Shown: one piece after another, positions 1 through 64,000 of the stretch
Layout: the number at the start of each line of letters is the position of its first letter
Position numbering within the stretch: the first letter of the stretch is position 1
From: Actinobacteria bacterium IMCC25003
GTDB lineage: Bacteria > Actinomycetota > Actinomycetes > Nanopelagicales > Nanopelagicaceae
DNA: 64,000 nucleotides
NCBI GenBank assembly: GCA_002284855.1
Contig: CP015603.1
Span: forward strand, 558,001 to 622,000
Direction: 5' to 3'
The notes under the pieces: model-generated
Database searches by the model: none
What the model saw: the letters and a program-made list of their open reading frames with translations, nothing else
Told to the model about the DNA's origin: nothing
Program-made: the position numbers and the translations under genes

Positions 1-56
1 TAGAGCGCGTTCTTCACACCGAAGTGCGCCCTACTGATCTGAGGAGTCTTACGAGC

Positions 57-365
57 ATGCCGATTCGTCCCGAAGGTACATCGACTGGCAAGCCATCAGC
101 CCCCACTGCTGGACCAACTATCCAATTAGCAAGCGGAGAGAATATTGAACTCTCCTGGCAAGAGCGCTCACTATGCGCTCAGACCGATCCCGAAGCCTTC
201 TTCCCTGAAAAAGGTGGTTCTACACGCGAAGCAAAGCGCGTCTGCCTCTCATGCGATGTCCGCCAAGAGTGCCTCGAATATGCGCTCGCACATGATGAGC
301 GTTTCGGAATCTGGGGTGGCCTCTCCGAGCGTGAGCGCCGTCGCCTCAAGCGCCGCCCTGCATAA
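57..365 (+). CDS. whiB2: WhiB-family Fe-S transcription factor, WhiB2/WhmD type
   Basis: A 102-residue WhiB protein. Cysteines at residues 40, 63, 66 and 72 (C-x22-C-x2-C-x5-C) should bind a [4Fe-4S] cluster. The family turn GIWGG follows at 84-88, then a basic tail (RRRLKRR) that contacts DNA. A GTG at 24 could add 11 residues, but GAGGAG at 41-46 is well placed for the ATG at 57, so I chose that. In this family the cluster lets the protein act with the sigma factor at promoters. The order whiB, glycosyltransferase, DUF5719, DUF3499, manB is the conserved setting of WhiB2, which is linked to septation in mycobacteria. The family call is certain; the subtype rests on synteny. Confidence 0.93.
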   Translation: MPIRPEGTSTGKPSAPTAGPTIQLASGENIELSWQERSLCAQTDPEAFFPEKGGSTREAKRVCLSCDVRQECLEYALAHDERFGIWGGLSERERRRLKRRPA

Positions 366-407
366 GCGCGCCGTAACCTTCACAGTTTCAAACGATAAGT
401 TTCCCTT

Positions 408-3400
408 ATGAGTACGCAACGCGTTTCTGCCATTCTCGTTGTCCATGATGGAACAACGTGGCTGCCAGAAGTAGTTGCATCAATCGCTTCTCAAACTCGA
501 AACGTTGATCAGATCCTCGCTGTCGATACTGGCTCCACTGATGGATCAGCGAAACTTCTTAAAGGCGCTCGCATCCCCGTTGCAACACTCGATCGCTCTA
601 CAGGTTTTGGTGAAGCAGTTGCGTACGGTGTCGATCATCTCTCTGCACCGATTGAAGGCGCCGAAGAATGGTTATGGATTCTTCACGATGATTGCGCACT
701 AGATCCCAACGCACTCGAATCTTTATTAACAGCTCTTATCGAACGACCAAGCGTTGTTATGGCCGGACCAAAACTTCTTGGTTGGCATAACCGCACTCAC
801 TTACTTGAAGTAGGTATCAGCCTTGCCACAAACGGCGCACGCTGGACAGGACTCGAACCTTCTGAATACGATCAAGGTCAACGCGATGGTGTGCACGAAG
901 TTCTCTCCGTCAGTACAGCAGGCGCACTTATACGTCGCGATGTCTTTGAAGAGCTCGGCGGCTTCGATAACAATCTAGAACTCTTCCGCGATGATGTTGA
1001 CTTTGGCTGGCGCGTTCGCACAGCTGGGCATTCCGTTGTAGTGGTTACCGATGCTGTTGGCTTTCACGCGCAAGCGGCCACCAATGAACGTCGCCCCATC
1101 GACGTCAAAGGCGCATTCCTGCATCGCCCACTTCTGCTCGATCGCTGCAACGCTGCCTATGTTCTTCTTGCGAACTCCAGCTGGTGGTCACTGCCATGGC
1201 TATCGCTACAACTTCTCTCTGGCGCACTTGTTCGTTCCATCGGGTATCTCTTTGCAAAGTTACCAGGATATGCAAGCGATGAAATTCTTGCAATTGCATC
1301 GCTACTCATTCACCCGACAGAACTACTTGAAGCGCGTAAAGCTCGAAAGAAGAGTCGCTATATCTCAAGCAGAGTTGTAAAGAGTTTTATTCCCTCACGA
1401 TTTACCCAACTGCGAAGTTCAATTTCTCGAGGATTTGAGGCGCTTCGTGCCAAGCTCTTGCCAGATGATGCGGCAGGGGTATCTCCTGCTCTCAGCGATC
1501 TGACTCTCAATGAAGATGAAGATCTACTTACCCCCATCTCGTCTAAACCATGGCGCTTAGTCTTTACGCGCCCGCTTGTCGCAATGTCCACAGTTTTAGC
1601 TGTAATAACGATTTTCTGGGCGCGCCATCGATTCGGTGCAATTTCTGGGGGCGCACTTCCTGAATCACCTGATCGCCTCAGCGAACTCCTTAAAACTTAT
1701 GTAGCGAGCTGGCATAACATCGGAATGGGAAGCGGATTATCTACTCCACCTTGGGTACTTATTCTGAGTGTTGCTACGTTACTCACTCTAGGAAATATAC
1801 AACTCTTCATCACACTATTCTTTATCGCTGCTCCTTTTGCACTTCTGCTTACATCCCATCGATTCGTCAAGCGATTTACAGATAACCCTTGGCTATCTGC
1901 CGGAGCTGCCCTTCTCTACGCCCTTTCACCGGTATCAATTGCTGCAGTGAATTCTGGCCGGCTAGGACTTTTGGTATTCCTGGCTTTACTTCCCCTCTTC
2001 GTCGCCGGACTCCGAAGCTGGAAAGATATTGAGGCTCGCACATGGCGGAGCATCTTTGCTTACTCACTCTTTATCTGGTTGCTGTATGCATTTAACCCAT
2101 CCGTCTTACTCATCCTGGTTGGAGCGGTTGCATTTACTCTCTATCGCGACCTCATGCTGGTAAATAAAGATTTCAAGAGCCCACTCTTTATGCAACGTCT
2201 GATTCGAAGAGCAACTCTTGTTGGAATTCCGCTTCTACTATCTGCGCCTGGCTCGTTCGCTGTCTTTGTAAAGCCAAGTCGACTCCTTGGCGAAATCGGA
2301 TTAACAATTCCTGGTGGTGGACCAAACTTCGCATTCCTTGCAAACCCTGGTGGGCCTGGCTCATTGCCATGGTGGTGCATTAGCCCAATTGCAATCGTCC
2401 TCTTTGTCACATACTTCTCTACGACGGCAGCTCGCAAGTTTGCATCATTAGGTTTGATCTTCTTGCTTTCCGGAACCCTCGTCAGCTCTTTTGTTGTGTC
2501 AGATAATGGTTCTTCAGCAAGCACGCGCGCCAATGCCGGAACATTTATTGCAATTGCAACTTTGCTATCCATCACTTCTGCCGTCGTTATGTTCGATAAG
2601 ATTCGAGCTCGTCTCGAACAGTCGCATGTGAATTACCGACATATCTCAGTGGCATCTGTCTTGCTAATCTCGATTCTCTATTCAGTGACATCAATCTTCT
2701 GGCTTGTCACCGCTGGCGCTGATTCGCCTATCAAGACGAGCTCAAAGGAGATTCTCCCTGCATTTCTCTCTGTCGAAACAGATGCAAAGACGGTGGTGCT
2801 TCGTTCCTATCGCCGTAATGGTGAAACAACTCTCTCGTATTACATCTCTCGGGGCTCTGCAATCACTCTAGGCGAACCAGATGTGGCGCCTAAAGATTTG
2901 CCAGTAATCACTGGAGCCATCGAAGGTTTAGTCGATAACACGGGGGTTACTTCGAGCAAGGTTTTCTCCGATTACGGAATCAAATATGTATTCCTCAAGA
3001 ATCCAGTCAGCCAAGAAGTTGTTCAAACCATCGATGGTTTAGGCGGCTTCAACCGTACGTCGGCAACAAATGCTGGAATCGTCTGGCGCGTTCTTAAAGA
3101 TACAGGCCGATTAAAGTTTGTGGATTACTCCGGTAAAGAAATCATTCTTCAATCCAAGGGTGTACAGGCATATGTACCAGCGCCAGGGACTATCACTCTC
3201 ACCGAGAGTTTCAGCAGACCTTGGCAGATACTCCAAGATGGATATCGCTTAGCCAAGATTGAAAATGCAAATGGCTTGCCATCATTTGAAGTTACGACAG
3301 GTGGACATATCTCAGTAATTCACGACGGAACTGCCCGCCGTGCCTGGATTTCATTCTTCATCATTGTCTTGGTGACAACCGTTGTTCTGGCTCTTCCTTC

Positions 3401-3443
3401 AGGTAGACGTAGGCGCGAAATTGAAGATGCGGTGATCGCATGA
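408..3443 (+). CDS. Large membrane glycosyltransferase, GT2 domain plus many membrane segments
   Basis: A 1011-residue protein. Residues about 1-230 form a GT2 domain: the start is a nucleotide-sugar fold (ILVVHDGTTWLPEVV), followed by DTGSTDGS and an HDDC motif that matches the metal-binding DxD. From about residue 260 on there are many hydrophobic helices, with a last helix near 980-1000 and a short basic cytoplasmic end. It probably moves a sugar onto a lipid or cell-envelope polymer at the membrane. It follows whiB2 and overlaps the next gene by four bases (ATGA), so the two are probably translated together. The substrate cannot be read from the sequence. The same gene pair sits beside whiB2 in many actinobacteria. 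Confidence 0.85.
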   Translation: MSTQRVSAILVVHDGTTWLPEVVASIASQTRNVDQILAVDTGSTDGSAKLLKGARIPVATLDRSTGFGEAVAYGVDHLSAPIEGAEEWLWILHDDCALDPNALESLLTALIERPSVVMAGPKLLGWHNRTHLLEVGISLATNGARWTGLEPSEYDQGQRDGVHEVLSVSTAGALIRRDVFEELGGFDNNLELFRDDVDFGWRVRTAGHSVVVVTDAVGFHAQAATNERRPIDVKGAFLHRPLLLDRCNAAYVLLANSSWWSLPWLSLQLLSGALVRSIGYLFAKLPGYASDEILAIASLLIHPTELLEARKARKKSRYISSRVVKSFIPSRFTQLRSSISRGFEALRAKLLPDDAAGVSPALSDLTLNEDEDLLTPISSKPWRLVFTRPLVAMSTVLAVITIFWARHRFGAISGGALPESPDRLSELLKTYVASWHNIGMGSGLSTPPWVLILSVATLLTLGNIQLFITLFFIAAPFALLLTSHRFVKRFTDNPWLSAGAALLYALSPVSIAAVNSGRLGLLVFLALLPLFVAGLRSWKDIEARTWRSIFAYSLFIWLLYAFNPSVLLILVGAVAFTLYRDLMLVNKDFKSPLFMQRLIRRATLVGIPLLLSAPGSFAVFVKPSRLLGEIGLTIPGGGPNFAFLANPGGPGSLPWWCISPIAIVLFVTYFSTTAARKFASLGLIFLLSGTLVSSFVVSDNGSSASTRANAGTFIAIATLLSITSAVVMFDKIRARLEQSHVNYRHISVASVLLISILYSVTSIFWLVTAGADSPIKTSSKEILPAFLSVETDAKTVVLRSYRRNGETTLSYYISRGSAITLGEPDVAPKDLPVITGAIEGLVDNTGVTSSKVFSDYGIKYVFLKNPVSQEVVQTIDGLGGFNRTSATNAGIVWRVLKDTGRLKFVDYSGKEIILQSKGVQAYVPAPGTITLTESFSRPWQILQDGYRLAKIENANGLPSFEVTTGGHISVIHDGTARRAWISFFIIVLVTTVVLALPSGRRRREIEDAVIA

Positions 3444-4741
3444 AGAATCAACGCATAGTGATTTTGGCTGCGGCTACTGCAACAATTTTGTTACTCAGTA
3501 ACGCCTTGAACGTCACTGTTTCAACGAGCAGATTTAATGAGTCTTATCCAGCTGCCGTCTGCCCTCCCAATACTCCAGGACTCACAACTGCTATCTCACT
3601 GACATCACCCAAGACTCTGGTTCGCAAGACTGGAACCTCTTCAATGCAGGGTTCACCTGTTGGCTTCCGTCGTTATGCAGTTGCTGCGCAGTCCGCAGTA
3701 ATTGAAGCAGGTTCTGTTACTCCGGTTGTGTGGCAAGTACGGAAGGGAGTCTGGGCCGGCGCGGTTCCATGCAGCGCTCCAATATCATCGCAATGGTTTG
3801 TTGGTGCAACTGCCGACATCACATCAAAGGGATCTCTCAATATTGTAAATAGTGGACTTGGTCGCGCCATGATTGATGTGACTGTTTATACCGATAAAGG
3901 CCCCATGACACCGCGCGCAATTTCAATCAAGCCAAATTCATTTGTTTCACTTCCACTGGCATCGCTTGCACCAGGTTCCACTCAGATTGCAATTCATCTT
4001 CTCCCTCGCTCTGGTCGCGTCAATGGCTTTGTGGTTGATGAGCGCGGTAAGGGGCTACAAGCTCTCGGTGGTGACATCGTCAACGCATCTGGCGATCCAA
4101 CAAAGACGTTGCAGATTCCTGCAATTCCACAGCAGACCGGTAAGAAAACCTCCACTCCGCACACCCTGAGACTTCTCGTGCCTGGTGATGTCGATGCCAG
4201 AATTTCAGCAGAGATAAAATCCACTGATGGAACCTTTGCGCCAGTAGGCATCAATGGCCGAGTCATCGCCCACAAGAAAGTGATTGAGATTCCTCTCGAT
4301 ATCACGATGGCATCCGGAAAATTTGCACTCCATATCTCATCCGATCAACCAATCCTGGGATCCGTCTTTTCACCGACCTTGTCCGAAGGCAAGCGAGATT
4401 TTGTCTGGAGCACATCAGCGCAAGACCTTACAGAATTCACTCTGGCGACCACTGGGCTTGCACCGACCTTGGTATTTACGGGCAATCGAATCAAACTAGA
4501 CCTTGAGTTGACCAATACCAATGGCAAGACGAAGAAGATCACAATTTCTGCTGAAGATATTGCTACATATGTGGTCTCACAGTCGATCCGCTCGGTTACG
4601 TTCTCACGGGTATCTGCGGGTACATCAGGCGCTGCGCTTCTGACCTCGAAGAGTGGCTACGGTTACATTCCATTGAACCCAGGAAGTGTGCTGACCAAAT
4701 CCTCTGTTCCGGCTTCGAATATTCGGGTACTCAATCCATAA
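3440..4741 (+). CDS. DUF5719-family membrane-anchored extracytoplasmic protein
   Basis: A 433-residue protein with one N-terminal hydrophobic segment (about residues 7-27) acting as a signal anchor. The rest is Ser/Thr/Gly-rich and beta-strand-like, as expected for an exported domain. No catalytic motif is visible. It overlaps the glycosyltransferase stop by four bases. In actinobacteria the protein at this position is DUF5719, of unknown function, and its constant pairing with the membrane glycosyltransferase suggests a joint role in building an envelope glycopolymer. The family name comes from gene order and overall appearance, not from a search. Confidence 0.75.
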   Translation: MKNQRIVILAAATATILLLSNALNVTVSTSRFNESYPAAVCPPNTPGLTTAISLTSPKTLVRKTGTSSMQGSPVGFRRYAVAAQSAVIEAGSVTPVVWQVRKGVWAGAVPCSAPISSQWFVGATADITSKGSLNIVNSGLGRAMIDVTVYTDKGPMTPRAISIKPNSFVSLPLASLAPGSTQIAIHLLPRSGRVNGFVVDERGKGLQALGGDIVNASGDPTKTLQIPAIPQQTGKKTSTPHTLRLLVPGDVDARISAEIKSTDGTFAPVGINGRVIAHKKVIEIPLDITMASGKFALHISSDQPILGSVFSPTLSEGKRDFVWSTSAQDLTEFTLATTGLAPTLVFTGNRIKLDLELTNTNGKTKKITISAEDIATYVVSQSIRSVTFSRVSAGTSGAALLTSKSGYGYIPLNPGSVLTKSSVPASNIRVLNP

Positions 4742-4773
4742 CTTTTGTGGGCAGCCCCACTAATCTTGTTGAT

Positions 4774-5145
4774 ATGAGTTCACAGGTAAGGACTGGTCGC
4801 ATCTGCTCGCGCGTCAGTTGTCGCGCGGTTGCCTGTATGACTCTTACCTATATTTACGCCGATTCCACGGCTGTTCTCGGACCTCTTGCAACATTTTCTG
4901 AGCCACACTCATACGATCTCTGCGATAAACATTCTGCGCGACTTACAGTTCCTAATGGGTGGAATGTCATCCGACAAAGTGCAGATGTCGATAGCACAGG
5001 GCCAAGCGATGATGATTTGATGGCTATTGCTGACGCGGTGCGCGAAGCTGCACAAGCATCACTTTCAAGCAAAGATGAAGTTTCAACCACACCTTCACAT
5101 TCGAGCGTTGGACGACGCGGCCATCTGCGCGCAGTCCCGTCCTAA
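4774..5145 (+). CDS. DUF3499-family protein
   Basis: A 123-residue protein from the ATG at 4774; a GTG at 4747 would add nine residues that look non-conserved. The N-terminal half carries cysteines in ICSRVSCRAVAC and a later CDKH, which resembles a small zinc-ribbon module. The second half is acidic and probably flexible, with a basic end. DUF3499 (Rv3259 in M. tuberculosis) always sits between whiB2 and manB, as here. Function is unknown. The metal-binding idea is inference from the Cys/His spacing. Confidence 0.82.
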   Translation: MSSQVRTGRICSRVSCRAVACMTLTYIYADSTAVLGPLATFSEPHSYDLCDKHSARLTVPNGWNVIRQSADVDSTGPSDDDLMAIADAVREAAQASLSSKDEVSTTPSHSSVGRRGHLRAVPS

Positions 5146-5181
5146 TTTCTATTTACCCAATCTTCTCTTTACGATAGCCAT

Positions 5182-6561
5182 ATGAGCGCATCAATTTTTA
5201 AGGCTTACGACATCCGAGGTTTGGTCGATAAAGAACTCACTCCAGATTTTGCTTTCGCAACTGGTGTGGCTGTAGCTCGCTTCCTCGAACAAGAGCGTGA
5301 ACCCGGTACCGTTGTTATTGGTGAGGATATGCGCCCTTCATCTCCAACGCTTGCGACTGCATTCTCCGCGGGTGTTACATCTCAGGGCCTTGATGTAATT
5401 CGAATTGGATTAGCATCAACAGATATGTTGTATTTCGCATCAGGAAAGCTCAATCTGCCAGGAGCGATGTTCACGGCAAGCCACAACCCTGCCGCCTATA
5501 ACGGAATCAAACTCTGCCTCAGTGGTGCTCGACCAATTGGTAAAGAGTCAGGACTTGTCACCATTGAGAATTTCGTCAAAGAGGGAACTCCTATGGCGAT
5601 GCGAAACGTTGGCGTTGAAAGAGAACAGAACATGCTCGAGGAGTATGTCGATCATTTGCTGACTCTCGTGGATGTCTCATCGATTCGCCCGCTCAAGATA
5701 GTTATCGATGCGGGTAACGGCATGGGTGGATACACAGCACCGGCAGTATTTAAGCGTCTTAATGCGGAAGTAATTGAGATGTACTTCGAACTCGATGGAA
5801 CATTCCCAAACCACGAAGCAAATCCGATTGAGCCATCCAACCTTGTTGATCTCCAGAAAGCGGTGAAGAAACATAAGGCAGATATCGGCCTTGCATTCGA
5901 TGGCGATGCCGATCGTTGCTTCTTAGTTGATGAAAAGGGCGATTTAGTTAATCCGTCTGCACTCACTGCGCTTATTGCCACCCGAGAACTCAAGCGCTAT
6001 CCCGCATCAAATATTATCTACAATCTCATTTCGTCACGGGCAGTGAAAGAAGTTGTCGAAGAAAACGGTGGTTCTGCAATTCGCTCTCGCGTCGGACACT
6101 CATATATAAAGAAGTTGATGGCAGAAACAAATGCAGTCTTTGGTGGCGAGCACTCAGGGCACTTCTACTTCCGTGATTTCTGGAAGGCAGATTCTGGAAT
6201 GTTGGCTGCACTGCATGCGATTGCAGCGCTCGGAGAAACGCAAGAGCCACTCTCTCAACTTCTCTCTACCTTTAATCGCTATCACTCCAGCGGTGAGATT
6301 AATTCAACTGTTGCCGATGCAAAAGCAGCAATGAGTCAGATTGAAAAAATCTATGGAAAGAAGGCTGGCGTCGAAGTCGATCATCTCGATGGCCTCACCA
6401 TTAACGGGGATACCTGGTGGTTTAACCTTCGGGCATCCAATACTGAGCCCCTCCTTCGACTCAACGTTGAGGCTTCAACGGAAGCCCGTATGAAGAAGGT
6501 TCGAGATGATGTACTTAACACCATCCGAGGCGACCTCGACATCATCGTATTAATCCCTTAA
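5182..6561 (+). CDS. manB: Phosphomannomutase/phosphoglucomutase
   Basis: A 459-residue alpha-D-phosphohexomutase that interconverts hexose 1- and 6-phosphates, feeding GDP-mannose or UDP-glucose for glycans. All four signature loops are visible. The phosphoserine loop is TASHNP with Ser100. The Mg loop is DGDADR at 240-245. The sugar-recognition loop is GGEHSGH. The phosphate loop is RASNTEPLLRL near the C-terminus. Length is typical. In many actinobacteria a SIS-domain protein and manA follow, but both are absent here and ahcY comes next. The position after DUF3499 agrees with Rv3257c (manB/pmmA). Specificity for mannose or glucose is not settled by the sequence. Confidence 0.92.
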   Translation: MSASIFKAYDIRGLVDKELTPDFAFATGVAVARFLEQEREPGTVVIGEDMRPSSPTLATAFSAGVTSQGLDVIRIGLASTDMLYFASGKLNLPGAMFTASHNPAAYNGIKLCLSGARPIGKESGLVTIENFVKEGTPMAMRNVGVEREQNMLEEYVDHLLTLVDVSSIRPLKIVIDAGNGMGGYTAPAVFKRLNAEVIEMYFELDGTFPNHEANPIEPSNLVDLQKAVKKHKADIGLAFDGDADRCFLVDEKGDLVNPSALTALIATRELKRYPASNIIYNLISSRAVKEVVEENGGSAIRSRVGHSYIKKLMAETNAVFGGEHSGHFYFRDFWKADSGMLAALHAIAALGETQEPLSQLLSTFNRYHSSGEINSTVADAKAAMSQIEKIYGKKAGVEVDHLDGLTINGDTWWFNLRASNTEPLLRLNVEASTEARMKKVRDDVLNTIRGDLDIIVLIP

Positions 6562-6660
6562 CTAGTACGCTATTCCCATAGCCGACTAGCACAGTAGAGC
6601 CCTACGCCGAAGGTCAAGCGAAAAGAAAAACAGCCGTTTTATCTAGGGAGATATATCTAA

Positions 6661-7941
<1,281 letters not shown>

Positions 7942-8622
7942 ATGACCTTGGTTATGGTCGTCGATGACGATCAAGACCTTGCAGAGATGCTTGGAATTGT
8001 TCTCACAAGTTCAGGCTTTGATGTAGATCTTGTCAGTCGAGGAGATGAGGCGCTGGAGGTTTTTAGAAATAATCCTCCAGACCTCGTCTTACTTGATGTG
8101 ATGTTGCCAGGTATTGATGGCATCGAGGTCTGCAGATTAATTAGACAAGAATCTATGGTTCCGATTGTCATGTTGAGCGCAAAAGGCGAAACCCAGGACA
8201 TTGTCCGCGGTCTCGAAGCAGGTGCCGATGACTACATGCAAAAACCATTCCGCGATAAGGCTGAACTCATTGCCCGTATTCGTACTCGACTACGCCGTAC
8301 CAATGCAGATATCACAGGGCTACTCACTATTGGCGATCTCTCCATCGATGTAACCGCACACGAAGTACATCGTGGCACAAATAAGATTCAACTTACTCGT
8401 CTCGAATTCGATTTGCTCGTTGCTCTGGCTAAAGATCCTGGCCGGGTATTTACTCGCGATGCACTATTAAGTGAAGTCTGGGGCTACCGTCACAGCACGG
8501 ATACTCGCCTAGTAAATGTGCACGTACAACGTTTACGTTCAAAGATTGAACACGATCCTGAGCATCCTGAAATTGTGATGACGGTTCGTGGAGTTGGTTA
8601 TAAGGCGGGCGGCCCAGCGTAA
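7942..8622 (+). CDS. mtrA: Response regulator MtrA (OmpR family)
   Basis: A 226-residue response regulator. The receiver domain (about 1-118) has acidic residues VDDD at 7-10, the phosphoacceptor Asp52 in LLDVMLPG, and the conserved Lys in MQKPF near residue 100. The C-terminal winged-helix domain carries the recognition region with RLVNVHVQRLRSKIE. It starts directly at the ahcY stop codon and is followed by mtrB. MtrA is the conserved actinobacterial regulator of cell-wall hydrolase and division genes. The order ahcY-mtrA-mtrB-comF-secA matches that of M. tuberculosis with genes removed, which supports the specific name. Confidence 0.93.
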   Translation: MTLVMVVDDDQDLAEMLGIVLTSSGFDVDLVSRGDEALEVFRNNPPDLVLLDVMLPGIDGIEVCRLIRQESMVPIVMLSAKGETQDIVRGLEAGADDYMQKPFRDKAELIARIRTRLRRTNADITGLLTIGDLSIDVTAHEVHRGTNKIQLTRLEFDLLVALAKDPGRVFTRDALLSEVWGYRHSTDTRLVNVHVQRLRSKIEHDPEHPEIVMTVRGVGYKAGGPA

Positions 8623-8638
8623 AGGGGGCTTACTCTTC

Positions 8639-10207
8639 ATGACTGGTATTCGTAGGGCTTTATCGCAATCACTTGCTACAAAGGTCATCCTTTCGACAGT
8701 TTTACTCTCACTCGGAGTGATTTCACTGGTGGGATCGGCCCTTAATTCACGCCTCTCTGATGGACTTCGCTCTTCCTCATTCAACTCCGCAATCTCTGAA
8801 TCTAAATTCACCTTCTTCGACGCTGAATATAAATTAGCTATCTCGCGAGATTCAACAATTGAAGAGCGCAAGAAGATTCTCGCTGACATCGTCGTTAATG
8901 CGACTACACAAGTAGTCAAAGAAGCGCGACGAGAAATCGTCTTCCTCAAAGCTCCATCAAAGAAGAAGTCCAAAGTCTCCTATGAGATGACATCCGCACG
9001 AATCAAGGCTTCATCTATTCCTGAAGGTTTGCGAAAGCGAGTTGCAGAAGGTAAGAAAATTGAGAATGAATATGCACCAGTAGAAGAGAAATCTGGCATC
9101 ACCAGAGAAGTTCTCATTGTCGGAAAAAGAATCAATATTCCTGCTGGTGGTCTATATGAAATGTACATCGTCTTCTCACTTGATAATCAGACTGCGACTC
9201 TGGGCTTGATTCGAAATTCACTGATATTTACAGGATTTGGACTCATCTTCCTGATAGCCATGATTACCTGGCTTGTGCTTCGACAAGTGGTAAAACCAGT
9301 TCGTGAAGCTGCACGTATTGCGACGCAATTTACGCAAGGCGATTTTAGCCAGCGTATGAAGATCGAATCTAAAGATGAGATGGCCACATTAGCGAACTCT
9401 TATAACGAGATGGCACAATCCATTGAACAGCAAATTTCTCGCCTCGAAAACCTTTCACGCGTGCAACAGCGTTTCGTTTCAGATGTTTCTCACGAACTCC
9501 GCACACCCCTAACAACGCTACGCATGGCCTCTGAAGTTATCTATAACCAGAGAGCAACCTTTGACCCACTTATTGCGCGAAGCTCTGAGCTACTCGCTGC
9601 ACAAATTGATAGATTCGAACGCTTGCTTGAAGATCTCCTTGAAGTAAGTCGTTTTGATGCCGAAGTAGCTGTTCTCGAGCCCGTTGATTTCGACGTTGTC
9701 GGCTTAGTAACGCGTTGTGTGAAAGATTTTGAGATTGGCGAAATTGATACCGAATCTGGAATCCGTATTGAATCCGAGACTCCAACGGTCAATATTCAGG
9801 CTGATATTCGGCGTGTAGAGCGCATCATGCGCAATCTCCTCTCGAATGCCCTTGATCACGCAGATGGCAAGGAGGTTGTCGTGACCATCGTTGCAACGGA
9901 AACTGAGGTAGGAATAGGTGTCCGCGATTATGGTTCAGGGCTCGATGAGTCTGCGCTTATTCGCGTTTTCGATCGCTTCTGGCGCGCAGATCCATCACGC
10001 GCACGTGTTCGTGGTGGAACAGGTTTGGGACTCTCTATCGCACTTGAAGATGCTCGACTGCACAATGGAGAACTCGATGCCTGGGGTCGCCCTGGCCTTG
10101 GCGCTCACTTCGTACTGACTTTGCCACGTAAAGCTGGTGCATCGATTGAAGGTAGACCAATCAAGGTCGCACCGAAAGATTTCCACGAAGAGAATTTCTA
10201 CCTCTAA
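8639..10207 (+). CDS. mtrB: Sensor histidine kinase MtrB
   Basis: A 522-residue membrane kinase. There is a first membrane helix near residues 17-37, an extracytoplasmic domain rich in Lys/Glu, a second helix near 195-220, then a HAMP linker. The dimerisation/phosphoacceptor helix is VSDVSHELRTPL with His285. ATP-binding boxes are NLLSNALDHAD, VRDYGSGLDE and GGTGLGLSIALE. I start at the ATG at 8639, after AAAGGGGG at 8621-8628; an upstream ATG at 8588 lies inside mtrA and would add 17 residues without a membrane logic. It is the partner of MtrA. The usual third gene, lipoprotein lpqB, does not follow. Confidence 0.93.
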   Translation: MTGIRRALSQSLATKVILSTVLLSLGVISLVGSALNSRLSDGLRSSSFNSAISESKFTFFDAEYKLAISRDSTIEERKKILADIVVNATTQVVKEARREIVFLKAPSKKKSKVSYEMTSARIKASSIPEGLRKRVAEGKKIENEYAPVEEKSGITREVLIVGKRINIPAGGLYEMYIVFSLDNQTATLGLIRNSLIFTGFGLIFLIAMITWLVLRQVVKPVREAARIATQFTQGDFSQRMKIESKDEMATLANSYNEMAQSIEQQISRLENLSRVQQRFVSDVSHELRTPLTTLRMASEVIYNQRATFDPLIARSSELLAAQIDRFERLLEDLLEVSRFDAEVAVLEPVDFDVVGLVTRCVKDFEIGEIDTESGIRIESETPTVNIQADIRRVERIMRNLLSNALDHADGKEVVVTIVATETEVGIGVRDYGSGLDESALIRVFDRFWRADPSRARVRGGTGLGLSIALEDARLHNGELDAWGRPGLGAHFVLTLPRKAGASIEGRPIKVAPKDFHEENFYL

Positions 10208-10238
10208 GTAATTTCCTTTTTTAACGCAGAATGCGCCG

Positions 10239-10877
10239 GTGAAAAGTCTGCGCGCCTTGCAAGAACTTATCTTTCCTATCAGATGTTTAGGGTGCTCGGC
10301 GCTTGGACTATCTATTTGTTCGCAATGTCGAAGAAGTTGGCACCCACATATCTTTCGACAAAACTCTCGAACTTCGCCACATTTTCCGATTTATTCTGCT
10401 GTGCAATATTCACCGATTGCAGGCAGAGTTCTCTTAGCTGCTAAAGAAAATGGATTAGTGCAGGCAGATGAATTAATTCTTCATGCACTTAAACGATCTC
10501 TCTTTCACTGTGTTCAGGAGCAGGGGATAGGTATGCTGATTCCAATCCCATCTCGACCCTCAATTGCTCGATTACGTGGAAGACAATTTCTTCTTGAGAT
10601 GTCCTTGCAGCTCTCAGCTGCTTCGCAACTGCCGACGCTTGAGAATCTGGTACATGTAAGAAAGGTGCGAGACCAATCAACTCTCGATGCAAAAGCGCGT
10701 GCAGAAAACTTAAGGGGAGCATTGACTGCCCTGAGATATCTCAGTGGAAAGGCAATTTTGATTGATGATCTCGTCACAACGGGGTCAACTCTTGATGAAG
10801 CGGCGCGAGCCCTGCGTGAAAAAGGGATCGAGGTGGCCGCTGCCGTAACAGCCTGCGTTGCAGAACCCCTAGGATAA
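10239..10877 (+). CDS. comF: ComF-family phosphoribosyltransferase-like protein
   Basis: A 212-residue ComF/GntX-type protein with a GTG start. The N-terminus has a four-cysteine zinc motif (CLGC followed by CSQC). The C-terminal PRTase fold carries the PRPP loop as ILIDDLVTTGSTLDEA. In competent bacteria ComF helps take up DNA; in actinobacteria its role is not defined. It lies between mtrB and secA, as in Rv3242c. The hibernation factor gene that normally stands between comF and secA is missing here; a short form occurs at 22330. Confidence 0.87.
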   Translation: MKSLRALQELIFPIRCLGCSALGLSICSQCRRSWHPHIFRQNSRTSPHFPIYSAVQYSPIAGRVLLAAKENGLVQADELILHALKRSLFHCVQEQGIGMLIPIPSRPSIARLRGRQFLLEMSLQLSAASQLPTLENLVHVRKVRDQSTLDAKARAENLRGALTALRYLSGKAILIDDLVTTGSTLDEAARALREKGIEVAAAVTACVAEPLG

Positions 10878-10907
10878 GGGGGTTATTCGCAACTGGAAGG
10901 TAGACCG

Positions 10908-13580
10908 ATGGCTTCAATTCTCGATCGAATCATGCGCGCAGGCGAAGGCAAGATCCTTCGCGACCTGAGCAAGATCGTCGACAAGGTCAACGCCTTCGAA
11001 GCTTCAATCTCACCACTCTCTGATGATCAGTTGCGTGCTAAGACTGATGAATTTAAATCTCGCCTCAACAAGGGTGAAACGCTCGACGACCTCTTACCGG
11101 AAGCTTTCGCTGTCGTTCGTGAAGCTGCAAAACGCACATTAGGTCAGCGCCATTATGACGTTCAACTTATGGGTGGAGCTGCGCTTCACAAGGGAAATAT
11201 CGCTGAAATGCGTACCGGTGAAGGAAAGACGCTCGTAGCAACTCTTCCTTCTTACCTCAACGCTCTTGCAGGGCGCGGAGTTCACGTCGTTACCGTCAAT
11301 GATTACCTCGCTGAGCGCGATAGCGAATGGATGGGTCGTATTCACCGATTCCTCGGCCTCTCTGTTGGCGTCATTCTCAATAGCATGACACCGACAGAAC
11401 GTCGCGCTGCATATTTATCAGATATTACCTATGGAACAAATAATGAATTTGGTTTCGATTACCTTCGCGACAATATGGCCTGGTCACTCGAAGATTGTGT
11501 TCAACGCGACCACTTCTTTGCAGTCGTGGATGAAGTTGACTCCATTCTTATCGATGAAGCGCGAACACCGCTCATCATCAGCGGACCTGCTGATAAAGCC
11601 ACTAAGTGGTACGTCGAATTTGCCAACATCGCCACCAAGCTTCAACGCGATCTGCACTATGAGGTAGATGAGAAGAAGAAGACCATCGGAATCCTTGAAG
11701 ATGGTGTCACGAAAGTTGAAGAGCTTCTCAAGATTGAGAACCTCTACGAAGCGGCAAATACGACGCTTATTGGCTACCTCAACAACTCTGTACGAGCTAA
11801 AGAACTCTTCAAGCGCGATAAAGATTATGTAGTCATGAATGGTGAGCTACTGATTGTCGACGAGCACACTGGCCGCATGCTCTCAGGACGCCGTTACAGC
11901 GAAGGTCTCCACCAAGCGCTGGAAGCGAAGGAACGCATTGAAATTAAGGATGAAAACCAGACTTTGGCAACCATCACTTTGCAGAACTACTTCCGTCTCT
12001 ACGAAACAATTTCAGGTATGACCGGTACTGCAATGACTGAGGCATCTGAATTCCATCAGATCTACAAGCTCGGAGTTGTTCCAATTCCCACCAACCGCGA
12101 TATGCAACGCATTGATCAGCCAGATTTGGTCTATAAATCTGAGGTCGGAAAGTTCGCCGCGGTCACGCGAGATATCGTCGAGCGCCATCGTAAGGGCCAG
12201 CCAGTTTTGGTCGGAACTGTGAGCGTTGAAAAATCTGAAGAGCTCTCTGCATTTCTTAAGAAAGCGGGAGTTCCACACGAAGTTCTTAACGCCAAGCACC
12301 ACGAACGCGAAGCTGCAATTGTCGCTCGCGCAGGTGTGAAGGGCGCAGTTACCGTTGCTACCAATATGGCAGGTCGCGGTACCGACATCATGCTCGGTGG
12401 AAACCCTGAGTTCATGGCAGATTTCGAACTTCAGCGTCGCGGACTATCTCCCGTCGATAACGCAGAAGAATATGAAGCTGCGTGGCCAGCAGAGATTGCA
12501 AAGCAGAAGGCTGCAATTGCGAAAGAGCATGAAGAAGTGATTGCTCTAGGCGGTCTTTATGTTCTTGGTACCGAACGCCACGAATCACGTCGTATCGACA
12601 ACCAGCTGCGTGGACGTTCAGGTCGTCAAGGCGATCCCGGTGAATCACGTTTCTACCTTTCACTTCAAGATGATCTAATGCGCCGCTTCAATTCAGGAAT
12701 TGTTGAGCGAGTACTTGCCGCCGCAGGTCTTCCAGAAGATGAGCCAATCGAATCCAAGATGGTCTCAAATGCAATCCGCTCTGCGCAGACTCAAGTGGAA
12801 GCTCAGAACTTTGAAATCCGTAAGAATGTTCTTAAGTATGACGATGTTATGAACCGCCAGCGCGAGGTAATCTATAGCGAACGTCGCCTCGTGCTTGAAG
12901 GAAAAGATATTGGCGAGCAGGTCAACGACTTTATGGCTGACACCATCTCTGCCTATGTTCGCGCAGCTGCGGCACAGGGATATGGCGAAGATTGGGATCT
13001 TGCTCAGCTCTGGACCGCTCTTAAACTCATCTACCCAATTTCATTCACGCCCGAACAGATCATTGCTGAAGTTGGTTCATCGGCAGCTCTCGATGTTGAT
13101 TTCCTGGAGTCACGAATCCTCGATGATGCAGCTGCTGCATATAAGAAGCGTGAAGAAGAGCTTGGTGCAGAAGTCTTGCGCGAACTTGAGCGCAAGGTTC
13201 TCCTTTCAGTTCTCGATCGCAAGTGGCGCGAACACCTCTACGAGATGGATTACCTCCAAGAGGGAATCGGACTCCGTGCGATGGCGCAACGTGATCCATT
13301 GGTTGAATACCAGCGCGAAGGATACGAACTCTTCTCTGCGATGATGGATGCAATCAAGGAAGAACTTGCCAGCCTTGTATTTAACGTTGAAGTAACTATC
13401 GAGGGCGATGGCTCAGAGGTAAAGGCGCGTGGCGTCGAAGAGAAGCCTGTGCAGAGCGCACAACTCAAGTACACAGCTGCAGATGAGAACGGTGTTGCAA
13501 CATCAAGTGATGTCTCACGCAATAGCCCATGCCCTTGCGGTTCAGGTAAGAAGTTTAAGCGTTGCCACGGCGCCGCCTAA
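10908..13580 (+). CDS. secA: Preprotein translocase ATPase SecA
   Basis: An 890-residue motor ATPase that pushes secretory proteins through SecYEG. The Walker A loop is in [12 protein letters not shown] around residues 101-108. The DEAD-like box is [17 protein letters not shown]. The second nucleotide-binding half contains [13 protein letters not shown] and the arginine motif [15 protein letters not shown]. The C-terminus has the zinc/SecB-binding motif [13 protein letters not shown]. The length fits SecA1. A ribosome site (GGAAGGTAG) precedes the ATG. It ends convergently, eight bases from the Rv3235-family gene. Confidence 0.97.
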
Positions 13581-13587
13581 CTTTTAT

Positions 13588-14082
13588 CTAAATCATCTTC
13601 AGAGCAGTACATAACCAGCGCCCATCTACGCCCTCAAAGCGGATGACAACTGCACGAAGACGACTTCCGTATCGAATAAGGACGGTAGATTCACAGATTC
13701 CATCGAGTGGTTCCGATTGATGAATGCTCTTAATCTTTCCATTCTCCTTCTGACTTCCCGATTTTCGTAATAGCTCCATGTAAATCACGCGATGGCACCA
13801 GCGAATTAATTGTGCTGGTTGTCTGCGTCCTGCCCATACTTCAACAACGCTCACGATAAATTTCATCGTCCATGCGTGCAGTTCTGGAAGTTCTGTCGCC
13901 GAAGTAGGTATTGGCATCTCATCGGGCTCTAACTCCTCGCCAAATGTTGAAGGTACGAGATAGAGCTTGGCGCTCTGTTGCACATGTTCGCGTACTGGCG
14001 GAGCGAAGAGATCTAAGACAGGGTGGCTCCAGAGAGCTGGATCTTCGGTACTTGAGATGAGTTGAAACGGTGATGTAGTCAT
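13588..14082 (-). CDS. Rv3235-family protein
   Basis: A 164-residue protein from the ATG at 14082; an ATG at 14133 would add 17 residues. The conserved core is VVEVWAGRRQPAQLIRW followed near the end by GSRLRAVVIRFEG and GRWLCTALKM. I recognise this as the Rv3235 family, which is found beside secA across actinobacteria. Function is unknown. No membrane segment or signal peptide is visible. It is convergent with secA and divergent from the SAF-domain gene. The family call rests on motif memory and on synteny. Confidence 0.8.
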   Translation of the reverse strand: MTTSPFQLISSTEDPALWSHPVLDLFAPPVREHVQQSAKLYLVPSTFGEELEPDEMPIPTSATELPELHAWTMKFIVSVVEVWAGRRQPAQLIRWCHRVIYMELLRKSGSQKENGKIKSIHQSEPLDGICESTVLIRYGSRLRAVVIRFEGVDGRWLCTALKMI

Positions 14083-14205
14083 GCCGGGATTCTTTATCTG
14101 AGCCTTACATCGGTAATCAGAGGTAAGTACCAATCCGGCTCATACTTTTAGATGACTGTGCATCTCCAACATTGAAGAAGGTAAGGCGACTCCTACCTTG
14201 CCCCC

Positions 14206-14802
14206 ATGCGACAGAAAAGAAATTCATATACGCGGTTAATTCTCGCAGCCACACTCTGTGGGGCAACGCTCCTGGCCTCCTTCGCAATGTCGATGGCTGC
14301 CAATCAACGAGAAAAGTATTGGGTGGTCCTGCATCCAATTGCAGCCGGTACACAGTTGGAAGCCAGCGACCTTGGACTTCAATCTGTAGTACTTGGCAGT
14401 TCCGAGGGTAATTACCTTCCAGCCAATTCAAATCCGATCGGGTCGATAACACGTAGACAGTTATCATCGGGTGAATTGCTGGGAGGTAATTCAATTACTG
14501 CTCAATCTTCAGCTTTGGTTAATCAGCAAGTATCGATAAGCGTGCGATCTGTCGATATTCCGGCGCAACTGCGCGTTGGTGAAGTCGTCAGTATCTTTCA
14601 ACTCCATGATGCCCAAAATGGTGAAGCAGCGGGCACTACCCAGCATGTTTTAGGCGGAGTATTCGTTACCGCTCTCGATCGCAAAGGCAGCAACTTCGGG
14701 GGAGAAGCAGCTCTCACCGTCTCAATCAATCGAGAGCTAATCCCCGAACTCTTAGATGCAACAACGAGTGGCAGATTGGTTGTTGTCCGAGCCCATGGCT
14801 GA
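14206..14802 (+). CDS. SAF-domain (CpaB/RcpC-like) membrane-anchored protein
   Basis: A 198-residue protein with one N-terminal membrane anchor (about residues 12-33). An SAF-type domain follows: WVVLHPIAAGTQLEASDL, then the second half with LSSGELLGG and SVDIPAQLRVGEVVSI. This is the arrangement of CpaB/RcpC proteins of Tad pilus systems. It overlaps the ParA-like gene by eight bases (ATGGCTGA), so the two are translationally coupled. No pilin, CpaF ATPase or TadB/C gene is present in the window. It may be a leftover or a repurposed pair. The domain call is good; the role is unknown. Confidence 0.8.
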   Translation: MRQKRNSYTRLILAATLCGATLLASFAMSMAANQREKYWVVLHPIAAGTQLEASDLGLQSVVLGSSEGNYLPANSNPIGSITRRQLSSGELLGGNSITAQSSALVNQQVSISVRSVDIPAQLRVGEVVSIFQLHDAQNGEAAGTTQHVLGGVFVTALDRKGSNFGGEAALTVSINRELIPELLDATTSGRLVVVRAHG

Positions 14803-15880
14803 GGTCGAAAATAACTCAGTAGCAACCGCTATTCGTGGGGCAGAGTTTGAGGGATTTGTTGCAGGAACTCTCTTTAGCCAAGGCTGGAACGTCACATATA
14901 GAGCGCTCGATATTGAATCACTCCTTACTCACCTCGATAGCACTGCACATGCAATCTCGCTTCTTCTTATCTCTACCGATGTCGAAGGGCTCACACCTGA
15001 CAATCTTCACAAGATCAGCAAGAGAGGAATCAAATTCTTCCTCTTTGCCTCTACGACATCGGCGCAAGATCTCTATCCTGAATCAGTACCGCAACCCACA
15101 TCATCGCTAGAACTTCTCGGACTCATCCGAGGCTCACTTCGAACCCCCATGATTCGCGGCGCCCGTAAAGAGAAGGCTCGAGCACGAACAATCGCTATTG
15201 CATCGCCATCTCCAACATCTGGGTGCACCACTCTGACAATCAACCTCGGGGCAGAACTTGCTCAACTGGGCCGCAAAGTATTGATTGTTGATGCCCATGC
15301 CTACTTTCCCGCCTTTGCGATTCGCTTAGGAGAGCGTGGGCTCAATGCATCGACAGAATTCCGTAGCATCTCACCACAGCTATGGGCGCTAGAAATCACC
15401 CAATCAGAAATCAGCGGCGCAATATCCGCTCTCGAACGTGCGCGAACGGAATTCGATTACATAGTGATTGATCATGGAACCATCAAAGATTTCCCAGGAA
15501 TTCTCACTGGACGTCGATGGTGCAGCGAGGTATTCAACTGGATCACAACATGTGCTGATGAGCTATGGATTCTGAGCAAGATAGATCCACTTGCAACTGA
15601 GAGATTTAAATTGCTCAGCACTGAGCTGGCTAGAAATTCCATAAAGCCACAACTCTCTTTTATTCACTCTTTGAGCAATACCCCTAAGCGCAATAAAGCT
15701 GATAGCGATTCCTTCCTACAGATTGTGACTACGCTCCGCCCAGCTCGAGTGATTCAGTATCCGTGGGATTCTCGGAGCGTTCTCGCTGCAGAAGATCAGA
15801 GAAGTACGCTCCTAGAATCAAATGAGAGAGGGGTTCTTCGTAAAACCATTGCGCAAATTGCGGGTGAATTAACGTCTTAA
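14795..15880 (+). CDS. ParA/MinD/CpaE-like protein with degenerate P-loop
   Basis: A 361-residue protein from the ATG at 14795, overlapping the SAF gene; an in-frame ATG at 14756 lies deep inside that gene. Residues about 1-125 look like a receiver-like fold, as in CpaE. The ParA-type ATPase fold follows. The deviant Walker A should read KGGxGKTT, but here it reads SPTSGCTT (about residues 137-144), so both lysines are lost. LIVDAHAYFP and FDYIVIDHG match the Walker A' and B strands in position. It probably cannot hydrolyse ATP in the usual way. Partner and location are unknown; CpaE relatives place Tad pili at the pole. Confidence 0.75.
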   Translation: MAEVENNSVATAIRGAEFEGFVAGTLFSQGWNVTYRALDIESLLTHLDSTAHAISLLLISTDVEGLTPDNLHKISKRGIKFFLFASTTSAQDLYPESVPQPTSSLELLGLIRGSLRTPMIRGARKEKARARTIAIASPSPTSGCTTLTINLGAELAQLGRKVLIVDAHAYFPAFAIRLGERGLNASTEFRSISPQLWALEITQSEISGAISALERARTEFDYIVIDHGTIKDFPGILTGRRWCSEVFNWITTCADELWILSKIDPLATERFKLLSTELARNSIKPQLSFIHSLSNTPKRNKADSDSFLQIVTTLRPARVIQYPWDSRSVLAAEDQRSTLLESNERGVLRKTIAQIAGELTS

Positions 15881-15899
15881 CTTCTTATAGTCTTAGCTC

Positions 15900-16289
15900 A
15901 TGCGCGGATATCTAGCTATGACAGCTACCGAGGTTGCCGAATTTATGGCATCCGGCAACTTCGATGTCTCGGATATCTATGCCCCAACCTCGCAATTCAT
16001 TGTTGATCATCAAGATCTGGATGATGAAGAGATTGAGTACACACTTTCTATGGTCGCTGCCGAAGATGCAATAGAGATGAAGACGCCCACATCTGGCACA
16101 GCATGCGTCTTAGCCTTTGAGGTCCCAGCCGAATCCATTGCTGAGAGCCACGACATGTCTATCTCACTCTCAGCGCCACTCGCGTGGGAGAACCTCGAAT
16201 GTCTCTTTGAAGTCTCTGCCGATGGAGAAGATCTCACCTGGTTTGCAACCCAAGAGATCGAAGCGAACCTACCGAATTGGCTGAAGTGA
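15900..16289 (+). CDS. DUF6912-like small acidic protein
   Basis: A 129-residue acidic protein beginning MRGYLAMTATEVAEF; a second ATG at 15918 is possible. The middle contains DDEEIEYTLSMVAAEDAI, then a strand-rich half with VLAFEVPAESI. This pattern resembles DUF6912 proteins found near secA/pdtaS in actinobacteria. No catalytic or membrane features are visible. It ends six bases before pdtaS and may be cotranscribed with it. The family assignment is from memory of the pattern and is moderate. Confidence 0.65.
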   Translation: MRGYLAMTATEVAEFMASGNFDVSDIYAPTSQFIVDHQDLDDEEIEYTLSMVAAEDAIEMKTPTSGTACVLAFEVPAESIAESHDMSISLSAPLAWENLECLFEVSADGEDLTWFATQEIEANLPNWLK

Positions 16290-16295
16290 TTCGCT

Positions 16296-17768
16296 ATGGC
16301 ATCTATCGAAGATTATGTACAGGGCAGGAGCTCGCTCTCACCAGAGCAGGTGCACCGCCTGCGCGAACTCGTGGCCGATTGGCAACTTCTCTCTGATCTT
16401 TCATTCGCAGATCTCATTCTCTGGGTTCCGCTCCGTAAAGATTTCAAGAGCTGGCCAACTGGCTATGTAGCTGTTGCGCATATTCGCCCCACTACTGCTG
16501 CAACGCTCTTCCCGCACGACGTTATCGGAGAAGAAATCTCTCATGGTTCGCGCCCGCATATTGATCAAGCACTCTCTGCTGCAGAAATTATTCGTGATAC
16601 CCAACCCGAACCTATGGGTGAGTTCATGGTGAAAGAAGAAACTATTCCTGTAATGGTTGATGATCAGGTGATTGGAGTAATTTCGCGTCACCGTAATTCA
16701 GAGCTCATGCGCCAACCATCAAGACTTGAACTCAATTACCGCGAAATTGCCCACAATCTCTATCGAATGATTGCAGAAGGAACTTTCCCTTATCCCGATG
16801 CAGGTTCACTCTTTGATCCCGCTCCACGAGTAGGCGATGGGCTTATCCGCCTTGATGTCAACGGTGTTGTTTCTTATGCAAGCCCGAATGCGCGCTCTGC
16901 ATTTAGTCGTCTTGGTTGGATGAGTGAAGTTGAAGGCCATGTCTTAGGCGATGTAGCGCAATCACTTGCACGCGTTCGTCCAGATGCACAAGAAGAGACG
17001 ATTGCTTTAGGTCTTACTGGTAAAGCGCTAAAACGAGTTGAAATCGAAAATATCGGTGGGACAATCGATTTCACAGTACTTCCACTACTTAAATCCGGCG
17101 ATCGTATCGGTGCAATTGTGATGCTCAATAACGTGACAGAACTTCGTCGTCGCGAACGGGAACTTGTCACGAAAGATGCCACTATTCGCGAGATTCACCA
17201 CCGTGTGAAGAACAATCTGCAAACAGTTTCAGCACTGCTGCGACTACAGGCGCGACGCATCGAAGATCCTGGCGCAAGTGCGGCGCTCAATGAAGCTGTA
17301 CGTCGTATTGCTTCAATTGCCCTCGTTCATGAAACACTCTCAAGTAGTCGAGATTCATCTGTTGCATTCGATGAGGTTCTCGACAGCCTCGTCTCACACG
17401 CCCTCGAACTTAGCCCGCGGATGAATGAGCTCCGAATTGAGAGGACGGGAAAGTTAGGTTCACTCGAACCGCGTATCGCGACCCCGCTTGCACTGGTAAT
17501 TACTGAACTCATTCATAATGCGCTCGAGCACGGGTTGGCTGAAGAAGGCCTTGCTTTAGGAATCCATGTCTCGATTTCTGGCTCAGAGTTATCAGTCACG
17601 ATCTCCGATGATGGCGTTGGCTTCCCTGAGGGATTTGACATCGCAACTTCACCAAACTTGGGACTTCAAATTGTTCGCACTCTTACCGAGAATGAATTAC
17701 GCGGAAATCTCACTTTGATTTCAGATGAGAAAGAGACGCGAGCAGTTTTAACTTTTCCTAATAATTAA
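16296..17768 (+). CDS. pdtaS: Cytoplasmic sensor histidine kinase PdtaS
   Basis: A 490-residue soluble kinase. The N-terminal GAF-like domain (about 1-150, containing DWQLLSDLSFADLILWVP) is followed by a PAS domain (about 175-285, with GDGLIRLDVNGVVSYASPN). Next is an HisKA_2/HWE-type kinase core with EIHHRVKNNLQTVSALLRL; the phosphoacceptor is His301 or His302. ATP-site motifs include NALEHGL and SDDGVGFPEGF. The domain order and wording match Rv3220c closely. PdtaS phosphorylates the ANTAR antiterminator PdtaR, which is not in this window. It is convergent with whiB1, as in M. tuberculosis. Confidence 0.93.
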   Translation: MASIEDYVQGRSSLSPEQVHRLRELVADWQLLSDLSFADLILWVPLRKDFKSWPTGYVAVAHIRPTTAATLFPHDVIGEEISHGSRPHIDQALSAAEIIRDTQPEPMGEFMVKEETIPVMVDDQVIGVISRHRNSELMRQPSRLELNYREIAHNLYRMIAEGTFPYPDAGSLFDPAPRVGDGLIRLDVNGVVSYASPNARSAFSRLGWMSEVEGHVLGDVAQSLARVRPDAQEETIALGLTGKALKRVEIENIGGTIDFTVLPLLKSGDRIGAIVMLNNVTELRRRERELVTKDATIREIHHRVKNNLQTVSALLRLQARRIEDPGASAALNEAVRRIASIALVHETLSSSRDSSVAFDEVLDSLVSHALELSPRMNELRIERTGKLGSLEPRIATPLALVITELIHNALEHGLAEEGLALGIHVSISGSELSVTISDDGVGFPEGFDIATSPNLGLQIVRTLTENELRGNLTLISDEKETRAVLTFPNN

Positions 17769-17777
17769 AAGCAAAAA

Positions 17778-18044
17778 TTAATTATTTGCGTTATCTGCAA
17801 GACGGGCACGATTACGTGCCGCGCGACGTTTCAAGGCGCGACGTTCATCTTCAGATAGCCCGCCCCATACTCCGGCATCTTGACCCGATTCAAGAGCCCA
17901 TGCCAGACAAGCATCTTTGACGACGCAGCGATTACAGACTTTCTTTGCCTCTTCGATCTGAGTGATGGCAGGGCCGGTATTTCCGACAGGGAAGAAGAGC
18001 TCAGGATCTTCATCACGGCAAGCAGATTGATGTCTCCAATCCAT
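17778..18044 (-). CDS. whiB1: WhiB1-type Fe-S transcription factor
   Basis: An 88-residue WhiB protein with cysteines at residues 9, 37, 40 and 46, which are the cluster positions of M. tuberculosis WhiB1. GVWGG follows at 58-62, then a strongly basic tail RRALKRRAARNRARL for DNA binding. WhiB1 binds a NO-sensitive [4Fe-4S] cluster and the primary sigma factor. It lies tail to tail with pdtaS, ten bases apart, repeating the Rv3219-Rv3220c arrangement. The upstream 133 bases run to the tRNA-Arg gene. Confidence 0.94.
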   Translation of the reverse strand: MDWRHQSACRDEDPELFFPVGNTGPAITQIEEAKKVCNRCVVKDACLAWALESGQDAGVWGGLSEDERRALKRRAARNRARLADNANN

Positions 18045-18177
18045 GGCTCTACCTCCTCTTCAAATCTTGTGATTACGCCCAGCGCATTGTGGGCAAGGGG
18101 TAATTCTCTCGTTATCGAGATAGTTAAACAAGAAGGTAGCGAAAGAGATTTGCCGAATACGGGTGATTTACATCGCG

Positions 18178-18249
18178 TGCCCCCGACAGGAATCGAACCT
18201 GTGCACCTGCCTCCGGAGGGCAGTGCTCTATCCCCTGAGCTACGGGGGC
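18178..18249 (-). tRNA. tRNA-Arg (anticodon CCG)
   Basis: The reverse strand folds into a complete cloverleaf. The acceptor pair is GCCCCCG/CGGGGGC. The anticodon stem CTGCC/GGCAG encloses the loop CTCCGGA, giving anticodon CCG. The T loop is GGTTCGATTCC. The discriminator is A and CCA is not encoded. It lies between whiB1 and msrA. Confidence 0.96.
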
Positions 18250-18276
18250 GCAGGTACAAGGGTAGGTTATCCGACT

Positions 18277-18804
18277 ATGAACAGTTCAGAGAAAGCATAT
18301 TTTGCAACCGGATGCTTCTGGGGCGCTGAGCGTCGCTATTGGAATATTGAGGGCGTTCTTGAAACAAGCGTTGGATATATGGGAGGAGTTCGAGAAAACC
18401 CTTCTTATGAACAGGTCTGCACTGGAGTTACAGGACATGCGGAAATGGTTGAAGTCACCTTTGATCCATCAATCGTGACATATCGCAGACTTCTCGAAGA
18501 GTTCTGGGTGATGCACGATCCCACTTCGCTCAATCGCCAAGGTGGAGATATCGGCACTCAATATCGCAGCGCCATCTTTACAACATCAGAATCTCAACAG
18601 CTACAGGCTGAAGTCACACGCGATGTATATCAAGCAGCCCTCACTCGCGAAGGAATTGGCGAGATAGTTACTGAGATCAAGAGCGCTGAAGGAGTTCCGT
18701 ATTATTTGGCAGAGGAGTACCACCAGAAGTATTTACAGAAAAATCCCAACGGATACGATTGCCACTCATCTACGGGAGTGGCTTTTCCTGCCATTGCACC
18801 ATAG
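18277..18804 (+). CDS. msrA: Peptide methionine sulfoxide reductase MsrA
   Basis: A 175-residue MsrA that repairs methionine-S-sulfoxide. The catalytic Cys is in ATGCFWGAE near residue 13. GGDIGTQYRSAIF is the conserved middle motif, and a late Cys in YDCHSSTG can act as resolving cysteine. I start at the ATG at 18277 because earlier in-frame ATGs (for example 18163) read through the tRNA-Arg gene on the other strand. It is a single-domain enzyme without MsrB fusion. The 3' end meets the convergent glycosylase gene. Confidence 0.95.
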   Translation: MNSSEKAYFATGCFWGAERRYWNIEGVLETSVGYMGGVRENPSYEQVCTGVTGHAEMVEVTFDPSIVTYRRLLEEFWVMHDPTSLNRQGGDIGTQYRSAIFTTSESQQLQAEVTRDVYQAALTREGIGEIVTEIKSAEGVPYYLAEEYHQKYLQKNPNGYDCHSSTGVAFPAIAP

Positions 18805-18810
18805 CTAACG

Positions 18811-19428
18811 TTAACTAAGCGCACGCCAGCAGTACCAGGCAACAACGCTCCTGTAGGGACGATACTTTTCGCCCTTCTTGTAGAGCACCTTAGGTTCAAT
18901 CTCTTCTTTGAGCGAGTGGATCTTCTCCCAACCTCGGCGCACCCCTAGGTCGCCTGTCGGCCATATATCTAGACGGCTCAGTTGATGCATCATAAACATA
19001 TCGACGGTCCATGGACCGATGCCCCATAGCGAAGTGAGTTGGTCAAAGATCACTTGGTCGTCATCAATTTCATGAAGTTTATTGATATTAATTTTCTTCG
19101 AAAGCGCAGCATCAGCAAGGCCTTGAATCGTTTTGAACTTAGCGCCAGAGACACCGGCTTCTCGCATGTCTGCTTCAGATATTTCAGCGATACGACCCGG
19201 AACCATACGTCCTTTGGCTAGGCCCTTTACGCGCCCATAAATAGTGTCGGCAGCCTTCACTGCTAATTGCTGAGAGATAACTGATTCTACGAGCGCCTCA
19301 AAGTGAGTGACAGGCTTGGGGTTTCTACCCAAAGTGCATAAAGGGTGAGCCTCAATTACTTTGGCAAGTCGCACATCTCGTGAAGCTAAATCACGCGCAA
19401 TCTTTTTCATTTGAGACTCCGTGACCAT
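18811..19428 (-). CDS. DNA-3-methyladenine glycosylase-like HhH-GPD protein
   Basis: A 205-residue base-excision glycosylase; an ATG at 19410 would give 199 residues. The fold starts with HFEALVESVISQQLAVKAA. The helix-hairpin-helix is LWGIGPWTVDMFMM, and the catalytic Asp sits in PTGDLGVRRGW. This is the AlkA/MagIII-like small form without an Fe-S cluster or Ada fusion. It removes alkylated purines from DNA. It shares a bidirectional intergenic region with the aminotransferase gene, 34 bases apart. Confidence 0.88.
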   Translation of the reverse strand: MVTESQMKKIARDLASRDVRLAKVIEAHPLCTLGRNPKPVTHFEALVESVISQQLAVKAADTIYGRVKGLAKGRMVPGRIAEISEADMREAGVSGAKFKTIQGLADAALSKKININKLHEIDDDQVIFDQLTSLWGIGPWTVDMFMMHQLSRLDIWPTGDLGVRRGWEKIHSLKEEIEPKVLYKKGEKYRPYRSVVAWYCWRALS

Positions 19429-19462
19429 GGAATAACTTTATTCTCAGTGACATACTAAGTCC

Positions 19463-20626
19463 ATGCATCACCTCAAGGCCCTCAATCTCAGCGAATTACA
19501 GACCCACCGCAGTGAAAAGTGGCGAGCCTTTCCGAAAGAGATTCTTCCCTTACCGGTTGCTGAAATGGATTTCCCTGTAGCAGAACCAATTCGCCAGACA
19601 CTTCGCGAAATGATTGATCACTCCGATCTTGGCTATCTTGGTTCCATTCCTGAGATGGGAATTGCTTTTGCGGGATTTGCTCAACGCCGTTGGGGCTGGA
19701 CCGTAGATCCACTGCAGGTTCGTATCGCTGCAGATGTGGGCGTCGGAGTAGTAGAGGTTCTTCGTGTTATCACGAAGCCAGGTGATAAATTCATGATTAA
19801 TTCACCGGTCTATCCAAACTTCTTTACCTGGTGCACCGAGACTCATCTGGAATTGGTTGATGTCCCGCTGCATCAATCTGAGGAACAGGTGAACGGAAGT
19901 CATTGGATTCTTGATTGGGATGGCATCGAAAAAGCTTATGCATCAGGAATAAAGGCTCATTTAATTTGTAACCCACATAATCCTCTGGGACGTATCTATA
20001 CGCGCGAGGAACTTTCACGCCTCGCAGAGCTAGCGAAGAAGTACAACGTTTATATCTTGAGCGATGAGATTCATGCTCCATTGATGTATTCCGAACAAAC
20101 TTTTACGCCATTTCTCACTGTCTCTGAAACCGCTCGCGAAGTAGGTATCACGATCACTGCTGCGAGTAAGGGTTGGAATATTGCTGGGTTGAAGTGCGCA
20201 ATCATCGTGACTGAAAATGAGAAGATGCACGAGGTACTCAATGCAATTGCGCCCGCAACCCACTACCGCGCCTCGCTCCTGGGTGCATTTGCCACAGTGA
20301 CTGCCTTCGAAAAGGGCGAGCCTTGGCTTGATTCACTCATGGTTGAGCTCGACCACAATCGAAAATATGTCGCCGAGTTAATTGAAGCCAAGACTCCTGG
20401 GGTTGGCTATCTCATTCCCCATTGCTCATATTTGGCCTGGCTCGACCTCACCGCATTTAATCTCGGAGACGATCCTTCATCCATTCTTATCGAGAAGGCG
20501 AAGGTGGCATTCGTTCCCGGAGTTCGATTCGGTGCGCAATCAACGCAATTTGTTCGCCTCAATTTTGCTACTAGCCCTGAAATTCTTGAAGAGGCCTTCA
20601 ATCGCCTCGCCACAGTTCTTCGCTAG
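19463..20626 (+). CDS. MalY/PatB-type pyridoxal-phosphate C-S lyase (cystathionine beta-lyase-like)
   Basis: A 387-residue fold-type I PLP enzyme of the aminotransferase class I/II superfamily. Motifs visible are CNPHNPLGRIYTREEL, the Asp of ILSDEIHAPL, and the PLP lysine Lys236 in TAASKGWNIAGLK. Near the end, PGVRFGAQSTQFVRLNFA holds the carboxylate-binding Arg. The MalY/PatB family cleaves cystathionine to homocysteine, pyruvate and ammonia. The next gene is a cystathionine gamma-synthase-like enzyme 16 bases on, so the pair could provide transsulfuration towards methionine. The exact substrate is inferred. Confidence 0.88.
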   Translation: MHHLKALNLSELQTHRSEKWRAFPKEILPLPVAEMDFPVAEPIRQTLREMIDHSDLGYLGSIPEMGIAFAGFAQRRWGWTVDPLQVRIAADVGVGVVEVLRVITKPGDKFMINSPVYPNFFTWCTETHLELVDVPLHQSEEQVNGSHWILDWDGIEKAYASGIKAHLICNPHNPLGRIYTREELSRLAELAKKYNVYILSDEIHAPLMYSEQTFTPFLTVSETAREVGITITAASKGWNIAGLKCAIIVTENEKMHEVLNAIAPATHYRASLLGAFATVTAFEKGEPWLDSLMVELDHNRKYVAELIEAKTPGVGYLIPHCSYLAWLDLTAFNLGDDPSSILIEKAKVAFVPGVRFGAQSTQFVRLNFATSPEILEEAFNRLATVLR

Positions 20627-20642
20627 CGATTACTCTTACCCA

Positions 20643-21710
20643 ATGAGCAACGAGCACCTTCACCCCGAGACCCTTGCAATCTCATCGGGACGCCCGTCTC
20701 ATGAGGCCGGTGAAGGTATCAATGTTCCAATCTCGCTTAATTCAACGTTTGTTGCTGGTGGACCCATTAACTATGGACGCACAGGAAATGAAACATGGCA
20801 GCCGCTTGAAGAAGCAATCAGCGCACTTGAAGAGGCAACATCAACACTTCTCTTCTCATCCGGAATGGCTGCAATCACCGCAGCATTCTCACTCTTGCCA
20901 CACGGTGCACCTATTGTTGCTTCCCACGAGGGTTACAGCGGAACCATGGCTCTTCTCAAGCGTTATCACGCAGAGGGAAGACTTGAAGTTCGCTTTGTAG
21001 ATATCACCGATACGAAAGAAGTAATTTCTCAACTCCAAGGCGCAGCATTCCTATGGGTTGAATCTCCTACAAATCCAGGTCTGGGCATCGCTGAAGTAGC
21101 TGTCATTATTGGCGAAGCTAAGAAGCGCAATATGGGAGTTGGATTCGATAACACCTTTGCAACACCGCTCAATCAGAAACCACTCACCTTCGGTGCAGAT
21201 ATCGTGATGCATTCAGTAACCAAGTATTTAGCTGGCCATAGCGATGTCATTCTTGGATCTCTCTCAACTAAAGATCCTGCGCTACATTCTCGATTGCAAG
21301 ATGCGCGAGTTTCGTACGGTGCAATTCCAGGTCCATTTGAAACATGGCTTGCACTTCGCGGTATCCGCACATTCCCACTCCGCTATGCAAAAGCACAGGA
21401 GAATGCAGCAGCCCTAGCCAAGAAATTAGCTGGCCATTCATCTGTTACCAATGTTCGTTATCCCGGCTTCGGAGCAATCGTCTCCTTTGAAATTACAGGA
21501 GATGCCCAAGCCGCTGAGCGGGTCTGCGATGGCGCATCACTCATTATTAATGCAACCAGCCTTGGGGGAGTAGAGACAACTTGGGAGCGCCGACGCCGTT
21601 GGCCACTTGAAAGTGTAAGCATCCCCGAAAATCTCATCCGCCTTTCAGTTGGTTGCGAAAACGTTGACGATCTCTGGGCAGATATCGACACCGCTCTCAC
21701 CAAGGCTTAA
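20643..21710 (+). CDS. Cystathionine gamma-synthase-like trans-sulfuration PLP enzyme
   Basis: A 355-residue Cys/Met-metabolism PLP enzyme, a little shorter than the usual 380-400. It begins HLHPETLAISSGRPSHEAG, an N-terminus typical of MetB-type enzymes. LLFSSGMAAITA binds PLP phosphate and SVTKYLAGHSDV holds the PLP lysine (Lys194). The end carries SVGCENVDDLW. The ATG at 20643 starts just after the previous stop; an upstream ATG at 20382 overlaps the lyase gene and is rejected. It probably makes cystathionine from an activated homoserine and cysteine, but gamma-lyase activity is also possible. Confidence 0.88.
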   Translation: MSNEHLHPETLAISSGRPSHEAGEGINVPISLNSTFVAGGPINYGRTGNETWQPLEEAISALEEATSTLLFSSGMAAITAAFSLLPHGAPIVASHEGYSGTMALLKRYHAEGRLEVRFVDITDTKEVISQLQGAAFLWVESPTNPGLGIAEVAVIIGEAKKRNMGVGFDNTFATPLNQKPLTFGADIVMHSVTKYLAGHSDVILGSLSTKDPALHSRLQDARVSYGAIPGPFETWLALRGIRTFPLRYAKAQENAAALAKKLAGHSSVTNVRYPGFGAIVSFEITGDAQAAERVCDGASLIINATSLGGVETTWERRRRWPLESVSIPENLIRLSVGCENVDDLWADIDTALTKA

Positions 21711-21749
21711 AACGAGCGCATCGCGCGAAAGAGGAGTATTTTTATCCTC

Positions 21750-21896
21750 ATGAAGGCACTACGACGACTCTTAGCTGCAGTAACAGTTGGAATCCTCGCC
21801 TTCCGTGCAGTCGGATCATTCCTGTCATGGGTTGAGAAGCAAGATGACACCTCAACGGATGCCTGGATTGATGAAGACGAATTTGAAGATGCGTAA
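21750..21896 (+). CDS. Small 48-residue protein, single hydrophobic segment with acidic tail
   Basis: A 48-residue reading frame with a basic start (MKALRRLL), a hydrophobic stretch to about residue 28, and a very acidic end (DEDEFEDA). GAGGAG at 21731-21736 gives a ribosome site about 13 bases upstream. Its stop TAA is directly followed by the ATG of the next membrane protein, so the two appear to be coupled. The topology suggests a small membrane or membrane-associated peptide. I do not recognise a family. Confidence 0.6.
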   Translation: MKALRRLLAAVTVGILAFRAVGSFLSWVEKQDDTSTDAWIDEDEFEDA

Positions 21897-22280
21897 ATGA
21901 CCGATCAATATATTGCTGGTACATGCAACATCGGCAAGAATGAAATCCGCCAGCGACAGGTAGTCGCACTTATTGGGCTCTTTTTAAGCATCAGTTCACT
22001 CATCGGCTTCATCTCTACCAGCGCATCGCAGAGCGTTCGACTGGGCATCTTTCTGCCACTGACAGTCTTCTCAATTGGCTGGGTGCAATCACGCAAGAAG
22101 TTCTGTCTCGCTTACGGCTTTATGGGCACCTTCAACTTTGGCAAACTTGGCAAAGTCTCTAAAGTCTCCGACAAGGCATCTCTTGTAGCTGATCGCAAGA
22201 CCGCTCTATCCATTCTTCTGCAGTCACTGGGTCTCGCCGCAATACTCACTTTGATTGTCTATCTCTTACCGCTCAATTAA
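21897..22280 (+). CDS. Small membrane protein with a C-N-I-G motif
   Basis: A 127-residue protein. The N-terminus has TCNIGKNEIRQRQ, a short Cys-containing motif ahead of two membrane helices (about residues 24-40 and 48-63). A cytoplasmic basic loop and a last helix (about 105-124) follow. Similar proteins with this CNIG-like start occur in several bacterial phyla, but I know of no assigned function. It is directly adjacent to the 48-residue gene and 49 bases from the HPF start. Confidence 0.65.
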   Translation: MTDQYIAGTCNIGKNEIRQRQVVALIGLFLSISSLIGFISTSASQSVRLGIFLPLTVFSIGWVQSRKKFCLAYGFMGTFNFGKLGKVSKVSDKASLVADRKTALSILLQSLGLAAILTLIVYLLPLN

Positions 22281-22329
22281 TTTTTTTACCCTCTTACATT
22301 TTCCAGGCCAGAGTGACATTGTTGGCTTT

Positions 22330-22677
22330 GTGAAAATCATTATCCATACCCGCCATGCAGAACTCGCAAGTGACTTCAAAGCTATCGCCGAAGAGAAGCT
22401 CCATTCGATGGAGCGCTTTAGCATCGTGATTGATCGCATCGAAGTTGAGATAACTCACGAAGCCAATCCCCGACAAGGTAAACATTCGCATAAAGTTGTT
22501 ATTACATCTCATGGCTCCGGTCCGCTTCTGCGCGCTGAAGCTACTGGATTCAATGATTTAGCTGCCTTTGATGAAGCAGTAACTAGTATTGAGCTACAGA
22601 TTCGAAAGATTCATGAGAAAGATAAAAGTCATGATCGGCAGACTCTACGGACCATGAAAGTAGATTTAAGCGAGTAG
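22330..22677 (+). CDS. hpf: Ribosome hibernation-promoting factor, short form (HPF/RaiA)
   Basis: A 115-residue protein starting at a GTG with VKIIIHTRHAELASDF, the exact alignment point of the HPF/YfiA fold. Later features are ITHEANPRQGKHSHKV and LRAEATGFNDLAAFDEA. An ATG at 22255 would add 25 residues that do not fit the family. HPF binds the 30S decoding region in stationary phase. Actinobacterial HPF is normally long, with a C-terminal dimerisation domain, and lies between comF and secA. Here the domain is absent and the gene is elsewhere. Confidence 0.82.
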   Translation: MKIIIHTRHAELASDFKAIAEEKLHSMERFSIVIDRIEVEITHEANPRQGKHSHKVVITSHGSGPLLRAEATGFNDLAAFDEAVTSIELQIRKIHEKDKSHDRQTLRTMKVDLSE

Positions 22678-23130
22678 TTATCGCTTCTGTTTTCCTTTTT
22701 GATCACTCATTCCAAAGGGAGCAGCTTTTGGCGGCTTTACCGGTTCAATGGGTGGAGTTGGGATGGGATCGAGTGCGGCGATTGCGCTCTCTCGGGCAAC
22801 AATTGCTGCGGCAACTGCCGCGCGACGAGTTGAATTGATGGAATTCTTTTGATCAGGAGTGCTGGCTAGCGCCATCGCTGTCTTTGCATCAGTTGTTGCC
22901 TTATCGACTGCACTTTTAAATGTTGTATTGATAATTCGCATCTTCATCTCGCGATCTCGAAGAGCCGCAACGAAAGCATCGCGATCTTTCTTATATTGCT
23001 CTTGAGCTGCCTTAAATGAATCGAAAGTTGGTGATGGTGATGGAGTTGCATCTGCCAATGCCGAGTAGGTATTGGAGGAGAAAAGCGCAGCACTGATTAC
23101 GACTACTAGATAGCTGCTCTTCCTTCTCAT
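22678..23130 (-). CDS. Secreted Ala/Lys-rich protein of unknown function
   Basis: A 150-residue protein with a signal peptide (basic MRRKSS, a hydrophobic core, and a likely cleavage after SALA near residue 26). The mature part is a helix-prone segment rich in Ala, Lys and Asp from about 38 to 120. A Pro-rich linker (PIPTPPIEPVKPPKAAP) and a short basic end follow. No cysteine or known motif is visible. Its stop abuts the hpf stop on the other strand, and it is divergent from the response regulator gene. Confidence 0.6.
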   Translation of the reverse strand: MRRKSSYLVVVISAALFSSNTYSALADATPSPSPTFDSFKAAQEQYKKDRDAFVAALRDREMKMRIINTTFKSAVDKATTDAKTAMALASTPDQKNSINSTRRAAVAAAIVARESAIAALDPIPTPPIEPVKPPKAAPFGMSDQKGKQKR

Positions 23131-23242
23131 GGCCCAATACTAATTCGCATCGGATGTGAATATTCTGTGAAACTCCTCGTGGCTCCGTGTGCAAAGGTCA
23201 TTGTTGGTAGAAAACACGCGTCACACATGGCAGGGTATAGCC

Positions 23243-23929
23243 ATGAGCCAATTAATCATGGTGATCGATGATGAAGCAGGGGTCCGCGATTTATTGGGTG
23301 ATGCCCTCAAATTGGCTGGATTTGAAACTATCACTGCCGCAGATGCGATGATTGCTCAGACTCTCTTGCGCAATACCAAACCCGATTTACTTATTGTCGA
23401 TATCAATATGCCGATGATGGATGGCTTTGAATTCATCGAAAGAATTCGTAGCAATGGAGATAACACTCCTGCACTTATGTTGAGTGCTCGTGGTGATCGT
23501 GCCGATATCACTCGCGGGCTGACACTTGGTGCCGATGATTACGTCACTAAACCATTTGGCCTCGAAGAGTTAGTTCTACGTATCAAGGCAATCCTGCGCC
23601 GTTCACAATTTACGGTTGCAACTACCTCAAGTCTCTCTTGCGGTCCCATTACTCTCGATAGCGATTCGCACCAGGTTACCTTTAACGATGAGGTTGTTGA
23701 CCTTTCACCTACTGAATTCAGACTCCTGCACGTATTGCTAGAAAGCAAGGGCCGGGTGCTCAGTAAGACTTACCTTCTGGATGAGGTGTGGGGAATAACC
23801 TTCGAATCTGAAAGCACCGTGGTTGACACCTACATTTCATACCTTCGTAAGAAGTTGCACCGCGATGGCTTTGAAGGAATTCGTACAGTTCGAGGAGTCG
23901 GCTTCCAGCTTCAAGCGGAGAAGAAGTGA
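23243..23929 (+). CDS. OmpR-family response regulator
   Basis: A 228-residue regulator. The receiver has VIDDEAG near the start, phosphoacceptor Asp53 in LIVDINMPMMDG, and Lys in YVTKPFG near residue 103. The winged-helix domain ends VVDTYISYLRKKL and RTVRGVGFQL. The ATG at 23243 fits the family start, while an ATG at 23189 adds unrelated residues. It overlaps the kinase start by four bases (GTGA). It resembles TrcR/PrrA-like regulators. It could be the reader of the PHO-box-like sites in this window, but nothing in the sequence proves that. Confidence 0.9.
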   Translation: MSQLIMVIDDEAGVRDLLGDALKLAGFETITAADAMIAQTLLRNTKPDLLIVDINMPMMDGFEFIERIRSNGDNTPALMLSARGDRADITRGLTLGADDYVTKPFGLEELVLRIKAILRRSQFTVATTSSLSCGPITLDSDSHQVTFNDEVVDLSPTEFRLLHVLLESKGRVLSKTYLLDEVWGITFESESTVVDTYISYLRKKLHRDGFEGIRTVRGVGFQLQAEKK

Positions 23930-25149
23930 GATTTTCTGCTTTTACCCGCACTACCGTTGCCATAGTTTCACTCTTAACTGCAATCACTATGGGTGTTGGC
24001 GGCTTTTCGGTTCTACATTCGCAGAGCGCCGAACTCGATAAAGTCGATCGATCACTCGATTATGTAGCCCAAAGCGCCTACGAGAACCCCATTCAACCCG
24101 TTGGCGCTGCGCTATACGCAATCGAGCAATCCAGTCTCGATATAACTTTGGCATTTCTTACCCACAATGGCGAAGAGACCATCGTCAATGAATCATCACT
24201 GAAGTATTTAGGTGCGCCAGATTTTCAAAGAATCGAAGGTGCCACGCAACGCCCTGTGCGTATTCCAGGCGAAAATCCCTATCGCTTTCGCGCCGTCTTA
24301 GTTGAAGGCGGAGATTACATTCTGATTGCTCGTTCTACCGATGATATCGATAGCAATTTCCGCTCCAATCTTCAATCTCTAGCCGGATTTACCTTTGCAC
24401 TCGATTCGGTTGCGGCTCTACTTCTCTACTTCTACTTCCGTAGACTCAACCGTCGCGATGAGACTGCGTCCCTTGCACGCATGCAAGAGTTCTTAGGCGA
24501 TGCCTCCCACGAACTTCGTACACCTTTAACCGTAATTAAGGGTTATGTGGAAATGCTCAGTAAGAATCAGCTCAAAGAGGAAGCCGATAAGAAGCGCGCA
24601 TTTAGCCGGGTTGGTACAGAGATTCAACGGATGGAGACACTTGTACAAGATCTTTTGCTCCTTGCTGAACTCGGCGAGAGCGGTGCACGTGATATTGAAA
24701 AGATTGACCTCAGCGAGATTCTGACTGCCCACGGAACTGACTTCATCACCCTCAACCCTGAGCGAAAGGTGAATCTCGCGATCACGCAAGGAATGATGAT
24801 TGAGGCATCTCGCGATTACATGGCGCGGTTTATTCAGAATGCTCTTACCAATATCGTTCGACATACAGAGAAGAGTGATGCTGTAAATATTTCGCTTTCC
24901 CCACATGGAAAGAGTGCAGAGTTGATCATCGAAGATGCTGGCAAGGGGCTACCAGAAAGCGCTTATCGCGAAGATATTCGCTCGCTCAATCGCTTTGATA
25001 AATCACGTTCTCGTGAAAATGGGGGATCGGGCCTCGGAATGAGCATTATGTCCGCTGTCATTGAAAAGCTCGGCGGAAGATTCTCATTGCGTAAGAGTTC
25101 TCTAGGCGGTCTTGCTATCGTGGTCGAATTACCGCTCGTTAAAGACTAA
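23926..25149 (+). CDS. Membrane sensor histidine kinase
   Basis: A 407-residue kinase with a GTG start overlapping the regulator's stop. The first helix is near residues 8-28, an extracytoplasmic sensor runs to about 150, and the second helix is near 152-170. No HAMP domain is visible: the phosphoacceptor helix (DASHELRTPLTVIKGYVEML, His195) follows about 25 residues after the second helix. ATP-site motifs are NALTNIVRHTE, EDAGKGLPESA and GGSGLGMSIMSAVI. It forms a pair with the preceding regulator. The stimulus is unknown. Confidence 0.9.
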   Translation: MRFSAFTRTTVAIVSLLTAITMGVGGFSVLHSQSAELDKVDRSLDYVAQSAYENPIQPVGAALYAIEQSSLDITLAFLTHNGEETIVNESSLKYLGAPDFQRIEGATQRPVRIPGENPYRFRAVLVEGGDYILIARSTDDIDSNFRSNLQSLAGFTFALDSVAALLLYFYFRRLNRRDETASLARMQEFLGDASHELRTPLTVIKGYVEMLSKNQLKEEADKKRAFSRVGTEIQRMETLVQDLLLLAELGESGARDIEKIDLSEILTAHGTDFITLNPERKVNLAITQGMMIEASRDYMARFIQNALTNIVRHTEKSDAVNISLSPHGKSAELIIEDAGKGLPESAYREDIRSLNRFDKSRSRENGGSGLGMSIMSAVIEKLGGRFSLRKSSLGGLAIVVELPLVKD

Positions 25150-25159
25150 ACTCACACAT

Positions 25160-28170
<3,011 letters not shown>

Positions 28171-28175
28171 AGAAG

Positions 28176-29846
28176 TTACTTCTTCTTAAACCAAACGGTT
28201 GTACCGGCTGGAATCTGACCACCCACAAGCGGTGAAGAAGTTACAAGGATTTCTCCCTTAGGCATTGGATACGACTGCGCACGGAAGTTTGTGATGCAGT
28301 GCCATCCATTGGGACGCGAGTAGTGCAAGACCGATACATCCTTAGTCTTGTGCCACTTAATCTCTTCCTTGGTTTGTAGATCCTTACGAATTTTGAGCGC
28401 CTTGCGATAGATAGCAAGTGGAGAGAGTGAGTCCTTCTCTTCTACCTCAACTGCATAGTCGGCGAACCACTTTGGTTGTGGCAGATGTGCTCCACCTGAG
28501 CCAAAACCAAATGATGAACCTGTTGCTGTCCAAGGAAGAGGAACGCGACATCCATCGCGACCCTTATCAACCTTGAGGTTGCGAAGGTATTGCGGATCTT
28601 GAATATCCTTTTCAGGAATATCACTGACTTCATGCAAGCCCAGCTCTTCACCCTGGTACATATAGGTAGAGCCAGGAAGGCCCAAAATGTAAAGGGTTGC
28701 AGCCAGTGCATTCTGAGTTCCAGATTGCATATCTAGCGGATGGCTTGTGCCATTGCTGAGCATCCAATCGCGACGATTCACGGCAGGGTTGAGGCCCATC
28801 TTTGTTGCGTGGCGAATCTGGTCATGGTTTGAAAGTGTCCAGGTGCATGACGACTTATTCTTTTTTGCAAGCTCAATCGCTTCCTGAGTTGCGATCCGAT
28901 AAGTATTTGCTTCAAATGGAGTTTCGATAAATCGGAAGTCAAAGCACTGACCCAAAGTCTTTGTGCTTGCATAGAGCGGTAGGCGCTCTGGGTGCACAAA
29001 AGCCTCAGCAACCGCAACGCGTGGTGGGTCGTACTGGTTGAATAGCTTGCGCCATTCCTTATAGATGGCAAATACTTCGTTGCGATCTCCCCAAATTCCC
29101 TTGCCCTTATTTCCACGTTGCTCAAGACCTTCGTGAACTGGCATGCTGCGGAACGGTTCTGAGAGATCTTTTGCTAAACCATGTGCAACGTCGATACGGA
29201 ATCCATCGACTCCACGATCGGACCAGAACTTAAGAGTCTTCAGGAAGTCCTTCTGAACTTCGCGGTTCTCCCAGTTGAAATCTGGTTGTTCTGGCGCGAA
29301 CCAGTGCAAGAACCACTGATTATTCTTTCCACCAAATGTAGATTCATGTGTCCACGAAGATGGAGCGAAGTGTGAAACCCAATCTGATGGTGGAAGTTCG
29401 CCGTTTGCACCCTTTCCATCACGGAAGATATAGCGATTACGCGCCTTAGATCCTGGCTTTGCAGCGAGGGCTTCCTTAAACCATTCGTGCAAGTTTGAAG
29501 AGTGGTTGGGAACGATATCAACGAATACGCGGATACCTTCTGCGTGGAGGCCGGCAAGCATTTCATCAAAGTCGGCGAGTGTTCCAAGCTTTGGATCTAC
29601 ATCGCGATAGTCATCAACGTCGTAACCACCATCGGCAAGTGCTGATGGATAGAAAGGACTTAGCCACACGGCATCAATAGAGAGCGACTTCAAATATGGA
29701 ATACGTGAAGTGATTCCCTTGATATCGCCGATGCCATCGCCATTTGAATCGGCAAAGCTACGTGGGTAGATCTGATAGATGGCAGCTTGGCGCCACCAAT
29801 TCTTATCGGTGCTAAGTCCGGAGGTCTTCTTCGTTGTTTTAGACAT
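28176..29846 (-). CDS. GH13 alpha-glucosidase
   Basis: A 556-residue glycoside hydrolase family 13 enzyme from the ATG at 29846; an ATG at 29891 would add 15 residues. The N-terminus is WWRQAAIYQIYPRSFADSNG. Conserved regions are DIVPNHSS, the nucleophile in GFRIDVAHGL, the acid in VAVAEAFVHPE and the third Asp in TLSNHDQIRH. QPDFNWEN resembles the QPDLN signature of oligo-1,6-glucosidase/alpha-glucosidase enzymes. No signal peptide is visible, so it probably acts on maltose-like sugars in the cytoplasm. No transporter gene is adjacent. Confidence 0.93.
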   Translation of the reverse strand: MSKTTKKTSGLSTDKNWWRQAAIYQIYPRSFADSNGDGIGDIKGITSRIPYLKSLSIDAVWLSPFYPSALADGGYDVDDYRDVDPKLGTLADFDEMLAGLHAEGIRVFVDIVPNHSSNLHEWFKEALAAKPGSKARNRYIFRDGKGANGELPPSDWVSHFAPSSWTHESTFGGKNNQWFLHWFAPEQPDFNWENREVQKDFLKTLKFWSDRGVDGFRIDVAHGLAKDLSEPFRSMPVHEGLEQRGNKGKGIWGDRNEVFAIYKEWRKLFNQYDPPRVAVAEAFVHPERLPLYASTKTLGQCFDFRFIETPFEANTYRIATQEAIELAKKNKSSCTWTLSNHDQIRHATKMGLNPAVNRRDWMLSNGTSHPLDMQSGTQNALAATLYILGLPGSTYMYQGEELGLHEVSDIPEKDIQDPQYLRNLKVDKGRDGCRVPLPWTATGSSFGFGSGGAHLPQPKWFADYAVEVEEKDSLSPLAIYRKALKIRKDLQTKEEIKWHKTKDVSVLHYSRPNGWHCITNFRAQSYPMPKGEILVTSSPLVGGQIPAGTTVWFKKK

Positions 29847-29967
29847 GCGCGGAACTCTACGGAAGGTGGGGTGATACCGATACCTAAACACGCAAAATGT
29901 GACGGAAATGAAACTATTTTGCAGTTTTGTGCAGGCCTAGCTCCACTCCAATCCGTACCCTGTACCT

Positions 29968-30567
29968 ATGACTTTGCTGCACATCCTCGATCTGCTCTCG
30001 ACCTTTGTCTTCGCCTTGGTCGGCGCTCGCGTAGCCGCAGATCGTGGACTTGATTACGGCGGAATCGCATTTATCGCAGGCATTGCATCGGTCTCAGGCG
30101 GAACGCTTAGAAATATCTTCTTGGGGCTACGTCCAATCTGGGTAATCGATCCATGGATTATCGCCAGCATTCTTACCGCAGTTCTGATTACCTTGGTTTT
30201 TAGGCGCGTGACACATGTTGGCAAGACTCTCTTAATCATGGATACATTCGGTCTCGCTGTGGCAACGATGTCAGGAACGCAGCTCTCCTTCGAAATGGAT
30301 GTCACCTGGTTTGCCGCGATCATTCTGGGCGTCATCACAGCGGTAACAGGTGGACTTTTACGCGATGTTCTCTGCCAGCTCGAGCCAGTCTTGCTTCACC
30401 GCGAAACGATCGGAACCTGCACCATGATGGGCGCAATAACCTTCGTGGCTCTACATCAATTTAGTTTTGGCCAAAATACCTGTGCCATCGTTGGTGGGGC
30501 AGTTGTCATTCTCACTCGTGTAGTGTCAATTCAATTTGATCTGCACTTACCAAAATTCCAGAAGTAA
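29968..30567 (+). CDS. TRIC-type cation channel family protein (UPF0126)
   Basis: A 199-residue integral membrane protein with about six to seven helices and an internal repeat. The two half-motifs are ASVSGGTLRNIFLGLRPIW and AVTGGLLRDVLCQLEPVLL, which mark the paired glycine-rich TRIC/UPF0126 halves. Bacterial relatives form trimeric potassium-permeable pores. The ATG at 29968 follows a 122-base gap from the divergent glucosidase gene. Its end is 11 bases before the photolyase-like gene. The physiological role is not known. Confidence 0.88.
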   Translation: MTLLHILDLLSTFVFALVGARVAADRGLDYGGIAFIAGIASVSGGTLRNIFLGLRPIWVIDPWIIASILTAVLITLVFRRVTHVGKTLLIMDTFGLAVATMSGTQLSFEMDVTWFAAIILGVITAVTGGLLRDVLCQLEPVLLHRETIGTCTMMGAITFVALHQFSFGQNTCAIVGGAVVILTRVVSIQFDLHLPKFQK

Positions 30568-30577
30568 ATGGTTTGAG

Positions 30578-31789
30578 ATGTCCTTTAAGGAACTCGACAT
30601 ATATGGACACGCCCTCGACGTTATTGAAGAGTATTTTCAAGGCCTTTTTTCAGGCGAACTCGGTCTTAGTTCTATTCGGGGAGGGCAGACGGCTGCAAAT
30701 AAGGCACTTGCCGAATTAGATATCACCCTATATGCAGACCAACGTTCTGAAGTGCTGCCGCTAGAACGCCGCGGCGCAACAGGTTTATCTCCATACATCA
30801 GACATAACTTGCTCACTCTAGAACAGGTCTACCGAGCTGTAAAAGACGCCCCTTACAAAGATCGCGAAAAATTTCGAGATGAACTTTTTTGGCAAGAGTA
30901 TGCCCGTCACTTGTACGCTCGAGTCGGTGTTCAACTCTTCGAAAACCTTCGCTTTGATGCAAATTGGGAGACCGAAGGCGATGGTTGGAATCGCGATATG
31001 CATTGCATTGATCAGGTGATGCAGGAACTTGAGACTGATGGCTGGCTGGTGAATCAAACACGAATGTGGCTTGCTTCTCATTGGACAGTTCGTAATAACA
31101 AGGGCTGGTTACATGGCCAGGAAAGAATGTACCGAGGACTGATTGATGGGTCTCGCGCTGCCAATCTTTTAGGATGGCAATGGACTGCAGGCGCTGGAAC
31201 AGGAAAACCCTATGGATTTGCCCGATGGCAGGTTGAAAAACGCGCCCCTGGAATTTGTTTCAAATGCCCACTCAAAAAAGCCTGTCCAATCGAAGAATTT
31301 CCAGATGAAGTTTCTCTGCAACAGCGTAAGAAAAATCCGTTGCTTGACTCAGATATTGATAATGCACAGAGCTCAGGACCTGCCGAGCCCGAGATTCATG
31401 CTCAAGCAAAATTTGTTTTACTCACGGTAGATTCATTAGGAGATGCAGATCCAGCGCTAGCGGCAAACCCTGATTTGCCAGTTGTGTTTGTATTTAATGA
31501 AGAGGCGCTTCGAAAATTGCAGCTGAGTACAAGACGCATCGGTTTCTACATTGAGACCCTGAAGGATTTATCGACTCGCAGAAATCTCACCGTACTCCTT
31601 GGCAACCCATATAAATTTGCCGAAGAGAATGGTGTCGCAATTACCTTTGCGCCCGTTCCTTCATTTAAGAAGTTCAAAAATGTTGCTGAGCTCTATCCAT
31701 TCCCGTGGCTAAGAAGGCCACAAGGGGGCTCGGTAAGGAGTTATTCGTCTTGGCGAGGGAAAATCGATCCAAGTTCTAAGAAGAACTAA
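30578..31789 (+). CDS. Photolyase/cryptochrome-like protein with apparently permuted domains
   Basis: A 403-residue protein from the ATG at 30578. Residues about 35-225 match the FAD-binding helical domain of photolyases: ATGLSPYIRHNLLT, DELFWQEYARHLY, DGWLVNQTRMWLAS, LIDGSRAANLLGWQWTAG. In normal photolyases this domain is C-terminal. Here an alpha/beta segment with antenna-domain features follows it: DSLGDADPAL at 285-294, VVFVFNEEALRKLQ and RRIGFYIETLKDL. Between them lies CFKCPLKKAC (Cys227, 230, 236), with a fourth Cys at 143. The likely role is light-driven DNA repair or light sensing. The FAD domain is certain; the permutation and metal site are inference. Confidence 0.82.
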   Translation: MSFKELDIYGHALDVIEEYFQGLFSGELGLSSIRGGQTAANKALAELDITLYADQRSEVLPLERRGATGLSPYIRHNLLTLEQVYRAVKDAPYKDREKFRDELFWQEYARHLYARVGVQLFENLRFDANWETEGDGWNRDMHCIDQVMQELETDGWLVNQTRMWLASHWTVRNNKGWLHGQERMYRGLIDGSRAANLLGWQWTAGAGTGKPYGFARWQVEKRAPGICFKCPLKKACPIEEFPDEVSLQQRKKNPLLDSDIDNAQSSGPAEPEIHAQAKFVLLTVDSLGDADPALAANPDLPVVFVFNEEALRKLQLSTRRIGFYIETLKDLSTRRNLTVLLGNPYKFAEENGVAITFAPVPSFKKFKNVAELYPFPWLRRPQGGSVRSYSSWRGKIDPSSKKN

Positions 31790-31790
31790 G

Positions 31791-31863
31791 TGGGTTGTGA
31801 GGGACTCGAACCCCCGACCCGGTGATTAAGAGTCACCTGCTCTACCAACTGAGCTAACAACCC
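31791..31863 (-). tRNA. tRNA-Lys (anticodon CTT)
   Basis: The reverse strand gives a full cloverleaf with acceptor GGGTTGT/ACAACCC and D arm TAGCTCAGTTGGTAGAGCA. The anticodon stem GGTGA/TCACC encloses CTCTTAA, giving anticodon CTT. The T arm contains GGTTCGAGTCC. The discriminator is A and CCA is not encoded. It starts one base after the photolyase-like gene's stop. Confidence 0.96.
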
Positions 31864-31952
31864 ATTTAAACGCGGGAACGCTTAAATGCAGAGCCGACCT
31901 TACCAGCGCGGCGACCCTTGTCTAACCACGGGTCTGGCGCGAAGATAGTGAG

Positions 31953-32621
31953 ATGTCTCGCTGGGAAATACGGATAGCCGCACTTATTGGTGCGATGGTT
32001 GTTGGGTTTACCCCGTCGGCTACGACAGCGGCAGAACAGCAACCAGGGCTGGCTACAGCAGTACTTGAGACTCTTCCGGTCAAAGGGCGTGCACCAAAGA
32101 CGGGGTATACACGTGAGCAATTTGGGCAAGCCTGGGCTGATGTTGACCGCAATGGATGCGATACCCGCAACGATATTTTGAATCGGGATCTCACCGATGT
32201 TGTCTATAAACCGGGTACTCGAAATTGCGTCGTTCTATCTGGAACGTTGGTCGATCGATATTCAGGCGAGACCATCAACTTCGTTCGTGGAAATATCAGC
32301 AGCATGGAAGTTCAGATTGATCATATTGTTGCTCTGTCGAATGCTTGGCAGACAGGTGCGTTCAAGTTATCAGCAGAACAACGCAAGGCGCTCGCCAATG
32401 ATCCACTCAATCTCTTTGCAGTCAAAGGTCGACTGAATTCTCAGAAGGGCGATGGCGATGCCGCAACGTGGCTGCCACCTTTAAAGAGTTTTAGGTGCGC
32501 CTATGTAGCACAACAAATTGCGGTGAAGGCTAAGTATTCATTGTGGGTTGTGGCTCCCGAGAAAGCAGCGATGGTTTCAATCTTGGCGAAGTGCCCAACG
32601 CAGAAAGTTCCTGTTAGTTAG
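31953..32621 (+). CDS. Secreted HNH-type nuclease (DUF1524/GmrSD-like)
   Basis: A 222-residue protein with a signal peptide (core AALIGAMVVGF, likely cleavage near ATTAAE around residue 27). The mature part matches the secreted HNH/DUF1524 proteins of actinobacteria: YTREQFGQAWADVDRNGCDTRNDIL, the catalytic VQIDHIVALSNAWQTGA, and DPLNLFAVKGRLNSQKGD. The Asp-His pair and the Asn/His-like ending form the metal site. It probably degrades extracellular DNA for nutrients. Its 3' end overlaps the convergent SHMT-like gene by eight bases. Confidence 0.88.
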   Translation: MSRWEIRIAALIGAMVVGFTPSATTAAEQQPGLATAVLETLPVKGRAPKTGYTREQFGQAWADVDRNGCDTRNDILNRDLTDVVYKPGTRNCVVLSGTLVDRYSGETINFVRGNISSMEVQIDHIVALSNAWQTGAFKLSAEQRKALANDPLNLFAVKGRLNSQKGDGDAATWLPPLKSFRCAYVAQQIAVKAKYSLWVVAPEKAAMVSILAKCPTQKVPVS

Positions 32622-33966
32622 GAAGATCTACGGTGTAATGCACACCGCTAAATTGCTTACGCCACTCGGTGACTTCGCGTTGGATTGATGCAGAATCTGA
32701 TGCGCTATCAAGTGAGCGTGCAATGAAATCTGCAAGTTGATCCATGTGTTCGACCTTCATGCCTAGGCGCACGATTTCTGGAGTGCCGATACGAAGACCA
32801 TTGAGATCTCCTTCGACAGCAGCAATAGGTAGCCCGATTCCGCATGCAAGCAAACCTGCGCTACCCATGCGCTTTGCTGCGGTCTGTCCGCCACCGTATG
32901 GCGCGGCAAGGATCGCGAATTGATGGGACATCGTGAAGCCTTTGTCGGCTGCGTAGATATTGACGCCGCGGTTCTGCAAGTTTTGAGCGAGTGCTTGTGA
33001 AGTCTTCACCATCATCTGCGCGTAATCTGCGCCAACGGCTTTCCAATCTTGAAGAGTGACGCCAAGAGCTGCAGTCTTTGCTGCATCGAAGTTGGCTGTG
33101 AGCCCTGGGTATGCGATTGCGTCGAGCTTCTGTGCGATTGCATCATCGTTGGTAACAATCAACCCACCTGCTGGTCCACCGAGTGACTTATACGTTGAAA
33201 AAGTCATGAGGTGAGCGCCTTCAACGAGCGGCTGTGGCCACACCTTTCCAGCGATCATTCCGCATAGGTGTGCCGCATCAAAGAGAACCTTTGCGCCGAC
33301 TTCATCAGCAATCTCGCGCACCTGTGCAATCGGGTGATGGAAGAGATTGAGTGAACCGCCAACAGTGATCAGTTGTGGCTTTACTTCATGAGCAAGTTTT
33401 CTTAGGGCATCGATATCGATGGTGTAGCCGGTTTCATCAACCGGAGCAGAGATTGTCTTTAATCTGTAGAGACCTGCTGATCCGCCTTTGTGGTGAGTGA
33501 CATGTCCGCCGATAGTTGCTGGGGGAGCGATGATGGTGTCGCCTGGTTCGGTGGTGGCCATAAATGCGTACAAGTTTGCAATGGCACCTGATGGAACACG
33601 GAATTCGGCGTAGGTAGAACCAAATACTTCACAGGCAAGTTCTTGAGTGATGATTTCAATCTGCTCGATTGCACCTAAACCTGTTTCGTACTTATCTCCA
33701 GGATGTCCAAGGGAGGCGCGAGACCCCATTCCGGATGCAAGGAGTTTTTCGGCGCGAGGATTGAGAATATTTGTTGCGGGGTTGAGGTTGATTCCTTCAA
33801 TATCGTGAAGACGATGGTTCTCTTGCGCAAGCTCTTCAATCCAACTTTGAACATCAGCACCTGACTTGGTATCTACTTGCGAAGCGATACGGGTGATGAT
33901 TTCTTGTGAAGCAGGTGTTGCCCAACCCGGAGTCTTTAGGGCTTGGGTTTTAAGAGACTGTGTCAT
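32614..33966 (-). CDS. Serine hydroxymethyltransferase-like PLP enzyme, divergent
   Basis: A 450-residue fold-type I PLP enzyme of the GlyA/SHMT family. The PLP Asp is in LFDAAHLCGM, the PLP lysine in TFSTYKSLGGPAGG, and the carboxylate Arg in LRIGTPEIVRLGM. The substrate region differs from standard GlyA: where E. coli has YAEGYPGKRYYGG, this protein reads SLGHPGDKYETGL, so the glutamate equivalent to E. coli Glu57 is a Leu and one of the paired tyrosines is a Glu. It may act on another amino acid or without folate. It is the last gene of an operon with glnK and amtB. Confidence 0.8.
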   Translation of the reverse strand: MTQSLKTQALKTPGWATPASQEIITRIASQVDTKSGADVQSWIEELAQENHRLHDIEGINLNPATNILNPRAEKLLASGMGSRASLGHPGDKYETGLGAIEQIEIITQELACEVFGSTYAEFRVPSGAIANLYAFMATTEPGDTIIAPPATIGGHVTHHKGGSAGLYRLKTISAPVDETGYTIDIDALRKLAHEVKPQLITVGGSLNLFHHPIAQVREIADEVGAKVLFDAAHLCGMIAGKVWPQPLVEGAHLMTFSTYKSLGGPAGGLIVTNDDAIAQKLDAIAYPGLTANFDAAKTAALGVTLQDWKAVGADYAQMMVKTSQALAQNLQNRGVNIYAADKGFTMSHQFAILAAPYGGGQTAAKRMGSAGLLACGIGLPIAAVEGDLNGLRIGTPEIVRLGMKVEHMDQLADFIARSLDSASDSASIQREVTEWRKQFSGVHYTVDLPN

Positions 33967-33974
33967 GCACTTTA

Positions 33975-34322
<348 letters not shown>

Positions 34323-35591
34323 TTAGTAGCGGTTTGAATTTCCGGTGATGTCGTAGGCAGATTCTGCGTGGAACGTTGTATCCAAGCCGGTGAGTTCGTC
34401 ATCGCGGTAGACGCGGAATCCGATGGTCTTTTGAATAACAGTTGCGATAAGCCATGTTGCGGCAAATGAGAAGAGAGCCACGACAACAAGTGCAATCAGC
34501 TGTCGGTTGAGCTGAGTAGTTCCACCGTTAAAGAAGAGGCCATTTGCGCCTGCTTCATTTGCTGTAACAGTTGCAAGTAAGCCAATCGCAATCATTCCGA
34601 GAATTCCGCCAACGCCGTGAACACCGACAACGTCGAGTGAATCGTCGTAGCCAAACTTATATTTGCGTGTCACGGCCCATGCAGAGACAACACCCGCGAT
34701 GAGTCCGAGAATCAGTGCGCCAAGCGGATTGAGGTAACCACAGGCAGGTGTAATTGCTACAGCGCCAGCTACGGCTCCTGATGCAACACCAAGAGTGGTT
34801 GCCTTTCCATCGCGCTTCTTCTCGTAAGCGACCCATGTCATCGCAGCAGCAGCTGTTGCAATCTGAGTATTAATCATCGCTGTCGCAGCAAGAGAACCTG
34901 CGGAGAGCGCTGATCCTGCGTTAAATCCAAACCATCCGAACCAGAGCATTCCGGCGCCGAGAAGTACGAGCGGCATATTGTGTGGGCGCATGGGATCGCG
35001 CTTAAATCCGTCGCGCTTTCCGAGAACGAGTGCAAGTGCAAGTGCAGCAGCGCCTGAGTTAATTTCAACAACAGTTCCGCCGGCAAAGTCGAGGGCCTTG
35101 AGCCTGTCGATGATCCATCCGCCTTCACCGTTCTGTGCCGCAAATGCCCAGTGAGCAACAGGGAGGTAGACCAGCGTGATCCATACGCCAACGAAGAGAA
35201 CCCATGATCCGTACTTCGCACGGTCTGCAATTGCACCAGAAAGAAGTGCGACAGTAATAATTGCAAAAGTTAATTGGAACATTGCGAAGGCAAGAACTGG
35301 AATCTGGTGACCTTCTGGGCCAGTAACTTGATCTAAAGTATTGCCAAGACCTAAGTGGTCAAAGCTACCGATAAGGCCGCCATTGGATTTACCGAAGGCG
35401 AGTGAGTAACCGTAGAGAACCCAGATAATGGTTGTGACTCCCATTGCAGCGAATGACATCATCATCATGTTGAGCGCTGACTTGGCGCGGACCATTCCGC
35501 CGTAAAAGATTGCCAGACCTGGCGTCATAAAGAGAACAAGTGCTGCGCTAGCTAGAACCCATGCGGTATCGCCGCTATTGATTGCCTGCAT
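34323..35591 (-). CDS. amtB: Ammonium transporter
   Basis: A 422-residue Amt channel with 11 or so membrane helices. It begins INSGDTAWVLASAALVLFMTPG with the hallmark FMTPGLAIFYGGM. Other family motifs are PVAHWAF, AGSALSAGSL and VVGVHGVGGILGM with the pore histidine. It starts two bases after the ppa stop and its ribosome site GGAGA lies in the end of ppa. The glnK gene follows after nine bases. The operon implies regulation by nitrogen status, but I see no clear GlnR box upstream of ppa. Confidence 0.95.
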   Translation of the reverse strand: MQAINSGDTAWVLASAALVLFMTPGLAIFYGGMVRAKSALNMMMMSFAAMGVTTIIWVLYGYSLAFGKSNGGLIGSFDHLGLGNTLDQVTGPEGHQIPVLAFAMFQLTFAIITVALLSGAIADRAKYGSWVLFVGVWITLVYLPVAHWAFAAQNGEGGWIIDRLKALDFAGGTVVEINSGAAALALALVLGKRDGFKRDPMRPHNMPLVLLGAGMLWFGWFGFNAGSALSAGSLAATAMINTQIATAAAAMTWVAYEKKRDGKATTLGVASGAVAGAVAITPACGYLNPLGALILGLIAGVVSAWAVTRKYKFGYDDSLDVVGVHGVGGILGMIAIGLLATVTANEAGANGLFFNGGTTQLNRQLIALVVVALFSFAATWLIATVIQKTIGFRVYRDDELTGLDTTFHAESAYDITGNSNRY

Positions 35592-35593
35592 TG

Positions 35594-36079
35594 TTAATGA
35601 GTCTCCTTATAACGTGCGTATGAAGCTTGAATCTCCAGTTCTGCTGCATCGTGGCCAACCCAGTCGCCACCGTGCACTTCTTTACCTGGTTCGAGGGTCT
35701 TATAGACCTCGAAGAAGTGCTTGATTTCATCGAGTTCGTATGAAGGGACATCTGACAAATCTTTGAGGTTGTTCTTGCGAATATCACCAGCTGCTACACA
35801 GAGGAGCTTGTCGTCGCCGCCCTTTTCATCGGTCATGCGGAACATTCCGATTACGCGACAAGAAACTACGCAGCCAGGAAAAGTTGGCTCATCAAGCATG
35901 ATCAAGGCATCGAGTGGATCGCCATCATTAGAGAGAGTGTTCTTTACAAAGCCGTAGTCGTGCGGGAATCGTGTCGCGGTAAAGAGCATGCGGTCGAGAC
36001 GGACTTCGTGAGTGTCGTGATTGATTTCGTACTTATTGCGTGATCCTGCGGGAATTTCAACAACAACGTCGAAGATCAT
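35594..36079 (-). CDS. ppa: Inorganic pyrophosphatase
   Basis: A 161-residue family I pyrophosphatase that hydrolyses PPi to phosphate. Substrate and metal motifs visible are EIPAGSRNKYEI near the start, YGFVKNTLSNDGDPLDALIM with the DxxD-type metal Asp residues, and the KD pair of DEKGGDDKLL. The size fits the bacterial hexameric form. It is the first gene of the ppa-amtB-glnK-SHMT-like operon, an uncommon partner for amtB. Confidence 0.96.
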   Translation of the reverse strand: MIFDVVVEIPAGSRNKYEINHDTHEVRLDRMLFTATRFPHDYGFVKNTLSNDGDPLDALIMLDEPTFPGCVVSCRVIGMFRMTDEKGGDDKLLCVAAGDIRKNNLKDLSDVPSYELDEIKHFFEVYKTLEPGKEVHGGDWVGHDAAELEIQASYARYKETH

Positions 36080-36131
36080 ATGAACCGACTCTCTAGATAA
36101 ATAGGTACTACAAATTGTTACTGGAAATACT

Positions 36132-36208
36132 TGGGGTGAACGACGGGGCTCGAACCCGCGACATCTCGGACCACAACCGAGTGCTCTACCAGCTGAGCTA
36201 CGCCCACC
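36132..36208 (-). tRNA. tRNA-His (anticodon GTG)
   Basis: The reverse strand gives a cloverleaf with G at position -1 facing C73, the identity element of tRNA-His. The anticodon stem CTCGG/CCGAG encloses TTGTGGT, giving anticodon GTG. The T arm has GGTTCGAGCCC. CCA appears to be encoded (36132-36134). It lies between ppa and orn. Confidence 0.96.
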
Positions 36209-36229
36209 ATGTGCTGTGCGGGAGCTACT

Positions 36230-36814
36230 TTACCCGTTCGACTCTTCGCTGGTCGAATTGGTTGCGCCTCCAATGAAGAGGCTCTGGCGGTAATAGGCCA
36301 ATTCCGCGATGGAATCACGAATATCGCCAAGGGCGCGGTGATTGCCAGTCTTAGCCGGGGCGGCGAAGTAGGTCTTTGGGTACCAGCGACGGGCGAGCTC
36401 TTTTATCGATGAAACATCGATGGTGCGGTAATGAAGGTACTCATTTAATTTCACCATATCTCGAGCGATGAAATTGCGATCGACAGATACGGAATTTCCG
36501 GCAAGAGGTGATTTACCTGGTTCGGTACCAGCTGATTGCAGGTAAGCAAGAATCTGCTCTTCAGCCGCCGACATCGAAATACCGTGAGGAATCTCGGTGA
36601 TGAGACCAGAAGATGTATGCATCTCACGGACAAAATCATTCATGGAATCAAGTTGGCCTTGCGTTGCATGGATGACAACATCCACGCCATCACCAATCAC
36701 ATTCAATTCAGAGTCGGTGACGAGGACCGCGATTTCTACGAGAGCATCGGTCGCTAAATCGAGCCCCGTCATTTCGCAATCTATCCAGATGAGGTGTGGC
36801 AATACGGCAGTCAT
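36230..36814 (-). CDS. orn: Oligoribonuclease
   Basis: A 194-residue DEDD-family 3'-5' exonuclease that clears dinucleotides from RNA decay. The first exonuclease motif is WIDCEMTGLD with Asp and Glu. SVDRNFIARDM and the final HRALGDIRDSIAEL hold the other metal-binding and His/Asp residues. Length is typical. The gene runs away from the pst operon, sharing a 108-base divergent region with it. Confidence 0.95.
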   Translation of the reverse strand: MTAVLPHLIWIDCEMTGLDLATDALVEIAVLVTDSELNVIGDGVDVVIHATQGQLDSMNDFVREMHTSSGLITEIPHGISMSAAEEQILAYLQSAGTEPGKSPLAGNSVSVDRNFIARDMVKLNEYLHYRTIDVSSIKELARRWYPKTYFAAPAKTGNHRALGDIRDSIAELAYYRQSLFIGGATNSTSEESNG

Positions 36815-36850
36815 AGGCTGAGGGTAAGGGCTATGAGCGCGAGGGTGATA

Positions 36851-36883
36851 ATTCAGGGTTCGTTCACCTTCTGTTCACTTTCA
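36851..36883 (+). promoter_or_regulatory. PHO-box-like tandem 11-base repeats upstream of pstC
   Basis: Three 11-base units lie head to tail: ATTCAGGGTTC (36851-36861), GTTCACCTTCT (36862-36872) and GTTCACTTTCA (36873-36883). The last two match the GTTCAYY core of the PhoP binding repeat described in Streptomyces. The block ends about 40 bases before the pstC start. It predicts induction of the pst operon under phosphate limitation. Confidence 0.75.
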
Positions 36884-36922
36884 GGACTTCTTTTTTACAC
36901 GGGTTAGATGAAGGATGCGTGC

Positions 36923-37909
36923 ATGTCAATTGATGCTCCCGTGAAGGTGACGCCGCCAGCTCGCAAGATTACGACTAAGCCACGCGTATCCGATCAGATA
37001 TTTCGAGCAATCGTAACTACATTTAGTTTTTCGGCTCTACTCATTCTTTCGCTTATTGCGCTTTTCTTGCTCTCCAAAGGATTCACAACTTTGAAAGAGC
37101 AAGGTTTTGGTTTTATTACCAACTTTGAATGGTCTGTTTTTGTCGATGAAAATGGTGTGGAGAAAGCAACATTTGGGCTGCAAGCGATGTTGCTCGGCAC
37201 GCTAGTAATTTCGATCATCGCACTGGTTATTGCAGTTCCACTCTCTGTATTGACCGCTCTCTTCTTAACTTTTTATGCACCAGACCGCGTAAAGAGAATT
37301 CTTGTAACAATCATCGACTTGATGGCAGCCTTTCCTTCAATTCTTTATGGCTTGTGGGGATTCTTTGTGCTTATGCCGATGGCGGAGTATTGGGCTAAGT
37401 TAATTCATAAATGGCTTGGATGGATTTACATCTTTGACGTTCCAGATCCGATTTACACCCGCTCACCATTTATTGCAGGTTTAGTCCTTTCTGTCATGAT
37501 CATTCCAATCATCACTTCGGTATCGCGAGAAGTCTTTTCTCAAACCCCACTAGATCGTATTCAAGCTGCCTACGCTCTTGGTGCTACAAAGTGGGGAATG
37601 ATCCGCGCCGTGGTGCTTCCCTTCGGTGCGGGTGGAGTTGTTGGAGGTTCAATGCTTGGACTTGGACGCGCTTTTGGTGAAACAGTCGCGGTCTTCTCAG
37701 TTCTCAACATTGTCTTCCGCACCAATTTCCAAATTCTCTTTACTCAAGGTGGAAACGTCGCTTCCATGATCATCCAAAAATGGGGAGAAGCTGGCCCTTC
37801 TGAAGTCAGTGCTCTAATGGCTGCAGGTCTCGTGTTATTTATTCTCACTCTGTTGGTCAATTTCCTTGCAAACTACGTCGTCACCAAGACAGTTAAGTCA
37901 GGTCGCTAA
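36923..37909 (+). CDS. pstC: Phosphate ABC transporter permease PstC
   Basis: A 328-residue permease from the ATG at 36923, preceded by AAGGA at 36911-36915; an ATG at 36908 would add five residues. There are six or so membrane helices, and the ABC-coupling loop reads YALGATKWGMIRAVVLPFGAGG. PstC and PstA form the inner-membrane pore for phosphate. PHO-box-like repeats precede it and pstA follows after one base. The operon order here is pstC-pstA-pstB-pstS, with the binding protein last instead of first. Confidence 0.94.
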   Translation: MSIDAPVKVTPPARKITTKPRVSDQIFRAIVTTFSFSALLILSLIALFLLSKGFTTLKEQGFGFITNFEWSVFVDENGVEKATFGLQAMLLGTLVISIIALVIAVPLSVLTALFLTFYAPDRVKRILVTIIDLMAAFPSILYGLWGFFVLMPMAEYWAKLIHKWLGWIYIFDVPDPIYTRSPFIAGLVLSVMIIPIITSVSREVFSQTPLDRIQAAYALGATKWGMIRAVVLPFGAGGVVGGSMLGLGRAFGETVAVFSVLNIVFRTNFQILFTQGGNVASMIIQKWGEAGPSEVSALMAAGLVLFILTLLVNFLANYVVTKTVKSGR

Positions 37910-37910
37910 C

Positions 37911-38957
37911 ATGACAACTTCAACAGTTCAGAAGATGCGTCCATGGGCGGCAACGCCGAAAGATCGATTTATAACTGGCCTCTCCGTATTTATTAGTGCG
38001 GCGCTATCTGTCTTGATCGTTGCCGCCACCCCCATGAAGGGAAAGCTTGCCTACTTCGGACTCTTCTTCCTCGCCTGGTTCATTGTTGATTCAATTTTCG
38101 TAGCACGTCGAGGTGGCGCTAAAGGTGTACGCGATGGGTTGGCAGCAAAGGTCACATTGCTAGGTGGAATCATTGTATGCATGGTTGTTTTTTCAATTTT
38201 GTGGGCAACCATTTCTCGTGGCTTAAAAGGTCTCAACTTAGAATTCTTCACTTCAAATATGCGCAACGCATCACTCTTTGACCCAATCGGAAAAGGTGGA
38301 ATCCTCCACGCAATCTTGGGTACCTTGATGCTCATCACCATTGCAGTGGTTATCTCAGTGCCGATGGGAATCTTAACTGCGCTTTACCTCACCGAAATCA
38401 AAGGAAAAGCTGCACCGCTCATCCAGTTCCTCGTTCAAGCGATGTCCGGAGTGCCATCTGTGGTTGCGGGTCTCTTTATTTATGCAGCGATTATTCTTAA
38501 TACGCCACTTCGTTCTTCTGCATTCCTAGGCGGTCTCGCACTTACTATCTTGATGGTTCCTACCGTCACCCGAACTGCTCAGGAAGTACTCAACCTTGTT
38601 CCACGCGATCTCCGTGAAGCTGGGTTGGCAATGGGTGCTACTCAGTGGAAGACCGTCGCGCTCGTGGTTGTTCCAGCTGCCCGCAGCGGTCTTATTACGG
38701 CGACCATTCTGGGGGTTGCTCGCATCGCTGGAGAAACAGCACCACTTCTCTTCACAGTAGGAGTCTTCGACTCTTACAATTTCAATCCATTTAAGGGCGA
38801 TCAGGGAACCATCCCAACAGTTGTTTGGAGAGGATTGCTCGGAGGCACTCCAGAATCGATTCAGCGTGCATGGTCAGCAATCCTTGTGTTGCTCATTGTT
38901 GTTCTCATTATGTTTGTAGCGGCACGAACCCTTGGCTCAAGGTCATCGAAGAATTAA
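37911..38957 (+). CDS. pstA: Phosphate ABC transporter permease PstA
   Basis: A 348-residue permease from the ATG at 37911; an ATG at 37866 overlaps pstC and would add 15 residues. There are two additional hydrophobic helices in the first 110 residues, then the common PstA core, with the coupling loop GLAMGATQWKTVALVVVPAARSG. It pairs with PstC and the ATPase PstB. The added N-terminal helices make it longer than the usual 280-300 residues. pstB starts four bases downstream. Confidence 0.93.
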   Translation: MTTSTVQKMRPWAATPKDRFITGLSVFISAALSVLIVAATPMKGKLAYFGLFFLAWFIVDSIFVARRGGAKGVRDGLAAKVTLLGGIIVCMVVFSILWATISRGLKGLNLEFFTSNMRNASLFDPIGKGGILHAILGTLMLITIAVVISVPMGILTALYLTEIKGKAAPLIQFLVQAMSGVPSVVAGLFIYAAIILNTPLRSSAFLGGLALTILMVPTVTRTAQEVLNLVPRDLREAGLAMGATQWKTVALVVVPAARSGLITATILGVARIAGETAPLLFTVGVFDSYNFNPFKGDQGTIPTVVWRGLLGGTPESIQRAWSAILVLLIVVLIMFVAARTLGSRSSKN

Positions 38958-38961
38958 ATAA

Positions 38962-39858
38962 ATGTCACAGGTTAACTACACCAACCAGAATGGAAAACTC
39001 ATGAGTGATCAGCCAAAGAACACGACTCCTTCGTCGCTGTCAGACGTTGCTTCCAAGCGCGCTGAGTCAAAAGTTGCAGGTACTCAGCCTCTCGGTACCG
39101 GACTCGAAGCCCGTGGCGTTCATGCATGGTTCGATAAGCACCACGCTCTTGAAGATGTCTCACTCGACTTCTCAGCAGGAACCGTCACGGCACTTATCGG
39201 TCCATCTGGTTGCGGTAAGTCAACATTTATTCGCACACTCAACCGTATGCACGAATTCATTCCTCACACGTCGATGGCTGGTCAAGTTCTCCTTGATGGA
39301 AAAGATATTTATGAGTCAGGAATCGATGTAACGAAGATTCGTCTGCAAATCGGTATGGTCTTCCAGAAGCCAAACCCATTTCCATCGATGACAATTGGCG
39401 AAAACGTACTCTCAGGTCTCAAGCTTGCACAGCTCAAAGTTGATAACCAAGAAGATTTGCTTGAAGAGTGCCTTACACGTGCTGGTCTCTGGACTGAAGT
39501 AAAGGATCGCCTTGGTGCACACGCCGGAGGCCTATCAGGCGGTCAGCAGCAGCGTCTCTGCATTGCACGCGCGCTCGCTGTAAAGCCAAAGGTCTTGTTG
39601 ATGGACGAGCCATGCTCAGCGCTCGATCCAGGATCAACCCTTCGTATTGAAGAGACAATCTCGCAACTTTCTAAGTCAATGACAATCGTCATCGTCACCC
39701 ACAATATGCAGCAGGCAGCACGTGTATCTGACTACACAGCCTTCTTCCTATCTGATGGTGGCCCGGGACAGATGATTGAAGTCGGCCCAACAAACGAGAT
39801 TTTCTCTCGCCCACGCGATGAGCGAACAGAGAACTACGTCACAGGCCGCTTCGGTTAA
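38962..39858 (+). CDS. pstB: Phosphate ABC transporter ATPase PstB
   Basis: A 298-residue ATPase; a second ATG at 39001 gives 285 residues and I cannot choose firmly. Walker A is GPSGCGKST, the signature is [16 protein letters not shown], Walker B is [13 protein letters not shown] and the switch His is in IVTHNMQQA. The phosphate-specific family is marked by RTLNRMHEF and [11 protein letters not shown]. It has an N-terminal extension of about 50 polar residues. It energises PstCA. It is followed by the second PHO-box-like repeat and pstS. Confidence 0.95.
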
Positions 39859-39881
39859 GCCGCTTTAAGCCTTCATGCATC

Positions 39882-39903
39882 GTTAACCGACTGTTAACCA
39901 TCT
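39882..39903 (+). promoter_or_regulatory. PHO-box-like 11-base direct repeat upstream of pstS
   Basis: Two exact-phase units GTTAACCGACT (39882-39892) and GTTAACCATCT (39893-39903) share the spacing of the repeats before pstC, with GTTAAC in place of GTTCAC. They lie about 75 bases before the pstS ATG. This suggests pstS has its own phosphate-regulated promoter in addition to readthrough from pstCAB. Confidence 0.62.
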
Positions 39904-39977
39904 GATTGCCTCTCGTTTCTCTCGCTCGTAAAGAGTCCTCCTTAACCAAAGGGTTATTTCTCTACGAAAGGCAGACA

Positions 39978-41123
39978 ATGCGTATTTCCAAGATTTCAAA
40001 GGTAGCGATTCTTGCTACTGCAGCAGTGGTAGCGATTGCTCCATCAGCTGTTGCATACGACCTCACATCAGCTGGGGCAACTTCAGTTTCTTCATTCCTC
40101 GAGAAGTGCAAGACAAATTACCAGGCAGATACAAAGGACACACTTTCACACGCTGGTGGCGGTTCTTCAGCAGGAAAGACAGCTATTAACTCAGGAACAA
40201 AGGACATGGCATTCTCTGACTCAGCTAACACAGCTGCACCAGCGGGCGTCTTCCACATTCCAGCAGCTGTATGGCCAATTGGTATTGCATATAACTTGAA
40301 CAACTCATCAAATAAGCAGCTTCAGCTTTCAGTCGGAACTCTTGCAAAGATCTTCTCAGGTGACATCACCATGTGGAACGATCCTGCGATTGTTGCTGAT
40401 GCACAGCGCGTCCGTTCAATTCCAATCTACGACGTGAAGAACGGTAAGACAGTTCTTGATGCAAACGGTTCACCAGTTGTGAAGTCATACCGCACACTTA
40501 CAGTTCCATTCACAATGCCTGCTAAGCCAATCACAGTAATTTACCGTGCTGGTGGCTCAGGTACATCAAATAACTTCGTTGCAGCTCTCACAGGTCTTGC
40601 TCCATCAGTTTGGACAAAGCCTGTTTCAGATAACTTTGCAACTTCAAACCCAACTGATATCTCAAAGAAGGCTGGTTCGTTCCAGGCTGCTACAGGATCA
40701 GATGGCGTTGCAGCTCTTGCAGCACGTACCAAGTACTCAATTACATATGTTGAAACAGGTTTCATCTCAGCGAACCCAGCTCTCAAGGCTGCAGTTGTAA
40801 TCAACAACGCTGGCAAGACAGTTTCACCAGATGTGACAGGTGCCCAAGCACAGTTCGCGGCTTCTGATCTCAATGAGGCAACTGGACTTGTTGCGTGGAA
40901 CTACAAGACAACTTCACCAGCTGCATACCCATTCACAGCTGCTACATATGCAATGGTTAAGTCAAACTACGGTAAGGCTGATCAGGCAGCAGCAGTCAAG
41001 CGCCAGGTTGAATACATGGCATTTGACTGCTCAACAAAGGTAACAACAGAAGGAATGATTCCTATCGCTAAGACATCTGATCTTGGTAAGGCAATCCTTA
41101 AGTTGACAGCAAAGATCGGCTAA
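39978..41123 (+). CDS. pstS: Phosphate-binding protein PstS
   Basis: A 381-residue exported binding protein from the ATG at 39978, after GAAAGG at 39966-39971; an ATG at 39906 would put a non-signal segment in front. The signal peptide is KISKVAILATAAVVAIAPSAVA and cleavage before YDLTSAG is likely; no lipobox Cys is visible, so retention at the membrane needs another route. The start of the mature protein has SAGATSVSSFLEKC and SHAGGGSSAGKTAI, the phosphate-contact loops. It delivers phosphate to PstCA. It is followed by a terminator. Confidence 0.93.
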   Translation: MRISKISKVAILATAAVVAIAPSAVAYDLTSAGATSVSSFLEKCKTNYQADTKDTLSHAGGGSSAGKTAINSGTKDMAFSDSANTAAPAGVFHIPAAVWPIGIAYNLNNSSNKQLQLSVGTLAKIFSGDITMWNDPAIVADAQRVRSIPIYDVKNGKTVLDANGSPVVKSYRTLTVPFTMPAKPITVIYRAGGSGTSNNFVAALTGLAPSVWTKPVSDNFATSNPTDISKKAGSFQAATGSDGVAALAARTKYSITYVETGFISANPALKAAVVINNAGKTVSPDVTGAQAQFAASDLNEATGLVAWNYKTTSPAAYPFTAATYAMVKSNYGKADQAAAVKRQVEYMAFDCSTKVTTEGMIPIAKTSDLGKAILKLTAKIG

Positions 41124-41148
41124 CGCACTTCCCTTTCTCTAAGGTAGA

Positions 41149-41187
41149 AGAACCTCAGGCCAGAAATGGTCTGGGGTTCTTTGCTTT
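41149..41187 (+). terminator. Rho-independent terminator after pstS
   Basis: A 13-pair stem (41149-41161 with 41168-41180, two G-U pairs) closes a six-base loop, AGAAAT, and is followed by TTGCTTT. It lies 26 bases after the pstS stop and closes the pst operon. Only a short T run is present. Confidence 0.72.
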
Positions 41188-41214
41188 CTGTAGGAAATGT
41201 CCTGAGTAATGGTG

Positions 41215-41288
41215 TGCGCCCGGCTGGAATCGAACCAGCGACCTACCGCTTAGAAGGCGGTTGCTCTATCCGACTGAGCTACGGGCGC
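41215..41288 (-). tRNA. tRNA-Arg (anticodon TCT)
   Basis: The reverse strand has acceptor GCGCCCG/CGGGCGC and D arm TAGCTCAGTCGGATAGAGCA. The anticodon stem ACCGC/GCGGT encloses CTTCTAA, giving anticodon TCT. The T arm has GGTTCGATTCC and the discriminator is A. CCA is not encoded. It lies between the pstS terminator and ettA. Confidence 0.96.
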
Positions 41289-41353
41289 GTGTGAGGTACA
41301 TCAGAGATTGCGAAGTAAGTCTACCGAAGCATTGACGGGTAGAGTCTCGCCTT

Positions 41354-43021
41354 ATGGCTGAGTTCATTTATACGATGAAGAAGGCGCGTAAAGCGCATGG
41401 TGAGAAGGTAATTCTCGACGACGTAACTTTGATGTTCTTGCCTGGCGCAAAGATCGGTGTTGTTGGCCCGAACGGCGCAGGTAAATCAACAGTTCTTCAG
41501 ATCATGGCTGGTCTTCAACAGCCATCAAACGGTGAGGCATACCTTTCACCGGGATACACAGTTGGAATTCTTCTTCAGGAACCACACCTCAATGAAGAGA
41601 AGACTGTTCTCGAGAATGTGCAAGAAGGCGTTGCTGAAACCATGGAGATGGTTCGCCGCTTCAATGAAATTTCTGAAGAGATGGCAAACCCTGATGCTGA
41701 CTACGACAAGTTGTTAGCTGAAATGGGTGAGCTCCAAGAACAACTCGATCACCGCAACGCATGGGAACTAGATTCACAGCTCGAACAAGCGATGGATGCA
41801 CTTCGTTGCCCACCAGCTGATGCAGATGTCAAAGTTCTCTCTGGTGGAGAAAAGCGCCGCGTTGCTTTATGTAAGTTGCTCCTTGAAGCGCCAGATCTAT
41901 TACTTCTCGACGAACCTACCAACCACCTTGATGCTGAATCAGTTCTATGGCTTGAGCAACACCTCAGCAAGTACCCGGGCACCGTCGTAGCGATTACGCA
42001 CGATAGATACTTCTTGGACAACGTTGCCGAATGGATTCTCGAACTCGACCGCGGTCGTGCATATCCCTACGAAGGTAACTACTCAACATATCTTGAAACA
42101 AAGGGTGCCCGCCTTAAGGTCGAAGGCCAGAAAGATGCAAAGCGTGCAAAGCGCTTAGCTGAAGAACTCGATTGGGTTCGCCAGAATGCAAAGGGACGCC
42201 AGACAAAGTCGAAGGCACGTCTTGCGCGTTATGAAGAGATGGCAGCTGAAGCAGACAAGATGCGTAAGTTGGACTTTGATGAAATTCAGATTCCACCTGG
42301 GCCACGTCTTGGAAACGTTGTTGTTGAAGTCGAACATCTCGTGAAGGGATTTGGCGATCGCGTTCTGATTGATGATCTCTCATTTACCCTGCCACGCAAC
42401 GGAATCGTTGGAGTGATCGGGCCTAACGGTGCTGGTAAGACCACACTCTTCAAGACAATTCTTGGTCTCGAGGAACCAGATTCTGGCACTGTCAAGATTG
42501 GTGAGACTGTAAAGATTTCTTATGTAGACCAGTCACGTGGTGGAATCGATCCAAAGAAGTCACTCTTTGAAGTTGTCTCCGACGGACTCGACTTTATGAA
42601 GGTCGGACAAGTAGAAATGCCATCGCGCGCATACGTTGCAGCATTTGGTTTTAAGGGCCCTGATCAACAGAAGCCAGCAGGAGTACTTTCAGGTGGAGAA
42701 CGTAACCGTCTTAACTTGGCTCTTACTCTCAAGCAGGGCGGCAACTTGTTGCTTCTCGACGAACCTACAAACGACCTCGATGTGGAAACACTGGGCTCGC
42801 TCGAAAATGCTTTGCTCGAATTCCCAGGTTGTGCCGTTGTGATCTCTCACGATCGTTGGTTCCTCGACCGCGTTGCTACTCATATCTTGGCCTACGAAGG
42901 TGATTCCAAGTGGTTCTGGTTTGAAGGAAACTTCGAATCATACGAAGAGAACAAGATTGCACGTTTGGGTGCTGATGCGGCTCGCCCACATCGCGCCACA
43001 TATCGAAAGCTCACCCGCTAA
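41354..43021 (+). CDS. ettA: Energy-dependent translational throttle protein EttA (ABC-F)
   Basis: A 555-residue protein with two ABC cassettes and no membrane segments. The first half has [25 protein letters not shown] and [13 protein letters not shown]; the second has [24 protein letters not shown] and [13 protein letters not shown]. The arm and linker between them, with charged Lys/Arg/Glu repeats, reach the ribosomal E site. EttA gates the first peptide bond according to ATP level. It ends in TAATG shared with the thioesterase start. Confidence 0.95.
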
Positions 43022-43428
43022 TGATTTATACAGATAAACAATTCATTCGTTGGGACGACATTGACGCTTTTGGGCATGTAAACAATGCAAAGTATCTGAC
43101 ATATATCCAAGAGGCTCGCTTTCAGTGGTCGTACTATCAATATGCCTCACAGAATGAGAAGCCAACTCTTGTCGAAATGGTTGTAGCTCGCGCTGAAGTT
43201 GATTTTCTGGTTCCCATCTATGAAGGCGGACGTTTCTACGATGTCAATCTTTGGGTTGAAGCAATCGGAAATTCCTCTTTCACTATGGGATATGAAGTTG
43301 TTGGCGATAATGGTGTTGTCCATGCTCGCGTGAAGACTGTGCAGGTGGCAGTCTCTATGGATACTAAGAAATCTCGTCCATTGACCGAACCAGAACGCGA
43401 GTTCCTTAATAAATACCTAAAGGCTTAA
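43021..43428 (+). CDS. Hotdog-fold acyl-CoA thioesterase (4HBT family)
   Basis: A 135-residue hotdog protein. The start reads FIRWDDIDAFGHVNNAKYLTYIQEAR, the signature DxxxHVNN region of the 4-hydroxybenzoyl-CoA thioesterase-like family with the catalytic Asp. It overlaps the ettA stop by one base. The substrate is unknown; related proteins hydrolyse medium- or long-chain acyl-CoA. The length is that of a single domain that would assemble as a dimer or tetramer. Confidence 0.88.
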   Translation: MIYTDKQFIRWDDIDAFGHVNNAKYLTYIQEARFQWSYYQYASQNEKPTLVEMVVARAEVDFLVPIYEGGRFYDVNLWVEAIGNSSFTMGYEVVGDNGVVHARVKTVQVAVSMDTKKSRPLTEPEREFLNKYLKA

Positions 43429-43431
43429 CCT

Positions 43432-44694
43432 ATGGCGAAGCAGAAGATCCATCCAGGGTGGATTGCAGTAACAGTTACCTTCTTTACCCTGATGGCCTCT
43501 GCTGGATATCGATCAGCGCCTTCTGTACTCATTGTTCCACTTGAAGAGGCATTCGGATGGTCTCGCTCTCAAATCTCCTTAGCGGTATCCATTAACGTTC
43601 TGCTCTTTGGTCTGGTTGCACCATTTGCTGCCGCCCTTATGGAGCGTTTTACTGTTCGCAAAGTTGTGATGTCAGCTCTCGCGCTTGTCTCACTCAGCGC
43701 AACCTCGACGATCTTTATGACTCAACCATGGCACTTATGGGCTTTGTGGGGGATTGGTGTCGGCGTAGGTGCGGGTTCCATGGCTCTCGTCTTCGCTGCA
43801 ACCATTGCTAACCGTTGGTTTGTCGCGCGTAAAGGTTTAGTTATCGGAGCGCTCACCGCGGCAACGGCATCTGGACAGTTGGTCTTTTTGCCGATGCTCT
43901 CTCACTTTGCAATTAATTACGGATGGAAGAGCGTTTCGCTTACTGTTGGTGGTGCAGCAGCGCTAATCATTCCGTTTATCTTCTTCTTCCTCAAAGAGAA
44001 ACCAGAGTTAATAGGAATGACGCCATACGGCGCTCCCGTTGATTGGCAGCCACCAGCGCCGAATGAACTCTCTGCCGGGCGCATTGCAATCGATACTTTG
44101 AAAGTTTCATCGAAGTCGAGAGATTTCTGGATTCTCTTCGGAACATTCTTGGTCTGTGGTCTATCAACAAACGGCTTGATTGGTACTCACTTCATTCCAG
44201 CAGCACACGATCACGGAATGGGCGAAACGGTTGCAGCAGGGCTACTGGCTCTCGTCGGAGTCTTTGACGTTATCGGAACTATTTTTTCTGGGTGGCTCAC
44301 AGACCGCATGGATCCACGACGCCTTCTCTTCTTCTATTACGGGTTACGTGGACTCTCACTCTTCTTACTCCCTTCCATTCTCTTTAGCACTATGCACCCA
44401 TCAACTCTCGTCTTCATTATGTTCTACGGACTTGATTGGGTTGCAACAGTTCCACCTACGCTGATGCTCTGTCGTATCGTGATGGGTAATCAACGTTCGG
44501 CTGTTGTCTATGGGTGGGTCTTTGTGGGCCACCAAATTGGAGCATCCATTGCTGCCATTGGCGCTGCTGTTCTTCGCGTGAAATTGGGCGACTATGCAGT
44601 GGCCTTCTATATCTCAGCCACAATGTGTCTCGTTGCAGCACTTGCAGTGTTACAGATTGCTAAAGGCAAGACAGCAGCAGAGCTTCGAGGTTAA
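43432..44694 (+). CDS. Major facilitator superfamily transporter
   Basis: A 420-residue membrane protein with 12 expected helices. A cytoplasmic motif A-like loop follows helix 2 (ALMERFTVRKVVM) and there is a second copy in the C-terminal half (GWLTDRMDPRRLLFFYYG). The helix 4 to 5 region, with GVGAGSMALVFAATIANRW, resembles monocarboxylate/oxalate-type MFS carriers. The substrate is not determined. It sits three bases after the thioesterase and one base before the haemoglobin gene, so the three may form one unit. Confidence 0.88.
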   Translation: MAKQKIHPGWIAVTVTFFTLMASAGYRSAPSVLIVPLEEAFGWSRSQISLAVSINVLLFGLVAPFAAALMERFTVRKVVMSALALVSLSATSTIFMTQPWHLWALWGIGVGVGAGSMALVFAATIANRWFVARKGLVIGALTAATASGQLVFLPMLSHFAINYGWKSVSLTVGGAAALIIPFIFFFLKEKPELIGMTPYGAPVDWQPPAPNELSAGRIAIDTLKVSSKSRDFWILFGTFLVCGLSTNGLIGTHFIPAAHDHGMGETVAAGLLALVGVFDVIGTIFSGWLTDRMDPRRLLFFYYGLRGLSLFLLPSILFSTMHPSTLVFIMFYGLDWVATVPPTLMLCRIVMGNQRSAVVYGWVFVGHQIGASIAAIGAAVLRVKLGDYAVAFYISATMCLVAALAVLQIAKGKTAAELRG

Positions 44695-44695
44695 C

Positions 44696-45082
44696 ATGGA
44701 GCGCGATACAACTAATTACTACGAGCTATTCGGGGGAGAAGCTTTCTTCTCTGATTTAACTTCACAGTTCTATGCGCACGTTGCCACCAATGAAATCTTG
44801 CGCCCGATGTACCCAGAGTCAGATATGAAGGGCGCTGCTCGCAGATTGCAGATGTTCCTCGAACAATATTGGGGCGGACCAACGACATATCAGGAAGAAC
44901 GCGGTCATCCCCGTCTTCGTATGCGCCATGCAGGTTTTCACATCAATCCAGCAGCGCGCGATGCATGGCTATCGTGCATGAAAGCTGCTGTCGATGGAAT
45001 GGATATGGAAGACGAAGCTAAAGCAAAGTTGTGGCGTTATCTTGAAGGTGCCGCAGAGCACCTCGTCAATCGACTTGATTAA
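44696..45082 (+). CDS. glbO: Truncated haemoglobin (group II, GlbO-like)
   Basis: A 128-residue truncated globin from the ATG at 44696; an ATG at 44594 lies in the MFS gene. Visible are YYELFGGEAFFSDLTSQFYAHV, the E-helix region YWGGPTTYQEERGHPRLRMRHAGFHI with the proximal His, and a C-terminal helix. Group II proteins of actinobacteria bind O2 and NO and may protect respiration. The end overlaps the convergent MscS-like gene by four bases. Group assignment comes from YWGGP and the length. Confidence 0.9.
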   Translation: MERDTTNYYELFGGEAFFSDLTSQFYAHVATNEILRPMYPESDMKGAARRLQMFLEQYWGGPTTYQEERGHPRLRMRHAGFHINPAARDAWLSCMKAAVDGMDMEDEAKAKLWRYLEGAAEHLVNRLD

Positions 45083-45630
45083 TTTTTCTGAGATTTATTT
45101 CCGACAACGAGGATTTCCCCGTTGCGGATATACCAGAGCACATCATGGACATCGCGTACTTGAGTAATTCGTAAACCTACGCGTTCAACTTTTCCTTCAA
45201 CATCTTGTACTTTAACTTCGTCGCCAACCCCATATTGATCTTCGATCAGCATAAAGATTCCTGAAAGTACGTCGCGGACAAGTGTTTGCGCACCGAGACC
45301 AAGTGCCACACCAATCACACCAGCGGAGGCAATTACAGGACCGAGATTAAATCCAAATTCACCCAGGATCATTCCTACTGCAATGATCCATACAGCAGCA
45401 TTAAATGTTGAACTTAAAACAGTTCCGATAGTGCGGGCACGTTCTGCTTGGCGCTTAGCAGTTCCGGGACCTGGTTTTAGATCTGCACTTGCCAGGCGGC
45501 CGATAGCTCGTGAAATGGCGCGGTTACCTGCAATATGGCTGATGAGAGCTGTCAGGAAGATGACAAGAACACGGAGTGGGGCCCCGTTAAACCAATCCCA
45601 GATTGCCTGCGTGCGTTCGCTCATAGGCAT
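45079..45630 (-). CDS. Short MscS-family mechanosensitive channel, truncated C-terminus
   Basis: A 183-residue protein. Hydrophobic helices lie near residues 16-34 and 75-95, followed by the pore helix and channel motif GVALGLGAQTLVRDVLSGIFMLIEDQ. The beta domain is DEVKVQDVEGKVERVGLRIT, and the protein ends at IRNGEILVVGNKSQKN. In longer MscS relatives the C-terminal alpha/beta vestibule domain follows this point. Here the frame stops and the opposite strand carries glbO. It may still form a tension-gated pore. Confidence 0.82.
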   Translation of the reverse strand: MPMSERTQAIWDWFNGAPLRVLVIFLTALISHIAGNRAISRAIGRLASADLKPGPGTAKRQAERARTIGTVLSSTFNAAVWIIAVGMILGEFGFNLGPVIASAGVIGVALGLGAQTLVRDVLSGIFMLIEDQYGVGDEVKVQDVEGKVERVGLRITQVRDVHDVLWYIRNGEILVVGNKSQKN

Positions 45631-45739
45631 TAAGGGTAGTGAAATCTTTATCTAAATTTCACCACGAAATACCCCTAAGGGGCTCAGTTTTGAGGCAATA
45701 TAACCCAATCGACGCGAGCCACGCGTTGGAACCGGGGAA

Positions 45740-46258
45740 ATGATGAACCGCACATTGGTACTCAACGCCACCTACGAACCGCTAGGTGTTGTTACTGATC
45801 GTCGCGCGCTCATTTTGGTTCTTAATAATCGGGCAACAATGATTGAGTCATCTGGCACCGTTCTTCACTTTGCAACGGGTCAACTCGAACTTCCTTTGGT
45901 GATACGTCTGAATAAATTCGTCAAAATTCCATATCGCCATGCCGTTCCACTTTCACGTCGCGCAATCTTTGCTCGCGATGGCGGACGCTGCGTTTACTGC
46001 CATGCACCTGCAACTTCAATTGATCACGTTATCCCGCGTTCTCGTGGTGGCGGTCACAACTGGGAGAACGTTGTGAGCGCATGTCACAAGTGCAATCATG
46101 TAAAGGCTGATAAGCCACTGAAAGAGTTGGGTTGGAGACTTCGTTCACTTCCTCGCGAACCAGTAGGCGCTGCCTGGAGAATTCTCGGAACAGGTCGCAC
46201 CGAATCTCGCTGGCTGCCATACCTGGAACCATTTGGTGTCGCTGCAGCTACTGCATAG
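45740..46258 (+). CDS. HNH endonuclease domain protein
   Basis: A 172-residue protein (a second ATG at 45743). The N-terminal half reads RTLVLNATYEPLGVVTDRRA, a conserved non-catalytic module. The HNH part is RDGGRCVYCHAPATSIDHV, then SRGGGHNWENVVSACHKCNH, with two CxxC-type pairs for zinc and an Asp-His catalytic pair. The family is near-universal in actinobacteria and its substrate is not known. The following 72-residue membrane protein is ten bases away. Confidence 0.87.
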   Translation: MMNRTLVLNATYEPLGVVTDRRALILVLNNRATMIESSGTVLHFATGQLELPLVIRLNKFVKIPYRHAVPLSRRAIFARDGGRCVYCHAPATSIDHVIPRSRGGGHNWENVVSACHKCNHVKADKPLKELGWRLRSLPREPVGAAWRILGTGRTESRWLPYLEPFGVAAATA

Positions 46259-46267
46259 ACTGCGCTC

Positions 46268-46486
46268 ATGATCAAGACAATTTCTCAGGTCGCTTCGCTA
46301 GCAGGAAACATCAACCAAGAACCAGGTGCAATGCCAGGCGAGGGTTTAACTGCGCTTCAAACTTTTACCTACTTTGTTGCAGCACCAATCGGACTATTTC
46401 TGGGCATCTCGCTCATTGTCTGGGCGCTGACAGGCGACAAGAAGAAGAGCGCAAGCTCAACTTCAGTCGTCACTCACATCGAGTAA
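46268..46486 (+). CDS. Small single-helix membrane protein
   Basis: A 72-residue protein with one central hydrophobic segment (TFTYFVAAPIGLFLGISLIVWAL) at about residues 32-54. A short basic end, GDKKKSAS, follows. Small proteins of this type often follow the HNH gene in actinobacteria. No function can be assigned. Its stop abuts the convergent pepN gene. Confidence 0.68.
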   Translation: MIKTISQVASLAGNINQEPGAMPGEGLTALQTFTYFVAAPIGLFLGISLIVWALTGDKKKSASSTSVVTHIE

Positions 46487-49024
46487 TTACTTATCTGCAG
46501 CGCGAGCTTTAAGCGCGCGAGACATCGCATCGCGACCTTCGGTCACTGAACGGCGAAGCGCATTGGATGCATCTTTACCTGTGACATCGAGCCAGTGCTG
46601 AGCCTTCTTCACTGTCTCATCGCTAATTACCCAAGATGGGAAGAGCAAGGTCGCAGTTGTTTCAGCGATCTCAAAGCCCTTGGTCTCCCAGACCTTCAAG
46701 ATGGCATCGAAGTATTGATCGACAAAGCCAGCAAGAAGTTCGTGATGGATATTCTCGTTAAATCCACGACACATATATGAGTGGATTGTGTTGGAGAGAT
46801 TATCTGTAGTGATTGATTTGAAGGCAGCATCTTTCGCTTCCTTTGTAGGAAGTGCGGCGTGGGCATAAGCGTTGTACTGCTTACCGTGCGCTGTCTTGTC
46901 CTTGGCTGACTCTGCTTCGATCTCTGCTGTTCCGAATACTCCACGCTTTACGCCGCAGAGGAATACATACCAGCGAAGATCGGCATCGAGTACGAGTCCG
47001 TTCTCTGAACCGTTAAGAATGGCTTTGATCTTCTCCATATGCGCGGGAGTAATTGCGTTGTTTGCAAATGCCTTTGCAAATTGCATCTGGTGATCGCTAC
47101 CAGGAGCTGCAGCTGCAAGCATTTCTGCGGTTGCATCAGCTACCTGAGTGCGGATTGCATCGCGCTTTGCAGGGTTTGCATAAGCCCAGATTGCAGTTTC
47201 AAACTGTAAGTATGTTGCAGCAACGATGGAGATATCTGATTCTGTCTTCAAAGCGTTGAGCGCGATGGTGACGTAATCAGATGTTGAGAGCTCGCCGTCG
47301 CGGCATGAATCCCAGAGGGAAGCCCAGATAAGTCCGCGAGCGAGTGAATCATCGAGCTTTCCGAGGTGGCTCTTCATTGTCGCAATTGAGCGATCATCGA
47401 AGCGAAGTTTGGCGTATGTCTGATCCTTATCGTTGATAAGAACGAGGTCAGCTAACTTCTGGCCAGCAAGCTCTGTCACTTCTGTAAGTGCTCCAGCAAC
47501 ATCGAGTTCAACGCTGGTGCGACGTGAGAGTTTGTCGCCCTTGATATCAAAGAGACCAACATGCAGACGGTGTGGGCGAAGCTCCTTAGAGCCAACAGGC
47601 ATCGATGGAACTTCTTGCTTGATAGAGATTGACTTGTATGAATCGCCATCGATTTCAATAACAGGTCGAAGTGTGTTGACGCCAGCTGTGCGAAGCCATG
47701 TTGATACCCATGGAGTTAAGTCGCGGCCTGATGCAGCTTCTAGTTGATCGATGAGGTCTTTAAGAGTTGTATTTCCATATTGGTGTTTTGCAAAGTAGAG
47801 GCGAAGTCCCTTGATGAAGTTATCGCGTCCCACATGTGCAACGAGCTGCTGTAGAACTGATGCGCCCTTTGCATATGAGATTCCATCGAAGTTTGTGCGC
47901 ACTGCATCGAGATCTGCCATCTCTGTTGCAATCGGGTGTGTAGTTGTCAGCTGATCAACGCGGTATGCCCAGTTCTTGCGGAGTGAGTTGAACTCAGTCC
48001 AGGCATGTGTGTACTTCGTTGATTCTGAGACAGATTGGTATGAGGCCCATTCAGCAAATGATTCATTGAGCCATAGGTCTTCCCACCATTTCATGGTGAC
48101 TAGGTCGCCAAACCACATATGCGCCATCTCGTGGTGGATAGTTGTTGCGCGGCTGACGTAGTTGCGCTCAGTTACCTTCGAGCGGAAGATCAAGACATCT
48201 TCGTGGAAAGTTACGCAGCCGACGTTTTCCATCGCGCCCCAGTTGTATTCAGCAACTGCAATCTGGTCGTACTTACCGAATGGATAAGCAAGACCAAAAG
48301 TCTTCTCGAAGTAGGCAAAGCCCTGCTTGGTAACTTCAAAGATATTTTCTGCATCAACGTGCTTAAAGAATGATTTACGGGCATAGATGCCGAGCGGGAT
48401 TGTCTTCTCACCCTTGTATTCGTCGTGTACAGATGTGTAGGCGCCAGCAACGATTGCGGTGACATAGGTTGCGATTACCTGAGATTCAGCAAATTGTGTG
48501 AACTTGCGATCGCCATCGAGCTCTTTGGTGGATTCAATTCCATAGTTAGAGATGACTTCCCAATGCTTTGGGGTGATTGTGCTGATCTTGAATGTTGCTT
48601 TCTGATCTGGTTGATCAAAGCAGGCATACATACGACGTGCATCGCCAGTTTCGAACTGTGTATATAGATAGACCTCGTTATCTGCTGGGTCTACGAAGCG
48701 GTGGAGACCTTCACCTGAATTTGAGTAAATGCCATCGTGTTCGATTTCAAGAACATTGTCGGCGGCAATTGCTGGAAGATAGATAGTTTCGCCATCAAAT
48801 TTAGGATCGAAGTCAACGCCATTGAGCTTTGCGCTGATGACCTTGCTGCCGACGCAGTCGATGTAGGTAGTTGCACCAGGTTTCAATCCAGCAAAGTGAA
48901 CGACTGTCTTGACGCGGAAGTTTTCGGCGCCAGTAGTGAGGTCGAGATCGATTGAGTAGCGAGAAACTTTGATGAGTGATGAACGTTCTGCTGCTTCAAC
49001 CTGCTTGATATTTGTGCCTGGCAC
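46487..49024 (-). CDS. pepN: Aminopeptidase N
   Basis: An 845-residue M1 zinc metallopeptidase with a GTG start six bases after AAGGAG. The exopeptidase motif GAMEN is near residue 262, and the zinc site is HHEMAHMWFGDL with downstream WLNESFAEW. Length and order fit the actinobacterial PepN. It removes N-terminal residues from peptides in the cytoplasm; no signal peptide is visible. It is divergent from trmB across about 75 bases. Confidence 0.96.
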   Translation of the reverse strand: MPGTNIKQVEAAERSSLIKVSRYSIDLDLTTGAENFRVKTVVHFAGLKPGATTYIDCVGSKVISAKLNGVDFDPKFDGETIYLPAIAADNVLEIEHDGIYSNSGEGLHRFVDPADNEVYLYTQFETGDARRMYACFDQPDQKATFKISTITPKHWEVISNYGIESTKELDGDRKFTQFAESQVIATYVTAIVAGAYTSVHDEYKGEKTIPLGIYARKSFFKHVDAENIFEVTKQGFAYFEKTFGLAYPFGKYDQIAVAEYNWGAMENVGCVTFHEDVLIFRSKVTERNYVSRATTIHHEMAHMWFGDLVTMKWWEDLWLNESFAEWASYQSVSESTKYTHAWTEFNSLRKNWAYRVDQLTTTHPIATEMADLDAVRTNFDGISYAKGASVLQQLVAHVGRDNFIKGLRLYFAKHQYGNTTLKDLIDQLEAASGRDLTPWVSTWLRTAGVNTLRPVIEIDGDSYKSISIKQEVPSMPVGSKELRPHRLHVGLFDIKGDKLSRRTSVELDVAGALTEVTELAGQKLADLVLINDKDQTYAKLRFDDRSIATMKSHLGKLDDSLARGLIWASLWDSCRDGELSTSDYVTIALNALKTESDISIVAATYLQFETAIWAYANPAKRDAIRTQVADATAEMLAAAAPGSDHQMQFAKAFANNAITPAHMEKIKAILNGSENGLVLDADLRWYVFLCGVKRGVFGTAEIEAESAKDKTAHGKQYNAYAHAALPTKEAKDAAFKSITTDNLSNTIHSYMCRGFNENIHHELLAGFVDQYFDAILKVWETKGFEIAETTATLLFPSWVISDETVKKAQHWLDVTGKDASNALRRSVTEGRDAMSRALKARAADK

Positions 49025-49099
49025 GGGTGCTCCTTAGGGTTAATTAATCGCCTTATCCAACCACCAACTCGCGCATCCGTCACAAGTTAGGATTATGGA

Positions 49100-49759
49100 A
49101 TGGAACAACCGTCGATTCGCAGCTATCGCATACGCGGAACGCGCATCACCGGCCCCCAACAGAGCGCCCTCGATAAGTACTGGGGGATATATGGAATCGA
49201 CTATTCCCTCACCCCAATCAACCCCACCCAACTCTTCCCTGAATCCGAGCAAGTAATTCTTGAAATTGGCTTCGGCATGGGAGAAGCGACTGCGCTGATT
49301 GGTCGCGATTTTCCAGAGACAGGTTTTCTCGCAGTTGAGGTTCATAAGCCAGGTATCGGCAAGCTAATGGCGAGAATTGAAGAGCTCGAACTTTCCAATA
49401 TTCGAATTATTGAAGGCGATGCCCATCCAATTCTCCAGACGATGATTCCCGATAAGTCAGTTGATGGAGTTCACTTATTCTTTCCAGATCCATGGCCGAA
49501 GAAGAAACACAATAAGCGTCGCATTATTAATCCGGAATTCTTAAAGCTGATTCACCCAAAGATTAAAGATGGCGGCTTTTTTCATATCGCCACCGACTGG
49601 GTTCCTTATGCCGAGTACATCCAAGAGGTATTTGCAGCTTCACCGCTATTTACTGGGGGAGTAGTTGAGCGCCCTGAGTGGCGACCAGTGACGAGATTTG
49701 AAGGACAAGGAATTACTAAGGATCACCAGGTCAACGACCTGCGTTACTTCAAGATTTAA
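49100..49759 (+). CDS. trmB: tRNA (guanine-N7)-methyltransferase
   Basis: A 219-residue TrmB-type enzyme that methylates G46 of tRNA. The SAM site is LEIGFGMGEATALIG, then LAVEVHKPGIGKL. The catalytic and RNA-binding motif is FPDPWPKKKHNKRR, followed by RIINPEFLKLI. The N-terminal segment includes RSYRIRGTRIT. It ends convergently with rpiB, overlapping by four bases. Confidence 0.96.
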   Translation: MEQPSIRSYRIRGTRITGPQQSALDKYWGIYGIDYSLTPINPTQLFPESEQVILEIGFGMGEATALIGRDFPETGFLAVEVHKPGIGKLMARIEELELSNIRIIEGDAHPILQTMIPDKSVDGVHLFFPDPWPKKKHNKRRIINPEFLKLIHPKIKDGGFFHIATDWVPYAEYIQEVFAASPLFTGGVVERPEWRPVTRFEGQGITKDHQVNDLRYFKI

Positions 49760-50211
49760 AGGTCGCCCGTCACTTCGTAATTTCCAATTTTTTCAATACG
49801 GCGCACATGGCGCTCATCGCCTGGAAATGGCGTTGCAATAAAGGTATCGATGAGTTGTTTTACAAAATCTGCTTCGTGCATACGGCCACCGACTGCGATG
49901 ACATTGGCATTGTTATGTTCGCGCGCAAGCTTTGCGGTCTCGATGCTCCAGACAAGAGCGGCGCGAATACCTTTTACTTTATTGGCAGCCATCTGTTCGC
50001 CGTTGCCTGAACCGCCAAGGACGATTCCAAGTGAGGTTGGGTCCTTTGCTACGGATTCGGCGCAAGGGATACAGAAATCTGGGTAATCATCGAGAGCGTC
50101 ATATTCGTAAGGGCCGTGATCTGTAACGTCGTGGCCATTCATGACTAGATGAGTGATGAGTTCATTCTTGAAATCAAGGCCAGCATGATCGCTGCCGATA
50201 TGAATGCGCAT
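49756..50211 (-). CDS. rpiB: Ribose-5-phosphate isomerase B
   Basis: A 151-residue RpiB/LacAB-type isomerase from the ATG at 50211, where the family start MRIHIGSDHAGLDFK occurs; an ATG at 50262 would add 17 residues. SDHAG holds the Asp-His pair, and LGIVLGGSGNGEQMAANK holds the phosphate and active-site region. It converts ribose 5-phosphate to ribulose 5-phosphate in the pentose phosphate path. A strong terminator lies just upstream, so it needs its own promoter. Confidence 0.95.
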   Translation of the reverse strand: MRIHIGSDHAGLDFKNELITHLVMNGHDVTDHGPYEYDALDDYPDFCIPCAESVAKDPTSLGIVLGGSGNGEQMAANKVKGIRAALVWSIETAKLAREHNNANVIAVGGRMHEADFVKQLIDTFIATPFPGDERHVRRIEKIGNYEVTGDL

Positions 50212-50243
50212 GCGCAATTTAAGCATGCAATCTGCGGGCAACG

Positions 50244-50277
50244 AAAAACCCGCCACGCACATACGTGGCGGGTTTTT
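50244..50277 (-). terminator. Strong bidirectional-looking terminator
   Basis: A perfect 14-pair stem (50244-50257 with 50264-50277), AAAAACCCGCCACG facing its complement, with a six-base loop. The stem has the A run on one side and the T run on the other, so it could stop transcription in both directions. It lies after the stop of the secreted-protein gene at 50306 and before rpiB. Confidence 0.9.
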
Positions 50278-50305
50278 CTACCCAAGGAGGAACTACATGA
50301 ATTAC

Positions 50306-50968
50306 TTAGTTAGAAGGAGTTGCTGGAAGAGTCAAAGGAGTTGTTCCAGAAGGACCACCCATCGCTCCACCGTGTCCACGTCCACCTTTGTCGCCACCCT
50401 TTGGTCCCATTGGACGTGTTGAGTTAACTTCTTCAGTGACATGAGCGGTCAGTGTTGACTTCAATGTTGTTGCTTGTGCTGCAGTGAGCTTTCCAGCTGT
50501 CACAGCTGCATCGATGCGCTTTGTCTCTTCAGCAACGAGCGCTGTGATGAGTGCATCTTTCTTTGCGCCTGCAATTGCTGCAAGAGTTTCTCCTGCTGCA
50601 AGACGCTTTTGAATTGTTGCTGCATCAACACCGATTGTTGTTGAAATGAGTGAGAGCGCTGCTGCAGGATCTGGCTTACCAACACCAGGTGCACCCATTG
50701 GTCGATCCCCATGCTCTGCAGTTTCCGCTGCTGCAAGAGCTGCTGTGATCGCATCAGATTGCGCCTGAGTAATTGTTCCCTTCGTGACAAGAGCTGCAAG
50801 TACTGCTGCAACTTCTGCGCGAGGACCCTTAACTCCAGTCGCTGATCCCTTAGTCACTGATACTCGAGTTATCGATGACTTTGATGCTGCTGAAGAGATT
50901 CCAACAGTTCCTGCTGTAAGTGCAACGGTCGTGATTACGATCGATGCAATCTTCTTCTTTGTTGACAT
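50306..50968 (-). CDS. Secreted Ala-rich repeat protein of unknown function
   Basis: A 220-residue protein with a signal peptide (KKKIASIVITTVALTAG, cleavage near SSAAS). The mature part has internal repeats: LVTKGTITQAQSDAI near residues 60-75 and VTAGKLTAAQATTL near 155-170, plus a KRLAAGETLAAIA module. The C-terminal 45 residues are rich in Gly, Pro and Thr. GGAG eight bases before the ATG supports the start. The repeats resemble those of unstudied actinobacterial exported proteins. It is divergent from the collagen-like gene. Confidence 0.7.
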   Translation of the reverse strand: MSTKKKIASIVITTVALTAGTVGISSAASKSSITRVSVTKGSATGVKGPRAEVAAVLAALVTKGTITQAQSDAITAALAAAETAEHGDRPMGAPGVGKPDPAAALSLISTTIGVDAATIQKRLAAGETLAAIAGAKKDALITALVAEETKRIDAAVTAGKLTAAQATTLKSTLTAHVTEEVNSTRPMGPKGGDKGGRGHGGAMGGPSGTTPLTLPATPSN

Positions 50969-51213
50969 CTACATGTCTCCTGTCCCGTGCGTTGAGTCGA
51001 AACCCTCGTATCGACTTGTGAGTAATCAACCGCCTTATGCTCAAAAAGATATCTCCTTTACCTGTGAGCACTTTGAGAGTTTGTAGGCGATTCGTGTGAG
51101 CCATTTACGCGTGGCTACCCCGCCTTTCTGAGAAAAATGTGGGGGATTGCCCGATTTAAGGATGTGCGGCGCCCTTTCACACTGGTTACATTCCAACGAC
51201 CTGGAGGTCACCA

Positions 51214-52275
51214 GTGAAGCGCAGCCGTCTAGCAATCCTTGCAACTTGTGCGATTTTTTCATCAGCCTTTACCTCTTTCTCTGCAGATGCAGCGGGAAGA
51301 AGCGCTTCGTCAATTCCAAATACGATTTTAAATGGCAAAGGTTCACCAACAAGTAGCGTTGGAATTAATGGTGATTTCTATATTGATACGCGCAGCCTTT
51401 TGCTCTTTGGACCAAAGACAAATGGAAAGTGGCCAGCTCCGCAGAATTTGCAAGGCCCAACTGGTGCAGCTGGTGCAAGCGGTAGTGATGGAAAGAATGG
51501 AAGCGACGGCAAGAACGGTGCAGATGGAAAGACCGTAACAAATGCATCAACTACTTCTGGTGCAACAGGTCCGGCTGGTCCACAAGGAGAGAAAGGTGCA
51601 ACCGGTGCAACAGGTCCTGCAGGACCAACAGGCCCCGCGGGTGCGACAGGACCACAAGGTGCAACTGGTGCAACAGGCCCATCGGGATCAGGAGGTGGAA
51701 CACCTGGCCCACAAGGTGCAACTGGCGCTGCGGGTGCAACTGGAGCGACGGGAGCAACAGGAGCAACTGGTGCAACCGGAAGTACAGGTGCTACGGGTGC
51801 AACAGGGCCTCAAGGTGATGCAGGTCCCGCAGGAGCAACTGGTGCGACAGGTGCAACTGGACCGGCAGGTGTTTCCGAAGTAAAAGTTATATCAATTGCT
51901 AACTTCACATTGAGTACCAGTACTCCTTTTGGCGGACAGAATTCTGCAAATTTTGGATCGCTGGCGGCAAATTCCGCTTATTGGTTTGAAATAGTAATCA
52001 GCGCAAATTCAAGTGTGGCTGGATTAGAGCCAGGTGCCGAATTGATGTCGACAGGGGATACACCTTCTTACAGCGTTATTCGAACGGACTTCAGAAGAGT
52101 TACAAGTACAACGTCTAACAAGACTTATGGATTCCGAATCACTGGAACGATTGCAACAACATCAAGCGCTGTTTCTTTGGTTATTCACCTTGTTGATTGG
52201 ATGGGGGATACCGCGTCAACGCCCCTTGTGTTTAGCGGAAAGGCTTACATAGCCAAAGTGGGAACCATTAATTAA
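51214..52275 (+). CDS. Secreted collagen-like triple-helix repeat protein
   Basis: A 353-residue protein with a GTG start and GGAGG before it. A signal peptide ([20 protein letters not shown]) ends near residue 27. A short variable region precedes Gly-X-Y repeats from about residue 81 to 219, many of them GAT, GPA and GPQ. Two interruptions are visible, near 107-115 and 163-168. The C-terminal 130 residues are Ser/Thr-rich and strand-prone and may act as the trimerising head or surface domain. Likely a cell-surface or released fibre. Next gene: tRNA-Gly on the minus strand. Function unknown. Confidence 0.85.
51454..51870 (+). repeat. Collagen-type GXY codon repeat tract
   Basis: The tract codes for successive Gly-X-Y triplets, dominated by GGT/GGA-GCN-ACN codons. 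Many nine-base units such as GGTGCAACT recur with small changes. The regularity makes slippage and length variation between strains plausible. It is not a CRISPR or IS-derived repeat. Confidence 0.88.
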
Positions 52276-52280
52276 AGATA

Positions 52281-52354
52281 TGGAGCGGGTGACCGGGATC
52301 GAACCGGCATGGCCAGCTTGGAAGGCTGGGGCTCTACCATTGAGCTACACCCGC
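52281..52354 (-). tRNA. tRNA-Gly (anticodon TCC)
   Basis: The reverse strand has acceptor GCGGGTG/CACCCGC and D arm TAGCTCAATGGTAGAGC. The anticodon stem CCAGC/GCTGG encloses CTTCCAA, giving anticodon TCC. The T arm has GGTTCGATCCC. CCA appears to be encoded at 52281-52283. Confidence 0.96.
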
Positions 52355-52428
52355 AAGTGGTGCGGAGGCTGAGCGTACAGGGTGTGTAAGCGAGAGTAAA
52401 AAATTCGTCTAGACTTCCGCATGCGCCT

Positions 52429-52504
52429 CGGGGCGTAGCGTAGTGGCTAGCGCGCCTGCTTTGGGAGCAGGAGATCGGGAGTTCGAATCTCCCCGCCCCG
52501 ACCA
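52429..52504 (+). tRNA. tRNA-Pro (anticodon TGG)
   Basis: A forward cloverleaf with acceptor CGGGGCG/CGCCCCG. The anticodon stem CCTGC/GCAGG encloses TTTGGGA, giving anticodon TGG. The T arm has AGTTCGAATCT. The discriminator is A and CCA is encoded at 52502-52504. It precedes tig by 67 bases. Confidence 0.96.
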
Positions 52505-52571
52505 GAATTTCTTAAAAGCTCTAGAGTGAAAATTTTGGAGTTATCTCTATGCACATAACAAGGAGCACATC

Positions 52572-53888
52572 GTGAAGAGCACTCTCGAGACACTTTCCCC
52601 AACTCGCGTTCGTTTAGATGTCAATGTTCCGTACGCCGAGATGGGTCAGTATGTTGATGCTGCATATAAGCGAGTAGCTGCAACTGTAAACATCCCAGGA
52701 TTTCGTAAAGGCAAAGTTCCTAACGCAATGATCGATCAGCGCGTTGGTCGTCAGGCTGTTATCGATGAAGCAATCAGCTCTGCAATTCAAGATTTCTATG
52801 TTGCTGCAGCTCGCGAGAACGATGTTCTTGTGGTGGGTCGCCCAACTGTTGATGCAATCGATTTCGTTGATAACGAGAAGCTTGATTTCTCTGTCGAAGT
52901 AAATGTGCGTCCAGATGTCACACTTCCAGATTTCTCAAAGATCACGATCACTGTCGATAACGTTGAAGTCTCCGACGCTGATATCGATGAGCAGATTGAC
53001 GAGCTCCGCGCTCGCTTCGGCACACTCCATACAGTTGAGCGTGAAGCTAAGACTGGCGACTTTGTCACTGTCGATCTCACAGCGCGCATCGATGGCGCTG
53101 AAGTAGATGGCGGCAAGGCAAATGACATTTCATACGAAGTCGGCTCAAATAAGATGATCGATAACCTCGATGAGGCACTTGTCGGTATGAGCGCGGGCGA
53201 TACAAAGGTATTTACAACTCAGCTCGTCGGTCAGAAAGATGACGAAAAGGGCGATGTAGAAATTAAGCTCAAGGTCGTTAAAGAGCGCGAACTTCCAACG
53301 CTCGATGATTCATTTGCAAAGCTTGCATCTGAGTTCGATACAGTCGCTGAACTCCGCGCTGATTTCACTGAACGCCTTAGCCGCGTGAAGAAGATGGAAC
53401 AAGGCGCACAAGCTCGCGACCTTCTTGTTGAAAAGCTTCTTGCAGATCTCGATATTCCAGTTCCAGATGACATCGTTCTTGAAGAAGTAAACGATCACCT
53501 CGAAGGTGAAGGACGTATGGAAGATGCAGAACACCGTGCAGAAGTAGATGGCCAAGTTCGCGCATCTATCAAATCTGATTTCCTCTTCGATTCCATCGTG
53601 AAGGCTGAAGATGTTCAGGTCAATGAAATTGAATTAACTGAATACCTCATCCGAATGTCACAGCGCTACGGAATGGGTCCAGAGCAATTTGCACAAGAGC
53701 TTCAGAAAGCGGGACAGATCAGCCAGGTAGTTGCTGAAGTAACTCGCGCTAAGGCTCTTGCATCTGTTCTTGCTCGCATCTCTGTTGTCGATAAATCAGG
53801 CAACAAGGTTGAACTCGAAGCTCTTCGCCCAGCCGAACCATCTGAGGTCAAGGCTGCAGACGAAGCAGTTGCTTCAGACGCTGAATAA
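52572..53888 (+). CDS. tig: Trigger factor
   Basis: A 438-residue ribosome-associated chaperone. The N-terminal ribosome-binding tail has GFRKGKVPNAMIDQ near residue 43. The FKBP-like PPIase domain (about 150-240) contains TGDFVTVDLTARIDG. The C-terminal helical domain is long and charged. AAGGAG at 52559-52564 gives a ribosome site. It leads the conserved tig-clpP1-clpP2-clpX order. A GTG start at 52572 is used. Confidence 0.94.
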   Translation: MKSTLETLSPTRVRLDVNVPYAEMGQYVDAAYKRVAATVNIPGFRKGKVPNAMIDQRVGRQAVIDEAISSAIQDFYVAAARENDVLVVGRPTVDAIDFVDNEKLDFSVEVNVRPDVTLPDFSKITITVDNVEVSDADIDEQIDELRARFGTLHTVEREAKTGDFVTVDLTARIDGAEVDGGKANDISYEVGSNKMIDNLDEALVGMSAGDTKVFTTQLVGQKDDEKGDVEIKLKVVKERELPTLDDSFAKLASEFDTVAELRADFTERLSRVKKMEQGAQARDLLVEKLLADLDIPVPDDIVLEEVNDHLEGEGRMEDAEHRAEVDGQVRASIKSDFLFDSIVKAEDVQVNEIELTEYLIRMSQRYGMGPEQFAQELQKAGQISQVVAEVTRAKALASVLARISVVDKSGNKVELEALRPAEPSEVKAADEAVASDAE

Positions 53889-54003
53889 TCTTTAGCCGTA
53901 AGCGAACATCCGCCCTTTTCGAGGCAATCTGACCAATTTGGGAAGCATTTTGCTGCCCAGATTGTTAAGGTCACTACAAGTAAAACGATCGGAAGGATGA
54001 CAC

Positions 54004-54630
54004 GTGGATTTTAATAACCCACAGGACAACACAACCGTTGCCCGCTCAGCTGGTTCAGAACTCATGGGACTAGGTGATCAGATTTATAGCCGTTTGCTCC
54101 GCGAACGCATCATCTTTCTTGCAGGCGAAGTCCGCGATGAAATGGCTAACGCTATTTGCGCGCAGATGCTTCTTCTAGCTGCCGAAGATCCTGAAAAAGA
54201 TATCTACCTTTACATCAACTCACCTGGTGGCTCAGTCACTGCAGGTATGGCGATCTACGACACCATGCATTACATCAAGAATGATGTTGCAACCGTTGCA
54301 ATGGGAATGGCTGCATCAATGGGCCAGTTCTTGCTCACAGCTGGTGCTCCCGGAAAGCGTTACGCAACTCCACATGCACGCATCTTGATGCACCAACCAC
54401 TTGGTGGCATCGGTGGTACAGCAACTGATATTCGTATCCAGGCAGAACAGATGGCAATCACAAAGCAGACGATGTCTGAACTCAATGCCAAGCACACTGG
54501 TCAGCCACTTGAAAAGATCATCGCAGATTCTGATCGCGATAATTGGTTCAACGCCAAGGATGCTCTCGAGTACGGATTTATCGATCACATCGCAACAAAC
54601 GAATCAAGCATTGCGGGAGGTAAGAAGTAA
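54004..54630 (+). CDS. clpP1: ATP-dependent Clp protease proteolytic subunit 1
   Basis: A 208-residue ClpP with a GTG start. The catalytic Ser105 is in MAASMGQFL, His130 in [10 protein letters not shown], and the Asp lies in ADSDRDNW near residue 180. The gene sits 115 bases after tig. In actinobacteria ClpP1 and ClpP2 form a mixed two-ring complex that needs both subunits. GGAAGGA precedes the start. The stop overlaps clpP2 by one base (TAATG). Confidence 0.95.
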
Positions 54631-55256
54631 TGAAGCACGTTCAAGAAATTACAAACCGCTACGTTCTTCCAACAATTGAAGAGAAGACCGCATACGGCTA
54701 CAAGCGCCTCGATCCATATACAAAGTTATTCGAAGAGCGCATCATCTTCTTGGGTCAGGCAATCGATGACACCGTTGCAAACGATGTCATGGCACAGCTC
54801 TTGACTCTCGAATCTATGGACCCAGATCGCGATATCTCCATCTACATCAACTCACCTGGTGGTTCATTTACAGCGCTCACAGCTATCTACGACACCATGC
54901 AATTTGTTCGCCCAGACATCACAACAATCTGTCTCGGACAGGCAGCTTCCGCTGCTGCGATAATTCTTGCGGGTGGAACAAAGGGCAAGCGTTACGGACT
55001 TGAACATTCAAGAATCCTTATCCACCAGCCATCATCTGAAGGCGGCGGACAGGCATCTGATATCGAAATCCAGGCGCGCGAAATCATGCGTATGCGTGGC
55101 TTGCTCGAGACAATGCTTGCAAAGCACTCCAACAAGACTGTCGAAGAGATTGAAAAAGATATCGAACGCGACAAGATTCTTACCGCTGTCGAAGCAGTTG
55201 AATACGGAATTATCGATAAGGTAATGGCATCACGAAAGGCCAAGCCTGTCGCGTAA
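54630..55256 (+). CDS. clpP2: ATP-dependent Clp protease proteolytic subunit 2
   Basis: A 208-residue ClpP with Ser108 in QAASAAAII, His132 in [12 protein letters not shown] and the Asp in EKDIERDK near residue 180. It differs from ClpP1 in the Ser-flanking residues and in the Glu/Gly-rich loop after His, as in other ClpP1P2 pairs. One-base overlap with clpP1 implies balanced synthesis. The clpX gene is separated from it here by an MFS gene. Confidence 0.95.
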
Positions 55257-55285
55257 ATAATTACTAAGGGAGCGTCGGTCTAGAA

Positions 55286-56542
55286 ATGTTGAAAAAATAT
55301 TTCGAGCCCGGCGCTCTTTTATCTTTCCCGGCATATCGGGCGCTTCTTATCTCTGGAATTCTCACGGTTATTGCGATGTCGGCATTTCCAATCGCTCTTG
55401 CAGTCACAGTTCTTGATGCAGGTGGAAGCGCAACAACACTGGGTCTCATCCTTGCGGTGCGCGTTCTATCTGGAGTGCTTATGGCACCCGTTGGGGGAGT
55501 CTGGGCCGATCGTCTGCCACGCAAAACTATTTTGATTCTCGCCGATGGCTTCCGCGCGATTATGGGAAGCATCGTCGTCTTTATCGATCCCAAAAATATT
55601 TCAATGTGGATTCTTGGCGCCATTGTTGTCATGATGGGCGTCAGTGATGCATTTGGTGGCCCTGCAGCAGGCGCAATCATGCCGAGCATCTTGCCCGATC
55701 ATCTTCTTCCCGTCGGAAATGTTGTCCGCGGTATTGCGCTGAAGGGTTCAACCATTGCCGGCCCCGGTATCGCAGGAATTATCGTTGTTTCACTCGGAAC
55801 ACATGCTACCTATGTCGCAACATCAATCTTCTTCCTGGTCGGCGCAGCTCTTCTCTTGCGCATCAATGAAGGAGCCAAGGTAGCCTCCGAGAACTCCCAC
55901 ACCACATTTATTGAAGAAGTCCGCGAAGGCGTCCGAGTAGTTTGGTATTACAAGTGGATCGCAGCGATGATATTGATGGCATCCGTACAACTCATGATGG
56001 TTATTGGTGTCGAGAATGTTCTGCTTCCCGTTATCACGAAACGCGACTTCGGCACCGCATCAGTCTTTGCTACCTCAGCTGCACTCTTTAGCGCAGGTGG
56101 TGCCATCTCTGCTGTCATCTGCATTAAATCGAAGGTAAAGAATCCTGGACTTGTCTCTGTCGTTGTGTGGGGTCTCTTCATTCTCGCGCCATTAGTTCTC
56201 GCATTCCCAAGTTCCAGGGCACTTATCTTCGGTGCCTACTTCATCGCAGGATTTTCAGTTGGTCCGTGGGAAGCATTTTGGGCAACACAGGTGCAACGAG
56301 AAGTTCCAGCTGAATACCAAGGGCGAGTATTTAGTATCGATTACATGGGATCGCTCGGGTTAATGCCACTCGGCATGGCACTTGCTGGCCCAATGGTTGA
56401 ACTTTTTGGCGAAAGAGAACTTCTTATTGGAGTAGCTGCCTTCCACCTATTTATTTGTGCGGTCGTTCTGCTGGTGCCTGGTGTGAAAGAGATGAAGTCT
56501 TCACGGCCTCCGTACTCACCTCTCAATCCAATTTCTTCTTAG
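55286..56542 (+). CDS. MFS transporter (enterobactin exporter-like subgroup)
   Basis: A 418-residue membrane protein with about 12 helices, starting with FEPGALLSFPAYRALLISGIL. The loop after helix 2 reads GGVWADRLPRKTILILADGFRA, the motif A of the EntS/DHA3-like drug-efflux group. There is an interior cluster with GIALKGSTIAGPGIAGII. It lies between clpP2 and clpX, which is not the standard arrangement. The substrate is unknown. Confidence 0.87.
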   Translation: MLKKYFEPGALLSFPAYRALLISGILTVIAMSAFPIALAVTVLDAGGSATTLGLILAVRVLSGVLMAPVGGVWADRLPRKTILILADGFRAIMGSIVVFIDPKNISMWILGAIVVMMGVSDAFGGPAAGAIMPSILPDHLLPVGNVVRGIALKGSTIAGPGIAGIIVVSLGTHATYVATSIFFLVGAALLLRINEGAKVASENSHTTFIEEVREGVRVVWYYKWIAAMILMASVQLMMVIGVENVLLPVITKRDFGTASVFATSAALFSAGGAISAVICIKSKVKNPGLVSVVVWGLFILAPLVLAFPSSRALIFGAYFIAGFSVGPWEAFWATQVQREVPAEYQGRVFSIDYMGSLGLMPLGMALAGPMVELFGERELLIGVAAFHLFICAVVLLVPGVKEMKSSRPPYSPLNPISS

Positions 56543-56604
56543 GGCGAACAAAGTTGAGCCTGATATAGCCCACCTAAATCGCGCTGAAAAACTACTCTTT
56601 ACCC

Positions 56605-57903
56605 ATGTCCACACGAATTGGCGAAGCTAACGACCTCTTGAAATGTTCTTTCTGCGGAAAGACTCAGAAGCAGGTTAAGAAACTCATTGCAGGTCCTGGC
56701 GTTTATATCTGCGACGAATGTATCGAACTCTGCAACGAGATCATCGTTGAAGAACTCTCCGAGGCATCATCACTTGGATTAAGCGAACTTCCAAAGCCAC
56801 AGGCAATCTTTGAATTCCTTGATCAATATGTCATTGGGCAAGACCGAGCAAAGAAGTCACTTTCTGTTGCTGTCTACAACCACTATAAGCGCGTTCAATC
56901 AGGCGACTCACGTGGCGACGATGGAATCGAACTCGCGAAGTCAAATATTCTTCTCCTGGGTCCAACTGGTTGCGGCAAGACCTTAATGGCGCAAACACTT
57001 GCACGTATGCTCAACGTTCCATTTGCGATTGCAGATGCAACAGCGCTTACCGAAGCAGGATATGTCGGTGAAGATGTTGAGAATATTCTTCTCAAGCTTT
57101 TGCAGGCAGCAGATTACGATGTTAAGAAAGCTGAAACTGGAATCATCTATATCGATGAAATCGATAAGGTGGCGCGTAAGGCGGAGAACCCATCCATTAC
57201 ACGCGATGTCTCAGGCGAAGGTGTTCAGCAGGCACTTCTCAAGATTCTTGAAGGAACTGTTGCATCTGTTCCACCACAGGGTGGACGTAAGCACCCACAT
57301 CAGGAATTTATTCAGATTGATACAACAAATGTTCTCTTCATCGTCGGTGGAGCATTTGCTGGCCTCGACAAGATCATCGAAACTCGTAGCGGCTCATCAG
57401 GAGTCGGCTTTGGCGCAGAACTTCAAACTGCTGAAGATAAGAACCGTCGCGATATTTTCGCTGATGTTATGCCAGAAGATCTTCTTAAGTTTGGAATGAT
57501 CCCTGAATTCATTGGTCGCCTTCCAGTACTGACTAGCGTTGAAAATCTCGATAAGCCTGCACTCATGCAGATCCTTACCGAACCAAAGAACGCGCTCGTA
57601 AAGCAGTATCAGAAGCTATTTGATCTCGATGATGTGCAGCTCGAATTCTCATCAGATGCCCTCGATGCAATTGCAGATCTTGCCCTTAATCGCGGAACGG
57701 GTGCACGCGGACTTCGTGCGATTATGGAGTCAGCGCTTCTCGGCGTTATGTATGACGTCCCAAGCCGTACTGATATTGCAAAGGTCATCATTGAAAAGGA
57801 GTGCATCGAATCCAATGCAGCTCCAACTTTGGTGCCTCGCACAGGCGATATTCCAAAGCGCGCATCACGTCGCGAAAAGCCAAGTGAGGAGAAAAGCGCC
57901 TAG
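56605..57903 (+). CDS. clpX: ATP-dependent Clp protease ATP-binding subunit ClpX
   Basis: A 432-residue AAA+ unfoldase. The N-terminal zinc domain uses Cys14, 17, 36 and 39 (CSFC and CDEC). Walker A is GPTGCGKT, Walker B is [11 protein letters not shown], and the sensor region is [18 protein letters not shown]. The IGF-type loop for ClpP binding should lie around residue 270, in the stretch containing [12 protein letters not shown]. It feeds substrates into ClpP1P2. valS follows 23 bases later. Confidence 0.96.
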
Positions 57904-57926
57904 TCGCGTAAGTTAGACTGCGCTCC

Positions 57927-60506
57927 ATGTCCTCCGAAAAGCGCGAACTCGCGTCGTCATTTATTCCTGGCGATATCGAAGGCCCCCTGTATTCAAAGTG
58001 GATTGATGCTGGTTACTTCACCGCAGATGCCAACTCATCTAAAGAACCATTCACCATTGTTATTCCGCCTCCCAACGTAACGGGCAACCTTCACATCGGT
58101 CACGCGCTCGATCAAACTTTGCAAGATTGCTTAACCCGTATGAAGCGCATGCAAGGTTTCGAAGCTCTCTGGCTTCCCGGCATGGACCATGCGGGTATTG
58201 CAACCCAGAACGTTGTTGAAAAACAATTGGCTACACAAGGTCTCTCACGTCATGATCTCGGCCGCGAAGATTTCATTAAAAAAGTCTGGGAATGGAAAGC
58301 TGAATCTGGCGGACAAATTCTCGGTCAGATGCGTCGTCTCGGAGACTCTGTCGACTGGTCTCGTGAAGCATTTACGATGGATGAAAATCTTTCGCAAGCA
58401 GTGCTTACTATCTTCAAGAAGCTCTTTGATCAAGGTCTTATCTATCGCGCAGAACGCATCATCAACTGGTGTCCTCGTTGTTTAACTGCGCTCTCTGACA
58501 TTGAAGTTGAACACCAAGATGATGCAGGCGAATTCGTTTCAGTGCGTTACGGCGAAGGCGAACAGAGCATCGTCGTTGCTACTACTCGTGCCGAAACCAT
58601 GATGGGCGATGGCGCAGTCGCTGTTCACCCTGATGACCCTCGCTACAAGCACATGATTGGCACTGAAGTTCTCTTGCCTCTCGTTAACCGCATGATTCCG
58701 ATCATCGCCGATGAACTCGTTGATCCTGATTTCGGAACGGGCGCCGTAAAGGTCACCGCCGCTCACGACCCTAATGACTTCGAGATGGCTATGCGCCATA
58801 ACGTTCCTTTTGTCGTCATCATGAACGAGCACGGCATCATGGATGGCACCGGCACAGAGTTCGATGGCATGGATCGCTTCGATGCTCGCGTTGCAGTTGT
58901 CGCAAAGCTGAAAGAGATGGGCCGCATCGTTGCTGAAAAGCGCCCATATATTCACGCAGTCGGTCACTGTTCACGTTGCGATACAACTGTTGAACCACGT
59001 CTTTCTAAGCAATGGTTCGTCAAAGTTGCACCACTTGCAAAGGCTGCAGGAGATGCTGTTCGCGATGGTCGCGTAAAGATTGAGCCAGCAGAACTTTCAC
59101 CACGTTACTTCGAGTGGGTCGACAATATGCACGACTGGTGTATTTCACGTCAGTTGTGGTGGGGTCATCGCATTCCAGTTTGGTATGGACCTAACGATGA
59201 AGTCATCGTTGTTGGTCCTGGCGAAAGCGCACCAGCTGGCTACACGCAAGATCCCGATGTTCTCGATACCTGGTTCTCATCTGCACTTTGGCCGTTCTCA
59301 ACTCTTGGCTGGCCAAATAACACTGCAGATGTAAAGAAGTTCTATCCAACAAGCGTTCTCGTTACCGGTTATGACATCTTGTTCTTCTGGGTAGCACGCA
59401 TGATGCTCTTCGGTCTCTTTGCCATGGATGGTGTTCCACCATTCCACACCATCGTTCTTCACGGACTTGTGCGCGATCAATTCGGTAAGAAGATGTCGAA
59501 GTCTCGTGGCAACGTTGTCGACCCACTCGAATTTATCGATAAGTATGGCGCTGATGCCCTGCGCTTTACTTTAGCTCGCGGATCAAACCCAGGAAAAGAC
59601 CAAGCACTTGCTGAAGATTGGATTGCAGGTTCACGTAACTTTGCAACCAAACTCTGGAACGCAACTCGCTTCGCCATGATGAACGGCGCAACAATCGAAG
59701 GTCCTCTGCCTTCAACTGAAACGCTTTCAGATATCGATAAGTGGGTTCTCTCTCGTCTTGCTGAAACAACAGCTGAATACTCATCACTAATTGAGAGCTA
59801 CGAATTTGCCCGTGCATGCGAATCGATCTATCACTTCGCATGGGACGACCTCTGCGACTGGTATCTCGAACTCTCGAAGGAAGCATTCGCGTCAGGCAAC
59901 GCTGCTGCATCTCAGCGCGTTTTGGGCCACGTTCTCGACACTCTCTTCCGCCTTCTTCATCCAGTGATGCCATTTATTACTGAAACGATGTGGACAACCC
60001 TTACTGGGGGAGAAACTCTCGTTACCGCTGCTTGGCCAGTTGCCGACTCATCGCATATCAATAAGAAGTCTGAAGCACTTGTCGGCGAACTCCAGAAGAT
60101 CATCACCGAAGTGCGTCGCTTCCGTAATGACCAAGGCGTCAAGCCATCGCAGAAGATTCCGGGTCGCATCATCGCACCAGCAGATGTCACCGCATATGCA
60201 GGAGCAATGGCTTTCTTACTCAAGCTCGAACTTACAGAATTTACACCAAGTGCATCAGTAGAAATTGGTGCCATGAAAGTTGAACTCGATTTGTCGGGAA
60301 CTGTTGATGTTGTTGCAGAGCGCGCACGCCTTGAAAAAGATTTGGTAACTGCCCAGAAAGATATGAAGACTGCTGAAGTGAAGTTGAGCAATGAAGGATT
60401 TATGGCGAAGGCTCCTGCAAACGTTGTTGCAGAGATTAAGGAGCGCATGGCTGCAACATCTGCAGATATCGAGCGCATCACCGCACAACTTGCAGCGTTA
60501 AAGTAA
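57927..60506 (+). CDS. valS: Valyl-tRNA synthetase
   Basis: An 859-residue class I synthetase. The HIGH motif appears as GNLHIGHALDQTL near residue 55, and KMSKSRGNVVDP is the KMSKS loop near 525. The editing domain lies between them (for instance ATTRAETMMGDGAVAVHPDD). The C-terminal end is a charged coiled coil. Length is typical. The stop abuts the folC start. Confidence 0.97.
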   Translation: MSSEKRELASSFIPGDIEGPLYSKWIDAGYFTADANSSKEPFTIVIPPPNVTGNLHIGHALDQTLQDCLTRMKRMQGFEALWLPGMDHAGIATQNVVEKQLATQGLSRHDLGREDFIKKVWEWKAESGGQILGQMRRLGDSVDWSREAFTMDENLSQAVLTIFKKLFDQGLIYRAERIINWCPRCLTALSDIEVEHQDDAGEFVSVRYGEGEQSIVVATTRAETMMGDGAVAVHPDDPRYKHMIGTEVLLPLVNRMIPIIADELVDPDFGTGAVKVTAAHDPNDFEMAMRHNVPFVVIMNEHGIMDGTGTEFDGMDRFDARVAVVAKLKEMGRIVAEKRPYIHAVGHCSRCDTTVEPRLSKQWFVKVAPLAKAAGDAVRDGRVKIEPAELSPRYFEWVDNMHDWCISRQLWWGHRIPVWYGPNDEVIVVGPGESAPAGYTQDPDVLDTWFSSALWPFSTLGWPNNTADVKKFYPTSVLVTGYDILFFWVARMMLFGLFAMDGVPPFHTIVLHGLVRDQFGKKMSKSRGNVVDPLEFIDKYGADALRFTLARGSNPGKDQALAEDWIAGSRNFATKLWNATRFAMMNGATIEGPLPSTETLSDIDKWVLSRLAETTAEYSSLIESYEFARACESIYHFAWDDLCDWYLELSKEAFASGNAAASQRVLGHVLDTLFRLLHPVMPFITETMWTTLTGGETLVTAAWPVADSSHINKKSEALVGELQKIITEVRRFRNDQGVKPSQKIPGRIIAPADVTAYAGAMAFLLKLELTEFTPSASVEIGAMKVELDLSGTVDVVAERARLEKDLVTAQKDMKTAEVKLSNEGFMAKAPANVVAEIKERMAATSADIERITAQLAALK

Positions 60507-61865
60507 ATGACACACATTTCACCTGAAGATCAATCACGGATCGATGCCATTGAGCAGGCGCTTCTTGCGCGCTGGCCTGAAACTCGCATTGAACCAACTC
60601 TCGAACGCATTGCAGCGCTCGTCGACATTTTGGGTTCACCTCAGCTGACATATCCAACAATTCATGTGGGTGGAACAAATGGCAAGACCACTACATCGCG
60701 CATGATTGATTCATTGCTCTTCGAAATGGGTCTACGTACTGGCCGTTTTACCAGCCCACATCTTGAAAGCTATCTCGAGCGCATTGCAATCAACACGCAA
60801 CCCATCGATGCAAAAGAGCTCATCTTCTCTTTCAATGATATTTCCGCATATCTCGACCTTATGGATTCTAAGTTTGAACATCCCATCTCATTCTTTGAAG
60901 CGATTACCGCCCTTGCCTTTGCAGCATTTGCTGAACATCCCATCGATGTAGGCGTCATCGAAGTAGGTATGGGTGGACTCTGGGATGCAACAAATGTTGT
61001 CGATGCCGATGTTTCAGTGATCATGCCTATCGGCCTTGATCACACGGAATATCTCGGTGAGACCCTCCAGGAAATTGCACAAACGAAGGCTGGAATCATT
61101 AAAGAAGGCGGATTCGTAGTCCTTGCACAGCAAGAGCCAGAGTGCGCTGTTGAACTTCTCAAGCAGGCCGCCCTCGTTGGCGCAGATGTAGCTCGCGAAG
61201 GCATTGAGTATTCAGTGCTCTCACGTTCTATTGCCGTGGGTGGCCAACTACTGAGTATTCAAGGAGCTAAAGATGTCTACACCGACATCTTTATTCCACT
61301 TCATGGCAAGCATCAGGCTTCAAATGCGGCGGCAGCTCTGGTGGCGGTCGAGGCATTCTTCGGAGATCAAGAACTTGATATCGAAGCGGTTCGAGCCGGT
61401 TTCGCCAACGTGACTTCACCTGGACGTTGTGAAGTAGTCCATCGCGACCCAACAATCATTCTGGATGCAGCACATAACCCACATGGTGCATCTGCACTTG
61501 CCGACACTATTCAAAGTGAGTTCACCTTTGACGATGTCATTGGAGTCTTTGCCCCCATGGGAGATAAGGATGTCCGCGGAATCCTGCTCGAACTCGAACA
61601 AGTGATGGATTCGATCATCGTCACCGCTAACACCTCAGCACGCGCCATGAAGGTGAGCGAACTCGAACTCATTGCGGCAGAAATCTTCGGAAGTGACCGC
61701 GTCTACTCTGCTGATTCACTGACCGATGCAATCAAAAAGGCTGTCAAAGATTCAATCCGTCCACTGAGCGATGACACCATCGGAATTCTGATTACTGGTT
61801 CTGTGGTGACAGCTGGCGAAGCTCGCACTATTCTTCGTAAGAAATTTGCAAAGGAAGAGAAGTAA
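60507..61865 (+). CDS. folC: Folylpolyglutamate synthase/dihydrofolate synthase
   Basis: A 452-residue Mur-ligase-like enzyme that adds glutamate to folates. The P-loop is HVGGTNGKTTTSRMI near residues 52-66. ALAFAAFAEHPIDVGVIEVGMGG and the C-terminal ILDAAHNPHGA motif identify FolC. It begins right at the valS stop and ends in TAATG shared with the DUF4233 gene, the usual actinobacterial sequence. Confidence 0.96.
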   Translation: MTHISPEDQSRIDAIEQALLARWPETRIEPTLERIAALVDILGSPQLTYPTIHVGGTNGKTTTSRMIDSLLFEMGLRTGRFTSPHLESYLERIAINTQPIDAKELIFSFNDISAYLDLMDSKFEHPISFFEAITALAFAAFAEHPIDVGVIEVGMGGLWDATNVVDADVSVIMPIGLDHTEYLGETLQEIAQTKAGIIKEGGFVVLAQQEPECAVELLKQAALVGADVAREGIEYSVLSRSIAVGGQLLSIQGAKDVYTDIFIPLHGKHQASNAAAALVAVEAFFGDQELDIEAVRAGFANVTSPGRCEVVHRDPTIILDAAHNPHGASALADTIQSEFTFDDVIGVFAPMGDKDVRGILLELEQVMDSIIVTANTSARAMKVSELELIAAEIFGSDRVYSADSLTDAIKKAVKDSIRPLSDDTIGILITGSVVTAGEARTILRKKFAKEEK

Positions 61866-62200
61866 TGCGCGTTCTAGGTTCTGCAGTTCTCGTCATGGAG
61901 TTCTTCGTGATGGGTTTTGCCATGTTGCTCGCAAAAGATGATCACGGAACATCAGCAATCGTGATTGGCGCAGTGATTGCAATACTTTTGCTTCTCACCC
62001 CAGGACTTCTCAAGAAGCGCACAGGCTGGATACTCGGATCTATCTTGCAATTTCTGATGATTGGCTATGCCGTTGTCGTGCCTTCTATGGCCATTGTGGG
62101 GGTTATTTTCGGGGGACTCTGGATTGCAGCCATTGTGGTGGGGCGCAGGGGTGAGGCCATTCGCGCCGAACTCATGGCGTCACGAACTCCCAACCCCTAA
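61865..62200 (+). CDS. DUF4233-family membrane protein
   Basis: A 111-residue protein with about four hydrophobic helices, starting VLGSAVLVMEFFVMGFAMLLAKD. The central turn KKRTGWILGSILQ matches the DUF4233 family, which is found between folC and ndk in actinobacteria. The start overlaps the folC stop by one base. Function is unknown. Confidence 0.82.
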   Translation: MRVLGSAVLVMEFFVMGFAMLLAKDDHGTSAIVIGAVIAILLLLTPGLLKKRTGWILGSILQFLMIGYAVVVPSMAIVGVIFGGLWIAAIVVGRRGEAIRAELMASRTPNP

Positions 62201-62212
62201 TAGACTGCACCC

Positions 62213-62635
62213 GTGAGCACAGAAAAGACACTCGTCCTAGTTAAGCCCGATGGCGTTGCACGCGGTTTGGTTGGCGAAGTCATTGCTCGTATCGAAGCCA
62301 AGGGTTACAAGATTGTTCAGCTTCGTATGTTGCAAGCAGATCGAGTGCTACTTGAAAAGCATTACGCAGAACATCAGGGCAAGCCATTCTTTGAACCACT
62401 CGTTGAGTTCATGATGTCAGGTCCGATCGTTGCTCTCGTTGCTGAAGGCAATCGCGTCATCGAAGGATTCCGTTCACTCGCCGGAGTAACAGATCCAACA
62501 GTTGCAGCTCCCGGAACAATTCGCGGAGACCTTGCTCGCGATCAAGGAACAAAGGTTGTACAAAACATTGTTCACGGTTCAGATTCACCAGAATCTGCAG
62601 CACGTGAAATTGCTATCTTCTTCGAGGGGAAATAA
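62213..62635 (+). CDS. ndk: Nucleoside diphosphate kinase
   Basis: A 140-residue kinase with a GTG start. It moves phosphate between nucleoside di- and triphosphates. The phospho-His motif is [12 protein letters not shown], and the start [19 protein letters not shown] is typical. Length is that of a single chain that assembles as tetramer or hexamer. The stop abuts the mreB start. Confidence 0.97.
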
Positions 62636-63667
62636 ATGTCTAACAGAATGTCATTCATCGGCCGCGATATGGCGGTTGACCTAGGTACCGCTAACACTCT
62701 TGTCTATGTGCGCGGTCGTGGCATTGTTCTTAACGAGCCATCAGTAGTTGCCGTTAACCAAGATACTGGCGGCATCCTTGCTGTTGGTCTTGAAGCGAAG
62801 AAGATGATTGGTCGTACCCCTGGCAACATCGTTGCAATCCGTCCACTCAAAGATGGCGTTATCGCAGACTTTGATACAACAGAGCGCATGCTCCGCTACT
62901 TCATCCAGAAAGTTCACCGTCGTAGCTACTTGGCTAAGCCACGTATCGTCGTCTGCGTTCCTTCAGGTATCACTGGCGTCGAACAGCGTGCAGTAAAAGA
63001 TGCCGGCTACGCAGCTGGCGCGCGTAAGGTGTACATCATTGAAGAACCGATGGCTGCAGCAATCGGTGCAGGCCTACCTATCCACGAACCAACAGGCAAC
63101 ATGGTTGTCGATATTGGTGGCGGAACAACTGAAGTTGCTGTTATTTCACTCGGTGGAATCGTTACAGCGCTCTCAATCCGTATCGGTGGCGATGAGCTCG
63201 ATCAGTCGATTATTAACTGGACTAAGCGCGAATATTCACTCCTTTTGGGTGAGCGCACAGCTGAAGAGATCAAGATGGCAATCGGTTCTGCTTATCCACT
63301 TCAGGGAGAGAACGATGCAGAAATTCGTGGTCGCGATCTCGCAACAGGTCTTCCAAAGACAATCGTTGTCACAGCTGCGGAAATCCGCAAGGCTCTCGAA
63401 GAGCCGGTTAACCAGATTGTTAACGCTGTTAAAGCAACACTCGATAAGTGCCCACCAGAACTTTCTTCAGATCTCATGGATCGCGGAATTGTTCTTACAG
63501 GTGGAGGAGCACTTCTTAAGGGTCTCGACGAGCGTCTTCGTAAAGAGACAGGAATGCCTATCCATATCGCAGACCGTCCACTCGATGCAGTTGTCGAAGG
63601 TTCAGGTAAGTGCATTGAAGAGTTCGAAGCCCTTGAAAAGGTTTTGATCTCCGAGCCTCGTCGATAG
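62636..63667 (+). CDS. mreB: Rod shape-determining protein MreB
   Basis: A 343-residue actin homologue. The phosphate-1 motif is [14 protein letters not shown], the phosphate-2 motif is [18 protein letters not shown] and the adenosine motif is [16 protein letters not shown]. Strand pairs of the actin fold are complete. MreB guides lateral wall synthesis, which implies non-apical rod growth, unlike mycobacteria. It directly follows ndk and precedes mreC. Confidence 0.96.
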
Positions 63668-63677
63668 GTAATCCCAA

Positions 63678-64000
63678 GTGCGCTACGGCGGCGACAACCG
63701 CGGTCGCTTACTTATCATCGTTCTCCTTGTTACATCTCTCTTTCTGATCACTCTTGATCTTCGAGGCGTACAAGTAATCGATGGTCTGCGCACAGGTACA
63801 CAGACAGCTCTTACTCCAGTTCAAAAATTAGGTTCATGGGTTGTATCTCCATTCCGTAACTTCATCTCTGATGTCACTCACCTTGGTCGCACTCAGAATC
63901 AGATGGAGAAGCTCAGAGCGGAAAATGACAGACTTCGACTTGCGCTCCAGAATCGCGAAACTGCCGATGCTCAACTGAAGCAGCTGAAAAGCGTTCTCAA
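63678..64000 (+). CDS. mreC: Rod shape-determining protein MreC, 5' part only
   Basis: A reading frame from the GTG at 63678, ten bases after mreB, that is open to the end of the window; 107 codons are visible. It has a basic start (RYGGDNRGR), one membrane helix (LLIIVLLVTSLFLITLDL), then a helical region with VQKLGSWVVSPFRNFISDV and a coiled coil LRAENDRLRLALQNRE. This is the N-terminal layout of MreC, which links MreB to wall synthases. The rest lies outside. Confidence 0.93.
   Translation, partial: MRYGGDNRGRLLIIVLLVTSLFLITLDLRGVQVIDGLRTGTQTALTPVQKLGSWVVSPFRNFISDVTHLGRTQNQMEKLRAENDRLRLALQNRETADAQLKQLKSVL

Follow-up and report, generated by a model that had tools for sequence, protein, structure and literature searches.

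A photolyase with reversed domain order in a streamlined actinobacterium

The stretch of DNA analyzed here (the window; 64,000 nucleotides) covers positions 558001-622000 of the genome of Actinobacteria bacterium IMCC25003, a streamlined actinobacterium whose 1.35-Mb genome is a single contig. On its forward strand, an open reading frame that runs from an ATG at 30578 to a stop codon at 31789 (30578..31789, + strand) encodes a circularly permuted photolyase of 403 amino acids. The FAD-binding catalytic domain comes first (residues 1-253; 30578..31336, + strand), as delimited by Pfam family PF03441 and by VIA-align comparison of the full predicted model, and an α/β antenna domain of Rossmann-like fold comes last (residues 276-398; 31403..31771, + strand), as delimited by VIA-align and HHalign. 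The gap between these two structural matches is a new joint between the domains (residues 254-275; 31337..31402, + strand), which is weakly conserved in an alignment of relatives (A1). The genes on either side belong to other families: a membrane protein gene of the glycine-transporter family lies upstream (29968..30567, + strand; PF03458, E = 4.1e−31), and a tRNA-Lys(ctt) gene lies downstream (31790..31863, − strand). Beyond the tRNA-Lys gene, positions 31953-32621 encode a protein with a GmrSD_C nuclease-type domain and, as judged by eye, a possible signal peptide.

A preliminary description of this DNA, made from the letters of the sequence, placed FAD-domain motifs of photolyases in the first half of the protein, and we found them there. 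Pfam family FAD_binding_7 (PF03441) matches residues 135-210 (E = 3.8e−10; 39.9 bits, cut-off of 27) and is the sole Pfam match of the full-length protein, while phmmer aligns residues 33-209 with residues 206-399 of the A. nidulans photolyase (1owl; E = 3.4e−12). The standard order of photolyases and cryptochromes, in which the antenna domain is N-terminal to the FAD domain, is found neither in the window protein nor in its aligned relatives. As the description had also held, no antenna domain precedes the FAD domain: the longest in-frame extension adds 14 codons (from a TTG at 30536), and the preceding gene ends at 30567, so the upstream space is too small for such a domain. Nor was a separate antenna gene found: a search of the same genome with PF00875 (E ≤ 0.001) returned only one place (C1:107848-108306), which is the N-terminal half of a standard photolyase. 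The swapped order proposed in the description is supported by profile comparison and structure prediction, and it recurs in the aligned relatives. Because the same order is seen in relatives from many genomes, an artifact or misassembly of a single genome was ruled out. As a list of parts, read from sequence, profiles, and predicted structure, the 403-amino-acid protein is a circular permutation of a photolyase.

The C-terminal domain was assigned with the help of profile comparisons. We compared diverse actinobacterial C-terminal domains (26 rows; 24 without duplicates, with unchanged HHalign scores) with 33 canonical antenna domains; 10 sequences in which the start motif was not found had been dropped from this standard set, and four FeS-BCP sequences were kept apart. 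The two profiles match over 72 columns (HHalign probability, 96.1; score, 58.1), and column shuffling gave a maximum score of 21.3 in 60 shuffles. Control scores for the same actinobacterial domains were 14.0 against FAD domains, 18.0 against FeS-BCP antennas, and 16.0 against ArgG, which we take to be a protein with a related fold. With a closer set of relatives (A3), the score was 37.9 (maximum of 19.6 in 60 shuffles). The C-terminal domain of Deinococcus relatives forms a bridge, matching canonical antennas over 135 columns, through the "VFTPF.RaW" segment (probability, 98.0), and matching the actinobacterial C-terminal domain as well (probability, 97.6-99.2). Among the antenna elements that had been recognized by eye in the C-terminal segment, VDSLGDADPAL, VVFVFNEEAL, and RRIGFYIETLKDL indeed align with the canonical antenna from its start onward, but the placement of FAPVPSFKKF as the counterpart of "FTPF.R.W" was mistaken. 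In our reading of the Deinococcus bridge alignment, that counterpart is the C-terminal YSSWRGKI, and we infer that the YSSWRG end of the antenna domain is equivalent to the point at which the canonical interdomain linker begins.

Pfam support for the relocated antenna domain is weak. PF00875 has no match at E ≤ 10 in the full-length window protein. It also failed to match three further actinobacterial proteins at full length and one of the two Deinococcus proteins scanned. When the C-terminal piece of the window protein is searched alone, PF00875 reaches an E value of 0.11-0.13, which is under the cut-off. Among the 69 actinobacterial C-terminal domains searched alone, 33 match at E ≤ 10 (best, 0.0046) and 36 do not, and the C terminus of the Deinococcus AJ005 protein (residues 300-395, profile positions 2-110) has an E value of 7.2e−4, also under the cut-off. 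A search of PDB sequences with the C-terminal domain profile gave one match at E ≤ 10, a ribosomal protein (E = 0.93). In the 69-sequence alignment, some residues of the C-terminal part are invariant.

Confident AlphaFold models were obtained for the full protein (pLDDT, 86.3; pTM, 0.89) and for residues 266-403 alone (pLDDT, 84.7). A fold comparison of the C-terminal domain had been proposed as a check of the antenna assignment, and its outcome agrees with that assignment. When Foldseek candidates for residues 266-403 were aligned with VIA-align, 48 of the 50 rows were photolyases or cryptochromes, with alignments that begin where their N-terminal antenna domain begins; the remaining rows were one photolyase-like mitoribosome assembly factor and, at rank 50, UspE (Z = 6.7). 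The best match covers 127 residues (3zxs_C, residues 1-163; Z = 9.5), the Thermus photolyase is matched at residues 2-145 (1iqr; Z = 8.2), and three of the matched ranges extend to residues 287-302. Plain Foldseek was weaker: nothing was found at E ≤ 0.001, and ranks 1-5, which are class II photolyase (best E = 0.0057; probability, 0.99), are followed by a mixture of Rossmann-like and other proteins. Because Z values near 8 are middling, the sequence evidence matters for the antenna assignment. For the full model, residues 1-253 align with PhrB (5kcm_A; Z = 14.8, 246 residues aligned), and residues 1-252 align with residues 158-419 of the Thermus photolyase (2j07; Z = 13.7). A mitoribosome assembly factor of Trypanosoma brucei (PDB 7pub_Ff/7pua_Ff) was matched by the two photolyase domains, arranged there in the usual order, with the antenna part at 205-416 (Z = 7.1) and the FAD part at 451-798 (Z = 12.7).

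The matched ranges also locate the cut. The Thermus photolyase (420 amino acids; plasmid copy) is covered from 158 to 419 by window residues 1-252 and then from 2 to 145 by window residues 276-398 (1iqr). Likewise, the A. nidulans photolyase is covered from 184 to 472 by window residues 1-251 (1owm) and then from 3 to 159 by window residues 276-399. These ranges, which give the first and last aligned residues only and in some entries, including 1iqr, begin with a stray earlier residue (25-416), place the break inside the interdomain linker and make the new joint about 22 residues long (254-275).

The FAD domain carries four cysteines that share alignment columns with the four cysteines of FeS-BCPs, as judged from an alignment with DPRP-type sequences from genomes of the same genus. 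Cys143 (31004..31006, + strand) lies in the column of the first FeS-BCP cysteine, and the other putative [4Fe-4S] ligands form a Cys227-x2-Cys230-x5-Cys236 pattern (31256..31285, + strand). To count residues, we reduced 100 actinobacterial rows, six of them duplicates, to 94 distinct rows; all four positions are Cys in 94 of the 94, and in all four Deinococcus rows. The corresponding spacing figures in the window protein are 84, 2, and 5, versus 86-89 residues between the first and second cysteines, 2 residues to the third, and 12-15 between the third and fourth in FeS-BCPs, according to PMC3204975.

The active-site residues were compared in the same 94 rows. Glu102, Trp105, Trp177, Asp190, Asn196, Trp200, and Trp202 are invariant, and Trp137 is present in 92. 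Glu102 and Trp105, which belong to an ELFW motif (residues 102-105; 30881..30892, + strand; 94/94), are presumably the counterparts of Glu274 and Trp277, which contact the CPD in the E. coli enzyme. Similarly, we take Gln106 and Ser192 to occupy the positions of E. coli Arg278 and Asp374. Gln and Ser replace Arg and Asp in all 94 actinobacterial rows, while Deinococcus keeps Arg and Asp; FAD handling may therefore differ from that of class I enzymes. Within an NQTRM motif (residues 159-163; 31052..31066, + strand), Asn159 and Met163 align with His366 and Leu370 of PhrB; the former position is Asn in 94 of the 94 rows and the latter is Met in 90. His366 is essential for (6-4) repair in PhrB, and the roles of His366 and Leu370 used here are those given in PMC4619345. 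Judged by sequence, the substrate-determining residues Asn159 and Met163 are of the CPD type, and together with the invariant active-site residues they indicate CPD repair.

We consider it probable that the gene as a whole is best explained as a circularly permuted CPD photolyase, with FAD and a [4Fe-4S] cluster, that arrived as cargo next to tRNA-Lys. Sequence, profiles, and predicted structure show a standard photolyase cut within its interdomain linker and rejoined so that the catalytic FAD domain precedes the antenna-fold domain. The protein very probably holds FAD and, through Cys143, Cys227, Cys230, and Cys236, a [4Fe-4S] cluster, as the FeS-BCP columns suggest. Its most likely activity, predicted from its residues, is repair of CPDs, with blue light driving electron transfer from reduced FAD. 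Glu102, Trp105, and Trp202 would contact the lesion, Asn196 would lie on the FAD side, Trp200, Trp177, and Trp137 would form a tryptophan relay, and Asn159 and Met163 would provide the CPD-type pair, the roles being transferred from the E. coli enzyme and PhrB. The probable role of the antenna-fold domain is to close off the FAD site, perhaps without any harvesting pigment; this is the least certain step. In a genome that also has class I-like and DPRP-type (6-4) photolyase genes, the permuted enzyme may fill a special niche, for example repair of single-stranded DNA, which has been reported for NewPHLs.

Alternatively, the protein could be a circularly permuted (6-4) photolyase, in which the Fe-S cluster marks an FeS-BCP-like function. 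The four cysteines in FeS-BCP columns and the fact that the full model has its best fold match in PhrB agree with this possibility, as does an mBio 2022 paper (PMC9426592), which infers (6-4) repair for cyanobacterial Phr4, Phr5, and Phr6 and describes a phr4 mutant that is sensitive to UV-C but not to UV-B. The actinobacterial proteins, however, have the CPD-type pair in place of His366 and Leu370, a DPRP-type photolyase is already encoded elsewhere in the host genome, and our tree separates the reverse-order proteins from FeS-BCPs; we therefore regard (6-4) repair as rather unlikely. An assignment to (6-4) photolyases from the cysteines alone was set aside because of Asn159 and Met163. It is very unlikely, in our view, that the protein is instead a cryptochrome-like blue-light sensor without repair activity. 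Although the earlier description allowed for a sensor, the antenna domain is short, and the gene adjoins no conserved DNA-repair partner in most loci, a pure sensor would not need Glu102, Trp105, and Trp202, which are invariant, and no cluster of neighboring genes holds a fixed position in more than six loci.

Finally, the C-terminal domain might be an unrelated Rossmann-like domain that was recruited to seal the FAD pocket, in which case there would have been no permutation. The weak, under-cut-off Pfam matches and the plain Foldseek result at E ≤ 0.001 would fit such a recruitment, as would the PPAT and Usp proteins that come near photolyases in the fold comparison. Yet the profile match is specific (58.1 with antennas, as opposed to 14.0 with FAD domains and 16.0 with ArgG), the VIA-align rows are photolyase or cryptochrome antennas in 48 of 50 cases, and the Deinococcus bridge to canonical antennas has a probability of 98.0. 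We consider this recruitment highly improbable.

The surroundings of the gene indicate how it may have reached its present place. In a relative from the same genus (G018), the glycine-transporter gene and the tRNA-Lys gene that flank the photolyase gene in the window are also present, but only 3 bases separate the flanking matches, versus 1217 bases in the window; the segment missing from that relative, which represents inserted cargo, is 30568..31784. A second genome (G028) has a different 386-amino-acid ORF at the same site. In a third (G019), the transporter gene is followed by two ORFs that resemble, by eye, a response regulator and a sensor kinase, and the tRNA was not found in the contig piece. 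From these comparisons (loci L177, L178, and L183 with window positions 30568-31863), the site beside tRNA-Lys is a cargo site, and the photolyase gene is probably a recent arrival there. It is one of three photolyase genes in the 1.35-Mb genome, the others being class I-like (C1:106996-107568) and DPRP-type (C1:1051005-1051634). CofH, which was over the cut-off in 4 of the 9 genomes searched, was not found in this genome; an 8-HDF pigment is therefore unlikely here, unless it is imported. Across loci, no conserved gene partner was seen within four genes, in contexts that are incomplete for the many short contigs. The largest cluster of neighbors comprises 12 loci at mixed positions, and a standard photolyase is located four genes away in four loci.

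Relatives of the gene were found in many genomes. A scan of GTDB genomes with two peptide patterns gave 414 stretches that encode a relative, and the best 80 of the 414 were examined; among these 80, the closest titled relative bears the label Candidatus Nanopelagicaceae. We aligned 68 of the 80 loci and excluded those that by eye were truncated, shifted, or like another row (L068, L072, L076, L080, L086, L093, L094, L098, L099, L100, L104, and L107). In the family search across actinobacteria that the preliminary description had suggested, the whole-protein profile matched 26 of 396 sampled Actinomycetota genomes at E ≤ 1e−40, the window's own included. Relatives were found in 4 of 61 sampled genomes of the window's genus (own included) and in 3 of 39 other genomes. 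They keep both halves, with 62-64% identity within the genus, where three other copies were sampled, and 45-51% identity in other families. Copies in records labeled Clavibacter, Aquiluna, Rhodoluna, and others reach 66-73% identity to the window protein. Transfer of the gene between genera is likely, with the qualification that many of these records are MAGs whose labels are uncertain. In one scan of viral contigs, the 69-row alignment (A2) gave 40 pattern matches and no relative, and a phage search gave eight records, none with 80% query coverage.

In Deinococcus sp. QL22, the two domains are encoded by two plasmid genes with a 4-base overlap (L147:896-2187). The gene for the FAD domain (257 amino acids) comes first and the gene for the antenna domain (173 amino acids) second, which is the same order as in the fused protein. 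We inferred a tree of 41 FAD domains: 10 of the 69 rows of alignment A2 (the window protein and every eighth row), 3 other actinobacterial sequences, 4 from Deinococcus, 5 NewPHL-like, 4 FeS-BCP, and 15 standard sequences. The canonical proteins lie on one side of a branch (100/99), and the reverse-order proteins fall between them and the FeS-BCPs. In the free tree, the reverse-order proteins are not one clade (two changes), and a constraint that makes the 22 reverse-order rows one clade is not rejected (p-AU = 0.182). Because the FeS-BCP branch is very long (3.96), its position is unsure.

We conjecture, with more doubt than confidence, that all reverse-order photolyases (the actinobacterial, Deinococcus, Phr4 to Phr6, and NewPHL forms) descend from one rearrangement that passed through a two-gene stage, and that Deinococcus sp. 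QL22 and Synechococcus still retain this stage. If this were true, the "short photolyases", which have been regarded as the ancestral, antenna-less form of all cryptochromes and photolyases, would be derived, permuted enzymes, and the family could no longer be rooted on them; in CPD-type and (6-4)-type enzymes alike, the four-cysteine Fe-S site would be an ancient trait. Where the antenna domain has only moved, as in the actinobacterial family, the argument from simplicity loses force. The value of the window protein lies in an antenna domain, once called missing, that was moved rather than lost. The actinobacterial family is a natural circular permutation across a two-domain flavoenzyme whose split-gene form is still living. 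It also pairs a probable Fe-S site with an active site of the CPD type, a pairing that would uncouple the cluster from (6-4) specificity. Because the permuted photolyase recurs in many aquatic actinobacteria, it bears on DNA repair in sunlit bacteria.

Among known systems, FeS-BCPs (PhrB and CryB) have Fe-S cysteines in homologous columns and provide the closest solved folds for the window FAD domain. They differ in their standard domain order, in the active site with His366 and Leu370, and in an N-terminal DPRP domain (PF04244), for which no match is listed in the window protein at E ≤ 10. Class I CPD photolyases (A. nidulans 1owl and Thermus 1iqr) are the best sequence matches of the FAD domain and have the antenna fold and the lesion-contacting residues in common with the window protein, but they have the standard order, lack the Fe-S cysteines, and differ in the residues that correspond to Gln106 and Ser192.

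SPLs are another point of comparison. In Xu et al. 2021, SPLs reportedly have no α/β domain and were proposed as ancestors of the family; some are said to have four cysteines, and a Rhodococcus fascians member is said to have an Fe-S cluster and to repair CPDs. Like SPLs, the window protein has no N-terminal α/β domain, and its FAD domain is class I/III-like. Unlike SPLs as described, the window family has an α/β domain, at the C terminus. The descriptions suggest that the actinobacterial permuted family is SPL. In other papers, such proteins are mentioned as a possible origin (PMC9498864), and an SPL gene is named in S. elongatus (PMC9178010).

The inverted topology itself has precedents. NewPHLs (Emmerich et al. 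2020) are reported to consist of an N-terminal catalytic domain and a C-terminal domain, and the window protein shares this inverted topology. Five alphaproteobacterial proteins in our data are presumably NewPHLs. None of the five has the C-terminal cysteine cluster; the first site is Cys in one of them (L114). The C-terminal domain of these NewPHL-like proteins gives no clear profile match to the actinobacterial one (HHalign probability, 0.2-1.2). Their Z-domain matches the Deinococcus C-terminal domain (probability, 45; score, 31.5; maximum of 18.2 in 59 shuffles) and, weakly, canonical antennas (probability, 34; score, 29.7; maximum of 20.3 in 59 shuffles). An antenna identity of the Z-domain, reached via Deinococcus only and by this weak match, is suggestive. 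Among the five plasmid loci, one of which (L116) has no annotation, two (L114 and L143) have the NewPHL-like gene next to an AarF/ABC1/UbiB kinase gene. CPD activity of NewPHL on single strands is reported in papers that cite the original work, and NewPHLs or SPLs are credited with an "inverted domain topology" in an AEM 2026 paper (PMC13274461).

A close precedent is cyanobacterial, and we compared it by description. In PMC9426592, Phr6 and Phr4/Phr5 of Synechococcus/Cyanobium have a "reverse domain order" and four cysteines, with the FAD domain first and the photolyase domain last, as in the window protein. The cysteine spacing that we computed from the positions given there (C169, C254, C257, and C263) is 85-3-6, versus 84-3-6 in the window protein, and phr4/phr5 are sometimes two adjacent genes, like the split pair of Deinococcus sp. 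QL22. There, the (6-4) function of Phr4/5/6 was proposed from the cysteines, and the phr4 mutant lost survival under UV-C, not UV-B; the actinobacterial family differs in its CPD-type residues. Among the matches listed in our literature searches (photolyase domain order or permutation; freshwater actinobacteria), no title concerns an actinobacterial reverse-order form. The reverse-order architecture is thus already in print for other bacteria, and the window protein is not a new kind of photolyase. What our analysis adds is evidence that the actinobacterial members carry the supposedly missing α/β domain at the other end of the protein and that a split-gene version occurs in Deinococcus.
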